Positions 1 through 64,000 of a stretch of DNA of 64,000 nucleotides are shown here, piece by piece. The notes under the pieces were generated by a model. The model was not told the DNA's origin, searched no databases, and saw only the letters and a list, made by a program, of their open reading frames with translations. The position numbers and the translations under genes are program-made. Source of the stretch: Marvania coccoides (lineage: Eukaryota > Chlorophyta > Trebouxiophyceae > Chlorellales > Chlorellaceae); assembly GCA_963854735.1 (NCBI GenBank), contig OY978097.1, forward strand, positions 2,418,001 to 2,482,000, written 5' to 3'. Every line of letters begins with the position of its first letter. Within the stretch, counting starts at the first letter, position 1.

Positions 1-2
1 AT

Positions 3-215
3 GCAGAACAGGAGGAAAGGAAGAATGAAGATGACAATTGGAGAAGTGGGAGCGGCGGCAGCTATGATGAAAGAGAGAATGAAAGGGCAGAGGAGGAAGT
101 TTGCTACGCGGAAGAAGCTGAGAAACTGCTGGCATCGGTGGCCGCGCTCCACCCTGAGCTGGAGTTCAAGCCAGCAGACTTGGCGCATCCTAAGAATTCT
201 TGCATTATAATTTGA
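3..215 (+). CDS. 3' end of an unidentified gene
   Basis: The open frame runs in from the left edge in the third frame and stops at TGA 213-215, giving 70 residues. It starts with a highly charged Glu/Arg/Asn-rich stretch, continues as an amphipathic segment (AEEAEKLLASVAALHPELEF) and ends NSCIII. This reads better than the ATG-initiated frame at position 1, which is Arg/Lys/Trp-rich. The last four residues, CIII, fit a CaaX box that could be prenylated; that is inference only. I do not recognise the family, and most of the protein lies outside the window. Confidence 0.45.
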   Translation, partial: AEQEERKNEDDNWRSGSGGSYDERENERAEEEVCYAEEAEKLLASVAALHPELEFKPADLAHPKNSCIII

Positions 216-489
216 TTTTATATTTTGTTTTATAAATGGAGCTTTTGGCATTCCGAGCATGCATGATGGCTCAGGAAGCCCTGTCGCCGTGAATTTTGAA
301 TTGCAGCGCGATAAAGACGCAGTCAACGGATTGTAGATCTGTAGAGCTGCGTTGACTTTCGAAAAAGAGAAAAATAAGCTCGTCTGACTAGCTTTGCAGC
401 CCATATACTTAACGCATAGTCGTTAACGAATCTGAATCGCATCAAGCTATTGCCCCCCTTCCTTGACTCGGAAAAAATAATAATTAGAA

Positions 490-3400
490 ATGCAGGAGCC
501 CCGCAATATTGGCGCCGATCTTGCCAAGAAGCAGGAAGACGATGCTCTTAATTTTTTTTGCAGCACTGAAAAATCATGTGATGCGCCACCGACGCCTGAA
601 GCGCCCCAAAATGGTTGCTGTGAGACTCCCGATTTGCAAAATTCGGCCGATGCAGAGAGAGCGCGGCGCGCAGACCTAGTAAGCTTTAAAATATTTCAAA
701 AATGTGATTATAATTCTCAATTGAAGACACTCAAAAGTAATTGCTTGGTTGTGCAGGTGCGAGCTACCGTCGTCGTGCGGGTGGCAGAGCTGCTGGCGGC
801 CAATCCTGGGCTTCCCAAGAAGTCTCTTTCGGATCTGAACGCACAAGCAGTAAAACTGTGCAATTCTGGAGACTCCACAGGGTCTCTGGCTGCCTACCGC
901 ATTCTATTCACCCGCGCCTCCCAGCTCAACCTCACCCATCCTGAGCTCTACGTCTGCCATTCCAACTATTCTGCGGCGTGCCTGAGGCTGGAGCTCTTTG
1001 AAGAGGCGCTGGAGCACGCAGGGCACGCCGCCCGCCTGGCTGAGGCTTCCTTGCGAAGGTGAATTCCCATTCCGCTTTGAATTTTTGAAATTGTAATTTA
1101 AGGCTGCTCTCCCTGCCGCTTAATGCAACTGTAGGAATTGCAAGGGAATTGCAAGCTACGTTAAATCGTTTGTGCGCAAAGGCCAGGCGCTCCTGGCCCT
1201 CCGCCGCCACCGCGAGGCGGTGACCACTTTTGAGAGCGGCCTCGCTGCAGACCCCTTCAACCCTGAGCTGAAGCTGGGGCTGGAGCAAGCCAATCAAGGC
1301 GTGCTGCGGGACCTCACTGAAGGTAAGTAACACAAAGCTGGCTGCGTTCAACATTCCAAAAAACTGACGTGTATTTTTGCATTATCCGCCCAGGCCGTGG
1401 CTACGAGCACCGCGCCATCACGTACCCCGAGTCGTCTCAGCGCATCACTTTCCACCCTTACGCCGCTCCCCTGCACCGCGTCCGCAACGAGGACATGCTG
1501 CCGGTGCGCCTGCTGACGCCTTTCCAGGCTGAGAACGATCACAACATCAAGGACACCTACAACTACGTGACGGTGCAAGCAGACATCCGCATGCCCACTC
1601 GGACCTTTCGACAGCTGGAGGACGCGTACTTCAACTCGCAGTGGAAGGCGGCAGTGGAGGGGGCGGTGGCTGCAATTGAAGACACCGGCACCGACTGCAG
1701 AGTGCTGAATTTGGGGGCTGGCGCAGGGACGCAAGCGGTTTTGGCGCTGAAAGCAGGCGCGAGGCACGTTACCGCGGCTGAGCGCTGGCTGTACATGGCG
1801 CTGGCCTGCAAGGAGACGCTCGTTGAAAACTCGATTGAGGAGGGGAACTACAGCGTGATCTACAAGCGCCCCACGGACCTGAAAATAAAAGAGGACGTCC
1901 CGGTGTGCTGCAACCTTCTTGTGGCCAACGTCCTCGACGAAGGCAAGTTATTTTTTTGGCCCCCCTCCTTGTTGTCGTGCGCTGGCTTTCTCAATACTAA
2001 ATCCCTTTTTGTGCAGGCCTGCTGACGTCGGGCATCATTCCCGCTGTGAGTCACGCGCTAGGCTCGCTGACAATCCACGATGCCGTGGTTCTGCCAGCCT
2101 CTGGCACGGTGTACATGCAGGCGGTGGAAGTGCGGACAACCGACGTGTGTGGGCTGGATATGAGCGCAGCCAACCTGTACCGCTGGCATCCAGGCCACGT
2201 GACAGGACCTCCTCTGGACTCTGGCGCCGTGCGCCCGCTGTCTGCACCCGCTGCAGTGTGGTACTTCGATTTTGGCTCGCCTCCTGAGCGCAGCGAAGTT
2301 AAAACCGTCGACATAGATATTACAACCGATGGGAGGTTCAACGCCGTCATGTTCTGGTACGATCTGCACCTCTGGGGGGACGTGCACCTCAGCACCGGCC
2401 CAGAGGCGGCGGCAGCGGCGCCAGGGGTGCGCCACCTTCAGCCTGCGCTGCAGTATCTCGCAGGCGAGCTGCGGGTGGACGCAGGCACGGTTCAGCCTCT
2501 GATTTTGTCCCACAACACTGTGGGCATGCGGTTTGACATCGAAACTGCGGACTATCTGCACCTAATGAAGCCAGACGCTTCATTCCCGCACCGCCACTTC
2601 AACATGCTGGCAGATCAAGGCAAGCTGTAATTTGTTGTTAAATTGTATTATTCACATGCCTCATATAATTAAATTTTGTGCTACCATCATTCAGGGCGCC
2701 TGGCTGCGTATGACCGCGCTATCGCCCGCGCCGTTGCTCGGCGTCGCGCAGCAGACGGCGAGGCCCACGTTCTCGACATGGGCACCGGCACAGGGGCTCT
2801 CGCTCTCATGGCAGCTCGCGCTGGCGCCACCTCCGTGGTGGCCTGCGACCTGCACGAATCGCTGTGCGACGTCGCCCGCAAGGCCGCCGCTGCCAACGGC
2901 CTGGCCAAGAACGTCTCTATCGTGCACAAAGACGTGGCTATGTTGCAGCGCGGGCGGGAGGTGCGCCCATTGGGCGTCAACGTGGTCGTTGCCGACATGT
3001 TTGACGCGGGTCTCACAGGCGATCAGTTCCCCTACTTGCTGGAGCTGACAAGGAAGAAAGTGGTGCAGCCAGGGGCTACCGTGGTGCCTGCAGCTGCCAC
3101 CATGTATTGCATGGGCATTGAGGCGCTGACTTCAGAGGTTTCGGGCGTGTCTTTGGCCTCCTTCAACGCCTACCGGTGGGACGCTGACTACGCCGCCGTC
3201 AAGCTGGCAGACGTGCCCCACCGCCGCCTTACCAAGCCCGCTAAAGTGAGCGAGCTGTTCTTCGACGGCCAGAAGAGGTCCAGGGGCAGAGACAGCCTGG
3301 TGAAGCTGGAGGTGGTGGCGGCGGGGACTCTGAATGCAGTGGTGTTTTGGTTCGACCTGCACATGGATGACGTGGAAACCATCACCAGCGGTAAAATCGA

Positions 3401-4134
3401 CATTTAATTATTTTAATCTCCAATAATATCTTAGATTATCGCTGAATCTTGTTTTTTGTGCAGCTCCCGAAGGGATCGGAGGCGGCGGGCTTGCCGTGGG
3501 CGAAACTGCCTCAACTAGCGACTCTGCGTCTGCCGGAAGCAGTGAACACTACTGGGGTCAAGCCCTGCAGTACCTGGACCGCTGCGTCAACGTGGAGGCC
3601 GGCTCGAAAAGTGAGTTTTGCAGTATTGTTTAATTTACTGCATCCCCATTATAACAACATTTTTCTTTGCAGTTACCCTTCTGGCCAAGCGCGAGGGATT
3701 CAAGACGCGCCTGGCTCTGCGCCCAGGGGTGGGAGAGTGGGTGGGGCGCGCTCCCTGGAAGGTGGAGTGGGGCGGCGGTGCGTCGGTGGAAAACCCGCAT
3801 TTTCAGCGCGTCCACTACTGCGAGCTCCTGGTAAGAGACTCGAACTTACTTATCTAATTTTTACATCGACCCCCTTCTTAAATAAACACTGTGGCCTCCT
3901 ATCTATTCGCAGGTCCGCGATTTCCTCATGCGATGCAAGTCCAAGCGCTTCCCTTCCATCCAAAAGGATCTTAACTTGGTACTGGCGCACTGTGGCTCCC
4001 TGTTTCTGGACCCTGCCGCGCTGGGGGAGACGGGCCACGAGCTGGTGGTACTTGAGAGGCTGCACACCAACCCTGAATTTTCGCCGGGAACAAGCCTGGA
4101 GGCGCTCACCCGCAAACCGCTGCGTCGCTGCTGA
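490..4134 (+). CDS. PRMT9: PRMT9-like protein: TPR region plus two methyltransferase modules
   Basis: Nine exons: 490-678, 757-1058, 1135-1322, 1394-1942, 2017-2619, 2695-3390, 3464-3610, 3673-3830, 3913-4134; 1017 aa, all phases closing. Residues ~65-225 are TPR-like helices. Two class I AdoMet-binding modules follow, with motif I VLNLGAGAGTQAVLALKAGA in the first and VLDMGTGTGALALMAARAGA in the second. TPRs followed by tandem PRMT modules is the architecture of PRMT9, which symmetrically dimethylates arginine on a splicing factor in animals. The two glutamates of the PRMT 'double-E' loop are replaced in both modules (N and S in VANVLDEGLLTS; D and D in ADMFDAGLTGD), so activity is uncertain. 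Introns 1943-2016 and 2620-2694 use GC donors. Intron 679-756 is 78 nt, in frame and stop-free. The gene is convergent with the CapA-like gene, 122 bp away. Confidence 0.85.
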
Positions 4135-4256
4135 TTTCTTTTTGAATTTATTGTTTTCTTTACTTCTTGATTTCCGCAAGCTTATTAATTTTATCAACGC
4201 TTGTAAGGTAGTATTTCAAGCTGCTGGCGACATTCATTCTGATTGCTAGCCAAGTG

Positions 4257-5362
4257 CTATCCCAGCAAGGGAATGGCAAGGCCACGAGAGGACTCCCACA
4301 TCGTCATGGTTCCCAGCTCCCTCGACAGCCGCTGCACGGTGCGCGTCACCCAGGCGCGGTCCTCCCCTGTCGCCCGCCGCACTGACGAAAAGTAAGGGGG
4401 GTGGGGCGTGGGAAAGTCCCTGCACCATGTGTGCACAATGTGCGTGGGAATGAGCTCCAGCGCAACAGGGCGACCGTCCTCCAGCTTCAGCTCATAGATG
4501 CACCCCAGGTCATTGTGATAGTCCTCATCCAAAGCGTAATCGTCAATAAATCCGCCCGCTCCGTAAATGATCGGCCGCCCCTGTCGCACCTCGATGCCCT
4601 GTACGTGATGCGCGCTGTGTCCAAACACAACGGAAGCCCCGAAGTCTACGAAATCGTGCGCCAGCTGCTGAATGTCCGCTGAAGGCTGCCACGCCCAGTT
4701 GGGCCCCCAATGAATGAAAACAATCACCATGTCGGACTTTTCAGACGCGCCCCGCAGCTGCTGCGCTAGCTTGTCACGGTCGTAAGCCCCAGGGTCGATG
4801 AAATTGATGCCCCGCTTGTTCTTTTTCGCCGCCCATTCCTCATAGTGATCCGAATACGCGAGAAACGCCACCTTCACGCCGCCCTGCTCCACAATCACAG
4901 GCTCCGCCGCCTCCCCAGCATACCCCACGCCAGCGTAGGCGATGCCGTGTGCATCCAGCGTGCGCGTGGTCTCCACCAGCCCCGGTTCAAAGTAATCCAG
5001 GGAGTGGTTGTTGGCCAGACTCACAAAGCGGAAGCGGGCAGCACCCAGAACGGGAGCAACGTGGCGCGGGCTCAGTTTGAAGTTGAAGGTCTTGGGGGCT
5101 GGCTTGGGGTAATCGGTGACTGCGCACTCCAGGTTGGCCGTCACCATCTGCTGCTCAGGGAAGCCTGGAGGGGCGAGGAGCGGCAGCGTGTCGCCCCACA
5201 CAGCCTTGGGGTCAGCAAGCACGGCGAACTGGGCGTCCACGAGCCTGCACTAGGAAAGAAACACAACTTTGTTTTCAAATATATTTGTCTGTTTTTCCTC
5301 CAACCAGGTCACCTGCCCAGCATTGTGTCACCAAGCAACACAATGGTTTTCAGCTGCTTCAT
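4257..5362 (-). CDS. CapA/PgsA-family metallophosphoesterase-like protein
   Basis: Two exons on the minus strand: 5362-5313 (50 nt) and 5244-4257; 345 aa. The short first exon supplies MKQLKTIVLLGDTMLGR, with the GD.MLGR motif that opens CapA-family (PGA_cap) domains. Downstream are TANLECAVTD, LANNHSLDYF, IVFIHWGPNW and VFGHSAHHVQGIEV, the usual Asp/Asn/His blocks of this calcineurin-like fold. Bacterial relatives take part in poly-gamma-glutamate capsule synthesis; the eukaryotic substrate is unknown. No signal peptide or membrane anchor is seen, so it is probably soluble. The intron argues against bacterial contamination, although the family is mainly prokaryotic. Confidence 0.85.
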
Positions 5363-5510
5363 GTTTGTGTTTCAAAAAAAAAAAAGTTAAATTAAAGCAA
5401 TTTTGTTGTCCAAAGTCTTGGCCCAACAGTGGTGACGTGGGAAAACGGTCAGATTGACCTCTGCAGTGCGCGTTATTTCACATTTTAATTGCTTGACAAA
5501 TCTTTGAAAT

Positions 5511-6397
5511 ATGGGAGAACCTCAGCAGCTTCGCGCTCTGGTGTTTGGGGCGACCGGCGCTGTAGGTGCGAGGTGATCATGCTCACCTATTTTTATGTTT
5601 ATTTCATACCACGAATAACTGTTAAAATGCAGGAAAGGAGCTGGTCCGTCAGTTGGTAGCTAGCCCGCGGTGGAAGAGCGTCACCACTGTCGGCCGTCGC
5701 CCGGTGGAGGACGTGCTTGAGCAGTCCCCGCCTGGAAAGTTGAAGCAGCTTACTATCGACATGGATGCCATCGAAAACGACCCCAGCGTATCCACAGTGC
5801 TTTCCTCAGGCGTGGACTCCGTCTTCTGCGCTTTGGGCACCACTCGGGGCGTTGCAGGCAGCGCCGACGCCTTCCGCAAAGTCGACCTTGACTACGTGGC
5901 GGCGGCAGCTCGCGCCGCCAAAGCCGCAGGCGTGCCGCACTTCAGCCTGGTCAGTGCGCAGGGAGCCGCCCCCAACCTCTGGGCCTCAGACCTCAAAGTG
6001 TTCCACGGTCTTTTGTATGCTCAGACCAAGGGCAAAGCGGAAGAGGCGAGAGAGAATACGCAGTTTTTAAGCGCTTTCAAACCCTTCAATTTAGCTCCGT
6101 TTTAACAGCACTTACCAGCCGTTCTCTCACGCTGTCCCTCCTTTCTTTCTATGGTTGTCCTGTCAGGCGGTCAAGGGCCAGGGGTTTTCCTACACCACAT
6201 TCATGCGGCCGGGCATGCTGGACCGCGGCGCCATGGCGCGTCCCTTTGAGAAATTCTTCTCCAACATGATGGCCAGCGTCAAGGCGTCAAAGGTGGCTGA
6301 GGCCATGGTGAAGGACGCGGAGCAGTTTCACAGCGGAGCGGTTCCTGGAGGCGTCAAGGAGTTCAGCATGAAGGACATCCAGCAGTTTGAGGTATAA
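5511..6397 (+). CDS. HTATIP2: HTATIP2/TIP30-like atypical short-chain dehydrogenase
   Basis: Three exons: 5511-5565, 5633-6045, 6167-6397; 232 aa, close to human HTATIP2 (242 aa). The Rossmann start is LRALVFGATGAVG, a GxxGxxG NADP-binding loop interrupted by intron 1. Later are VDSVFCALGTTRG, HFSLVSAQGA and the catalytic-type YAQTKGKAEEA (YxxxK), then TTFMRPGMLDRG. The family is NAD(P)-binding; its substrate is unclear, and in animals it affects nuclear import and transcription. The second intron (6046-6166) needs a GC donor (GAAGAG|GCGAGA) to keep EEA-VKGQGF in frame, and no GT alternative gives a continuous protein. An AATAAA lies at 6554, about 155 bp past the stop. Confidence 0.85.
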
Positions 6398-6622
6398 AAG
6401 TGGGGCTGTGCTAGCTGGCTGGCTGATGGAGTTGGAAAGCAGTGCACAGTGAGCAGCATCGGCCACCCCTGGGCTGGGCGCCGACAACAAGGAATGAAGA
6501 CCATTTGATTTGACGACCCTCAAAAATGGATGTTTCTGTTGATTTTTTCAGTTCAATAAAATAAAGTTGTCATAAAGTCGGACATTTGAAAAAGATTGTC
6601 AATTTCTCCGTCGGGAATAAAC

Positions 6623-7335
6623 ATGGCTGCTTTGCACGGAGAAATGGGGATTTTAAGGCAGCAGTGCTTGCGTTTTGGGGGCCGTGCTGGTCCCCAAAGA
6701 CTCGTTGTCACCGCTAGATCCACCGGAATGCGCGAAATCCCCGCCACAGCGACTTCTTCCGCCACAACAGCATCGACCTCGAGCTCGATCACAGTGCAGG
6801 CGTCGACTTCACCCAAAGACTATCGCGTCTCGCTCTTTGGTGAGATCAATTGTTTTGCTGTGAACAGAATTCCCGCTTTGCCTGCGAATCTCTCATTTTT
6901 TTATATCTTTCTCGTCCTTCACCGCCCGTCAGCTGGCACCTAATTAAAGCAGTTTGTTGGAAGTAATTCAATCGATAGCCAATTATTTCTCCCCCTCTTC
7001 CCCTCCCAGATGCACTCAAGTTCAACGGGCCTGCGCCTGAAAAGATCAACGGCCGGCTGGCCATGGCACTGCTCTACCCTGCCGTCTTGAGAGAAATGGC
7101 CACCAACGAAACCCTGCTCACGCAGCTCACCAACCCTGAGGTGGACTGGCGGGCGGCTGTGCTGGCTGTCGCGGTCGTCTACGCCACGCTGGCACCCGTG
7201 CGGAAGGGCGTGAGGGATGAAGACTTTTGGGTGTTCACAGTGAAGGCTGAGAGGGTCAACGGGCGGCTGGCAATGCTGGCGTGGGCCACTTTGATATTCC
7301 TGGAGGAGTTTTACGCGCACTCTTGCTTCTTTTGA
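6623..7335 (+). CDS. ELIP-like light-harvesting-superfamily protein (plastid)
   Basis: Two exons: 6623-6839 and 7010-7335; 180 aa, about ELIP length. The first ~65 residues are Ser/Thr/Ala/Arg-rich and acid-poor, as in a chloroplast transit peptide. Two chlorophyll-binding helix motifs follow: PEKINGRLAMALLYPAV and VKAERVNGRLAMLAWATLIF, with a hydrophobic helix between them (WRAAVLAVAVVYATLAPV). This three-helix pattern with paired E-(K/R)-(I/V)-NGRLAM motifs is typical of early light-induced proteins, which bind pigments and protect thylakoids under light stress. The ATG at 6623 starts the best transit-like sequence. AATAAA occurs 40 bp past the stop. Another LHC-like (LIL) protein is the alternative. 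Confidence 0.85.
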
Positions 7336-7465
7336 GTTTGATTTTTGACAGGAACAACATCTCTTAAATTTATGAATAAATATTATACATTTCATTTGAT
7401 TCTTTTCATAATAATAATACATTTAAATATCAGTATAGCATCATAGTGCTTAGACGACCGGTAAG

Positions 7466-8548
7466 TTATACTGGGTAGCCCACCCACTGCGTCACATCGA
7501 TGGCTGCCAGGAATCCCGCTCGTTTGATGGCCTCCATGCCCATCGGAGCATCTTCATACCCTACACAGTACTGGGGTTCCACGCCAATGAGCCTGGCAGC
7601 TTCGAGAAAGGGCCCAGGGTGGGGCTTCTCGTGCACCACGTCCTACAACACGCCATCGAAGAAGAAAAGTGTTAAAGTCATGGCACGCGCGTGAATGAGA
7701 TACAGCCACACGTTGCAGCTCATTTTTTCTTTCTGAAAAAACAACAGCTATAAATTGAGCGCACCTCGCAGGTTACTATAGCATCAAAAAAATCTGCAAC
7801 GCCCGCTGCCTGCATGGATGCCGTGACCTGGCGGCGGGTGCCTCCCGTGGCCACAGCGACAGGCAGCCCTGCCGCCTTTGCCGCTTTTGCCACGTGCAAC
7901 ACCATTTCGATGGGTTTGGTGTTTACGGCCATGGCTACAAAAAGATCCTGGGCAAATGAAAAGCGAGGGGCAGGGTTGTTGACATAATGTAAATTAATAA
8001 TACTATTACTCGTTTATGACTTTTCTTGAGGGTTTCATATCGCCATGCTATGTTTGAACACCTATTCAAATAAACAATTTAGAGCATTTGATTAACACCT
8101 CCCTTTCTTAAATATGTTCCTCGCACCTGTTTCCGTCGCACAGCTGAGGGGATATCGACGTCTGTGATGCCCCGCCGCTCGCACAGGGTCTGCATGATAG
8201 CCGTGGGGGGCTTCCCGCGCATAGCCAGCACCTCCTCCTTGGTGGTGATCACTCCATGCTCCTCCGCTGTCTGCTTCCATGCTGCCCAATGCAGAGGCGT
8301 TGTGTCTAACACTGTGCCATCTGTGCCCGGTTTCATAAAGTAGGAATGAGGTTGAGGTTGAGCACCAAATATCTGTTGAGAATAAAAAAATGAAGTTCCT
8401 ACCTAGATCAAAGACAAGGCCTGCGAGCGGAATAGAATATGGAAACAATGTGAACAATTTTACATTGTTAATGCAAGCAATTTAGCTTTAGAATTTGAAT
8501 GAACGAACCTTTTGCTCCAGCCGGATAGAGGTCACCATTTGCACTCAT
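7466..8548 (-). CDS. HAD-superfamily phosphatase, beta-phosphoglucomutase-like
   Basis: Five exons on the minus strand: 8548-8509, 8420-8403 (18 nt), 8320-8127, 7947-7765, 7642-7466; 203 aa, every junction in phase. Joined exons 1-3 give GLVFDLDGTVLDTTPLHWAA, HAD motif I with the nucleophile Asp and the acid/base Asp. Exon 4 gives PVAVATGGTRRQV (motif II, Thr in ATGG), exon 5 gives HEKPHPGPFLEAA (motif III Lys) and VGYEDAPMGMEAIKRAG (motif IV). The helical cap after motif I fits the beta-PGM/GPP/CbbY-like subfamily, which acts on sugar or polyol phosphates. No targeting peptide is evident. The 18-nt exon carries the catalytic FDL; see findings. Confidence 0.88.
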
Positions 8549-8695
8549 TCTAAGCTTCTTTTACAGTAATTTAAAGGTCCTGTCTTGAGCACAGATGAAT
8601 GAAAACACGAAATTTTGTTGCAGCCCAGAACTCGGTTCGGGCCACAAAATTCCCCTTGCAGCATCCGCGTAGTGTGTAAAATTCTATAAAAAAAT

Positions 8696-9711
8696 ATGCT
8701 TGCTTCCCCCGCCGTGAAAGGCCTCTTCACCAGGCCCGCCGCGCGCGTCCAGCGACTTCCTCTGCGATCATCTCCTGGCAACAAGCAGCAGATCAGAGCC
8801 ATGACCTTCTTTGGCGATCTCTTCAATGGGAAAAAGGAGAAAAAAGAGGTGGGTACCTATGTATAATAGACAGGCCTTGAACACGAAGCGACGAAGTAAA
8901 AATGCAAACCTCTCACCGCCGCTTCTGGAAGGCGCTCAATCTCTGTGCTTGGTAGACTGCTCCTGGGAGGGCGTGGCGACGCGATGAGAACGTTTCAACT
9001 TTTCAATTTACTCTACCAAAATTTTCACAGCGTTCCTTGAATACACAAAAAAATCAACATAACAATGTATTCCTCCCCCCGAGTCCACACTTGCAGGGCA
9101 AGAACGACGGCGTGCTGCAGTGGGCGCGCGCCGCCAAGCCCGGCACGCAGCTGGTGCCGCCCTCGCCCGAGGGCCAGGAGGCGGCCACCTTTGCGGGCGG
9201 GTGCTTCTGGGGCATTGAGCTGGCGTACCAGCGTGTGCCTGGCGTGGGCCAGACCTGGGTGGGCTACACTCAGGGAGAGGTGCCCAGCCCCACCTACGAG
9301 GCGGTGTGCTCCGGCCGTACTGGCCACACCGAGGCAGTACACATGTTTTACAACCCCGCTGAGGTGTCGTACAAGCAGCTGCTCGATGTCTTCTTTGAGC
9401 GCACCGACCCAACCACCCTCAACCGCCAGGGCAACGACGCCGGCACGCAGTACCGCTCCGGGATCTACTTCCACGGCGAGGCGCAGCGGGCGGAGGCGGA
9501 GCGGGCGATGGCGGAGGTGCAGGCGCAGCTGGACGCCGGTAGGTTCCCCCGCAGGGTGGTGGGCAACAAGGTGGTGGTGGAGCTGAAGCCAGCGGGCGAG
9601 TTCTGGGCGGCGGAGGACTACCACCAGCAGTACCTCAGCAAGGGGGGCCGGATGGGCATGGGGCAGTCGGCCACCAAGGGGTGTACCGACAAAATCAGGT
9701 GCTACGGCTGA
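8696..9711 (+). CDS. MSRA: Peptide methionine sulfoxide reductase MsrA, probably plastid
   Basis: Two exons: 8696-8848 and 9097-9711; 255 aa. The enzyme reduces the S-epimer of methionine sulfoxide in proteins. The catalytic motif is FAGGCFWGIELAYQ, followed by GVGQTWVGYTQGEVPSPTYE, SGRTGHTEAV and the DYHQQYL block. The C-terminus GCTDKIRCYG carries the recycling Cys residues and closely resembles plant plastid MsrA. The first exon encodes ~50 residues rich in Arg, Ser, Pro and Lys with almost no acid until its end, consistent with a chloroplast transit peptide. The intron is phase 0, between KKE and GKND. Confidence 0.93.
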
Positions 9712-9909
9712 AAGAGGCTGCATGACAGTCTGACGAGTGAGCAAATGTCGCGCCCCTGCCATTGCACTTTTCCCCCTTTACTTTCCTCTTCTGTTGACCA
9801 TCCCTCCAAGGACTTTCCATTATCAACAACGATAACGTACACACACTTCTATTGAAAAGTTCAATACAACAAAAGGGGTTTAGGGAGACAAATTATTATG
9901 CGCCGTATT

Positions 9910-12900
9910 TTACTGAACCCAGAGCTTGGCGTGCACCCCGCTTGGGCTGCCGCTGAGTTTGCTGCGAGAGCCGGCAATGATGAGCGGCACCGCAAGAAGC
10001 GGGCGCAGCTCCAGGGGCATGTTCAGCGGCTGAACGCCGTCGCAGTTGACCAGAGCGTCGAAATTTTCAACGTCGTCATACTTGGGCAGCAGAAACTCGG
10101 CGGAGAGTTTCTTCCTTAAGGTGGCCGAGTCCACCGGCTGCAGCTCCAGCTTCCTGAGGGTGGTGGCAATATGAATAAATCAATGAACCGTCTTATCGAT
10201 TAAGCTGACCACAAAATTCGTCTAATAAAAGGTAGGAACCGCGTCTTTAAGGGTAAACCCAAACTCACATTTCTTCGGCGGTCCACGTGGCAGCCATCGC
10301 CGGCCCTCCACCCGCCAGCATTCGTTCCACGTGCACCCGCACTTCGATGCCCAGCGACGGCACAAACACGTCGAAGAAAGCAGACCCGCCCAGCCCCACA
10401 ATCACCCCTCGGTACGCCCCAGGCCGCCTCAGCAGCAGCGACGCCAGGTACAGCTTCAGAGCGCCGTCCTGCACCGCCTTTGCAGCGGTCTTGCGCTGGT
10501 TGGCGTGCTCCGAGACGAAGCTGATCTCGTCTCCAGGGGCCAGCACCGCAATGGCACCCTCCTCGCCCAAGCCCTGTTGCTCAAGGGCGGCTGCCAGGAG
10601 CCGGTGCACCACCACGTCTGGGTACCTCCTGATGGGCGACGTGAAGTGGGTGTAGTGCCTGAACAAAGAAAAATGAACACATGAAGCGAGGAAATAGGAT
10701 TGAATGATTCTGAAGAAGGGAAATTAGCCGGTGGCATTCTCTTTTGCAAAGCTTACCCGACGGCCAGCGCATAGTGCCTCCAATCGCAGGGCTCTGGTTC
10801 GTCGCCCGTGCAAAAGTACTGCGCGTTCTGCATTGGCCGCGTGCACAGCAGCGTCACCGCGTCGGCAATCTCAGAGGGAACACTGCTGCGCAGGGCAGAC
10901 AGGGTGGCCTGCAGCGCGCCAGCGCAGGAGACGTCCAACGGAGGGGCAGCAGGCAGCAGGCGGGCTACGGTGCCCGCCATTTCCATCACTTTTGACGCAT
11001 TCCTGCAGTAAATTTAGAAAAAACATTTTTCAAAAATCGCATAAGAGGGGAGGCGAAAAGGAAACAGTCGTTATAGTTTCTGTTTAAACTGCTGGTAAGG
11101 CGATTCAACCAGTAATTCACATGCGCGCGAAAAGCTCGTTAATTTTAAATTCAAATGAGCTGACTTACGGCGGCGGGTGGCGGCGCAAGAGGGCACGGTC
11201 GGGAAAGGCCTCCGCGATGATGCGCGCTGCGCTCATGTTGGCCGCCAGCATGAACTCTTCCACCAGGCTGTTGGCGTCCTGGCGCTGGTACACCCCATAC
11301 CCTGCGGGCTTCCCTTCCTCGTCCAACTCAAAAAACAGCCGAGCGTTGTCCAGCCGCAGGGCGCCGTCCTCAGCGAAGCGGCGGTGCCGCATGGAAGAAG
11401 CCACCGCGTGCAGCTGCAGCGCGTCGTTTGCGACCTGCGGCCATGTGTGGCCGCCGTGCAGCGTGATCTCTGGCAAAGGTTGCTGGGCGGCGGTGGGGTC
11501 TTCCCCGCGGGCGCTGGCTTCGATGATCGCCTGCACCTGAGGGTAGGACAGCTTGGCGCAGGAGTTGATGATGGAGCGCCCAAACCAAGTGGACCTGGCA
11601 ATGCGAGGGCAAACAGCAAACGGAGCGTTGGTTTCGTTTCCCTGCTATCTATAGCATGACAAGATTCTAATAGATTATTCAAGGGCATTTTTTTTTATTA
11701 AACCCGATTTATTCAACAAGCAACTCACTGAATGCGTCCCTCCTTTGTCATTTCCCACACGATGCTGAACGCAAGGCGATCCACCCCAGCATTCAGCGAG
11801 CAGAGCTCCTCGCACAGCAGGCGCGGCAGCATGGGGATCACGCGGTCCACCAGGTAGGTGGAGGTCGACCGCTGCTTCGCTTCGGCGTCCAGCGCAGTGC
11901 TGGGCCTCACAAAATGAGAAACGTCGGCGATGTGCACGCCAATGCGCAGCAGCCCGCTGCCAGGGAGCTCCTCCACCGACAGCGCGTCGTCTAGATCGCG
12001 GGCGGTGGGCGGGTCGATGGAGAAAATGCGCCAGGAGCGGAGGTCTCGGCGAGCAGCAACGTCGGCAGGGCCGGCCGCCCAGGGAGTGGGCGGCAGGCAG
12101 GCCAGCACCTGATTTGGCAACAGTGAAATATTAAAAAATACGGAAAGAGAATAATTAAATACGAAAGAAAAGGGGAAAAAACACCCAAAACACAGTAAAA
12201 CTTCAAATTTTATTTCTTTTTAATGATTTAATATTCTCACCTCTGGAGTGAACTTGTCGTCGTCGTGGACGCCCTCTTGCGCCAGCAGCGCCGCCACCTC
12301 GGGCTGCAGCTCCCCCGCCTTGCCCACCAGACCCGTCACCGCTGCCGCTGGACCGGCCCCTCCGCTCTCCCACCGAGTGAACTCAGCCACCACCAGGCTG
12401 CGTGGGGCGCCATCAGGGCGGGCCGCCTCCTCCAGCAGCGCCTCGCGCAGCGCGGGGGGCACCGCAGAGGGCTTGACGGTGGCCCGCGGCAGCCGAGCGT
12501 CTTTAGGCATTAATGACAGGTGGCGGCCGTACATCCGCAGCACGCCCACCACGCTCCTGCGACGTGGCGAAGGCGCCACCACCGCCACCACCTCCCCCGT
12601 GGGCCTCCACCCCTCCATCCCCCCCTGCAGCAGCGCCATGATCGCCGCCACTGCCTCCTCTTTAGACGCAGCGGACGCCCACGGCGCCGCCTCCGCGGCC
12701 TGTGCCGCTGCTGTGGAAGAGGTGGCTTGAGGGGGGGTGGAGATTGCCGTCTGCTGCAGCTGCTTGCTCAGGAATGCCACGTAGCCCAGATCAGCATTTT
12801 CGTCGAGACCACCGCTGTCTTCCTCTTCCTCTCCCTCGCCCGCATCTTCCTCCATTGAGGTCACTGGCAGCTCGCCGCCGCTGGGCGAAGGAATCAGCGC

Positions 12901-13728
12901 CGGCGCGACCACCAGCTCGTCCTCCTCCTCCTCTTCTGCTTCCTCCCCCTCAGCTGCTGCCTCCGAAGGGCATGCAATCGCATCAGCACGCCCTTCTGCT
13001 GCTCCCTGCGGAGTGAATGGCAGGGGTTTGCCGCTGCTGGGACCACCAGGAGTGGCCAGCACGCCATGCCGCGTCTCTCTGCCACCGCCCTGCCCCCTGC
13101 TCCCGCGCTTTTCGTGCCACCGGGAGGGCGCCAAAATTTTGATTGCAACCTCGTCGCCTTCGATCGCCCTGTTTTGAAATTTGACTCCGGGGATGAACAC
13201 GTCGTGCGGCAGACCAGGCACCGTGCAGAAGCCCTGCGCGCGGTCGGCGGGGTTGCAGCGGAACCTGGCTGCAAACAGGGTGCCCCGCTCCATGCAGGCT
13301 GCCACCGTCTCAGGGTCCCAGTGCTCCTCCCACGCGATGGCCGCGTCCTCCCTGGGCCTGCGAGTCTTTGAAGTGCGCGAAGTACCACCACCACCACCGC
13401 CGCCATCCCGAGAGGGCTTGCTGGAGGGGCGACTGCTTGAGCTTCCGCTTGCGTAGAATTTAGCCGCTGCGTTCTTGGGCTGCTGCGGCTTCTTGCCGCG
13501 GTTCTGCCGCGCGGGGGTCTTCTCGGCGGTCGCGATGGGCGGCGTTGGCTCTGTTGCGGCGCCGTTGGCTGGCGCAGAAGCGGCAGGGCGCCGTTGCCCT
13601 CGAGGACGGCGACGAGGCTTGTTCTCAGCGCTGCTGTCTTGAGCTGGCGATACAGCAGCGGTTTGTGGCGTGTTAAATGCGAAGCCAAGCCCTGGGGGAG
13701 GCGGAATGGCGTTTTTTCGTCGATCCAT
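9910..13728 (-). CDS. DIS3L2: RNase II/R-family 3'-5' exoribonuclease, DIS3L2 type
   Basis: Six exons on the minus strand: 13728-12241, 12108-11729, 11594-11169, 11002-10757, 10658-10269, 10153-9910; 1057 aa. After a low-complexity basic N-terminus (Pro/Ala/Arg, a Gly run) come cold-shock-like segments ([31 protein letters not shown]) split by an acidic Glu-rich insert. The RNB domain has [15 protein letters not shown], with the full set of catalytic Asp, then HIADVSHFV and [20 protein letters not shown]. The C-terminus is S1-like. There is no PIN domain, so it is not DIS3/Rrp44. DIS3L2 (SOV in Arabidopsis) degrades uridylated RNAs in the cytoplasm without the exosome. All junctions close in phase; several codons are split. 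Confidence 0.9.
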
Positions 13729-14398
13729 GGTTTGATCGTTTCGTTTTTTTTTTTTTTTTACAAGTTAATTAACTGATGCGTGAGCATATGCTGTCTACTG
13801 TGAATTCTTATCAATGTACCGAGTTTATGAGGAGGTAGGAATGAAGATTAGAATTACCCAAGTTTGGGGAGGAAGAAAAAAAACAAAAAAAAATACCCCT
13901 CTTTCAGAAGAGAATATGTAACGCAGTGACACTTAGATTATTTAATTGATTTATTTGAGGGGTGTAGAGGAGCCAACAGTGCAATTTGTTTTGAACGGAG
14001 CTCTCATGAAAAGTGTCTCGCAAAACGAAGGAAGTAAAGGATTCGAGGCCCCGCCCGGCATCCAACAACTATTTTATGCCATCTGTAGCCAATGAAGTGC
14101 AATGCAACTGATTTGGTGGCCCTTTACTAGGCGTTGCAGTTGTGATCCACTGTCAGTTGACAAAAAGCTTGCACTCCAGGCGTAAAAAGGGGCTACATAA
14201 TGGTCGGCCGACGTTCTTCACTTTGAATTGAATGCAACTGAATAAATTGCATATTAAACAAATGAAATATGCCGTACTTTGGCAATAAACATATTGAAAA
14301 TGAACAATTGAGAGACGAAAAGTGTAGGAAAATATCAGTTTTAATGAGTATTCATTCATTTATTATCAGCGTACACCAGTAGAACAGCAAGCTTGCAC
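13729..14398. other. Spacer, no gene seen
   Basis: AT-rich spacer upstream of the DIS3L2-type gene. It holds an A/T homopolymer at about 13743-13758 and an A-rich run near 13877-13893. No splice-compatible coding block or repeat was recognised. Confidence 0.5.
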
Positions 14399-14941
14399 TC
14401 AAATAGATGGCAGGGCGGTGGTCACTGCCACGAAGCGCCGGAATTCATCCATATCTGGGCAGGGCTCCAGCTTGTGGCTGAGCAAAGTCTGTCTGATGCA
14501 CCGCAGCCTTGATCTAGCATCATTGCCCCGCATTTCTCGCCACGCACGTAGCTGAGTGAGGGTCCCGTCACACCCGACGCCATCTCTCCTCTCTCCCCGT
14601 AAGAAGAAGCTACAGCCAGGGCTTGGCCCTCCAACTATTCTCCTCATTTCCCCCCATCTCCTCTTCTGCACGGCAGCATAAAAAAAAACAGTTTTAGAGG
14701 TGGGAAAATGAGCAATGGCGTTGACGGGGTAGCCTGTTTCAAAAGGCTGCAGTATCCAGACATTTTTTTTCATAGACTTTTCCTAAGCACCATGCTTAAA
14801 TATATATAATAGGCACACTCCAACCCAAAAATGTTATGAACGCAGCCTTTCACCTTCACATCTTGGATTACCATGCTGCTGTCCGGCCAGCCTCGCAGCG
14901 GTCAGCCGCTCTGCCAGGGTGCCAGAGTCGCTAGGGTCCAT
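14399..14941 (-). CDS. Possible small gene, unrecognised
   Basis: Two coding-like blocks face left. The first, 14941-14853, starts MDPSDSGTLAERLTAARLAG and is followed by possible donors. The second, about 14580-14399, follows a plausible CACTCAG acceptor and reads LRAWREMRGNDARSRLRCI, then LLSHKLEPCPDMDEFRRFV, ending TTALPSI. Between them is another acceptor (GTGCAG at ~14671) and a Glu-rich block, but I could not join the pieces in a unique phase. No family is recognised. Composition and signals suggest a real small protein of about 90-120 aa; the model is incomplete. Confidence 0.35.
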
Positions 14942-15607
14942 TTACGGAATTGTTCTGCAATACAAGTGAATAAACTTGCGTTGAAATGTTGAAAAAAGTT
15001 CTCATGAACTCGAAAAAAAGTGGGTTTTTAAATACCGCATTTCAGCGGCGGTTTTCGTCTTCTGAACATCCAGAGGGACCTATCAAATATTCCGAAACAC
15101 TAATACTGAATTGTTGTGGCCTATCCAGAAACTTGGGTTTTCATGTTCAAATCAAACAAAGTCGAACGAACCACGATGTTTATCGTGTTTAAGAAGCTCT
15201 CTCAGTTTCTTTTGATGATGTCTTCCCAGCCTCCAAATGAATTAACAAATAATGCAGTATCCAGAAAATTCGAAAAAGCTCCCGCGAAATCTCGCGGGAC
15301 CCTGCCCATTGTGCGCAACTCAGACGAGATAGGAACGTTAGCATATTGTGTTTTTAGAGCGTCAAGCATGAATCCATAAATTCCCCTAGCCTGCAGTTTA
15401 GCCCAAAGTTTATCCCCGCGGAACAGTTGTCGTACTTTTCCCGCCTTTTTTGAAGGTCAAAGTGGGAGGTTACCTCTATTTTTTTTCATTTTTTCATTTT
15501 TTTGATAGTATCTATCTATTTTGGTGAGATTCGAAGTATTTTTCGCTGCAGGGCGTCGTTTTCCAGCAGCTCGTCGTCCAGCTCGAACGCGCCCTCCGCT
15601 TTTTTTT

Positions 15608-15838
15608 GGTGCTGAGTTTTTGGTGTCAAGAAGGCCATGTCAGTATGGGTGGCTTGCTTTGAGTAGCTGCCCCACGCATTGAGAACGCACCAGCGCAGAG
15701 TTTTCGCTCGTTCGCCTGGTGTCTCCTCAATGGCAGCCATTTTTGTGGGCAGCGTGTCTGCTGTCTTTGCGAAATTCCACACTCATGGTGATTTTGTGAT
15801 CTTTTGCGGGCTGGTGGGGGCTGCAGCGTGGCTGGGAT
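15608..15838 (-). repeat. Repeat copy A (inverted relative to copy C)
   Basis: The reverse complement matches 16213-16447 at roughly 95% by eye, including the stretch around AAAATGGCTGCCATTGAGGA. It extends into a GC-rich edge with CCACCAGCCCGC. A frame in this copy is open, but copy C has a stop at the same place, so the conservation is at DNA level. Confidence 0.75.
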
Positions 15839-15881
15839 GGTGCGAATCAAGGAAATACTAGTTCGCAGGCGCCGCTGTGAA

Positions 15882-16140
15882 CGCACCGCCGGAGCGCCGG
15901 CTGCGCACCGTCCCAGCCACTCTTCAGCCTCCCACCAGCCCGCAAAAAAGCTTTAACGCCGCTGCTAGAATTGTTGAACTCCGTAAAGATGGCAAACACG
16001 CTCCCCAGCAAAATGGCTGCCATTGAGAAAGCAACAAGCGACTGGGCGAGAAATACGCGCCAGTGCGCTTGTATTGAAGACGTCTATTACTCAAAGCCAG
16101 CCACCCATACTGGCATGGCCTTCCTGACACCAAAAACTTG
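15882..16140 (+). repeat. Repeat copy B (diverged direct copy)
   Basis: Begins with a GC-rich box (CGCACCGCCGGAGCGCCGGC) shared exactly with 16189, then CCACCAGCCCGC and a diverged body sharing AAAATGGCTGCCATTGAG and CACCCATACTGGCATGGCC with copies A and C. Confidence 0.7.
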
Positions 16141-16188
16141 CAAAGCTTCCGCCACCGCCACAAAAAAAAGCAAAAAAAACGTCAACCC

Positions 16189-16447
16189 GCACCGCCGGAG
16201 CGCCGGCTGCGCAGCGGCCCAGCCACTCGTCAGCCTCCCACCAGCCCGCAAAAGATCACAAAATCACCATGAGTGTGGAATGTCGCAAAGACAGCAACCA
16301 CGCTGCCCACAAAAATGGCTGCCATTGAGGAGACACCAGGCGAATGAGCGAGAACTCTGCGCTGGTGCGTTCGCAATGCGTGGGGCAGCTACTCAAAGCC
16401 AGCCACCCATACTGGCATGGCCTTCTTGGCACAAAAAACTCAGCACC
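16189..16447 (+). repeat. Repeat copy C
   Basis: Same GC-rich box and order as copy B, with a body nearly identical to inverted copy A. B and C are in tandem direct orientation about 307 bp apart; A points the other way. Confidence 0.75.
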
Positions 16448-17074
16448 TCCGGCCGAGGGATGTAGAATTCCTTTTTGTACTTGTATTATATATAAAATAA
16501 TACAATAAAAAGTTAATATGATGTTGTAAAATCAAATGGATTGGCATGAGTCGGAACACAAAGGAATATAGATTGTACCGTCGGAAAAATATGTCTTTGA
16601 CATATAACAGCCTCGCCGCTCATAAAGTACACAATGCACCCCAGAATAAAATGCAGTAAGCCAGATATTCGCAGAATAGAAGCGCCTAAACTCGTGCGCC
16701 GCAACCTGGAGAGTGGGATGAATTTTTACAATTCAACTCGACCGCCCCCGCGGAGTCACTGAAACTGGGCCGTAATGGACCCACATCAGCAAGGGGATGA
16801 CCCAAATCGGAAGAACAACGAAGAAAAGTGCTGCACAGTTGTGACGGGTGGGAACAACGGCGCTGGGGACCACCGATGCTCCTGATGCACGCGCACGAAA
16901 TAAATAAATCAAGCAGCGACAACAGGGGCGAAAGCAGACTAATTTTCACGCCTGGCAGGTGGAAATTTCATATATACTCTGATTTTGTGTGGGCATGCAA
17001 AGTCCAGAATCCGAGTCGCCGTCATGCGAATAGCGTTATGAAAAATGTGGCCACGTTGGTGCTGGGGCTGCTGT

Positions 17075-17230
17075 GGGAAGCGCTGAAGAGGAGCACATCA
17101 AGATCTGCAGCAGGAGATGGCGGCCCATGATGAGATCCTGTCGGAGGTCCTGCGCTCGCCGGAGATGAAAAGTGGGGCAAGCTTCGACTTGAGAACGCGA
17201 GCGACTTTTTTCTTTTTAATGGAGGGCTAT
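17075..17230 (+). pseudogene. Coding-like relic, unidentified
   Basis: One frame reads DLQQEMAAHDEILSEVLRSP and an overlapping frame reads NVATLVLGLLWEALKR just upstream. A frameshift or lost intron would be needed to join them. No flanking exons were found. It may be a decayed gene fragment. Confidence 0.2.
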
Positions 17231-18098
17231 AACACGATAGAATGACAGCGCACTCAGGAGAAAACATCCGATGCAGACAGCATCATGCAAACTTTGACTG
17301 TCACCGTCAGCAAAAATATGTTCTATGGTGCATTTGTTTATAATTCAAAATATATGGCAAAGTGGGAGGTTACCTCTACCCCAATATCGCTTTTTTTTTT
17401 TTAGGTACAGAGGAGAAACTACATATGCAGCTTGACCTGGAGAAATTCTTCCATTTGTTCTCGAGGTCTCTCTCTTGCGATATCGCGGACTCGAACCGCG
17501 GGCCCCACTAAACAGCATATGCCAGTTGATGTATATTATGAATTTTCTGCAAAATAGACACCTCTCCCAAGCGTGCTCCCACTTAAATTCAACTGTGCAA
17601 ACCAATGTTTCAACGCTTTTCCCTCATACGCAGCTGTTGTAAAAAACAGAACACAAAAATAATGTTTTGCCGCCAAATTACTAGTATTGCATTTTCAAGA
17701 TCCCACTGACAATGTTCAATCAATGTGATGTTCTGCTGCGTTTGCGCTCATAGATACATTGTTGCGCCTGGTATTGCTTCCTTTCTCATTAAGAGACATG
17801 GAAGCAGGCCATTCCGGCCTGAAGCCGCGTGTTCCGTTCCTCAGATGGAATAGTGTGAAGACTCGGTGACAATTGATTTAAGGATTCGTTTGTCCTGTTT
17901 AGACCCCCCATTCTTGCAGAGATCCCCTTAACATTGTCACAAACTCACGATATAATAAAAATGCAGCAATTCATGCGCTTGCGAACGACTTTTTATCATC
18001 CTCGAAAAAGACCGAGCTGGTGTTTGAATCGGAATCTGTTTAACCGGTATTTGCGCTAAACCGGTATGGTTTGGCGAGAATCAACAGCGCAAATGGGG

Positions 18099-18127
18099 TT
18101 TTAGGGTAAACCCTAAACCCTAAACCG
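18099..18127. repeat. Interstitial telomeric motif, head-to-head
   Basis: One TTTTAGGG unit is directly followed by TAAACCCTAAACCCTAAACC on the same strand: plant-type telomere units of opposite orientation abutting at ~18106. Confidence 0.8.
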
Positions 18128-18465
18128 ACCTTTTCCCCGCCGGAGGCGGAGCCAGTGAGGGCTGGGGACAATAGGCCGCCCTGCGGGTCACCAGAGCTTC
18201 CTCCAGGCTCATGGGTGTCCTATCTGACTCTGACGTTGTGGCTTCTAAAATTCACCAGAGAGAGGGCTTCAAAGAGAGAGGGCTTGGTTTTGGGCGCAAA
18301 AAGGGGGGGCTCCTTTTTGAAATATGAGAAAGGGAACCTCGCATTGTTGAATAGTTAACGTTAAATAATTAGAGTAGAATACCCAATTTAACACATATAT
18401 TAATGGGGCAAACAACTCTCAATTTCGCTCTATAATAACAACTGCATCTGTTTGTACATACTGGG

Positions 18466-18587
18466 GAGATAATACTTATAAAAGGCCCGGCCAGGGCAAC
18501 TATTTAGAACCAGACGCACACCATCATACAACAACGAAGAATTTTAAGACCTCTCTACTCTACTTTAGAACAATTCCTTTTCATACT
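18466..18587 (+). repeat. Direct repeat, copy 1
   Basis: About 120 bp matching 18636-18766, sharing GGCCCGGCCAGGGCAACTAT, a CACACCA...ACAACAAC block and ATTCCTTTTCATAC with small indels. Confidence 0.7.
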
Positions 18588-18635
18588 GTAGGTAAATTCT
18601 AAAACAAGTCGAGTGCATTGGGACGGGGGGAGAGG

Positions 18636-18766
18636 GAGACAATACTTTTATCAGGCCCGGCCAGGGCAACTATTTAAAACCTCAAGCACACCACCTACAA
18701 CAACAGAAAATATTTTAAGATTTTAAGACACCTCTACTTTACTTTAGAATGATTCCTTTTCATACC
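18636..18766 (+). repeat. Direct repeat, copy 2
   Basis: Second copy of the 18466-18587 unit, offset about 170 bp, with an 8-bp partial internal duplication (ATTTTAAG twice). Confidence 0.7.
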
Positions 18767-18934
18767 TATAATGTCGCCACATTGTAATGCCACTTTCTTC
18801 ACATGCCCATTGTGCCCCGAGGATTATTAACCTCGGCGGAGAGTCCCTCCCAGGGGGGGTGTTACGCAATCACACTCGTAATTTTAAATTTTGATTCAAG
18901 TGACGAGTCCTCATACTATAGGCAACGCCACAAT

Positions 18935-19126
18935 CTACAGAAGAATTTGAATCGGTCTTTGATTGTGGTACACTCGATAAGTGACTGGACGAGGGAAACC
19001 TTTTTGAGTAGGAACCGTGCACCTACTATAGGCGTCCTCCCCCTTGGGTCTCTTTAAATCTTATTTTTGTTGAGAAATAAGACTGAGCTTAATTATCCTT
19101 GGTGCTTATCGGGCATATGAAAAAAA
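18935..19126 (+). repeat. Dispersed repeat, copy 1 (transposon-like)
   Basis: About 190 bp matching 38134-38324 at roughly 90%. It starts CTACAGAAGAATTTGAATCG and ends GGGCATATGAAAAAA. Upstream is a purine-rich tract then TGTTACG (~18856-18870), as at the 5' edge of a copia-type LTR, but no paired LTR was found. Confidence 0.75.
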
Positions 19127-19347
19127 GTGACGTGTTTTCCTAGTGTCTCGGAATCGTGAGAAATATCGTGTACTATTTGGGGGGTGATTGGGCGCAGGAG
19201 CTAGTAGTCTGCTCTTTTCTCTTAACCAAACTTCCCCCAAAACCACACAAAACTAAACAGGCTAGTGCTTGGTCGTGTTGTTGTGAATTCCCAGACCCAT
19301 CCTGCCGCCGCTCGATCTCCCAGGGGCACTCCCTCATGCTGACCAAT

Positions 19348-22292
19348 TTACCGGCTGCCACCACTACCAACACCTTCAGAGGGAATGCCCGGCTTCTTTC
19401 TCGCCGCGCTCAGCGCAGCAAGGAACGCTGCGTCGCGCGTGGTGGGCAGCACCCTGCCCTTTACAGCAGGAAGCGCGCTGGCCACCGCTGACGGCTTCCT
19501 CGACTTGTACACCTGGCGACACGCCTCCAGAACCTGTTTTTGCAGAGGAAAAGAAAGATAGTTAACTTTCCTCTTCATTTCTTCCTTGCTCTGTACGATG
19601 TCTCTCCTCACCTCCTTTGCGTCGCCCTTGGTCATGTCTTGGTCAGAGTTCACGCGCGCAGCCAGCAGGTTGGACAGTAACACCGGGCTGATGCCCGGGG
19701 CGCTGCCCAGCAGCGCAGTGTACGATAGTTCAAACGCCTCCACGCTGTCGCTCGACACAAAATCGGTGATGTCAGACAGCGCCTGGCACTCCGCATTGGC
19801 GCGCTCCGCGGGCACCAGCGCCCCGAAGAACGCGGCAATCTGGGTGGCGTCGCGCCGCAGCGCCTTGACGTCGGCCTCCTCCACAGACCGCAGCTGCATC
19901 GTCACCGCCGCCACAAAGTGCGCAGTGGTTTCGGACAGCAGGCGACCCACCAGCCGGGAAAAAACTTGCGGGTACAACCATGCGTTGAAGTCGCGCATGA
20001 AGTCTTCCAAGGTGGCCAGCACGCTGCCGGTGACGCTGCCAGAGGTCCACCCATTGGTGCACCCCACTCTGCCAAACAAATCCTCAAATCCTGGGTCTCC
20101 AAACACAGTGCCGGCGCACGCCACCAGCGCCGCGTCCACCACGGCGTCAAACCCAACGCAGGCCTCCGTCAAAGCATCATCGTCGGCGGCGGCGGAAGAG
20201 GCAGCCGCAGCGGCGTCAGAAGTCGTTGCGGCAGACCGCGCGCGCGCGGCAAACTCCAGTCCCAGCTCCCGGCAGCGATGGGCGTTGTTGGCCACCGCGC
20301 ACAGCACCTCCAGCGTGTGCGTTGCAGAGGAGAGCTTGGCGGTGGTGGCCTGCTGGAAAGACCGCAGCATGCGGGAAGCCTCGGTGGCCACGCGACGAAT
20401 CAACGCGGGCCCCGCCGGCGCTGCCACCGCCAGCTGCTCATCCAGGATGCGGAACAGGTCCACTGGGGCAGGGGTCCACAACCGTCCATCTGCATCCTGC
20501 TCGGGCTCCGCCTTGAAGTCGGCCTCGACGATGTTGTTGAGCCATGACACGAGGGTGGAAGACACGCGGTTGACGTAGGTTTTGAGCAGCAGTGACACCC
20601 CCGCGCTGCCCGCCTCTCCACCCACGCCTGCACACAAAAAATGATACTTGGGAGAGTGTTGAAATTTATATCATGGCGAAAATAATCTCTAGCCCAGAAT
20701 TTAGTTACCTGTCGAGTTGTCGAAAAAGCTCAAGGAGGACGTCAAAGGCGCTGCCGTTGCTGTCTTGTTGCTGATCTTTTGCAGCGTCACCTGGTAGTCC
20801 TCAACCCACCGCAGCACCACCAGGATGTCTTTGTTGGACAACCTGGAGGCCGACAGCCCCACCAGGTCCAGCAAGCTGCCTATCTGCGAGTGCAGCTCGC
20901 CGCACAGCGCGGGCAGCACAGCATAATGGGGGGGGAAACAGCCGTGCACGTGGTCCCGCGCCGCCTGCAGCTCCCCCACCAGGTCCTTGGCTTCTTGCAG
21001 GACCGACTTCAGCAGCTCCTCGACTGCGGCGTCCTCTGCCAGCAGCTTGGAGCAACGCTGCAGCAGCGGCGCAAATGACTCCTGCAGCGAAGACGCCAGC
21101 TGCTGCATGCACCGCGACCGCCACCCCTTGCGCAGCTTGCTGCCTCCTGCAACAAGATCAAATTAAAACGAACAAGCGATACGGTTAAAGAAATTTTGAA
21201 ACGACAAGAAAGGCCCATAAACACACATCTCAATCACACGTCCCCACACGATTTTGGAAGCCGAGCACCCAACTGGGAAGTATTAGAACACAAGAAAGGC
21301 CCTCGCCGCCGCCCTGGCAACCTCCAGAGCAGCTTTCAATTTATATAGAGGAAAAACAATCCACAGCGTTCCTGGGCTTGGTGCACACACTTTGAAACCC
21401 CTCCTCCCCCAAAAATATAATTTTGTTTATTTGCTTATTTATTATATATATATATATATATTTAAACGTTTATTACCTTGCCCTGCCGCCAACAGCTCTC
21501 TCTCCACGCCCTCCTGGATCTCCACCACCTGCAGCGCCGCCACCAACAGCGCCGGGCGCTGCCTGGCCACCCTCCTGAACCCCCTCACCACCGCCCACAG
21601 CCTGTCCTCCACCGCCGCCATCGCTCGCCGCACCTGCGCAAAATAAAACTCGAGGCTGGGAACAGACAGCTGCCGGCTGCCCTGCTGCGCCTTGAACGTG
21701 TCCAGCGTCAGCTGCACTTTGACCACCGTAGCCTCCAGCTCGGCGGCGCAGAGGTAGGCTCGGACGATGCTGTTTTCTCCTCCGCTGCTGCTGCTGCGCC
21801 CTCCGGCGAGCAGCCTTTCTGCTTCTGCGGCCTGCGCGGGCAGCGCAGCCACAAGCTCCGCGTTCTTTATTGTTTGCCGCATGTTGGAGTGCACCGTGCC
21901 CAACCTGCGGATGTCAGCTCCTGCGTCCACAAGGGAAGCGCTCTCAGCGCAGAGGGCCTCTATCGAGGCGAAGCCCGACTCAAAGGCCGCCAGGGCTTCT
22001 TCTGCCCGCGCCAGGTTGTCCAGCCCGCCCCTCAGGTCACGCACCTGGGCAGAGAGGGCGGCGCTGAGGCGGGACTTGTTGGCCTGCTGCTCGTCGTGGG
22101 TCTCCGCCAGCAGCGCTTCGAGCTTGCGCAGATCATCGGGGGAGTGGAACAGCTTTTCTAGGTGCTGAACAGCCTCCCGGCGGGCCAAAACCGCCTGAAA
22201 ATCAAATGAAAGTAATTGAGAACTAAAGATACGTGTGTGAAGCTATGAGCTTTGATGGCAATCCAAATACTTGCCTCTTCCGCGGTGGTCAT
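19348..22292 (-). CDS. SEC6: Exocyst complex subunit SEC6 (EXOC3)
   Basis: Five exons on the minus strand: 22292-22275 (18 nt, MTTAEE), 22194-21477, 21146-20709, 20627-19612, 19533-19348; 791 aa (Arabidopsis SEC6 is 752). SEC6 is a core subunit of the complex tethering secretory vesicles to the plasma membrane. The N-terminal coiled region has EEALAAFESGFASIEALCAE, and later blocks are CFPPHYAVLPALCGELHSQI and LSNKDILVVLRWVEDYQ, all matching plant SEC6 order. The first intron uses a GC donor (GAAGAG|GCAAGT). The last intron, 19534-19611, is 78 nt, in frame and stop-free; splicing it restores GDAKEVLEACRQVYKS, like plant SEC6. Shares a 371-bp divergent promoter region with symplekin. Confidence 0.9.
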
Positions 22293-22663
22293 CCTAAACG
22301 TATGAAAACTCGCGCAGCGGCATGAAAAACTGAGCTTGTTTCGATCAAATGGTTTGATCTGCTTCAAGTTCAAAGAATAATAAACTTTGTATCGAATCGC
22401 GATGTCACGATATCATAGATTTTTAATAAAATAAAAATAAAACTCTTTGCGTCATGAAATGCGCTTTTGCTTTTTGTTCAAAGACGAAGGCATTTTTTTG
22501 CTCGGTTTTCGCTGCATGTGCAAAATTGGTATCAATTATAAAAATCTGGCGAAACTAAAATGATTGGAATATACACAAGACAGCAGGCGTGGGGCTTCAA
22601 TTCGTCAATTTGAAAAATAATGTTTTGATTAGTTCGGCTTCAATTCTTTGAGACGCCGTTGAA
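22293..22663. promoter_or_regulatory. Divergent intergenic region SEC6 / symplekin
   Basis: 371 bp, AT-rich, between two divergent start codons, so both promoters must lie here. No individual element can be assigned. Confidence 0.5.
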
Positions 22664-25600
22664 ATGGCAGCAGCAGAGGACCAAGCCATTGGAATTCTAA
22701 ATGCCTTGAAGCTGGCATCAGATCCCACAGAAAAGGTGTGTTCATTTTTTTTAAACGAACCATCAAATATTTTTTGCTCGTCGGCTCATCCACACACACA
22801 CTCTTCTCTACCTCCCAGGTGCAATCCCTAAAGAGTCTTCAAGAGATCGTGATCCGCAAGGCCCCCTCTCTGATCCCCACCTTTCTCCTCGAGGTTCTCG
22901 AGCTGCAAGTAGACCCCGCCGCTGCTGTCCGAAAAGCGGTTCTAGACTTTTACGATGCGGCAATGCAGGCACGCCCCAGCGCCGTCACACTTTTAGCAGG
23001 CATACAGTGCATCCAGGCCCTTGCCTCGGACTCTGTGGCTGCCTCAGCCAAGCGAGCGGTGGTGTCCGCCTATCCCACGTTCAGGGCAGCGCTCGCGACG
23101 GCTGTGGTGGGTGTTGACGCGCCTGCAGATGATCTTAAAATCCTATGGACCGCGGCAAAGGAGCTTAGGGGCGCAATTGTGGGCCTAGCAACCAACACGG
23201 CGGCGAATGCTGGCGTGAGACTGAGCGCTTGCAAGTTTGTGGAGCAGGTGGCGATGCTGCTGACGGCAGACCGCGTGCCTGCGGTGTCGGGCGTTCTCGC
23301 CGCCCCCCGGGCATGGCCCACAGACAGCCAGACGGCAGTAGTGTCAAAGGTAGAGGCAGTCCGAGAGGGCGAGGCACTGGTGGGCGTGCTCAACAGCCTA
23401 CTGCACGCAGCAACGGGCGGTGATGCAGCTGGGCCGCTGTCCGTTGCCAGCATTCGCGCGGCGATGTCGGTGGTACAGCAACGACCGCAGTTTTTGGGGA
23501 GAATTTTGCCGACCTTGCTGGCGTTAGCCAAAAGGGGAGGGCTGGCGGGTGAGGGCGGGGGCGAAGGTGGCGGTCCCGCAGCGGCGGCGCTGAAGGCTGC
23601 GCTTTCTTCTGCTTTTGAGTCCAAGCACCCCATGGCACAGACTTGGAAGAAGAAAGTGCGAGAGGCGCTTACCGCGCTGGGAGCACCGCCGCAGGTGGAG
23701 GAAGAAAGCATCAGGAAAGTCAATACGCGTTTAACATTTTTTTTTAATGACACGCATTCAATTAGGATTGTGGTGCTGAACAGCGGCGGCGAGAGTTGCC
23801 GGAAATTATTTACTGTGCTGGTTTTCGTGGTGCTTTTCAAGGCTCTCACATGCGTCTACTAATTTATTTTAAATATAATTGAATCTTCCAATTTGTTGAA
23901 AGCTTTTTAATCTTGTTTTCCTTTGCCCCATGGCTTTCGTACCAACTCGCTCGTTGTTTTTATGTTCTCTTCCTTGCAGGCACGCAAAGCGGCCCAGGAG
24001 CGAATCTGAGCCACCTTCTACAACAACAGTACCCCTTATCACTACCACCACCACCACCAGCACTACCCCCTCTTCATTGCCTCTCCATGTAACTGACGCC
24101 AAGGTTGCTGCATTGGTCGCAGCCCAAGACGCCGGGGGCCTGGCCGCCCTGCTCCTCTCCCTGCCGCCAGACACGCTCGCAGACCTCCTCATTGCCCGCC
24201 TCCCGTACCTGCCGCCCCGTCACATGGTGCCTCCCGACTCCTTCCCTCACCTGCCGTGGCTGGACGAGCTCATGGTCAAGCTGTGGCCACAGTCTGATGC
24301 AGCCGCCGCCGCCGCCGCAGCAGCAGCAGCAGCGCAATCTTCTGCACCGTCGCAACCTGCAGCTGCTTCCTCCGACCCTCGAATAAAGCGCGCGAAAAAG
24401 GAGGCCAAGGCACTCCCGCCGATGGTCATTCCTGAGGACGTGCTGGCTCCAGTGGCGCTGACGGAGGGGGCGGCGGCGGAGCTGCGGCGCGCCGCGGTGC
24501 TGCGCATCTTGCGCAGCGTCAAGACCTCTGCCCACCTGCTGCGAGTCACCCTGGCGGCCCGGCTGGCGGCGTGCTCCGCCACGGCAGACCCCACGCCGGA
24601 CGCGGTGCTGGCGTACCTGAATGAGGACTGGCATGGACGAGGGGGGATGGAGGTGTGCATGGCGTGGTTGTACCTGCTGTGGACGGAACACGCAGGGAGC
24701 ATTGATGTTGCTGCTACCACTGCAAGCGCAGTCGCTTCAAAGGACGCCAGCGGCTCCCGGTACGAGGACGTGCTGCTGTCGGTGCTGGAGGCTGTGAGGG
24801 ATCGCCTGCCGGCTAGCGATCGAACCATGGTCACTCTCCTCGTGGAGGTGCCGGCGTTGCCAGGCCCCCGGGTGCAGCAGTTTCTGGTCGATCTCAGCGC
24901 GCGGGGCGGGGATTGGGCGACGCTGGCGCTGGTGGCGGCGCGGGACGTGGCCCTCAGCCGCCCGCCCAGCCGTGAGGCTGCGTTGCGAGTGGCCTTAGAG
25001 GCGGCAGTGTCGGTGGACGCTGACCTCAGGACCAAAGCCGTGCGGCTGCTGGCCAACAGGCTGTTTCCTGAGCCCACAATGACGGCTCCCATCGAGGCAT
25101 TTGCACGGGCGCAGTTGCAAAAGTTGAAAGAGGCCACCGAAAAGCCAGCAGCAGGAGCAGGAGCAGCAGCAGAAGAAAAAGAAAAAGCGCAGCAGGAGAA
25201 CGGCAGCGGCAAGAAGAAGGATGATGACACTGTAGAGCTCATGGAAGAAGAAAAAGAGGAGAGAGAAGGAGATCCTTCGCCTTCTGCAGAAGAGGAGGCG
25301 GCACGGCGGTGCGCGCTCTACTGCGCATTGTGCACCAAAAAGCACTCACTGCTGGAGGGGCTGGTGGTGGCGTACGCCGCCGCACCCCCCGCTGGCCGCG
25401 CCGCCATCTCCGCCAATGCGCCAGGGCTGGCAAAGACGTTTGGGCCCACCGCCCCAGCGCTGCTGGCTGTGGTGCAAAACCCGCCGGCAGGCAGCTTGGA
25501 GCTGGTGCTGTGCATGCTGGGGGTGCTGACGCAGAGCGGGGTACCCCCTCAGCCCCTGGTGGGCGCCTGCCTGCAGCTGTTCAACGCCTGTAAGGACGCC

Positions 25601-26230
25601 AGAGCGGTGGCCCCCGTGCTGCCTGGATTGGACCGCACCATCGTGCTGCGTCTACTGCCCTCCATCCTGGACCTCCCTGCGGACCAACTGAAAGCCACGT
25701 TTGCGCGGCTCATCTCCCCACCTGCCGCTGTGCTCACCCCGTCTGAGCTGCTGGCAGCGCTGCACACGCTGGACGCGGGCGGGGACGCCACGGTGATGCG
25801 CAAGGCCATGGCGGCCATCCACATCTGCGTCAGCAGTCGCGACCTGTTCCCACCCGAGGCTCTGGCCGCCACCATCAATCAGCTTTTGACCCGGGTCCCG
25901 CTGCCGCCGCTGTTCATGCGCACAGTCATCCAGAGCCTGGCCGCGGCCCCCCGGCTGCGGCCCTTTGTGATGGGGGTGATGTCGCAGCTGGCTGCCAAGC
26001 AGGTGTGGGCGGACGCCACGCAGTGGAGGGGATGGGTGATGGCAGCACAGCAGACGGCGCCAGACTCATTTCCCACGCTGCTGCAGCTGCCCACCGCGGT
26101 GCTGGAGAAGGCGCTGGAGGGGCTCCCTGCCGACGTTAAAGCAAAGCTGGTGGCGTTTGCGCTGGCTCCTCAATGCACCGTCGTTTTCCCGAAGCAGACC
26201 AGAGAGCTGCTTGCCAGCATGCAGCAGTGA
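22664..26230 (+). CDS. SYMPK: Symplekin (mRNA 3'-end processing scaffold)
   Basis: Exons 22664-22735, 22819-23718 and probably 23990-26230; 1070 aa. Symplekin/Pta1 scaffolds the cleavage and polyadenylation machinery in the nucleus. The N-terminal HEAT-like region starts VQSLKSLQEIVIRKAPSLIP. A Lys/Glu-rich acidic linker (~residues 690-760) precedes the conserved C-terminal domain with PLPPLFMRTVIQSLAAAPRL, QLAAKQVWADATQWRGWVM and PDSFPTLLQLP. The acceptor of exon 3 is not certain. The pyrimidine-rich site ending at 23979 would give an early stop, whereas AAAG|CGG at 23989/23990 joins SIRK to RPRSESEPP in frame. Ala- and Gln-coding triplet runs occur near 24300. Confidence 0.88.
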
Positions 26231-26332
26231 CTCTAATTTATGCGAAACGTGTACCCTTTATTGTTCATCCGGTTTAAAAATGCAAAATAGATCACTGTAT
26301 GCTTACAAAATAGTATTATTGGTTACGAGTAG

Positions 26333-27373
26333 CTAGCTGCCGCCAGTGCCTTTCTGCTCCGCCTCTTTCTCCTTGCTCTGTTCCGCGTTCATGTAGTCCA
26401 GCACCGGCTTCAGCTCCGCGTCCTCGTAAATCTTAAACACCACAGCCCCGTTCTCGTCCTTTGACAGCGTAGCCAGCTCCACTTTTTCAGGCGACAACGT
26501 CGTGCTGTCCATGGTCTTGCTCAGCACCTTGATCACCAGCCGCACAGCCTCCTCCAGGCTGCAGTCCTCGTTGAAGTTGCTCTGCAGCACGCTGGAGGCG
26601 GTGGAGTGGTTGGCCCCCACGCACGCCGCCTTCCACCCTCCGTAGTTGCCGCTGGGGTCGCTCTGGTAGAGCTGGAACCCGCGGTGCTTGTCCCAGCCGG
26701 CGTACAGCAGGGACACGCCAAAGGGGCGCATCCCACCAAACTGGGTGTAGCCTTGCTTGGTGTCGCAGAGGCCGCGGACGAGTTGGTCCACTGGCATGGG
26801 CTCCTGGTAAGTGAACAGGTAGCGCTGAGACTGCAGGCGGGCGGTGTTTATGAGAATGTTGGCGTCGGAGGTGATGCCAGCCACAGTGCACGCTATGTGG
26901 TCGTCAATCTTGTACATTTTCTCACGGCGAACGCCCACGGCCTTGGTGTCCAACAGCTGCATGGGCGGAGAGTGGGGGCATGAATTTGAGATAATGTCGG
27001 AGTGGAGCGATGTAAAAATGAGGAGAAAAACCAGCAAAAACTTAAACTTGCCTTTGATGTGATCCGCTTCTCTGCTCCCAGCACCACCCCTTCCTTGGTC
27101 AGCACGCCTATGCACGATCCTGCGTTTGAGATTGCTTCCATTGCATACCTGCAGCGCGAGAAACCAGGCGATTAGGGCATACACGCTCGCACAAAAATAA
27201 AAATATTTGATCTGCGAAACTCACTCGACTTGATGGAGGCGACCCTCCGGGGAAAACTGCAGGGTAGGGAGTGATCATTGCATTAATACTCGTTCCCAAA
27301 CACCAGTTCTCAAATCATAAGCAAGATGGCGACCACTTACAATTGTTGTTCTCGAATCATACCGCCGAGACAT
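26333..27373 (-). CDS. PSMA4: 20S proteasome subunit alpha-3 (PSMA4/PAC1)
   Basis: Four exons on the minus strand: 27373-27341, 27256-27225, 27148-27052, 26956-26333; 261 aa. The alpha-subunit signature is intact across exons 1-3: [86 protein letters not shown] and [12 protein letters not shown] identify alpha-3 specifically. It forms part of the outer ring of the 20S core and has no catalytic Thr. The C-terminal tail is Lys/Glu-rich. Intron 3 (27051-26957) uses a GC donor, AAG|GCAAGT. Confidence 0.95.
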
Positions 27374-27730
27374 CCTGTCGCCTGATCACGCAGTACAGGA
27401 ACAGGATATTAAAGTTTTGGTGTTTTGTAGCAACTAAAATGCGAGTGATTTTGCACCCAGATCGATCTCTAGAGGCCAAATTTTGCTTTCTTTCAATTTT
27501 TCAGCAGCAAATAATTGTGCTCCATGCAGGCAGTTGTTTTGGGGTCCCCTTGGGGTCTTTGTTTTGTTTTGTTTTTTTTGCATGTCCAATGTACCCTGAT
27601 AACAAGTAAGTTCGTCAGGAGGGCAGGGGCTCGATCAGCAGCGGCCAAATCTTCTCATTTTCTGATGAATCGACCACCACCGCCCCTCCTCAGAAACATG
27701 CATTCATTATTACAAATACGCTTAGCTTAT
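27374..27730. other. Spacer between PSMA4 and SNAPC1
   Basis: 357 bp holding the PSMA4 promoter/5' region and the SNAPC1 3' region, both for minus-strand genes. A G/T-rich tract lies at 27540-27580. No gene seen. Confidence 0.5.
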
Positions 27731-28102
27731 TCATTCGAGTTGCCCCGTTTCATCGATTTCTAAGGCCTCATCTATCTGGTGGATCACAGCCAGCAACTTC
27801 TGGTTCTGCTGGCTCAACCCCGGATCGCCGCCGCGCGCTGGCGTCTTCTCACCAACAGGCTTGTTCTTCTTCCCCTTGGCCGCAGGCGGCCGTTTCCCCG
27901 CTGGCCGCTTCTGAGGCACCTGCTTCGGCTTCTTGGGAACAGGCGCAGCAGCAGAGGGCCTGCTTCGCTGTGCTGCCGCCTCGACTTTCGCTGCCTTTGC
28001 AGGGAGACTGCTGCCTACAGACGGCGCCTTCTGTATACTGCCCTTCTTCACCCTCCCGCCCTCTGCCCCTGCAGCCCTCTCCACTTCCTCGCTGTCGCTC
28101 TC

Positions 28103-28152
<50 letters not shown>

Positions 28153-30059
28153 CCGATTCCCCGACATCATCGTCAATGGTGAAACCACGGGGCTGCTGCA
28201 TGGTGGGCTCGCCGTCAGACTCAGGCCCATCGAACGTAGAGGGCCCTGCCAGGTGCTCGTAGAATGAAGTGACGCCAGGAATGATGGGCATGTCTTCATC
28301 AGAGGCCACTGCAAGCACGCCGCCCACAGACCGGTCCGTCAGCCCCATGCGCTCCCTCCAGGGGCGAGACCGACGGTCGATATCTGCACGCCGCGCCTGG
28401 TGGCGCGCCTGGATGCGGCGGGCTGCAGCTGGCATGCTGTCCATAGCCCACTCCTCACCCACCGGGCCAGCAGCAACCGCTGCCTTTCGCCGCCCCTTAT
28501 TGCCCTTTGCAGCAGCAGACGCAGCAGTCGTAGGTTTGCCCCCCGCTGTCTCCGTCTCACTCCCCACACTCTGCCGCACCGTCGCCGGGGCCGCTGCCGC
28601 CGCCCCTGTTGCTGCGCGATTCAAGGCTGCCTTCTTTGCCGCCTTCTCCGTCGCCCTTTCTTCCGCTTTCGCAGTCAAGTACCGCCAGTATCGCCCCTGC
28701 CGCAGCGTCACGTCCACTTCTTTGGCTTTTTCCGTGGCGTACTCGTGCAACCAGCGCCCCAAGCTGAGGTCGGCGACGCCCTGCGGGGCTGCTGCGTCAC
28801 CCGCGTCGCCCAGCGCCTTCCACAGCTCCCCCAGGCGCTCCCCGTAGTCACTGCACGTGGATGCCAGGTGGGCGGTGCCCAGCCCCGGTAGGGTGGAGTC
28901 AATGTGGAAGCGCAGCTCGCGCACAGTGGCAGCGTCCTCCCCTCGCAGCCCTATAGACACAACACACCAGCTTTGTTATAATTTAGAGGTATAGCCAGCA
29001 TATAAGCCAATTAAATTTGTAGTTAATTATCCCCGACAATAATTTAAAGAGAAGCTTACCAGGGACAGCGTAGCCTACGGTGGTGTTTGGCTCCACTGAG
29101 GACGCTGCGCTCTTTTTCGCCAGGTTTTGTGCCCCCGGCACGATGGCCTTGTCCGCCAGCAGACGGCGCAGCAGCTGCAGAGCATCGGCCGGCCCCGTCA
29201 CAGCCAGCCCCCTGCCGGTCTCTGCATTTTTAAATGAAATGGAAGGACGAGGAGGAAGGTGAGCAAAAACCGTGTAGGGTTGAAATGAAAATTCAACAAG
29301 CGTCAGCAGAAGATCTCACCCAGTACTAGCTTCTGGTGCTCCGGGCCGACTCGAATCTTCACCGTCAGTGCGCTGGGCTGGGCGGCGTACATGCAGTACA
29401 CGCAATACACCGCAGCAGCAGAGATCTCTCCCCCCTCCAGGTCCCCAACCCACAGCGCCTGGTCAACGAAAGGACAAGGGGAAGGAGAAGGAGAAGGGGA
29501 AGGTGCGGCAGCCGCCCTTGCAGGGGCGGAGACAGCTCCATCGGCCGTCTGCGCTGCTAAGAGAAGCCCCAGAGCGAGTTCTGCAGAGATCCCTGTGTCC
29601 AAAATGTCCATGGCGGCTTCGTACAGCGACTGAACAAAGCTTTGGTACGAAATTTTGACTGGGCACGCCTGCGCAAAAAAAAATGAGGTTGTGGGGTGGG
29701 GGGGGGGGGTGGGGGGGGGGGGGAGGTGGCGAGGTTGATAAGGGAACAAAAAGGGCGGTGAAAAAGTGCGAAATGATGCATTTTTTAAATTTCCTATTAT
29801 CGTGTCCATTGCGTTTTACCTGGAAGATGTGTGAAAATTTGTGCTGCTTCCACGTCACCTTGAAGGTAGAAAGGGACAGCGGGGCGCCTTCCTTCACGCG
29901 CAACAAGAAGCTCAAGAGGAGGCACAGCACGTCTTGCTGCTCGGGGCGCATCAGTTTGATGGCTGGGGAAGGCTCCAGGGCTGGCTCTGGAGCCGGCATC
30001 GACGATAGCATCTGCGGCGGCGGTGCGCCAGTGTTCAACGCTGCAAGGGCCGGCTCCAT
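27731..30059 (-). CDS. SNAPC1: snRNA-activating protein complex subunit 1 (SNAP43)
   Basis: Four exons on the minus strand: 30059-29820, 29668-29320, 29221-29060, 28950-27731; 656 aa. SNAPc binds the upstream element of snRNA promoters for Pol II and Pol III. The conserved SNAP43 domain spans exons 1-4: LSTFKVTWKQHKFSHIFQ, YQSFVQSLYEAAMDIL, AAVYCVYCMYAAQPSALTVK and VRELRFHIDSTLPGLG. The long C-terminus is low-complexity: Ala/Lys-rich, a run of about 16 Ser from a CTG/CAG-type repeat (28105-28152 on +), then Lys/Pro-rich. The start chosen is the ATG giving MEPALAALNTG. Intron 1 contains an extreme poly-G tract. Confidence 0.85.
29695..29726 (+). repeat. Poly-G tract in SNAPC1 intron 1
   Basis: G runs of up to about 13 broken only by single T or A, on the plus strand (C-rich in the SNAPC1 transcript). 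Potential quadruplex/i-motif sequence. Confidence 0.8.
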
Positions 30060-30236
30060 CGGACCGTCGATTCTGCGCACTGTTTAAAACTTATTTTTCG
30101 TTGTTTTGCAGCGTCATCTGGCCTTTCGTTTGCTTCCAAAAAGTTGCAATCAAAATAATTTGAAAGAGTTGCAGGTATCTTCTTGCGCAACAGGACGCTC
30201 GTAAAATAACGGATGTATAAATGATTTTCTAAAATT

Positions 30237-30850
30237 TTAAGAACTAATAAAACTGCAACGAAGCTTGAATTGCACGAACAAAGCCGCGGGCATGCTGCTG
30301 CGCTTGCCGTCCAGCCCCTCCGAGTCCCACCACGACAGCCAGCTGCAATGATGTACGCGTATGCGCTTTGCGTCCGGACGATATTCCGGGCCCTCAGCCG
30401 ACGGAGGCGGTGCTCCTCGCGGGCGTGGACCTGGTCAGCCTCGAGGGCTTCCCTCCAGACCGCGTCCGCCGCTGCCTCCTCGGCATTCGCCAGCGCCGCT
30501 GCTAACGCGTCCCTCGCTGTTGCATCCCCCTATGCTTCCTCCGGAGGAGGTCCGCAAAGGTGTCCATCATGCCAACCACCGCTTGCCGGTGGCAGCGGTA
30601 GTTGGCTGCAGATGGCCACCAGCTCGGTGGCCAGCTCCTCCTTGGCCTCTTCAGTCAGGATGGTGGTGTGCTGGGGGCCCAGGTACACTTCTCCAGCCCC
30701 GCAGCAGCTACGACAGCCGCCCAATACCCAAGGCGCAGTGGCAGCAGCTATGGACACGGCTGCTGGAGCAGTTCAAGCATTTACTTTTAGCTTTGTAATT
30801 TTTTTTTGCCAGCCACAGATGATGCCTCGCAGCTCTACTTTGGTGGCCAT
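30237..30850 (-). CDS. Probable gene of unknown function, exons unresolved
   Basis: Minus-strand blocks look coding but need several junctions. A natural start gives MATKVELRGIICG (ATG at 30850), followed by a GC or GT donor region. Next comes GEVYLGPQHTTILTEEAKEE then LATELVAICSQ. A putative intron (possible donor GCAAGC, acceptor CATAG at ~30529) leads to a helical Ala/Glu/Arg block, ARDALAAALANAEEAAADAV through EEHRLRRLRARNIV. Two frames remain open at the 3' end (SSMPAALFVQF or GRQAQQHARGFVRAI). The protein would be ~180-200 aa, helical or coiled-coil. No family recognised. It lies ~180 bp upstream of SNAPC1 on the same strand. Confidence 0.45.
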
Positions 30851-31028
30851 TTTTGACACGTCATTTTTTTTACAAGGTTTTTTCTCAGTCCCTGAATAAA
30901 AGGTCAGAACTTTAACTTTTATACGTTCCCCCTCTCCACAAGGACAGAATGACCCAGCGCTGCAGCCTTAGACCCTTCCTCGCCCCTTTGTTGCCTTACC
31001 GCCGCCTGTCCCTTTGGCTGCCCTGTCC

Positions 31029-31154
31029 TCAGCCTGTCCTTTCAGCCCGCTTTAAGGCCTTCTTCCTGCGAGCTTCCGTTCCTAAGCCAACATGTATGCC
31101 GCCCCCTGAACTACCGCTGTCGCCTCCCAGGGTACCGCCCGCGTGGCTGGCAAC
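31029..31154 (-). CDS. Exon-like block, unrecognised
   Basis: A minus-strand frame reads Gly/Ser-rich sequence (GGTLGGDSGSSGGG) then GTEARRKKALKRAERTG and a stop. A plus-strand frame over the same bases is Pro/Leu/Arg-rich and less convincing. Whether it belongs to the unresolved gene just downstream (30237-30850) or to a separate one is unclear. Confidence 0.25.
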   Translation of the reverse strand, partial: VASHAGGTLGGDSGSSGGGIHVGLGTEARRKKALKRAERTG

Positions 31155-31332
31155 TACTTTTTAACCAGAAAAAGATAAAGTGATGACGAGGCAAGCAAGC
31201 CAGTCGGGCATTCTTGGCCAACCATTAAATTATTAGTTATAAAATTAGCTGGCCATCAATACTTGAAGGTGTAGAAGCGCGAATTCTTTGGAGTAATTTT
31301 TAAATTGACAGTTGCATCGCAATCGCTCAGAG

Positions 31333-34300
31333 ATGGCAAGCTTCCGCAGCCCGGGAGACGAGATTTCCCCTTTTCTTTCGTCTCCCAGGGGTACCCCTAG
31401 GAGCGTAGGCGCATTTGCTTCGCGAAGCGTCTCCGGGTTTGGGCTGCCCACTCCGGTAGATCAAATTAAACTGGCACTTGTTCACTCCCGCAACGAGCTC
31501 GTGCTGCTCTTCAGCCGGTACGCTATGAATGGAAAGACAACTCTTCATTTCTTTCCGACGTGCAAAACCAAGGGTTCCCCCTCCAATCTGCAGCAATTTT
31601 CAAATTTCAATAACTTGACTCCCTCCCGTTGCCTTTCTCTCCTTGCAGGTTCATCGCCCGAGGCAAGCCCATTCTGTTGCCCCACCACGTTCAGGACGAG
31701 CTGCATCGCGTGTGCGAAGAGGTCAACAACCCTGCGCTGAAAACCAGCGATTTTGGGTGCGTCCTCAACACTGTGCAAGAGGCCGTCGTGGTGTCTCCCC
31801 GCATTGCGCTGGCGCTCCGGGTGGCCATGGGCGACTGGCACTACCTTCGCATTAACGCGGACGACATGACGGTCGAGGAGATGTCAGTGGCGCACTACCT
31901 CGCGTTCAAAGAGAAACTGGCGCAGGCGCCAGAGCTGCAGGATCGCCACGGCTACGACCCCTTCGTGCTGGAGTTTGACATGCGCCCCTTCACCGCAAAC
32001 TTCCCCAAGATCACGCTGGAGAGCAGCATCGGTAACGGCGTGTCCTTCCTCAACAAAACGCTGAGCGCGAAAATGTTCGGGATTGGCCAAAACGCAGCAG
32101 GAACGCAGCAGATGCTGGATTTTCTGCGCGGGTTCAAGCACGACGGGTCCTCACTACTGCTGTCCCAGCGCGTCAACCACGTCTCCAAGCTGCGGCACTC
32201 GCTGCTGAGGGCTGAGCGGCTGCTGGATCGCCACGAAGACGAGGACCCCATCAGCCGCGTGCAGGGGATGGACGAGCTGGGGTTCCTGCCCGGATGGGGC
32301 GCCACTGTTGGCCGCGTGCGGGAGTCTTTCCAGCTGCTGCTGGACCTCATTCAGGCACCCGATGCTGAGACGCTGGAAAAGTTTTTGGCGCGGCTGCCGC
32401 TGGTGTTCAAGGTCGTAATCCTCAGCCCCCACGGCTACTTTGGGCAGCACAACGTGCTGGGCATGCCCGACACTGGAGGCCAGGTAAAGATTTAATTAAA
32501 TTACGAAAAAATACAACGGAAATTGGTGTTGGTTGAGAATGAAATTTAGTTGGGTTGTTATTTGGTTTACTTGTGCTATTGGTATTTTTTATTATTCTAC
32601 AAAAAAATTGCAGCCTAAGGGCATGTGTCTGGACGCTCAATTCGAACTCCCAGGGCAGGTGCGGTCGGGGAAGAGAAAAGTGCTCGAAACAATTAAATGC
32701 TTGTTTGAATTGCATTTGCATCCAAGCCCAAGCACCATATCTACCACTCCCCCACCGCCCTGTTGCTTCCCTTTCTTTTAGAAACATTCCTTCGCTACGC
32801 TAAAAACACATTTTCCTCAATTTTTTTCTTCTTTTAATGCATTTTACGTATCCTACTATTTTCACCTGTTCCCAACTTTGTTTTCAACCTCCACCAGGTG
32901 GTCTACATCCTGGACCAGGTGCGTGCGTTGGAGCGCGAGCTGCAATCACGGCTGGAGGCGGCTGGGCTGGAGGACGTCAGCCCCGACATCGTGGTGGTAT
33001 CTCGCCTGATCCCCGAGGCCCACGGCACCACCTGCAACGAGCGCCTCGAGCCCATCAGCGGCACCTGCAACGCTCGCATCCTGCGCGTGCCGTTTCGCGA
33101 CAGGGAGGGCCGCATCATGCAGAAGTGGATCTCCAGGTGAGAACTTTAATTTAATTCTGAATATATACTAAAGTATTACAGACCCTCCTCTCAATTTCAA
33201 TTTATCGAACGCATTTTCTTCCATTTAAATCTTGAACGTACAGGTTTGACGTGTGGCCCTACCTGGAGCGCTTCACCATCGATGCCACCAAGGAGATGCT
33301 GGCCGAGCTGGGTGGCAAGCCCCAGTTTGTGATCGGCAACTACTCTGATGGCAACCTGGTGGCCACGCTGATGTGCCACCGCCTGGGAGGGGTCACGCAG
33401 TGCAACATCGCGCACGGTAAGAAATAAATAATTCATTCCAGCTTCTTGTTTAATTCGCCTGATTTTTCTGCTGTGCTAAGGGGAAGTAAAAAAATGCATT
33501 ACCGGGGTTTTCTGAGTTAATATTCTATTAGCTCACCCTCTCCCCTATCCCTCCCAACCTACCGCAGCCCTGGAGAAGACCAAGTACCAGGACGCAGACA
33601 TCTACTGGAAGAAGTTTGAGGACAAGTACCACTTCTCCACGCAGTTCACCGCCGACCTGCTGGCCATGAACCACGCCGACTTCATCGTGACCTCCACCTA
33701 CCAGGAGATCGCGGGACACGCGGAAAGCGTGGGTCAATACGAGTCATACCAGTCCTTCACCATGCCGGGGCTGTACCGTGTGGTGGAGGGCATTGACGTG
33801 TACGACCCCAAATTCAACATCGTTTCGCCTGGCGCTGACCCCGACATCTACTTCTCCTACACCGAGACGGAGCGCCGCCTCACCGGGCTGCACCCTGGGT
33901 TGGAGGAGATGCTGTACTCGGGCGAGTTTGAGGGCGCTGTGGGGCAGCTGGCGGACCGGTCGAAGCCCATTTTGTTCTCCATGGCGCGGCTGGACAAGGT
34001 GAAGAACCTGACGGGGCTGGCGGAATGGTACGGTGCCAACCAGCGCCTGCGCGATGCTGTTAACCTGGTGCTCGTTGGCGGTGTGATTGACCCAGCGCAG
34101 ACGGTGGACCGAGAGGAGCAGGACGAGTGCCGCAAATTGCACTCCATCGTAGAAAAGTACGACATGGGAGGCTGCATGCGGTGGATCGTGGCTCAGAAGA
34201 ACCGCGTGCGCAACGGCGAGCTGTACCGCTTTGTTTGCGACACTGGCGGCGCGTTTGTGCAGCCGGCGCTGTACGAGGCGTTTGGGCTCACCGTGATCGA

Positions 34301-35464
34301 GGCCATGACCTGCGGGCTGCCTACCTTTGCCACGCGCCATGGGGGGCCCGCGGAGATCATCAAGCACCGCAAGAGCGGCTTCCACATCGATCCCTACCAC
34401 GGTGCAGCGTCGGCAGACATCATGGCTGACTTTTTCGAGCGTTGCGCCAAGGAGACGGGATACTGGGAGACCGTGTCCAAGGCGGCCCGCGAACGCATCC
34501 AGAGCAGGCGAGTTTCTTTAATTGGTATCTCCCCGGTGTTTTTCGCTTGTTTATCAACGTTCAGATGTATTATATACTTCTACAGGTACACCTGGGAGAT
34601 CTACGCCAACCGGCTGGTTTCGCTGTGCCACGTCTACTCCTTCTGGAACCACGTCACCAGCCTGGAGAGGCGCGAAACGAAGCGGTATCTGGAGGTGAGG
34701 GGTACTTAATGATGGTTATTTCATATATTCATTGAAGTTGGTGGCAAATTTAAAATCGGGATTCAAACTATACTTTCAGGCGATCTACATTCTGGAGATG
34801 AGGCGGCTGGTTGCGCAGGTGAGAAAATAACTCGAAAAAGACAGCGGGGGTATTTTTTTTCAGATTTTTCAGATTTTTCATATGGATCAAGAATACTCTC
34901 TGCTTTCTTTTCATCTTGTCAAAGCCACCATGGCCCGTTACGCATCAGCATGCGTGTCTTGCCCACGAAGCTTGCTTGCACATTTCGTCCCTGACCAGAA
35001 GAAATATTTATTTTCCAAGCGCCCATTTTTTCATTTAGCCCAAACCTCCTACTTGCACCGAGCTTACTTTTAGCCTTAAATTCTGCAGTGTGAGGAAAGA
35101 ATGAGGGCAAACGGTCAGCTCGAGGCGCATGAAGGGGAGCCTTCACCACAATAATCTATTAAATGGTTTACATCATGCTTCCCCATTCTCTTAGCCCCTC
35201 CACCCTGCATTTTCTCAACCTCTTGCTGATTTGTTATTTGCATGATATGAATTGTTATTTGGGCCATGGTGCTGTCCACATGATTTTGGAAATTTACTTC
35301 ACTTCTGTGCGGTTATCTCTGTCTCTACTAGAACTATGTATGCGCACATTTTTTCCCTCTCACCCCATCCCTGAAATATGCAGCTCCCTGAGGTATCGCG
35401 CAGCGAAGTCGAGAAGGAGCTTGGCGCTGATGACCATGCCCGCGTGGGTTTTGGCGCCCAATAA
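31333..35464 (+). CDS. SUS: Sucrose synthase (plant type, GT4)
   Basis: Eight exons: 31333-31517, 31649-32483, 32898-33136, 33244-33416, 33568-34507, 34586-34694, 34780-34818, 35384-35464; 866 aa. The enzyme reversibly converts sucrose and UDP to UDP-glucose and fructose in the cytosol. It is collinear with Arabidopsis SUS1: [73 protein letters not shown] and the catalytic [20 protein letters not shown] with the E-x7-E pair. The N-terminus is about 30 residues longer than in land plants and Ser/Pro/Arg-rich (SSPRGTPRS), a possible phosphorylation region. Intron 6 (34508-34585 by coordinates) has a GC donor (AGCAG|GCGAGT). AATAAA overlaps the stop codon. Confidence 0.93.
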
Positions 35465-36198
35465 AGAAGCGGCATTTTTTTTTAACGCACACGCCGCGCA
35501 TGCATGCACCAATAGTGTTAATGGTGTTGAGCATAAATAAACGATTCGCAGTCATATCTTTTCCCTTTGCCTGATTTCTGTTGCTTTTTGCCAATAAATT
35601 TTCTGCACTTTCAAAGAAGTTCTTTCCCTCGACGTCGATGAGGTAGCTTCCCCTTTTCTGAGGCCAATTTCATTAAAGCGTACTAAATTTGTAACCTAAA
35701 GTTGTCTGGGGCTATGCATTTTCACTTTAAGACGCGACTGATACGCCATGAAGGATGTTTTAGTGCCCTGCCGTTGCCCACCGATGTCTTACCCCAGAGC
35801 CCTCAAAATCAAGCTGGTCTAGAGAAAATCAATCCATGCAACCAAGGAGTGCCAAGACCGCCGTCACTTACTCTTGTATGCCGTCCGCATCTATCTCTTT
35901 AAATTTAAATTTATCCCGGCCACCGTTGTGATCTTCGCCGATTACCGCCATAAGCCTGTGGTCGTCACTCATACGTGAGTGATAGCACTGGGTCCCACAG
36001 TGAGAGATTCGGGCTTTCCATCTCCATGCATGCTGCACAGAAGAAAGTTGACAGGGCACTTGCGCTTGCGCCTTCAGCAGCCAAATGAATACATATTTAT
36101 TTATTTTTTGGCGAAAATCGATTAAAAAAATTAATGCAGAAACTTGCTGTTAAAATATCAAAATAGCATCCAATCCACTGTTCAAAATTTAGGCAAAG
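35465..36198. other. Spacer between sucrose synthase and SEN54
   Basis: AT-rich 734 bp. Apart from the possible small minus-strand gene near 35972, no gene or repeat was recognised. Confidence 0.4.
35730..35972 (-). CDS. Possible very small gene
   Basis: The minus strand reads MSDDHRLMAVIGEDHNGG, then a Lys/Phe/Asp-rich stretch to GIQ, directly followed by a perfect GTAAGT donor (~35868). A downstream acceptor (GGCAG) would add ALKHPSWRISRVLK and a stop. The pyrimidine tract is weak and no family is recognised. Confidence 0.25.
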
Positions 36199-37801
36199 AT
36201 GGTCGACCGCACGAAATATTCGGCGGCCATCTTTCGTCGCGGATTGAAAAAAGAGCTGTTTGATGACGGCGATGAGACGATGCCCGAAGATCTTGAGCTG
36301 GAGATGAAGCTGAAGGAACTTTTGAAGATCTGGAAACTCCCCCGCACAGGGTGAGTCAATTTTGTTCTTTTACCACTGCCGTCGCCGCCTCGTTCCTTTC
36401 TATTTTCCCTCTTGTCTCTAAATGCACCTCACATAACTTATGATGCTGCGCAGAAAGGAGCTTTCGGCGGCGATCTGGCGGCCCCAGCACCGCGCTGCGG
36501 AGGTTGTGCTGCAGAAGGGTCGTCTGTTCAGCCACTTGGGCTTCACGTGGGGCAAACGCCTGTTCCTGCACATCGAGGAGATAGTGTGGGTGTGGGGATG
36601 GCGTAAATAATGAATCTGTATGGCAATTTGAGTGCTTCTTTTCACCTACATTTTTTCCTTTCATAATTTTTGCAGCTACATGATGGACCGAGCCAACCTG
36701 CTGCTGTTTGTGGACTTGCCTGGCGGAAAGAAGATCGTTTCGCTGCACGAAGCCTACGAAATCATGGTGAATTCACTTTTGGGGCAATAGCAACATTGTT
36801 TAGTAATATTATTGACGAAAGCAGATTTTTTTTCCCTCGCTTCAGTTGGGAGCTGGTGTGTCGATGGACATGTACGTAATATACTGCAAGATGATGCGGG
36901 CTGGGTACATCATTCAGAGGTGAGCGAATATAATCCAAGCAGCAGCTCTGAAATGGGGGGGAGGGTGTCTGCGAATTTATTTTGACGTGCTTTTTAAATT
37001 CTGCAGGCACCCATCTATGTGGACGCTCAAGTCCACGGAGTCGCCCACACAAATCTGGGCACCGCCCGAGCCGTCCCTCGTCACGCAGCAAACCCTAGCT
37101 GCGCCCCGCGCAGCACCAGCGGCGGCGGCAGAAGCTCCCCCGCCAGCAAAGCGCCAGAGAGTGCAGAAAGACGTGGAGACAAAGCCGGCTGCAACACACG
37201 CTACCGCCACTGCCACCGCAAAATGGTGGCCGGATGAGGGGCATTGGTGGAAGCAGGCGGGCGAGGGCGCCGCCGGGGCAGCGGCAGCATTGTTCGAGGG
37301 GCTGCCTCGGTGTGAGGTGGAGGAGGAGGACAAGGGCAGGGCTCCCCCCGCCTTCAACATGCAGCCCCTCGCCACGCTGATGCCCACAGATCTGGCGGAC
37401 ATTGGGACTATCGAAGCGGGCAAAAAGATGCTGGTGAGCAATTTTTTTCACGTTCTGATTTCGCCTTTTCTTACAGTTTGCATGAATTTTAAACATAAAA
37501 ATATATATATATATATGTATATATATATGTGTGTAATACTCTCTTTCTTTTTTTCCTGTCCTGTCTGCAGCACTTTGATGTGTACCCTGCAAACAGCCAC
37601 TTCAGCCGCAAGGCTTCAGGCAGGCCCTCGTTTGTGTGCAGCGTCTGCCCGGCCGGGATGCCACCCCCAGTGGCGATGATGAACGCGGCGGACCAGGCAT
37701 CCAACGGCATCCCCGTGAGGTACGCCACCGTGGAGCACGGCGACATTGGGTTCTACGCTGCTGCGCGTACCGTGCTGCCCAACATTTTCCAGAGGCAGTA
37801 A
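36199..37801 (+). CDS. TSEN54: tRNA-splicing endonuclease subunit SEN54 (TSEN54)
   Basis: Six exons: 36199-36350, 36454-36585, 36676-36766, 36846-36919, 37007-37433, 37571-37801; 368 aa. SEN54 is a non-catalytic subunit of the heterotetramer that removes tRNA introns. The N-terminal domain has VVLQKGRLFSHLGFTWGKRL, HIEEIVYMMDRANLLLFVD, VSLHEAYEIM and MDMYVIYCKMMRAGYIIQR. The C-terminal block LHFDVYPANSHFSRKASGRP and IPVRYATVEHGDIGFYAA matches the conserved end of the family. The middle is a low-complexity Ala/Pro linker with a KRQR cluster. All junctions are GT-AG and close in phase; intron 5 carries a TA/TG microsatellite. Confidence 0.9.
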
Positions 37802-38133
37802 AGGTGGATTTTCTCTTAACCTGGCAAGAATTCGACAAGTTCGGGGCTAGAAGCATGTGCACATGAAACAAGCTTCTCTCCATCGCAGTAGCAGCCAGTT
37901 GTAATATGTGCTGGGGAAGTGCGGCGGCAGACTTGCAACGGTTTGAGAGGAGAAGAAGAAAGCAAAAAGTTCTGGGTGATAAACTATATAACAATTACAT
38001 TTATCTCAATCAAACTTTAAAGCTTCTAGCCACACACCAGTACTGCGAGTGCTGTGCGCTGCTCTGAGCCGAAGTCGTCATTGTTATTATTTGAAATCGG
38101 GGTTCCCTTAAAACACACACGAAAAGCTATAAG
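37802..38133. other. Spacer downstream of SEN54
   Basis: AT-rich, no gene; contains TGTAA-type sequence near 37900 that could serve 3'-end formation. Confidence 0.4.
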
Positions 38134-38324
38134 CTACAGAAGAATTTGAATCGGTCTTTGATTGTGGTACACTCGATAAGTGACTGGACGACGAGAGAAA
38201 CCTTTTTGAGGAACTGTGCACCTACTATAGGCGTCCTCCCCCTGGGGTCTCTTTACATCTTATTTCTGTTAAGAAATAAGACTGAGCTTAACTATCCTCA
38301 GTGCTTATTGGGCATATGAAAAAA
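38134..38324 (+). repeat. Dispersed repeat, copy 2
   Basis: Same orientation and about 90% identical to 18935-19126, 19 kb away. Both end GGGCATATGAAAAAA. Sequences outside these limits do not match. Confidence 0.75.
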
Positions 38325-38643
38325 GCACAACATTGTCAATCGAAGCACGAAGCACAAATCCACAAAGAAGGGCCTTCTTTCCTAACGATACCTTCCAAAT
38401 ACGATACCACCCTAACACAGTAAGTTCCAACGCCTGGCCAGAAACTCTGACATTCGATCTGCCCTTGGGGAGCGCCCTTGGGAGATTGCAAAGGCGGCGG
38501 GATGGCCCTGGGAATTCACAAAATACGACCGCCCATTCTTATCAAACGCACACACGAAGAGATCCTAAGCCGGCCAGAGCCCAACTCTTGAGTCCACAAA
38601 GCCAATATCTGCTCTCCCCTCGATCAGACACACTGCTTCTGCT

Positions 38644-38829
38644 TCATCCACCCTGGATAGCCGCAATGTGCACCGTCTTGGCGTTGAAGCTGCGAGACGC
38701 CTCGACATCAGCGCCAGCTTCCAAACGAACCTTAGCCACGGTGTGGCCCCTCATCACTACTAGATGCAGTGGAGCTGCATTGTGGGCGTCCCTGGGGGCT
38801 GCGGCAGCGATACTTCCCAGCGCAGCAAG
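38644..38829 (-). pseudogene. Ankyrin-repeat gene relic
   Basis: An open minus-strand frame reads AAPLHLVVMRGHTVAKVRLE, then AGADVEAS...NAKTVHIAAIQGG and stops. This is about one and a half ankyrin repeats (TPLHLA..GH...V..LL..GADV). Stops flank it on both sides and no exons were found around it. Confidence 0.5.
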
Positions 38830-38902
38830 TCATCCTGGCATCCAAATAAAACTCCCATTTGCTCGCTTGTCATGGCCTTATATTTCTGATTCAATCCTGT
38901 AG

Positions 38903-39742
38903 ATGCACCGATGAGGAAGAGATGCCCGGAATTTATTTATTTATGAACGAGACGAACAAAAAAAATAAAAAAATGCTGTTAAGGCTTGCCAAGAAGGTGC
39001 GCAGCCTTGAAAAAATACAAACCTATATTTTAAATATTTTACTTCGTGCTAATGCGGTCGTAGCGCTTAGAAGGTCAAAGCCTGCCACCGCAGCAGCGTT
39101 CACAGCATCATGCTGAGAACTTTTCACCTGGTTGAAGAAGCGTAAAGCGCAAAGCGCAAAGAAGAGCTGATAAACGATGGGTAGATGAAGGCGTCCCTTC
39201 CTGTGGGCCCCACTTGAACTGCTTCAGCAAATTAGGGCGGAACTGGGTCGTCTGCCACCTTTATGGGGCTTGCAAAGAGAGCCAGTGGGGAGGGTGAAGT
39301 GGGGGCACGTATGTAACTTAAGAGAGGATGCAGGAGATAAAACAATATAATTGTTAAGAAAAGAAGAAGAAAGAAACGAATATGTGCTTGAACTACCCTC
39401 CGAGTATTGGGCATGAACGAAAATATGTAAATGAATTCAAACAAAAAAGTCATATCTGCCTTCGGCAAATCTTCACAAAGTAACTCTCGGTTTATAACGA
39501 TGCTCAGTAGTAGCCGTAGTGGTAAAAACGATTCATACGCATCACGTCGTTTGGGAACGGGAACCTAGAATTGAGTGAGGAGGTCAGAAGACAAAGCGAA
39601 AGAGAGGAAAAGATAAGAAAGAAGAGAAGAAAAGAAACAAAAGAAAAATCGCAAGGCATGTTTTGTAATTTATTAGGTTATGAAGAGCAAAAGGAAAACT
39701 GGGAGATAACGTTGTTCAACCATGGCGGTACCAGCGTGAACG
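38903..39742. other. Spacer, no gene seen
   Basis: AT-rich, with purine-rich runs (39585-39650) and no coding block; includes the 3' flank of the first SBP gene. Confidence 0.5.
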
Positions 39743-42642
39743 TCAGCAGCAGCTGTATATAGACAATGTTCGCAGCAGCAAGGCCACAAGGGTCGCAACC
39801 ACCAGCAGGATGCCGCGATGTCCCAGCAGACGCGCGATCAGCGAGGGAGAGGGCGGCCCCACATCGTGCTGAATCCCGCGCAAAACCACCACCGACGGCC
39901 AGTCGATGACTTTTTGCCGGGGACCTACTACCTCCTCTTCAACCACCACCTCTCGCCTGGCTGAAGACCCGCCCGCCTGGCTGGCCACCAGCCCCTCCTC
40001 TCCCGCAATCCCCTGCTTCTGCAGCCACATCAGCACCGGAGCGTTGTCCACCATAGCAGCAAACTCAGCGGGGGAAGGGGTGGGGTCGGCGCCCGTCCCT
40101 TTGACGAGCCACAGCCCCTCTCCGCCAGCAAACAGCGACGTTAGCGCGGACGCCATGGCGCCTCCGTCGTCCAGAAGCGCCGCCAGGTGGAGGGGGGTGA
40201 GGGCATGCCGCCCGGCTGCAGGCTCGCAACGCCACGTGTGGCCCACGGTCTCTGCCCACTGTGCCAGCACGGGAAGCGTGGCGTCGCGGCGGGACAGCAC
40301 CGCGAGGTGCAGCAGGCCGAAGCCTCGCGGAGAAGCCGTCCATCTTTCTTCCAAAGCTTCAGCGGGGCTGCAGCCCACGGGAACCGTCGCCGGCAGGATG
40401 TGGCGCAGCAGCGCGGGCCAGCAGCGCACCAAGCAGGTGGCGGCCACGCTGCGAGCGACAGCGGCCACACGGGCGTCACTTGACTCTGAAGAGGTGGCGC
40501 CCGTTCGCCGCCTCTGATGCTCCAGCACTACCCCCACGCTACGAACCAACGAGTTGACGGCTTCCGGATCCGCCGCAGCCTCTGCCTCAAGCTGGCGCAG
40601 CTCCGCCACGGCGTCCGTGTCGTCAATGGCAACAAACGGAGCGGAGCCGCTCAACAGGGCGCCCCGCTGCGCCTCGAGGAAGTGCAGCCCCTCCTCCAGG
40701 TCCCACACCGCAAACTGTATCCACTCGTGGCCGCCCTCCTCCGCAGGGCCGCCTGACCGCAGCACCTCCAGGTCGGGTGTGGCCTCCCCTCGTCGGCACA
40801 CCAGCCAGTCGTTGCTGGAAGCGAGATTGTCGCCCAGCACCGCAAATGGCACGCGATCCCCCGGCAACGCCGCCAGCGGGAGCACCACAGCCACGCTGGG
40901 AATGTTGTTTGTGACGGTGACCGTGGTTTGGATGTCTGCTCCAACGACCGAAGTTTCGGTGCCTATTTGCGACATGACGTAGCCGTCGGGGCCGTCAAAG
41001 GCGGCAGGGGGGATGAGGGCGGGGCCGCACGCCAATGCGGCGTCCAGCAGCCCCTTGGAGCCGCTGCCGCGCAGGCGGGCCGTCTCGTCTGGCGTGAGCA
41101 GAGCGTCCATGGTGATGTAGGTGCATCCAGGGCGCACGTTGGGCATGAAATAAGTCTGCAGGGGGTCCATGGAAACACAATTGAGCATTTTTGGGGGATA
41201 AAAGGGGGTGGCGAGAGGAGGGAAATACATGGCACGGCTGAAGAACTTTCGAGCTTCTCCACACGTTGCAGAAAGGCAGTGAACGAACTTCAAAGGGGCA
41301 AAACTCGCCTGCGAGACCGACAGATCCAGCATTTGCTGCAGGGCATTGGCTACTTGAGGTGGCAGTTGGTCGGGGTGGACATTGAACAGCTTGAAGCTCG
41401 AGCGAACCAGCCCAAGAGGGGGATCAAACGCGGGCAGAGGCTCTGCCAGCGCCGTAAGCGCCTCCTCCAGCGAGGGCGGGGCCAGTGGCGGCGGCGGCAG
41501 CGGCAGCGGCGCAGCGTTTCCAGAAGCCTGCTGCGGCGGCGGAAACTGCTGGGGGATGTCCTCCGGCAGCATGGGGCACAGCAGCTCCGCCAGTGCCTCC
41601 TCCAGGTAGGCGTCGTCTCCATCCAGACCAGGATCGACCCCTAAGTCCAGAGAGGCGTTGTCGTTGGGTGCGTACAGCGGAATGTTGAAGGAGATGCCGC
41701 CCAGCGCCACAGCATCCTCTGAACCGTACGGCTGGGTGGGGGAGTACCCTCCCACGGTAGTCGTGGGGGCCGCTCCCCCAGAAGTCGAGGTGGACCAAGA
41801 CTGAAGGGAGAAGCGGCCGCCGCTGCCGCCGGGGTGACTCTCTGAGCTGTGCTGCTTGGTGGGGAGCTGCTCGGAGAGGAGCTCATCCGAGCAGGGGGAG
41901 GGCAGATCGGAGTTGTTGTTGCTGCCGCCGTTGGCGATTCTCTCAGGGAAGTCGAGGTCGTCGAGCTGGGCGGCATCGACGCGGCGGCGGCGGGCCGTGG
42001 AGGGCCCTGGGGGGTTGACCTGACGGGCTGCGCGCGCCTCCTTGCGGCGGGCGTTGTGCGACTTGAGCTTCATGCGGCAGGACCGCCGTGCGCCGTCAAA
42101 GTCGCCCAGCGGCTGAAAGCGGCCGCACTGCTGGCAGAACCGCATGTGGTGGCCGTTGACCACCATCTGGGGGAGGGAGGCGTGTGCTCGACAGATGCGG
42201 AAGCGCTGCAATGAAAGCGGGAGAGAGGAGAGGAGAAGTACCAGGGAGGAAATGTGAGAGCGGGGCGTTGGTGGAGAATATGCGGTGTGAATTGAAGGGG
42301 CGCCGTATTTGCCCTGGAGAAAATGGAGCTTGCCGAGCGAAAATACTTGCCTTGTGATACGCTTTTGGCAGAGAACCGGCGCACCCCGAAACCTACGATT
42401 GAAAAAAGCGTGCACGAAATTGTAAAATTTGCGTGGCTTGACCCTCCCATGTACGCTCACTTATGTTGATGTATCTAAAACCAGGGTGGGGTGGAGCAGC
42501 AATGGCTCCCAAGCAGCTGAAATACCGTCACATCTGTGAAGGGGGGGCTCACCTGGCACTCAAACGACAGCTCATTCCTCTCTCTCAACGTGTGTGACGA
42601 TTCAGCCCCATTGGCGAGAGAGGCGGGCTGCACTAAAGACAT
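39743..42642 (-). CDS. SBP-box transcription factor 1 (ankyrin-like region, C-terminal TM)
   Basis: Three exons on the minus strand: 42642-42553, 42392-42351 (42 nt), 42205-39743; 864 aa. Joined exons build the SBP DNA-binding domain: FECQ-VSGCAGSLPKAYHK-RFRICRAHASLPQM, then RFCQQCGRFQPLGDFDG and the NLS-bearing RRSCRMKLKSHNARRKE. Zinc ligands C, C, C, H of finger 1 are present, but the His of finger 2 (normally CQQC.RFH) is Gln. After a low-complexity region come ankyrin-like blocks (RGFGLLHLAVLSRRD; LTPLHLAALLDDGG) and a C-terminal hydrophobic helix (GILLVVATLVALLL). SBP proteins bind GTAC cores; large members such as Chlamydomonas CRR1 and Arabidopsis SPL1/12 share the ankyrin region. Intron 2 has a GC donor (CACAAG|GCAAGT). 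Confidence 0.88.
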
Positions 42643-43533
42643 TAGTTGTCAAACGTTTTTTTAATCTTGGCACGAACTATGCTGCTGTATTCTAGATGTA
42701 TGCTAGAAAACCATGTTGAAACGAGAGGGCAACAACTTGTACAAACTAATCTTCCAAAAAAATATGAAATATCTGCAAGGGGCCACAATCTCGAAAAAAA
42801 TGCTGCCTTGCATTTTATAATGTACCATTACTGCATGGCGCATTTCGAGTGTTACTCTGCTGGCAGTAAGTGTGGATAGGCTTAAAAAGCACGGCAGCGA
42901 ATGTCACAAGCTCAAGCTCTTCCTGGGGGCGCGACTGGAGTGCAGTAGCCGACGGCCTGCATCCTTAAACTGCGGTACAAATTTCAATCAGAAGAGAAGT
43001 CAGAAGATGAACATGGAAACCTTTGGTTGAATAAGCAGATAGAGGCCATAGATACAACGCCCCACTAACGGATCCATATAATTGATTCAAGAATTAGAAA
43101 GACTCGTCGGTCGTCGGTGCTGCTAGGAGTCAAATTCGGAAAAGAAAAAACAAAGGAAGAATCGCACGAAGCAGGCCCAAGGGCTGCAATTTCATACTGA
43201 CGAGGGAGGGGGGGGGTCATAGACTAAAGCGATACATCACATAAAAAGAGCTCGTCATCGATAAATATAAAAAAGGGAGTTGGGGGAAAAAAGAAAAGAC
43301 CGAAAGATGGAATTGAGTCTTGATACAAGAAAAAGACTAACAATAAAAAAAGCATGTGCGTCAAAATTAAACCGAGTTAAAAGAGAAAAAAGAACTTGAC
43401 ACCAAAAGAGATGAACTACGGGGGAAAAAAAATGAAGTGATAATCGAATATTTAATATTTTTTCGAAGTTTGTCAGAGAAATGCCATTTTTTTTTATATT
43501 TGCAGGGCATTATTTATTTCCAGCTTTCTTAAT
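42643..43533. other. Spacer between the tandem SBP genes
   Basis: 891 bp, AT-rich, with a G run at about 43205-43216. It must hold the promoter of SBP gene 1 and the 3' region of SBP gene 2. No further gene seen. Confidence 0.5.
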
Positions 43534-46500
43534 TCACGGCATCCCCGTGGCAACAAACGGCAAGGTAGCCAAATGCCGCTTGCTCTCCACCTGCAGCTGC
43601 TGCTGCTCCTCCGCCCTGCGCGCGTCCATGTATGCCTTGCGTGCCCTGCACAGCGCCAGCGGGAGGCACACGTAGAGCACCAGCGCACACGCGTTGGCGC
43701 CAATCGCCTCAATCCAAGCGTTGTAGTTGCTCGCCCTGTCCGGCAGCTCTCCCAGCGTCATGACGTAGCGCGACATCAACAGCACCGCCGCATGGTGCAC
43801 GTGTCCGCACACCACGTGCGTGATCACCGCCAGCAGCCCTGTCGCTGCCATCACGTTGTCAGCAATGGGGTTGCTTGCCAGTGCCTCCAGCGCCTGCGCC
43901 TGCAGCGAACTGACCCCGGATATGCGGCTGAGCGTGATGGACCCGAATCCTACCGCTGTGGAGCGCCCCACTGCCCAGGAGCGCTCGATTTCGACACCCC
44001 GTTCCGCCTGGCCCTCAACTGATAAAACCGAGACCAGAATTGACAACAGGCTGGCAACAATGGCCAGATCCTTGGGAAGCACAGCCCCCAGCACCAGGAT
44101 GTACAGCGACAGCAGCGTGGAGACCGTCAGGAGACTGGAGAGGGTGTTGGCAGCAGCAGAGGAAGCGGCGGAAACGGTCATGTGTTCAGGCTTCAACACG
44201 GGGGCGAAGGGGCACGAAGTGGACGCAGAGGGACCCTCGTCGCAGTCGCACTCATAGCCATCCACCACCTCTTTTATCGCCGCAGCAGGCGGGAACGTGT
44301 CGTTGAAGTGGCGCGGGCAAGGGGGCTGCAGCGCCTGGTCGCGAATCCTCTGCTCCTCCTTGTTCAGCGTGGCCAGGAAGCTCTCTGCCGCGGGCGCCCC
44401 GCGGTCAGTCAGCAGGCGCAGCATGCCGTTTTGGTGCAGGCCTACAGCTATTGACAGGGCGCTCTTGGCCTCCGACGACTCCGCCTTCCAGGCATCCAGA
44501 TGCCCCGGCGCGAGCGCCAGCAGCGCCTCCACCACCGGGCAGGGCTCCCGCAGCATGGCGCAGAGGTGGAAGGGGGTCAGAAAGCTGCTCTGGCTGGCTG
44601 AAGAAGCGGAGGTGGAATCAACAGCGCCAGGGCCGGCCATCACAGCCTCCAGCGGCAGCCCCCGGGCGGCCGCCCATGTGCCCACCTCCGTCACAAGGTC
44701 TGCGCTGCCCGACGCCACGGCGGCAGCCAAGAGGGACACCCCCTGGCCCAGCCCAGCAGAAATTCCCACCAGCGCCTCAACGGCAGACTCTCCCGCGTCC
44801 ACCAGCGGCAGCACCATCCGCAGCAGCGCCGGCCACCCCCGTAGCAGGCATGTGGCAGCCATTTCCTGGGCGGCCTGCCCCACGCGAGCCGCCGCATTGC
44901 CCGTCAGTTCCACAGCCAATTCCTGGTTGGCAGCCAGCCGCGCCAGCACCCCCAACGTCGCCAGAAAGGCAGGAGCGTTGGCCACCAGCGTGGGGTCGGT
45001 TTCCAGCGCGCGCACCTCCTCCACGGCGGCGGCATCGTCAAGAACAAGGAAGGTCGTTGGGGCGGTGACAAACACCCCACGCTGCGCCTCCATCGCATAC
45101 CCGCCCTGCGCCATGCTGGGCACGCGCAGCTGCACCCACCCGCCTACGCCCTCGCCGGCCTCCGTCACCAGCGCGGCCCCGCGTGCGACAACCTCCGTGG
45201 TGACGTTGGCACCGCCGGAGCAACAGTAAACTGTGTCGCGGGCGGGGTCCATACTGGGACTGAGCACCAGGATGGGACCGTCGTAGTCGGGGGTGGCCGC
45301 CAGGGGGCACACCACCAGCGTGCTGGGCAGAGGGTCGCTTCCAATGAGCCCCCTGTCCCCGCCCAAGTCCAGCAGCATTCGCACCTTGCCGTCCAGCACC
45401 ACGGCCGCTTTGGGCCCTCCCATGGCCTGCATCTGCAGCAGGACGCCCCCGGGAATGGCGCCGGCGCACGCCATCGAGGTGGACGACAGCGCTCGCATGG
45501 CCGCTGCCCTCACGTCTCCGCAGAGCCACTCCTTCTCCGCGCGGGTAATCAGCGCGGCAGCGGTGGTATGCACGCACCCGGGGCGCGTGGCAAGCTCGGA
45601 GTAGGTGGGGGTCTTCACCATCCACGAGCGCAGCTCCTCCAGCAGCCCCGGCGGCAGCTGCTGGGGCGTGGTTTTGAAGAATTTCATCGACAGCTGCACG
45701 ACGTCGTTCTCGGGGGGAGACCGCTGGGCGACGGGCTGGCTGAGCTGTGACAGCAGGCTCAGCAGGTGGCCCATGTCGCCCTGGCCCTGGCGCTGCTGCT
45801 GGCCGTTGGCAGCAGGACCAGTCTGCTGGTGCAGCTGCTTCTGCGCCCCGGGGTGAATGGCGGGGGGCAGCATGGAGGAATCTGGCGAGGACATGGGCTG
45901 TTGCTTGATCTGCAGCGAGGGGGGCAGCGACCTGGCTGCACCGGCAGCTCCATTGCCGTTGTTGCCACGCTGCCCTCCTCCTCCTCCCATCTGCTGCGAC
46001 AGCGTCGCCAGCATGTCGCTGAGACTGCCACCGGCTCCGCCGCCTCCTCCTTGCGGCCTTGAAGTCGCCTGCATGGGCGGCAGTGGCCCATGCTGCTGCT
46101 GCTGCAGCGGCGCAAACGCACTGCCAGTGGCACCGATGGCGGGGGGAGCGTTCGTCTCACCGTGTCCGCCCCTGCCTCCCCCAGCGCGCAGCAGCTGCTC
46201 CAGCGTGTTCATCATTATAGCAGAGCCGGGGCCGCCGTTTGCAGCCGGCTCAGGCCGCAGCGCTCGCGGGTGGGAGGGGTGCGACGCCAGCAGCGTCACG
46301 TGCTGCTGATGCATAGGCGGCATCCCATGGCCGTGGTGCTGCTGCTGTGAGTGCACAGGGTGCGACTGCAGAGACATCGGCGGCGGCCCTCCACCGCCCA
46401 TCCCCTGCATCTGGCTGAACTGCGACATGAGGTGGGGGTGCAGCCGCGCGTCAGGTCCCGCGTATTGGTGATGGTGCATGGGGGGCATGGGAGGCGGGGG

Positions 46501-47554
46501 TGCCCCCCACCCACTCCGCCCCTGCGACGGCATCGTCATGCTCTGCAGGCCGTGCGCCAGCGGCGCGCCCATCCCCTGCATGAGGTCGTAGTCCGACGTC
46601 AGCCTGTGCAGGATGTCGTTCACGGCGTAGCCGTGCCCGGCGGGGAGCACGCCGGCGGGGAAGCCGTTGGGGCTGCCGCTGCGCTGAAGTTTGTGCCCCG
46701 AGCGGGAGCGCCCGCCACTGCCCTCGCCGCCGCTGTCGCTGTCGGTCATGGTGCTGCCCTCCAGCTTGCGCCGCCGCTCGTTGTGCTTCTCGAGCTTCTT
46801 GCGGCAGGAGCGGCGGTCGCCGTCAAACTCGTCCAGCAGCTGGAAGCGGCCGCACTGCTGGCAGAACCGGATGCTCTGGCCCTCCACCACCATGCAGTTG
46901 AGCTCCAGGTGGTAGGGGCAGATCTGCAGTGCGCAAAAACAGTACGAAAATTGGGGTGAGAGGCAAAAACGAACAGTATGTGGTGGGTGTATTGGAAGGA
47001 AGCAGAGGGAGCAGCAACGGACGCCAGCCGGGCTACGAACGAGGAAGCGCTTACTTTGTATCTCTGCACAGGGAACGGGGCGACAGGGAGGAGTGAGAAA
47101 TCGCGAAAACGTACTAAAAAATAACGAAAGATGGTACCAGCATACAAAGCGTCGGTCGCTCACCTTGTAGTAGTCCCTGAGCTTGTGCAGCGACCTGTCG
47201 CAACCAGGAACTGAAAAAAAGAGCAAGTTAAGGTCAGGGCTCCAAACTGTTCCTGACATTACAATGTGCTTGCTTACCTTGGCACGCCACGCCCTTGCGA
47301 GGAGGGTCTTTGAAGAAGCTACGGCCTCTCCCGCGCTTGTATTGCGGCCCTGGCTGCACGGGCCGGCCGTCAGAGCCAAGATGATTGCCGTGCGGAATTT
47401 CCAAATACTTTTGGCCTTCAGGGTGCTGCTGCTGCTGCTGCTGCTGCTCCTCCATCGGCTCAAATGCAGCCGCATCTTTCAAATGCGGAGAGCTAGAGGG
47501 GACATCGACTGGCTCTGCCGGAGAGGCATCTAATTCTGGGGATAATCCCTCCAT
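43534..47554 (-). CDS. SBP-box transcription factor 2 (large, multi-TM C-terminus)
   Basis: Four exons on the minus strand: 47554-47278, 47210-47164, 47063-47055 (9 nt), 46923-43534; 1240 aa. The SBP domain is assembled as ACQ-VPGCDRSLHKLRDYYK-RYK-ICPYHLELNCM, then IRFCQQCGRFQLLDEFDGD and RRSCRKKLEKHNERRRK (NLS). As in its neighbour, the finger-2 His is Gln. Long Gln/Pro/Gly/His-rich low-complexity regions follow. Then come ankyrin-like blocks (LTPFHLCAMLREPCP; ALSIAVGLHQNGMLRLLTD) and a C-terminus with several hydrophobic segments (LLTVSTLLSLYILVLGAVL; VLYVCLPLALC). Size and layout resemble CRR1, but no Cys-rich copper-response tail is seen. The N-terminus has a short poly-Gln. Confidence 0.88.
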
Positions 47555-48458
47555 AATTACCGCGCGACCGTCCTCAACAAAAATGAAACCAGGGTTTTTT
47601 TGCAGTAATATGAAACGTATAATGATTTAGCAGTAAACCAACCAGGGCGTGAGTATAAAAAGAAAGGGCCCCCAAAAGGCCGAGCACAGAATTGCAGTGG
47701 GCTTGGAATGCATGAATTGCAGCCGTGCATGAAGGAATGGAGTCGATCAGTACGATTGGCGTACCCAAGTGCATGTAGAGCTTTCAAAAGCAATTGATCT
47801 CCCTTTCAAAAGGCGCTTTACAATATTTCCGCTCCTACCGGGTTCGCCGGCCACTGCCAAGAGCTATTTTCAATTGGCTAGGCCCAGCTATTTCTCGTTT
47901 AAACGCCAAGTTAGTTAGTGTCGGGCTACGCATCAAGAAGTGCAGCGCCCGTCTAAAGAGCTTGGCGCAGGGGGATGCACTGACCAAGCAAGGAACCTTT
48001 TCCTGCACGTATATTAATGTGTTGGCTAATTCTCGGCGCCGGCGCACCATCAACTATGACAATAATAATAGAAGTACCGTTTCATAATTGCTTCGAGGCC
48101 GAAACCAACAATGCTTCGACAACTGCTGTGTCCTCTGCCGCCACCCCTCCTTTGCGTTCTCTTTCAGAATCCAAAAGCCTCTAGGGAATGCTCAGAGTGA
48201 GCTCATTTGGGATTGTAACGCACCAAGTCACACAGAGGGTGACAAAAATCTCCAAACAGAATTTCAACAAAAGTTTGAATTTGCCGGGTGCTCTTGGACC
48301 GAAGCGTGAGCAACGACGACCTACCGAGGCGCAACTTGATAGATGCTCCGGCACGTCAATAAATTCTTGGTAAACTATAAAATATAAAACAGATCTTAGC
48401 GTGCGTTAAGCTTCGTTGCTTGCAATTTTGCTTTGCTCGCGGATCTCAAGATTTTGAA
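47555..48458. promoter_or_regulatory. Divergent intergenic region SBP2 / RING-CH
   Basis: 904 bp between divergent start codons, expected to hold both promoters. No gene, repeat or specific element recognised. Confidence 0.4.
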
Positions 48459-49309
48459 ATGTTGTTTGCTGGCGACAAAAGCTGTGCGGGCGATGGGACC
48501 ATCACGCTGAGGAACGCGCGCGCGGTGAGCAAGCAAGATGAGGACCAAGCAGTTTGGAGTGAGAGCATTTGCTGGATATGTCACGAAGGCCACTCCAACG
48601 AGGAGGGAGGAGCCCCACTCCTCCAGCCTTGCAAGTGCTCGATCATGGCGGCTCATCGCGCCTGCTTAGCGCGCTGGCAGCTCCAGCAAGCTGGAAAACC
48701 GTAAGAATTGCAATTGTTCAACCTCTTTGCGACTTTTTGCGGACTCCGGTCGAATTTGCTTCCAATCTCTTTGCTTTTCCATTTTATTCTAGTTTTTAAC
48801 AAGCGATTTATTCGCTGCAGAGAAGAGCGCTGCTGCAGGTTCTGCAATGCCGAGCTGCCGGACTGGCGTGAGGCGCACTCGCAGCTGCCGCAGGCGCCGC
48901 CGATCATGACGGTCGTCCACCTGGGCGTCACCCACCAGGTGCGAGTGGAGCCTGGGCCCGATGGCCGGCAGCGGTTCCAGTCTGAGATCCGGCGCATATT
49001 CAACCTGAATGACCGCGACGCAATCCAACTGACATTCGGGTGCCGCATTCCAGGGAGCAGTGAGTCAAAAACTCTTGTGATAAATTTCGAGATTTTCTTT
49101 AATTATGTGTTCATGCTTTTATTGAAGCTGTAGACCAAGAAATCCAGCTGGAGGGGTGGGAATCTTTTGATGCTGCGGTCTACTGCGCCGGCGTCTCTGC
49201 GGGCCAGCGGACCAGGGACTCGGAGGGCCACAAGCCACCATCGGTAGAGCGCCGCAGCTCGGGTGGGGTCCTCCGCAGGCTGTTTTCACGCAACACCTCC
49301 CAGCACTAG
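48459..49309 (+). CDS. RING-CH (MARCH-type) E3 ubiquitin ligase
   Basis: Three exons: 48459-48700, 48821-49059, 49128-49309; 220 aa. The RING-CH (C4HC3) domain at residues ~35-92 has ICWICHEGHSNEEGG, LLQPCKCSIMAAHRACLARW and, across intron 1, RCCRFCNAELPDW, with all eight ligand positions present. This variant RING recruits E2 enzymes. Most animal MARCH proteins are membrane-bound, but no transmembrane helix is visible here, so this one is probably soluble. The rest (VVHLGVTHQVRVEPGPDGRQ) is not a domain I recognise. The C-terminus is Ser/Arg-rich. Confidence 0.8.
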
Positions 49310-49786
49310 GCGGCAAGGAGCGGGTTTTAGGGGGGGGCTGTGCTAATTATAGATTCCATCTTGGTATTTTTCATACGCCCAGTGTACTCCGATGATAATT
49401 ACGCTCGTATTGTTTTAGAAAAACAACGAGACCCACAGGGGGAGGATGCCAGCAGTAGGTGCATGTCCCTCCTTGGCTGGTTGATTTGATAACATATAGT
49501 TAGTTACGTTATAAAATTTATCCCGGTATTCCTTACTCATCTTCTTATTATTCTCAACCCAAAGTCACTAAAACAGATTTTGAATATTTATTTATTTATT
49601 CTTAGACGTCCTCCATGCCTGCCAGTCTTTCCCATTTTTATTCTTCTTCTTCATTCCATGTATGTATACATACATACATTACAGGTTTTAAAGTCCACAC
49701 AAAAATGCAACTAAGGCCCCGTAGCAGACTGACACGCTAGTGACAGCCGCGCACGTAGGAATAAGAATGAAAAAGCAAGAACACGA
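49310..49786. other. Spacer left of the transposon
   Basis: AT-rich, with a TA/CA-rich simple stretch (49658-49682). A 9-mer AGGCCCCGT at 49714-49722 recurs just outside the right end of the transposon (55298-55306). No gene seen. Confidence 0.5.
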
Positions 49787-49808
49787 TCACTGGGCCACCA
49801 CTTTTAAG
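49787..49808 (+). repeat. Left terminal inverted repeat
   Basis: Starts TCACTGGGCC and ends CACTTTTAAG; exact reverse complement of 55275-55296 over 22 bases. Similarity ends on both sides. Confidence 0.85.
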
Positions 49809-49925
49809 GGCACTCCGCGCTTTTCCGAGCGTTTCGGCACGTTTCGCCGCATTTAATCAATGCATGGGATCATTAATGTTAGCTTTATGCTTCAGGCAAC
49901 TTGAATTGCAGTCTAAACTTTAAAT

Positions 49926-51403
49926 ATGGCATCGATGTCCATCGACCCGATCCAGATGCGGCAAATGGAGGCCATGGGGACACGTGATTATTGTTCAGTG
50001 AAGGCCAAGGAATTATTTAAGATGGAGCAGGGCTCAGAACAGTGGCATGATGAGCGGCAACTGCGAGTTACAGCCAGCAGAATTGCGGTCATCGCTGGGC
50101 TCGTTTCACACCCCTCTATCGAGGATGTTCTTCACGAAATATTTAACCCGCCTAAGGTTACCACGCACATGCAGCGGGGGATCGATCTGCAGCGCAGCAT
50201 CGCTGACAATTACATCCTTGATCTTCAGGTAAGCTACTTACCTCCGTTTCTGAAGGCGATTTCGCCCCATTTCACCTGGTTCTATCATCTAAATCGCAGA
50301 AGAGAAAGGGGGGCGTCTACAAGCTTCACGAAGTTGGCCTTCTCCTGCATCCAGACTACCCGCACTTAAGCGCATCGATGGACTACTGGGTGGTGAACGA
50401 AGCCAGGTCTGAGGCCTTCATTTTAGAGGTTAAGGCCCCCTCAAGGGAACCTGATGACCTCCCCAGGGCAGCAGAGTGTCAGGTCGTCATGCAGCTCGCG
50501 ATTGCCGTGAGCTCTGAGCTCGTGGATTGGCTTGGCAGCCCTCCAAAAGCGGTGGTCGTGGCAGGCGTGGGCGACAATTTGGCGTTTTGGGACGTGCCTT
50601 GGGATGACCAATCGCAGGCTCTGTGGTTCGAACATCTGCTCCCGGCCGCCCACATATTTTATTTAGAAGGAGTGCTGCCCAAACTGTTGGAAAATGAGGA
50701 GCGTCGAGCTTGCGCGGTGGCGGCGGCAGCCCAACGAGCCCGTACGCCTCCACCTGAGCGTTGCCTCCCCCTTCCCGATGACTCTATTACGTTGATTACC
50801 CCGACTATGGCTGTAGGGAAGGTTGTGCAGCGCCTCAATTCAAATGACCAAGCGGTGATTGTGGGGGTCGAAAGGAAAGGCATTGTGTTGGACAACAACA
50901 AGGTGGTGGACAACAAGAAGCGTAAGCGGCCCGCCAACCCCGAGAACTACGTGGTGCTGCCTCTCTCAGCCCATCTCTGCGTGGCCCCGTCCGCAACCGG
51001 GCAGCGGGTGATGGTGGTCGGCGGTCGTTACATCCGAAATCCGCCGCTGGAGGGCTTCGTGGAGAGCTGGGCCGCGCAATACTCTCAAATAAAGCTGGAT
51101 GTGGGTGATGTGGTGGTTTCCGTGAAGAATTCGTACCTTCATGTCAACGAAAAAGGAGCGCAGCCGTTAAAACGCACCATCGAGCCGGTGCAGGATGTTG
51201 AATGTATAAAAATTCCCGCTGATAAATATGACGATTTTCTTTCGCAGCTGCTTGATGGCGGTCAGTTGGATCTTGTCCTGAAGGAGCCCCACTCACGAGC
51301 ATCGAAGATTTCTCAACTTGAAAAATTTGTTTCAATGGCGGCAGAGCAAGAAAAAATTACGGAAGACGAGGCTGCTCAAGCTTTGTGTAACCTTGAATTG
51401 TAA
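49926..51403 (+). CDS. YqaJ-family viral-recombinase-type nuclease (PD-(D/E)XK)
   Basis: Two exons: 49926-50228 and 50300-51403; 468 aa. The YqaJ/lambda-exonuclease pattern is clear: GSEQWHDERQLRVTASRIAV, HMQRGIDLQRSIADNY, LLLHPDYPHLSASMDYW (catalytic Asp), AFILEVKAPS (E-x-K) and ECQVVMQLAIA (Gln). These proteins are 5'-3' DNA exonucleases of phage and viral recombination systems. A KKRKRP cluster (~residue 295) is a likely nuclear localisation signal. The C-terminal 150 residues are not recognised. The gene lies inside the transposon, convergent with its transposase 627 bp away. TGTAA overlaps its stop codon. The intact frame and motifs suggest function. Confidence 0.85.
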
Positions 51404-52030
51404 ATGCGCCTCCCTGGAGATTTTTAATACGTATAATTTGAACACTATAATTTGAACTCTTTGCCGTTGTCCACCGGCACGTTGACACAATTTTTACTGC
51501 CAGACACTTGGCGCACCTCCTCGTGCGTGTAGATTCTTTATTTAAATTTTTATACTCCATTCTGTATGGGTTTAAGCTCTAAATTGGAGCAAAGTACAGC
51601 GATTCTTGGCCTTCGTACTCTCATCAGTTGAACATTTTTGGGGGTGCGAAACAGTATTATGACACCCTTTGCGCTGGACACAATTTTTTTTAGTATTATA
51701 TTTGATAGCTCCGCAGGCTGTTGTAACTTGGCGCGATTGTTTTTGGAGTTTTCACATGCTTGTTGAGATCGGCAGTTCACACACTTTCAGCGTACAATTG
51801 CGAGCCGCCAACACTACGCCCACCGCTTCTTATTAATAAACATTATTTATAATGATTTCTTGAAGCTCGATTAAGGTCCCATTGGCACGCCTCGTGGAAT
51901 TGTATGCACTCCTCCAATTTTATTGCACATACAGTTTACATCATTTTCCGGAGAGGAAACACAGTGAATTCAATTCCAAAAATTCAAAAATAAATAAATA
52001 AAGCTATCAATGAGTAAAAAGTAGTGTAAT
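51404..52030. other. Convergent spacer inside the transposon
   Basis: 627 bp, AT-rich, between the stop codons of the nuclease and transposase genes; likely 3' UTRs of both. No coding block seen. Confidence 0.5.
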
Positions 52031-54841
52031 TTAAAAATTATCGTCTCCCTCCGCCGCCTTGCCGCCTGCCGGAGACAAGTAGCCCCGCCTCTCGCACCCA
52101 CGCGCGCCGGTTTTCGGCCTCCCAGCAGATTTCACGTGCGAGAACTCTGCTGTGACCTCCTCCTCTTCGCCGCGGCCTCCTCCGGCTGTGAAGTGGCCCT
52201 TGCTGCGCCCGCTCGTCCTCCCGGCGAAAAGCGGCCTCTCCACGCGGCGCCCCGCAGCCCGCGTCTGCTGCTTGCCCACCTGCACTTGTGTGGCCGCAAA
52301 CTTCTGCTCCGCCTCTTTTATTTGCTGGAATGTGGCCTTCAGCGCCGGCAGGTGCGCTGCGGCAACATCCTCTGAAATGGAGGGGAGGGCAGCCATTATG
52401 CCTTGCACGGTGCGCTTTACCTCCATCCTCATTGGTCCCAGCTTCATCCTAGGCTGCGCCGTCTTCATCGCGGTCGTGAGCGCATCCAACTCTTTTTTCG
52501 CAGCGCCAAGAGAGATCAGCGGCTCCTTCTCCGGAGATGGGCCCATGCGAGCAGGCCGCGCAACCTCCACGATGTCAGGGGGCTCCTCTAGGTGCAGGAT
52601 AGCCCCAACTTCCGGCAGGGAGGCGCCAGCGAGGAGGTGGGGGCACACGCGGGCGACATCGTAGACGGGGCAGCTGCAAATGCCCTCCAACGCGCTGATG
52701 ACAGCGCTGCCGTTGCCGGCGAGGTTGGGGGACAAGAAAAGCTTTTCACCCTCTTGGCTGCCGGGGAGATTGGTGAACTTCGCAGCGCCTGGATGAAAAA
52801 ATGAAGTTTGAATTTGAAGCGATATTACTTGTCTTATTTGAATTCTTGATTATATATTCGTGAATGAAGGCAAAGAACCAGAAGAATTTATACAATTTTA
52901 ACCTTGGAGAGAGCATTGTAGAGAATGAATGCCTTTTCTCACCAGATTTGTGCTTCTCAGCGCAAGCAGCTGCTATGGACTTCAGCAAATCTGAGGTGTA
53001 GGGGAACTTGTTGGCGGCGGCATGGAGGTGGTGGCACACACCGTCAGCACCGCAGTCACACGACAAGTCGCCGATAACCGTGTCATGACTCTTAAAAGGG
53101 CACACCTTGTTGGCGCTGCGAACGCGGCACCGCCCTACCCCCGCATCCACCCGAGTCACCCCGTTCGGCAGCTTTTCTACCCGCTCCACCCGCTTCGCAT
53201 ACGATTCGTCGGCCGCCTCTGCCCCAGTGCGCACCATGCCGGAGTGTTTGCGTAAGCGGTCGGCCAAGTAGTGTTGCATTGCCTTGAGAAGGAGCCGCAC
53301 CACGTCGTCTACGCGCTTCCCCACCTTCTTTCCGCTGAAATGGTACTTGATCTTGTACTGCGCGGACTCAGCGAGGTTGTTGGTGTTGCTCTGGAGGTCG
53401 TCCAGCCCACGGCGGCCGAACATTGCCCAGCGCACAGCACACGACTCCCACTCCGCCGCGTAGTAGCTGACCAAGGCTGGATAATTGCCAAGATCCCCGT
53501 CATCGGTCAAGCGCCGCTTGAAAGCCTCAGAGTTGGCCTTGAACTCCGCCTCTGAGGTGGACCGCATGACGCCCCGCAGCGCTGCGTAGATATTGAGCCG
53601 CAGGCCTTTCTTCTCCACGCCCTGCACGCCACTTTTGTGAGACTTGCAGAAGCGCTCGATGGCCTGCATGGCGTGGAAGATGCAGAGCAGGAACTTGATG
53701 TCCAGCGCCTGACACGCCGCCATCTCTGCAGGAGACTTGTCGATCATGATGGAGTCGAACTTGAAGTCCGCCGCCTGTAACGATAGATTGGACAATATTA
53801 TGAATAAATTTCACAGTGATTAACTCAAAATAGTGAGGAAATTTGAAATAAATCAAAGGTATTGACGCTCGGTGATTTATAAATTGAACTGTCAAATTTA
53901 CCTCAGCCACAATCTTCAAGAACTCCTCGTACGTAGCGGCCTCCTCGCTGTCCGCTATGCAGAACGCCACCGGCACGGCGTTGGTGAACTCGTCCCGGAC
54001 GACGATGGAGATGAGGGGGTAGCCGTACTTGATCATCCCATAGGTGGCGTCCATGAAGACGAGGCGGCTCCCAAAGGTCTTCAGCATGCGGGTGAGGAAG
54101 GGGGTGGACAGGACCAGCATGAAGTGCTGCGTGATTTTCCCGTCGTCCATCACTTGGGGGCGGTACTTGAGCACGACGCCAGGGCTGCCGTGCTTCAGGC
54201 CGTCTACGAGATGCTGCAGGCTGAGGCTGTCGTTTCTGTTGGGGCGGAGCTCGTGCTGCACAGTTTTCTGGAGGTTTTGAAGCTCCCGCAGCGTGGGCAG
54301 CTGTCTCGAGTTGAAGTTGCCGTCGGAGCCGATGCCGAAGTTGAACTTCTCCTCCAGCACCTGCAGCACCCTGAATGGGGTCATGCCGTACTTCAGCAGC
54401 TGCAGAAGGTATAGAAAAATAGTTATATATGGCGCTGACAAATTTCAAATTTCAAATATCCGGTACCGGTAGCGCCTCCTCTTTCACGCGAGGGAGGATA
54501 TTGCGGAGCCGTTGATCTAGCCCAGCTCCAGGCACGTGCCCAACGTGCCCATGCCTGTCGAAGATGTAGAGCTCGCCGGGGCGGTCCGCCCAACCCACCA
54601 CCACGAGTTCCCAGGGGCAGCCGACCTTGGCGGTCGCTTTCTGTTCGCTCTCAGGACAACGACTCTCAGTTTCCTTCTTCCCAAACTTGCAGCCGTGGAC
54701 GATGTGGACCATTTTTTCCCCCCATGCACTTTTGGGGAGGTTACCGTACGGATAAGGCATATTTCTGCGCTCGTGGATCTCCCAGTCAGGATTCTGACTG
54801 GCCAGGTCGCGTAAACCATGCGCACGGCCCACGAAGGAGTC
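52031..54841 (-). CDS. MULE-type DDE transposase with two SWIM zinc fingers
   Basis: Four exons on the minus strand: 54841-54467, 54399-53902, 53774-52943, 52788-52031; 820 aa, plus an uncertain 5' exon (about 55065-54964). Exon 2-type N-terminal sequence has a GCM/WRKY-like Cys/His block (IVHGCKFGKKE...RCP...GCPWELVVVG...FDRHGHVGHV), as in MULE/FAR1 proteins. The DDE catalytic residues appear in RLVFMDATYGMIKYGYPL, FDSIMIDKSPAE and NTNNLAESAQYK. SWIM finger 1 is LSCDCGADGVCHHLHAA; a second, ICSCPVYDVARVCPHLLAG, follows in the last exon. The C-terminal tail is Arg/Gly-rich with an AT-hook-like AGRPKTGARG. Codon use matches the host. Confidence 0.85.
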
Positions 54842-55274
54842 CTGCGCAGTGCCGAAAATCAGATCAAATGTTGAAAAGAGTCACAAAATTGAGACAACAA
54901 TTGACACATTGCAATAAAATATAACTCGCAGTACATCACATATTGTATAATTTGAAACTTACAGTGTTCCCTGGCTGGCTGTTGGTAGGACAGGTTTCCA
55001 TCCTCGAGAGGGAAATGCTTCAACAATGGCCGAAAAAGTGGCTCACGCGTGCTGATTATATCCACGGGTGGCATAAACAATCGGAATTACGCGCCAGAGA
55101 ATGGTGTGGCAGGCTGAACCAAATAGGGTGGGTGTTCTTTGCAAGTTGATCACCTCTTTTTCCCAAAATGTGCGAAATTCAGAGGCTGCTTGCCTTGCAG
55201 AGGTTCAATAACATTATACGAATTGTTTAAGACGTGCGACGTCTTCTAAAACACGGTGTGGAGGCCAGAGCTTT
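54842..55274. other. Right-hand transposon interior / transposase 5' region
   Basis: Contains a minus-strand exon-like block starting MPPVDIISTREPLFRPLLKH and ending before a GTAAGT donor (~54963). Joining that donor to the 54841 acceptor makes an in-frame TGA, so the 5' end of the transposase gene is unsettled. The rest is probably promoter. Confidence 0.4.
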
Positions 55275-55296
55275 CTTAAAAGTGGTGGCCCAGTGA
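55275..55296 (-). repeat. Right terminal inverted repeat
   Basis: Starts CTTAAAAGTG and ends GGCCCAGTGA; exact inverted match to 49787-49808. Confidence 0.85.
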
Positions 55297-55754
55297 GAGG
55301 CCCCGTGCAATGAAAAAAGTACGTCATTAAAAACATTTTGCTTTCCTTACAGGGTATACAGGGAGGGGTTTACAGGGTTGCAAATCGTTATTGATCCCTA
55401 CAGCGGGCGCTCCCGAAGAGGCCCTCAAGTTGCTGTGTCAACACCCAAAAAAGAAGAAGAAGAAATATTGGACAGGATGGGAAAATATCAGTCTGGGACT
55501 GACAAGCTCAAAAGCGGCTGGCATGTGCTTGTGGCCCCAGGTTATTCCATTTTCTGGCTAATTTCGGTATGGCTTGCTCAGACAGATGTCTAGCGTTTAA
55601 GACCTCGGCGCGCGCGGGTCGCGGGCCATGGAGTTACCTGCCACGTAGGACGTCGATTGATCTCAAATTCTCTTCACTCGGTATCGGAAATCGCAAAACC
55701 TAATCGTATTAACATCCAATTACCAGGACAGAGATTTGAAAGCTTCAGCGTGAA
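55297..55754. other. Spacer right of the transposon
   Basis: 458 bp. Begins with GAGGCCCCGT (see the 9-mer at 49714). No gene seen. Confidence 0.4.
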
Positions 55755-56358
55755 ATGGAGAAGCAAGCAAAGCCGCAGGAGGAGCCTCAGAAGTTAGAGA
55801 GCCTGATTGACGCTCAGAAACACAGGTGGGCATTTGGCATTTGTTTCTTAGTCATATTCACAATTTGGCGGAGCGCCTGAGCCTTTTTGGGAACTTTTTT
55901 TTAAAATCTAAATATATTTTCTTTCGACGATTGTTTTTGCACACCCTGATCCCTTTGTTTATAAAGATGTTATCTGTACACCCTGGAGCGTCCAAAATTT
56001 CGTTATTGTGCAAGCAAGCTCGAGGAATTTGCTTTCCCAGGTTTTTTCAACGCCTCGCTACTGCTTTTCTCTTCTAACCCTTTTCAATTTGTGGCTACTT
56101 CCGCAGGGCGGAGCGCGGAGAGGCGGAGCCCGTCGAACGCGGAGCCAGTGGCCTCGGCAAGCACATCGACATTGGAGGCAAAGCCGATTTCGGCCCAGGT
56201 AGGGAGGAGCCTTTTTTTTTTTCATATGCCCTTTTTGTTTTTTCTTCTTCCCCCAGCACGGGTGTCAAATTTAACCAGGTATTTGGATTTTTCGTGCAGT
56301 TGACACCGAGCGGAACGCCCAGATCGACGAGCGAGACATCCCTGCGCGGGTGCCGTGA
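55755..56358 (+). CDS. Small orphan gene, 73 aa, charged
   Basis: Three exons: 55755-55825, 56107-56198, 56300-56358, with consensus donors and acceptors and exact phase closure. The protein starts MEKQAKPQEEPQKLESLIDA, continues with ERGASGLGKHIDIGGKADFG and ends NAQIDERDIPARVP. It is acidic/basic mixed, without hydrophobic segments, so it is likely disordered and soluble. No family recognised. Three clean splice junctions in so short a gene argue that it is real. Confidence 0.6.
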
Positions 56359-56757
56359 TTTTCTACCACATCAACGTCAAGTTGTTTTCTTAGCGAAGCT
56401 CGCAAATAAGAAGAAAAAAATTGCGCACACAAAGCTTTCATTTTTGATAACATGCATATATAGCAGGCATGAAGAAAAAACGCATGTAAAAACAAATTTT
56501 GGGCCGCGTGGGTCAGCAAAACGCTTTCCAGGTGGCACAGATACATACGTAATGCATACCAGGGTTTAAAGTCCGCGCAAAATGACACTGCGAACTACCT
56601 TGCTTTGGATGGTTACAATCGCGGGAATCATTGTTTTCTGAATATCTTAAATCCACCATTCTGATATCAGAACGAATCGATTCGTCTGTCATTTTTGCGA
56701 ACATCACGTAAAACTATATTCATAGATTATTTAATGCAATTCACGCCACGTCGCCTA
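56359..56757. other. Convergent spacer
   Basis: 399 bp between the ends of the orphan gene (+) and NOSIP (-). AT-rich, no gene seen. Confidence 0.5.
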
Positions 56758-58117
56758 TCAGTTGTTCACCTGCAGCCCAAAGCGGCTGCCTCCCCCGCCG
56801 CTCTGTCCCCGCAGCTGCCCCGTCCCCAGCGCAAAATATTTTTGCGACTGCAGAGCCCCCTTGTCATGGTCGGCAAAACCAGTTCCTACGCAAAATAAGG
56901 AACAAAACAAGATATTATAAAGATTAGAACGAAAGTTTGCGTTCAAGTTATTAAATTATATAGCTTCATCAAACAGAAAGAGAAAGCAAAAGAAGGGGAG
57001 AACAACCGGCCTCTATGCTATAAAAATGAAAAGAACTGTACTCACCTCCACGCTGCAGCTCCAACACATCTGCATCCCCCACTTCCTTGCCGTGCCACGT
57101 CCCATCCGGCCGGATGCACGTCCGCCAGGTCCCCTCCAGCACCACATCCCCCGTCGGCTTTATCAACACCAGCCTCGAGGCGTTGGTGAAAGGGTCCCGG
57201 GACAAAGGGTCCATGTACTCCTGGGGACCGCCCCCAGGCACGGGAGTGAAGCGTACCGTCACAAGGTCCTTCAGTTTCAGCGGTTTGCCGCTTGCGGGGC
57301 AGCGAGTGACGCTTTCTGGCTTGTCCACTGCCGCAGCTGCCTCGGGGGTTTGGCTCGGCAGCCAGAAGGCGCGCATCTCCGCCATGCGCGCCTCATTGTC
57401 GCGGATGTTGATCGCGCTGGAGGTGGTGCGCTTCTCCGCCTGCATCGCCTCTGCCTCCTCCGCCACCGCATCCTTCAATCGGGAGGCCAGCGCGTCGCTG
57501 GCGCCCGCGTGGTTGCGGCGGTCGAACGCCAGCAGCTCTGCCTCCTTCTCCACAGCCTCTTTCTCTGCGGCTTTTCGCTCATTGCCCGCCTGCGCCGCCT
57601 GCCACTCCGCCAGCTTTCGCTTGTTTTCTTTCTTTTGCGCCAGAAGGTTCTCGATGATGGCCTCGCGGCTGAAGATGAAGCCGGAGGGGCAGGCCACGGG
57701 GTCCACGGCGGGCGAAAGCGTCAGCCGGCAGTCACAGTAGTTACCGACAGAGTCCTGAGTTTGTATTGATGGGGGTAGGGTAGGGTAGGGGGTTATATAT
57801 AAAATTAGATAGTATTCAACAATTTGAAGAATTTTTATATGAACAAAGAAAAGGAAATATTGGAGGACTGGAGGAAACACGCTCAGAGTTTTTTCACCTC
57901 CTTATTCTGCTTACCTTCCCCAGCCGCTCTTTGGCTGTGCCGTGGCGCAAAACATTGCGCTCGTGATAAGTGGGGGCCTCTGAGCCCATAGACCCCGCAT
58001 TCTTGGAGTGCTTTTTCCTGCAAAAAAGGAAATGAGGGCCGGTTTGAGCATCGATGAAAAATGAGCTATATGAGGCGGAGAATGATCGGCACGGCGGCCA
58101 TTCGGTACTCACCCCAT
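56758..58117 (-). CDS. NOSIP: NOSIP-family U-box protein
   Basis: Four exons on the minus strand: 58117-58113 (5 coding nt), 58017-57915, 57754-57046, 56885-56758; 314 aa. The N-terminus MGKKHSKNAGSMG, then HGTAKERLGK-DSVGNYCDC and the split U-box half (LSPAVDPVACPSGFIFSREA) match NOSIP. A long Glu/Ala/Lys coiled coil separates it from the second half: FWLPSQTPEA, TRCPASGKPLKLKDLVTVRF, DPFTNASRLVLIKPTGDVVL and VLELQRGGTGFAD. NOSIP is a nuclear E3 ubiquitin ligase linked to spliceosomes and developmental signalling. The start codon exon carries only ATGGG, just before a GTGAGT donor. Confidence 0.9.
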
Positions 58118-58629
58118 GGCGCCTTAAACAGCAGATATTGCTCCAGGCGGCAACTTGGCGGAAACAGCAGCGGCGGTGGCACTGAAAGGGTCGGGAGGAG
58201 GATTAATTTGCGGTATATACGCCTTATGTCGAGCTTCGATGCGCTATAAAAGCCCTCGTGCTGTCAAAAGGCCCCTTTTGACTTGCAGGAGGCCGAAGAC
58301 TGAATTTCGATGCCTCGATACTTATAGGGAAATGTAATTTGCTGTGTCTAGGTTGCCCAAACGGCTGTCAGCGATATTGTGTGCTTACAAAAAAATAAAA
58401 ATAATGAATAAATCAACCATGGAAAAGTTTCAAAGTGTTCAGATTTCAGGTCCCGCATTGTGCGTTAACACTTTCAATTCGCATGCTGGTGTAATAAAGA
58501 ACTGTCTGGCAACGCGTGAAGCAGAAACATTTGTGTCGAGGCCCACTCTGATGAGATCTCTGTAATGCCTCTCAGCTCATCCTGCATTATTCCTTTCGAG
58601 TTCCAAGGCCTCCTCGCTGAGAGAAAATA
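58118..58629. other. Divergent spacer NOSIP / orphan gene
   Basis: 512 bp between divergent starts; expected to hold both promoters. No other gene seen. Confidence 0.4.
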
Positions 58630-59000
58630 ATGTCACAACGAGTTAGCTTTGGTGTCCTGTTGAGGTGAGCTCGCAAGCCTTGTTAATTTAGCAAGCCATC
58701 CCGTCACCGCTCCTTTAATAGCTCGTTTTTCAAATTCTTGCTTGTAGAGCTTTCGGCGCTGGAGCGTTGGCGTTAGGCTCCAAAGCAGCGGCGATAGGCA
58801 AGGGTGCTGGAGGAGCAGGCGGCCTGATTTCAAAGGGACTTGGCGGGCTTGCTATAGGTGGCGGTGCAGCAGCAGCAATCTCAACTTCCAGCGGCAAGAA
58901 AGAAGGAGAGGAGGTACCCGCACAGCAGCAGCAGGCGGTGGCTGAGCCTCGACTACCCAGCAAAGCCATGCCACCGCCAGCCTCAAGTTTTAGGCGGTGA
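58630..59000 (+). CDS. Small orphan gene, 95 aa, Gly/Ala-rich hydrophobic
   Basis: Two exons: 58630-58664 and 58748-59000. Splicing joins MSQRVSFGVLLR to AFGAGALALGSKAAAIGKGA and a Gly/Ala/Leu-rich hydrophobic stretch (LGGLAIGGGAAAAIS). A polar Gln/Pro/Ser tail ends ASSFRR. It could be a small membrane protein of a mitochondrion or plastid; that is inference from composition. No family recognised. The consensus GTGAGC donor and phase closure support the model. Confidence 0.55.
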
Positions 59001-59314
59001 AAGTTGTTTTACAAAAAAAGGTGAACAATATCGGGAAAAATGGTCCATGTAAAATTAAAAAAATGGCATGAGAAAATTTAACAGTATTAAAGCTCTTTCC
59101 ACTGGATAGCACTTTCAAAAAGAATACGTTTCCGTCTAATAACAACAACGGAAAGCAGTATATCAGGATTTATTCGGGGGTTTGGTTATCATCAATCAAT
59201 CATCAGTTGCTGGGCTCAGTTGCTGCGCAGATATAGCAAAAAATTATCTCCTTCATTTGCAAAAAAAATAAAAAAACAGAATACACCCTTTCTCAAAGTT
59301 TTGTTTCTATTGGC
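59001..59314. other. Convergent spacer
   Basis: 314 bp, AT-rich, between the ends of the orphan gene and the kinase; no gene seen. Confidence 0.5.
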
Positions 59315-61283
59315 TCACTCATCCCCGTCCCTGGAGATGGCCAGCCGAGGGTCAAACAGCCCCAGGTCACTGTTGTGCGCGGCCAGCAGCTCTTTGAAGT
59401 CGTCCAGCGACACCGACCCACTGCCGTTGCTGCTCGCCTCTCTCAGCGCAGCTTCCACCATCTGCAGGAGACAGAAGCCATTAAAATTAGAATATTAATA
59501 AAGGGGCTTGCCGTGGATAGCTCAACAGGCAATAAAGCAAACAGAAAAGGACCTTTGCAACCATAAAAGTAAAAAATAATAAACTCACGTCAGGGTCCAT
59601 GCACCCCTCCTCGCCGCACAGCAGCGCCTCCAGGTCCGCAGATCCCAGCGCCGCATCGTGGTCTTTATCCAACGTGCGGAAGACCTCGGCCACGAGGTAA
59701 TCCCACTCTGTGGAGTCCCTCACCGCCCGCCAGTCAGCCATCGCAGCAATCCACTCCTCCCAGTCCACTGTGCCGTCCTCGTCGTCGTCCACCTGCGCCA
59801 GCAGCTGCTCCGCCTCGCCGGCGCTCAAGTCAAACCGCCCGCCCCTCAACTCCGCTCTAAGGTCCTCCAACGACACCCTGCCGGTGCGGCCAGGGTCCAG
59901 CGCCGAAAAAGCAGCCTGCAGGGCCTCCGGGAGCCCGCTGTATGGCCCCCCAGCCTCGCCTGCTGCGCCGCCGCTGCCGCCGTGCTGCGCCAGCGCTGCG
60001 TGCGCCAGTTTCCGCAGCGCAGCCTGCTTCAGCCGTCCGTACGTGCCGTAACGTTGCAGCCGCGCCACAATGGAATCGCCCAGCGGCACGGCAGCAGCCG
60101 CCGTGGCGCCATCTCCACACCTCGCCAGCCAGGGATGCGCCAACGCCTCCTCAGCTGTCAGCCGTTCCGCGGCATCGCGCCGCAGCAGCGACGCCACCAG
60201 GTCTTTCGCTTCAGGCGACAGCACGTCCCACGGCGACGCCTCAAAGTCCAGATCCGCATACAGCACCGCTCGAAACACGTCCTTATTGTTGTACTCATGC
60301 TTTGACATGTACAGCTCAGCCACCTCGTCACCGTCTTCGCCCGTAAACGGCAACCTCCCCGTCAGCAGCATGTACGCCACGATGCCGGCAGACCACAAGT
60401 CGGCGGGGTGGGAGTAAGATTGTCGGAGGACCTCCGGGGCGATGAAAATTGGGGTGCCTGCGCGGACATCCACCTCCTGGCCCGCCTCGCAGAACACGGA
60501 GATGCCGAAGTCGATGGCCTTCAGGCGGGCGTCGGGGTGGGAGGACTCGAAAAGAAAGTTTTCGGGTTTGACGTCTCGCATGAGCACCCCGGCGGCGTGG
60601 CACTGTGCCACGGTGCGCAGCATGGCGGCCACCAGGCGCGCGGCGTCGCGCTCGCTGTAGGAGCCGCCCTTGGCGCGAATCGCGTCCCACAGCTCCCCAC
60701 CGCTGCACAGCTCCATCACAAGATCGACGTTCTTATCGTCCTCGTAGGCGGCGTAGAGGTAGGCGACGTTCAGGGAACGGCCCAGGTGGTTGCAGATGTC
60801 CACCTCGTTGCGCACGCGTCGCACAAAGTACGTTTCCAGGGTGCCACCGTTGCCGAAGCGCTTGGGCATGCGCTTGACGGCAAACCGCTGGCCCGTGGTC
60901 CGGCTGGTGGCCACGAACACGGTGCCAAAGGTGCCCGCGCCCAGCTTGGCGCCCAGCTCGTAGTCGTCTTCAAAGGTGTTGGAAAAGCCGAAGGAGGAGA
61001 TGGGAGCGTCGGACGTGTGGTACAGGTCCTTGTGCTTCAAGAGGGCGCCCAGGCGGGAGGTTTGTGCGCACTGGGAGGCGTGGTGGAGGTCATTGGGGAG
61101 GGGTGGAGCCCCCAGTTGGCAGCGCTGTTGCCTGGCCTGCTGTTGGATTCGAGAATTGTGAAGGTGGGCCGCCGGTCGATCCTCGCGGAACAGCCTCGTG
61201 CCGCACACATCAAGTCGCAGTGTTCGACTGTGAAGCAAGCTGGAGTTGGTGCGGCCATTACTCGTAGGGTTCAAACAACTCAT
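59315..61283 (-). CDS. Calcium-dependent protein kinase-like (CDPK)
   Basis: Two exons on the minus strand: 61283-59589 and 59461-59315; 613 aa. The kinase domain (~residues 105-375) has LGAGTFGTVFVATS, FAVKRMPK (Lys), GVLMRDVKPENFLF, AIDFGISVFCEAGQ and AGTPIFIAPEVLR. A junction region (LQRYGTYGRLKQAALRKLAH) and four EF-hand positions follow, the CDPK order, so Ca2+ should control the kinase. HRD is MRD here, and only the second EF loop (DDDEDGTVDWEE) has canonical ligands; the others lack several. The N-terminus is Arg/Gln/His-rich with no Gly2 myristoylation site (starts MSCLNPTS). Divergent from VPS45, 396 bp apart. Confidence 0.85.
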
Positions 61284-61679
61284 ACTAATTAATGTTGTAA
61301 CCACTCCAATTTTTCTTTCCGCTGCCTCTCGCGTAGTTTTTGGGGTAGAGTGCTCTTGCAGCGAATTAATTGATTTTTTTCCTGAGGAGCAGCGCGTCCA
61401 GCGACAAAATGAGAGATATTTAAGGAATATTTTGGAAAGATGAGAAAATTGAAATAATTGTCTGTCTGCTTGCATTACGAGCATTTTGAATTCATAAAAC
61501 GCATTCTGAAATCTATTGCGACGAGCAGGGCTCCGCATAATAATCAGGGACACTTTGATCACGATTTTTTTCACATAAAATGTTCTAAATCCGCGTTTGT
61601 TAAAAATCCGAGTCGTTAAAAAGCCAGACCGCACAGTGAACAGCGCGCCCCCACTGAAGAACGACGAAGGAGAAAAAGA
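61284..61679. promoter_or_regulatory. Divergent intergenic region CDPK / VPS45
   Basis: 396 bp between divergent start codons, expected to hold both promoters. No specific element assigned. Confidence 0.4.
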
Positions 61680-63618
61680 ATGGCGTCAACCGACTTCATG
61701 GCCATCCTGCGCTCCTATTTCGAGCGGGCGCTGCGGGACGTGCCTGGGATGAAGGTGCTGCTTCTGGACTCCGAGACCATGCGCATGCTGGCCACAGTGC
61801 TCAGCCAGAGCGCCATCCTGGAGCAGGAGGTGTACCTGGTGGAGCGCCTGGACGGGGAGACCCGCAGCTCGGAGCAGCTGTCCCACCTGAAGGCCGTGGC
61901 CTTTCTGCGCCCCACCCGAGAAAACGTGGCCCGGCTGAGGAGGGAACTCAAGAACCCTCGCTTTGGGTCCTACCACCTATGTACGCAGAGCTACGAGCTA
62001 CTCTTCAAAGCGCACCATTGCGTCATTTCTGTAAATTAACGCCTTCTACTGGACTTGATTAGTAACGCTCGCAAGAACTAACCTCCCCTCCCATTTTCGT
62101 CGCATACTTCTATCTGTAGACTTCACCAACCGGGTGGACGACATGCGGCTGCAGGACCTGGCGGAGGGCGACATTCAGGAGCTCGTGGGCGGCGTGCAGG
62201 AGGCCTACGGCGACTTCATCTCCCTGGAGTCCCACCACGCCGCTGTGCCGCTACCGCGCCCCCACCTGGCGCTGGCACCCACGGGGTGGGACTTTGGGGC
62301 CTCCTCCGACATGGTGACCCGCCTGACCGAGGGCCTGGCCGCGGCTGTGCTCTCCCTGAGACGGAGGTTCACAGTGCGCTACCAGCGCGGCAGCGACGTG
62401 GCCCAGCGCCTCGCACAGTCGCTGCACCACCTCACCTCCACAGAGCAGCGCGAGCTCTTCGACTTTGGCACCCGGGGCGGCGAAGCGCCCCCCCTTTTGC
62501 TCATCTTAGATAGACGTGACGACCCCGTCACGCCGCTGCTCTCGCAGTGGACCTATCAGGCGATGCTGCACGAGGTGCTGGGCATCCGCGACAACTTGGT
62601 GTCGTTGCGGCACGTCGCAGGCATCCGTCCAGAGCTCCAGGACGCCGTGGTGTCCCCCGTTCAAGACCCATTTTATGCGGCCAACATGTACGCGAACTTC
62701 GGAGACATGGGGATGGCGGTGAAGGGGCTGGTGGACGCGGTGAGCGCGGAAGACCGCAGCGCGCGCGAGTTTCAGTCACTGGACGACATGGCGTCGTTTG
62801 TAGAGAATTTGCCAGCAATGAGCCACCAGGCGGGGATCACCGCCAAGCACGTGGCGCTGATGACGGAGCTGAGCCATGCGGTGGAGCGGAGGTCGTTGAT
62901 GCAGGTGTCTGGGGTGGAGCAGGACATCGCCTGCGCCTCTGCCAGCCCGGCATCGCACTATGAAGTGGTGGCGGAGCTCGTCCGTTCGCCGGCAGTGGCC
63001 GCCAGCGACAAAGCGCGGCTGGTGGCGCTTTACGGGCTGCGTTACGAGCGGGAGGGGCGCAGCCAGCTGGCGGTGCTGATGAATGCTGCAGCTGAGAGCG
63101 GTGTTGACCCTGGCACGCTTGCTGCTGTGCGTGCCATGCTGAAGCACTGCACAGCCAGCACCCGCGTGATGGACGTGTTTTCCGACCGATCGCTGTCTTC
63201 CCGGCTGTCGACCCTGGCAAAACAGCACTTGAAGGGAGTGGAGAACGTCTACACGCAGCATGTGCCGCCGCTGGTCTCAGTGCTTGAAAGAGCGGCCAAA
63301 GGGCGGCTTCCAGAGGTAGATTACCCGCGAATTGACTCCCCAGGGGGGGTGGGAGGGGCAGCGGGCAGCGCTGGTGTTGCCCATGAGGCTACGCGGCCGC
63401 CGCGGCTGGTGTTGATATTTATCGTGGGGGGGACTACGTACGAGGAGGCCAGGACGGTGGCGGAGCTGAACGCATCTGCGTCGCGTGGGGAGGGGTGGGC
63501 TGCGGGAATGCGACTGCTGCTGGCAGGCACGGGTCCCCAGAGCGGCGCTAGTTTCTTGGCGGATTGGGAAGAGGTGGCGATGGCTGAACGGGCGCAGGCA
63601 AGGGCTGGGTTGAGATGA
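61680..63618 (+). CDS. VPS45: VPS45, Sec1/Munc18-family trafficking protein
   Basis: Two exons: 61680-61980 and 62120-63618; 599 aa. VPS45 binds Tlg2/SYP4-type syntaxins and controls SNARE assembly at the trans-Golgi network and endosomes. Matching blocks are PGMKVLLLDSETMRMLATVL, LVERLDGETR, HLKAVAFLRPTREN, GSYHLYFTN (across the intron), PLLLILDRRDDPVTPLLSQW, QDPFYAANMYANFGDMG, TELSHAVERRSLMQVSGVEQ, LVALYGLRYE and RLVLIFIVGGTTYEEAR. Length and order fit VPS45 rather than Sec1, Sly1 or VPS33. The intron donor splits a Tyr codon (T|GTACGC). Confidence 0.93.
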
Positions 63619-63963
63619 TTGCATTATTTGTATGTAGGCAGGTATTAGAAAATGTAAGTAATTGAAGGCAAGGAGAAGTGAAGGACAGCCAGAGAACATT
63701 CAAAGTACTTGGAGAGCTCAAGGGAGAGTTCTGCGAATTGAGAGCTTACAGACGCAATATATATGAATTTATTTGTTTGTTTCATATGTATAGTTGCCCT
63801 CAATGACGGGTTAGGGCTCGCGAAATAATAAAATAATGTCAGGATTGAAGGTGCCAAGAACCTCGCTAATGCAGCATCAATACAGGCGTCATGCCGCTGA
63901 GTTGATTGTATTGAGATAAATAATATTAACGGCCGGACAAGGTCATAGCGACCGCCACCACAG
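63619..63963. other. Spacer downstream of VPS45
   Basis: 345 bp, AT-rich; probably VPS45 3' UTR and the promoter of a following gene. Confidence 0.4.
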
Positions 63964-64000
63964 ATGGCTTCCCCCGCCGCTGCCAGCGGCGCAACTGCAG
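63964..64000 (+). CDS. Possible 5' end of a further gene
   Basis: GC-rich sequence begins at CACAGATGG and reads MASPAAASGATA to the window edge. The shift from AT-rich to GC-rich sequence at this ATG is like other gene starts here, but too little is visible to identify it. Confidence 0.3.
   Translation, partial: MASPAAASGATA

Follow-up and report, generated by a model that had tools for sequence, protein, structure and literature searches.

A two-gene Mutator-like element of the green alga Marvania coccoides with a predicted YqaJ-type nuclease as its second gene

MuDR and other two-gene Mutator-like elements (MULEs) encode a MULE DDE transposase with SWIM and C/DxxH motifs, generate 9-bp target duplications and carry a second gene convergent with the transposase. 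In a published table of MULE groups (PMC6446971), no green-algal hosts appear and no nuclease is named among the extra ORFs, some of which are unidentified there. Outside the MULEs, partners resembling lambda exonuclease have been published for two kinds of DDE transposon. The first is ISL2EU, of the PHIS/Harbinger-like superfamily, in whose literature the role of the extra ORFs of comparable elements is stated to be unknown. The second is KolobokE, a DDE transposon with a PD-(D/E)xK nuclease whose coding region lies downstream of the transposase domain; the C/DxxH motif is common to the transposases of Kolobok and MuDR (PMC9587614). In addition, a clam study (PMC7826175) is reported to place both MULE and YqaJ domains among the expanded families. 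The same nuclease family is found in the RecE and lambda exonuclease modules of phages.

The element on contig OY978097.1 is a complete two-gene MULE, a DNA transposon of the Mutator superfamily. In the coordinates of the window (the whole 64-kb stretch of DNA that was analysed), it spans 49775-55308 and measures 5534 bp, its ends being set by the sequence common to five copies in the host genome. The window also contains an SBP domain. The preliminary description had reported 22-bp inverted repeats at 49787-49808 and 55275-55296, enclosing an intact YqaJ gene on the plus strand and, tail to tail, a MULE transposase gene on the minus strand. The repeats are indeed exact and both frames are unbroken, but the repeats are not the ends of the element: they are the inner 22 bp of terminal inverted repeats that span 34 bp and are imperfect over that length, and in all five copies the common sequence runs 12 bp beyond each of them. 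Likewise, both genes are intact, yet each gene model requires introns, which were placed by splice consensus and give two exons for the nuclease and five for the transposase. The features are as follows.

49766..49774, no strand: left 9-bp target-site duplication AATGAAAAA, identical to 55309-55317
49775..49808, plus strand: left terminal inverted repeat, 34 bp, imperfect, inner 22 bp exact
49926..50228, plus strand: predicted YqaJ nuclease exon 1, followed by a GT-AG intron at 50229-50299
50300..51403, plus strand: predicted YqaJ nuclease exon 2, with D129, E144, K146, Q162 and the stop codon; the spliced protein matches PHROG_434
52031..52788, minus strand: MULE transposase exon 5, with a second SWIM-like motif, the C-terminus and the stop codon; P0002 is 72% identical
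52943..53774, minus strand: MULE transposase exon 4, with the second D, CIFH, the catalytic E (by motif) and the first SWIM motif; P0003 is 80% identical
53902..54399, minus strand: MULE transposase exon 3, with the first catalytic D (by motif)
54467..54841, minus strand: MULE transposase exon 2, the N-terminal region with Cys and His pairs, without a Pfam match
54963..55001, minus strand: MULE transposase exon 1, with the start codon, by splice consensus
55275..55308, minus strand: right terminal inverted repeat, 34 bp, imperfect, inner 22 bp exact
55309..55317, no strand: right 9-bp target-site duplication AATGAAAAA

The sequence AATGAAAAA abuts both ends of the window copy, and 9-bp duplications, within the 8-11 bp typical of MULEs, flank four of the five full-length copies, one of these being ambiguous because it lies in a TTA repeat; at the ends of the C8 copy no target duplication was found. 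A search of the genome with the 22-mer, allowing up to three mismatches, gave 12 sites, whereas its reversed control gave 0, and the whole element lies at five loci; the repeats are therefore not a chance pairing. The genes converge, with 627 bp between their stop codons. In position and in convergent orientation, the comparison to mudrB drawn earlier holds for the second gene. The element departs from MuDR and the other two-gene MULEs in that its second gene encodes a YqaJ nuclease and its terminal repeats are short.

The transposase is encoded by a minus-strand gene running from 55001 to 52031 and has 833 residues. It matches the Pfam MULE family (PF10551) at E=8.6e-10, with 39.4 bits against a cut-off of 27.6. 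Its DDE triad, with D and E placed by motif, consists of D255 in MDATYG, D316 in MIDKS and E440 in NNLAES, and a CIFH motif at residue 335, between the second D and the E, conforms to the C/DxxH rule for such transposases (PMC9587614). No THAP match was found in Pfam up to E=1. This absence, the MULE domain and the 9-bp duplications rule out ISL2EU, which differs in having a THAP/HTH transposase, AT dinucleotide target duplications and animal hosts. KolobokE is excluded by the separate, convergent nuclease gene and by the 9-bp duplications, those of Kolobok being TTAA. A Pack-MULE, in the sense of a captured gene without a transposase, is excluded as well, the transposase frame being unbroken in every full-length copy.

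The second gene encodes a protein of 468 residues, which matches the Pfam YqaJ family (PF09588) at E=1.9e-9 over profile positions 1-147 of 150 (38.4 bits against a cut-off of 22) and, once spliced, the RecE-like exonucleases of PHROG_434 at E=2.2e-19. The product is thus predicted to be a 5'-to-3' nuclease of the YqaJ/RecE/lambda-exonuclease type. The catalytic D and ExK residues (D129, E144 and K146), together with Q162, align with a YqaJ-domain gene of the host (L001, at C4:157110) and are kept in P0001, a relative from outside the host. A motif-I Glu (GxxxE) is usual in the YqaJ and lambda-exonuclease-like family, though not strictly defining; its place is taken by Gln89 in the element and in a deletion relic on C4, and P0001 lacks that region. 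L001 is distant from the element nuclease (40% identity over 50 residues, E=0.008) and was the single YqaJ-domain gene that a Pfam search of the host picked up; this search missed the intron-split nuclease of the element itself and may have passed over other split YqaJ genes in the same way. L001 aligns across the same catalytic motifs with the solved exonuclease 3syy; for the element nuclease, the search of solved structures returned no sequence relative (five rows at chance level, best E=0.27), and AlphaFold, run on exon 2 with one relative, gave a mean pLDDT of 30.7 and no usable model. The C-terminal part of about 260 residues matches no known family; a KOW- or SH3-like fold was considered for it on the strength of its sequence, and it may tether the protein to the transposase or to DNA. 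In contrast to the phage modules, the nuclease is joined to a DDE transposon, and no gene for an annealing protein was recognised in the element, which has two long genes only.

The 22.46 Mb host genome contains five full-length copies, in all of which both genes are unbroken. Four are identical over 5534 bp and the fifth has 3 substitutions; a search of the genome for the MULE domain gave five matches, which correspond to these copies. Because four copies are identical and four carry 9-bp target duplications, the two-gene form looks to have multiplied recently, and the element looks recently active. At all five loci, transposase and YqaJ genes lie convergently between matching repeats. No YqaJ-free copy keeping the repeats was found among the full-length copies, and none of the 18 protein matches to the nuclease in the genome is a stand-alone gene, all falling in the five copies, one deletion relic and two older-subfamily relics. 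These counts bear out the proposal that the YqaJ gene is an accessory gene encoded by the transposon. In an older relic (76-77% DNA identity), the same element end is joined to the same nuclease gene; only the nuclease and a terminal repeat were found there, and no transposase remnant. This linkage, taken with relatives of both proteins elsewhere, makes the nuclease likely to be a stable part of the transposon.

Outside the host, relatives of the two proteins are 71-80% identical and were compared as separate proteins. P0001 (71% identical to the nuclease) is a 356-residue open frame on a contig of 3584 bp; P0002, the relative of transposase exon 5, occurs on seven contigs (longest 6049), and P0003, the relative of exon 4, on a contig of 1280. 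The nuclease query yielded one relative among 7995 scored candidates, the full-length transposase none among 7993 and its 414-residue C-terminal piece two among 7993; since only the candidates sharing most words are scored, absence from these searches is weak evidence. No relative was found in viral_contigs or genome_contigs.

We give an even chance to the reading that the nuclease resects the break which excision leaves at the donor site, and that this would favour filling the gap anew with the element, templated by a sister copy. By analogy with work on other MULEs, the transposase would excise the element and leave a broken donor site; the predicted nuclease would trim the 5' strands of this break, and host recombination proteins would then restore the element with the sister chromatid or the homologue as template. 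In this manner, a cut-and-paste element would gain copies by gap repair. Internal deletions with microhomology are among the products that gap repair would be expected to leave when it is interrupted. The C4 relic, an internally deleted copy that keeps remnants of both genes, has two deletion junctions with 2-bp and 3-bp microhomology, which speaks for resection; on the other hand, end joining is another source of microhomology at internal deletions. The replacement of the motif-I Glu by Gln89 and the older relic without a transposase remnant also count against resection, as do the selection data: no sign of purifying selection on the nuclease was found at the DNA level in comparisons with the C4, C13 and C3 relics. 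Against the C4 relic, the nuclease half shows 42.5 amino-acid-changing and 5.5 silent differences (dN/dS 2.35); the ratio is 0.84 against the C13 relic and 0.72 against the C3 relic. The value is 0.40 for the short tail of the nuclease and 0.38 for exon 5 of the transposase. Moreover, most MULE groups tabulated in PMC6446971 have a single ORF, so a gene of this kind is not indispensable to MULEs.

It is unlikely that the nuclease acts instead on the excised element or its target, preparing or protecting ends for reinsertion in the manner proposed for MURB in maize MuDR. Its gene has the place and convergent orientation of mudrB, which maize studies report as required for new insertions, and the C-terminal part that follows the nuclease half, being of no known family, could perhaps bind DNA or the transposase. 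However, a processive 5' exonuclease would be expected to damage transposon ends sooner than prepare them, and transposition in yeast is reported for Muta1 and Os3378, MULEs described as having one gene. A role in the survival of the element, through destruction of competing DNA (mobile elements, viruses) or interference with host silencing, is rather improbable. The excess of amino-acid-changing differences from the C4 relic could reflect an arms race, and the second gene of another MULE, vanC, is reported to counteract silencing; yet decay of the relic together with chance explains the excess too, and no target for such a role is known. Least probable of all is that the gene is passenger cargo captured in the manner of Pack-MULEs, for although MULEs are reported to capture host genes often and the lack of a purifying-selection signal would suit cargo, the gene is in all five copies with no YqaJ-free full copy found in the host genome, stands beside the same end in the older relic, has in L001 too distant a host gene for a recent source, and keeps all four catalytic-region residues in the open frame of P0001. 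A recent origin from a host gene was likewise judged unlikely.

Returning to donor-break resection, a wider claim is possible but doubtful, namely that a lambda-exonuclease-like enzyme has been taken up independently by a third DDE superfamily and serves there as a copy-back factor, its resection of the donor break turning host repair towards gap filling and making cut-and-paste transposition effectively replicative. The partners in ISL2EU and KolobokE suggest, by analogy, that such enzymes may be of general use at transposition breaks. As those partners were already known, what is new here is a MULE with a partner predicted to be of the YqaJ type; the preliminary description knew of no such MULE, and none appears in the open-licence literature among the matches listed, ISL2EU and KolobokE being the nearest analogues. 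The finding touches on two open questions, the means by which cut-and-paste transposons increase in number and the job that the second genes of MULEs perform. A recently active-looking MULE with its own predicted end-resection nuclease would allow a direct test of donor repair, end joining versus gap filling, and the occurrence of the same predicted enzyme type in ISL2EU, KolobokE and this MULE suggests that these elements have a need in common at the breaks of transposition.

A search of the host genome (G000; 22,462,713 bases, 15 contigs) with the 5510-bp stretch recovered five full-length copies of the two-gene Mutator-like element (MULE):

C1:143302, full-length copy
C1:2467787, full-length copy, the one in the window
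C2:2333529, full-length copy
C4:2123890, full-length copy
C8:1215114, full-length copy

By comparing the flanks of the five copies, the ends of the element can be placed. The 22-bp inverted repeats noted in the preliminary description are present in the window sequence and are exact, but as boundaries they fall short, since the true ends lie 12 bp further out on each side. The sequence common to the copies starts with GCAAGAACACGA at 49775 and finishes with GAGGCCCCGTGC at 55308; the terminal repeats are 34 bp long, with the outer 12 bp imperfect and the inner 22 bp exact. Directly outside these ends, 9-bp duplications are found in four of the five copies: AATGAAAAA in the window copy and TTTCTAAAA and TTATAGTAT in two others, while the duplication TTATTATTA lies within a TTA repeat, where other lengths also fit. 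Four copies are identical across 5534 bp. The C8 copy (L006, C8:1213614-1222123) is the sole copy without a target duplication and also the sole one with substitutions; all three change an amino acid: the nuclease carries V186A, the transposase E55K and I571T. Both frames are open.

The genes of the window copy and its neighbours are as follows; of these, the SBP-box gene points to a green-lineage host, in keeping with the distribution of its domain.

43534-47475, minus strand, large SBP-box gene (Pfam SBP, E=3.1e-21)
48420-48704, plus strand, RING-variant domain gene (domain match), left of the insertion, which may lie in one of its introns
49926-50228, plus strand, nuclease exon 1 (two-exon model)
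50300-51403, plus strand, nuclease exon 2 (two-exon model)
55001 to 52031, minus strand, transposase gene, five exons predicted from splice consensus

Elsewhere, the C2 copy (L003, C2:2332029-2340538) is flanked on either side by parts of a type I polyketide synthase gene, one encoding KR and carrier-protein domains and the other ketosynthase and dehydratase domains, and is apparently within an intron of that gene. Two further copies (L002, L005) lie, as judged by eye, in introns of host genes putatively named multicopper-oxidase-like and expansin-like; none of the four flanking pieces matched Pfam.

The plus-strand gene is predicted to encode 468 aa, matching Pfam YqaJ (E=1.9e-9) and, over residues 19-205, the RecE-like exonuclease family PHROG_434 (E=2.2e-19); the other ~260 residues have no Pfam match. 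Residues D129, E144, K146 and Q162 align with the nuclease relative P0001 and with the host's other YqaJ gene, which itself aligns with the solved exonuclease 3syy over those same motifs (E=5.3e-8). At position 89 of the nuclease, Gln stands where motif I usually has Glu. For the transposase, four exon combinations are open (827, 830 twice, and 833 aa), and that of 833 aa was adopted. It contains a MULE domain (E=8.6e-10), D255 and D316 assigned by motif, CIFH at 335, E440 within NNLAES, and two SWIM-like CxC...CxH motifs at 543 and 619.

Relatives were found in records labelled ena or lgn: P0001 is 71% identical to the nuclease over the aligned part and retains D129, E144, K146 and Q162 in a 356-aa open frame, P0002 matches transposase exon 5 (72%), and P0003 matches exon 4 (80%) and has Tyr in place of a Cys in the first SWIM motif. 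Their similar divergence suggests that the element may have two-gene relatives in other genomes.

The proposal that the nuclease is transposon-encoded was supported by protein searches of G000, in which both genes occur in all five full copies. Six candidates were scored for the MULE domain, and the five that matched are these copies. Beyond them, the nuclease protein search found three relics:

C4 287.5-289.9 kb (L007/L008), 90-94% DNA identity, remnants of both genes with large internal deletions
C3 928.8-929.4 kb, 76-77% identity
C13 624.0 kb, 78% identity

In the C3 relic the nuclease gene breaks off early in exon 2, with exon 1, the noncoding sequence 5' of it and the terminal repeat all retained; over the next 5.0 kb no match rose above chance level (best E=0.11). 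In addition, a terminal-repeat search of G000 (up to 3 mismatches) yielded 15 sites, versus 0 for the reversed repeat. Ten pair up as the five elements, and five are single:

C3:929329, single repeat
C6:491116, single repeat
C8:868278, single repeat
C3:2205564, single repeat (to 2205597; lone, 2 mismatches)
C4:289845, single repeat

Because variant bases are common to the C3:929329, C6 and C8:868278 ends, these appear to belong to an older subfamily. Of the three, only the C3 end reaches the nuclease; the C8 match stops at the gene start, and the C6 match is shorter still. No transposase remnant of this subfamily was found in G000, so its pairing with a transposase is putative. The sole other YqaJ gene found, at C4:157110 (L001, C4:155610-159044; open frame 576-587 aa), is distant from the element nuclease; the profile search that found it overlooked the element's own split nuclease and is thus not exhaustive. 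L001 is a separate, host-type YqaJ gene, related to phage-type exonucleases.

Against the C4 relic, dN/dS is 2.35 in 253 codons from the nuclease half (42.5 amino-acid-changing against 5.5 silent differences), 0.40 for the nuclease tail (70 codons) and 0.38 for transposase exon 5 (159 codons); for the nuclease against the C13 and C3 relics, it is 0.84 (77 codons) and 0.72 (109 codons). In the nuclease gene, 46 of 58 differences between the C4 relic and the full element fall at codon positions 1 and 2, an excess. The compared codons contain no stops, but matches to the relics fall in several frames, so frameshifts lie inside the gene. Any one of relic decay, chance or diversifying selection can account for these values, which do not demonstrate purifying selection.

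ISL2EU elements pair a DDE transposase with a YqaJ exonuclease protein, whose function is given as unknown (PMC4482050, PMC9179366); KolobokE encodes a PD-(D/E)xK lambda-exonuclease-like nuclease (PMC9587614). The MULE survey PMC6446971 names a nuclease partner nowhere in its text on the groups, where some second ORFs are unidentified, and a term search of its main text found no "nuclease". Similarly, a term search of the text of the 2026 survey of arthropod MULEs, PMC13359780, found no mention of nuclease, exonuclease or a second ORF. No MULE with a YqaJ or lambda-exonuclease partner was among the matches listed in the open-licence literature; a Repbase entry is possible.

As to function, maize mudrB is linked to reinsertion in published work, and a MURB-like role in reinsertion is one rival reading of the nuclease. 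An anti-silencing or anti-competitor role is another, and the nuclease may also be passenger cargo. Published work on the active MULE Muta1 describes excision by its own transposase, with sites mended precisely or with footprints, and work on P elements invokes gap repair for copy gain. The C4 relic shows microhomology at two internal deletion junctions, of 2 bp (GC) and 3 bp (GAG); these circumstantially fit interrupted gap repair, and end joining would fit too. On the leading reading, resection of the donor break by the predicted 5' exonuclease would tip repair towards homology-directed gap filling, and this would restore the element and raise its copy number.
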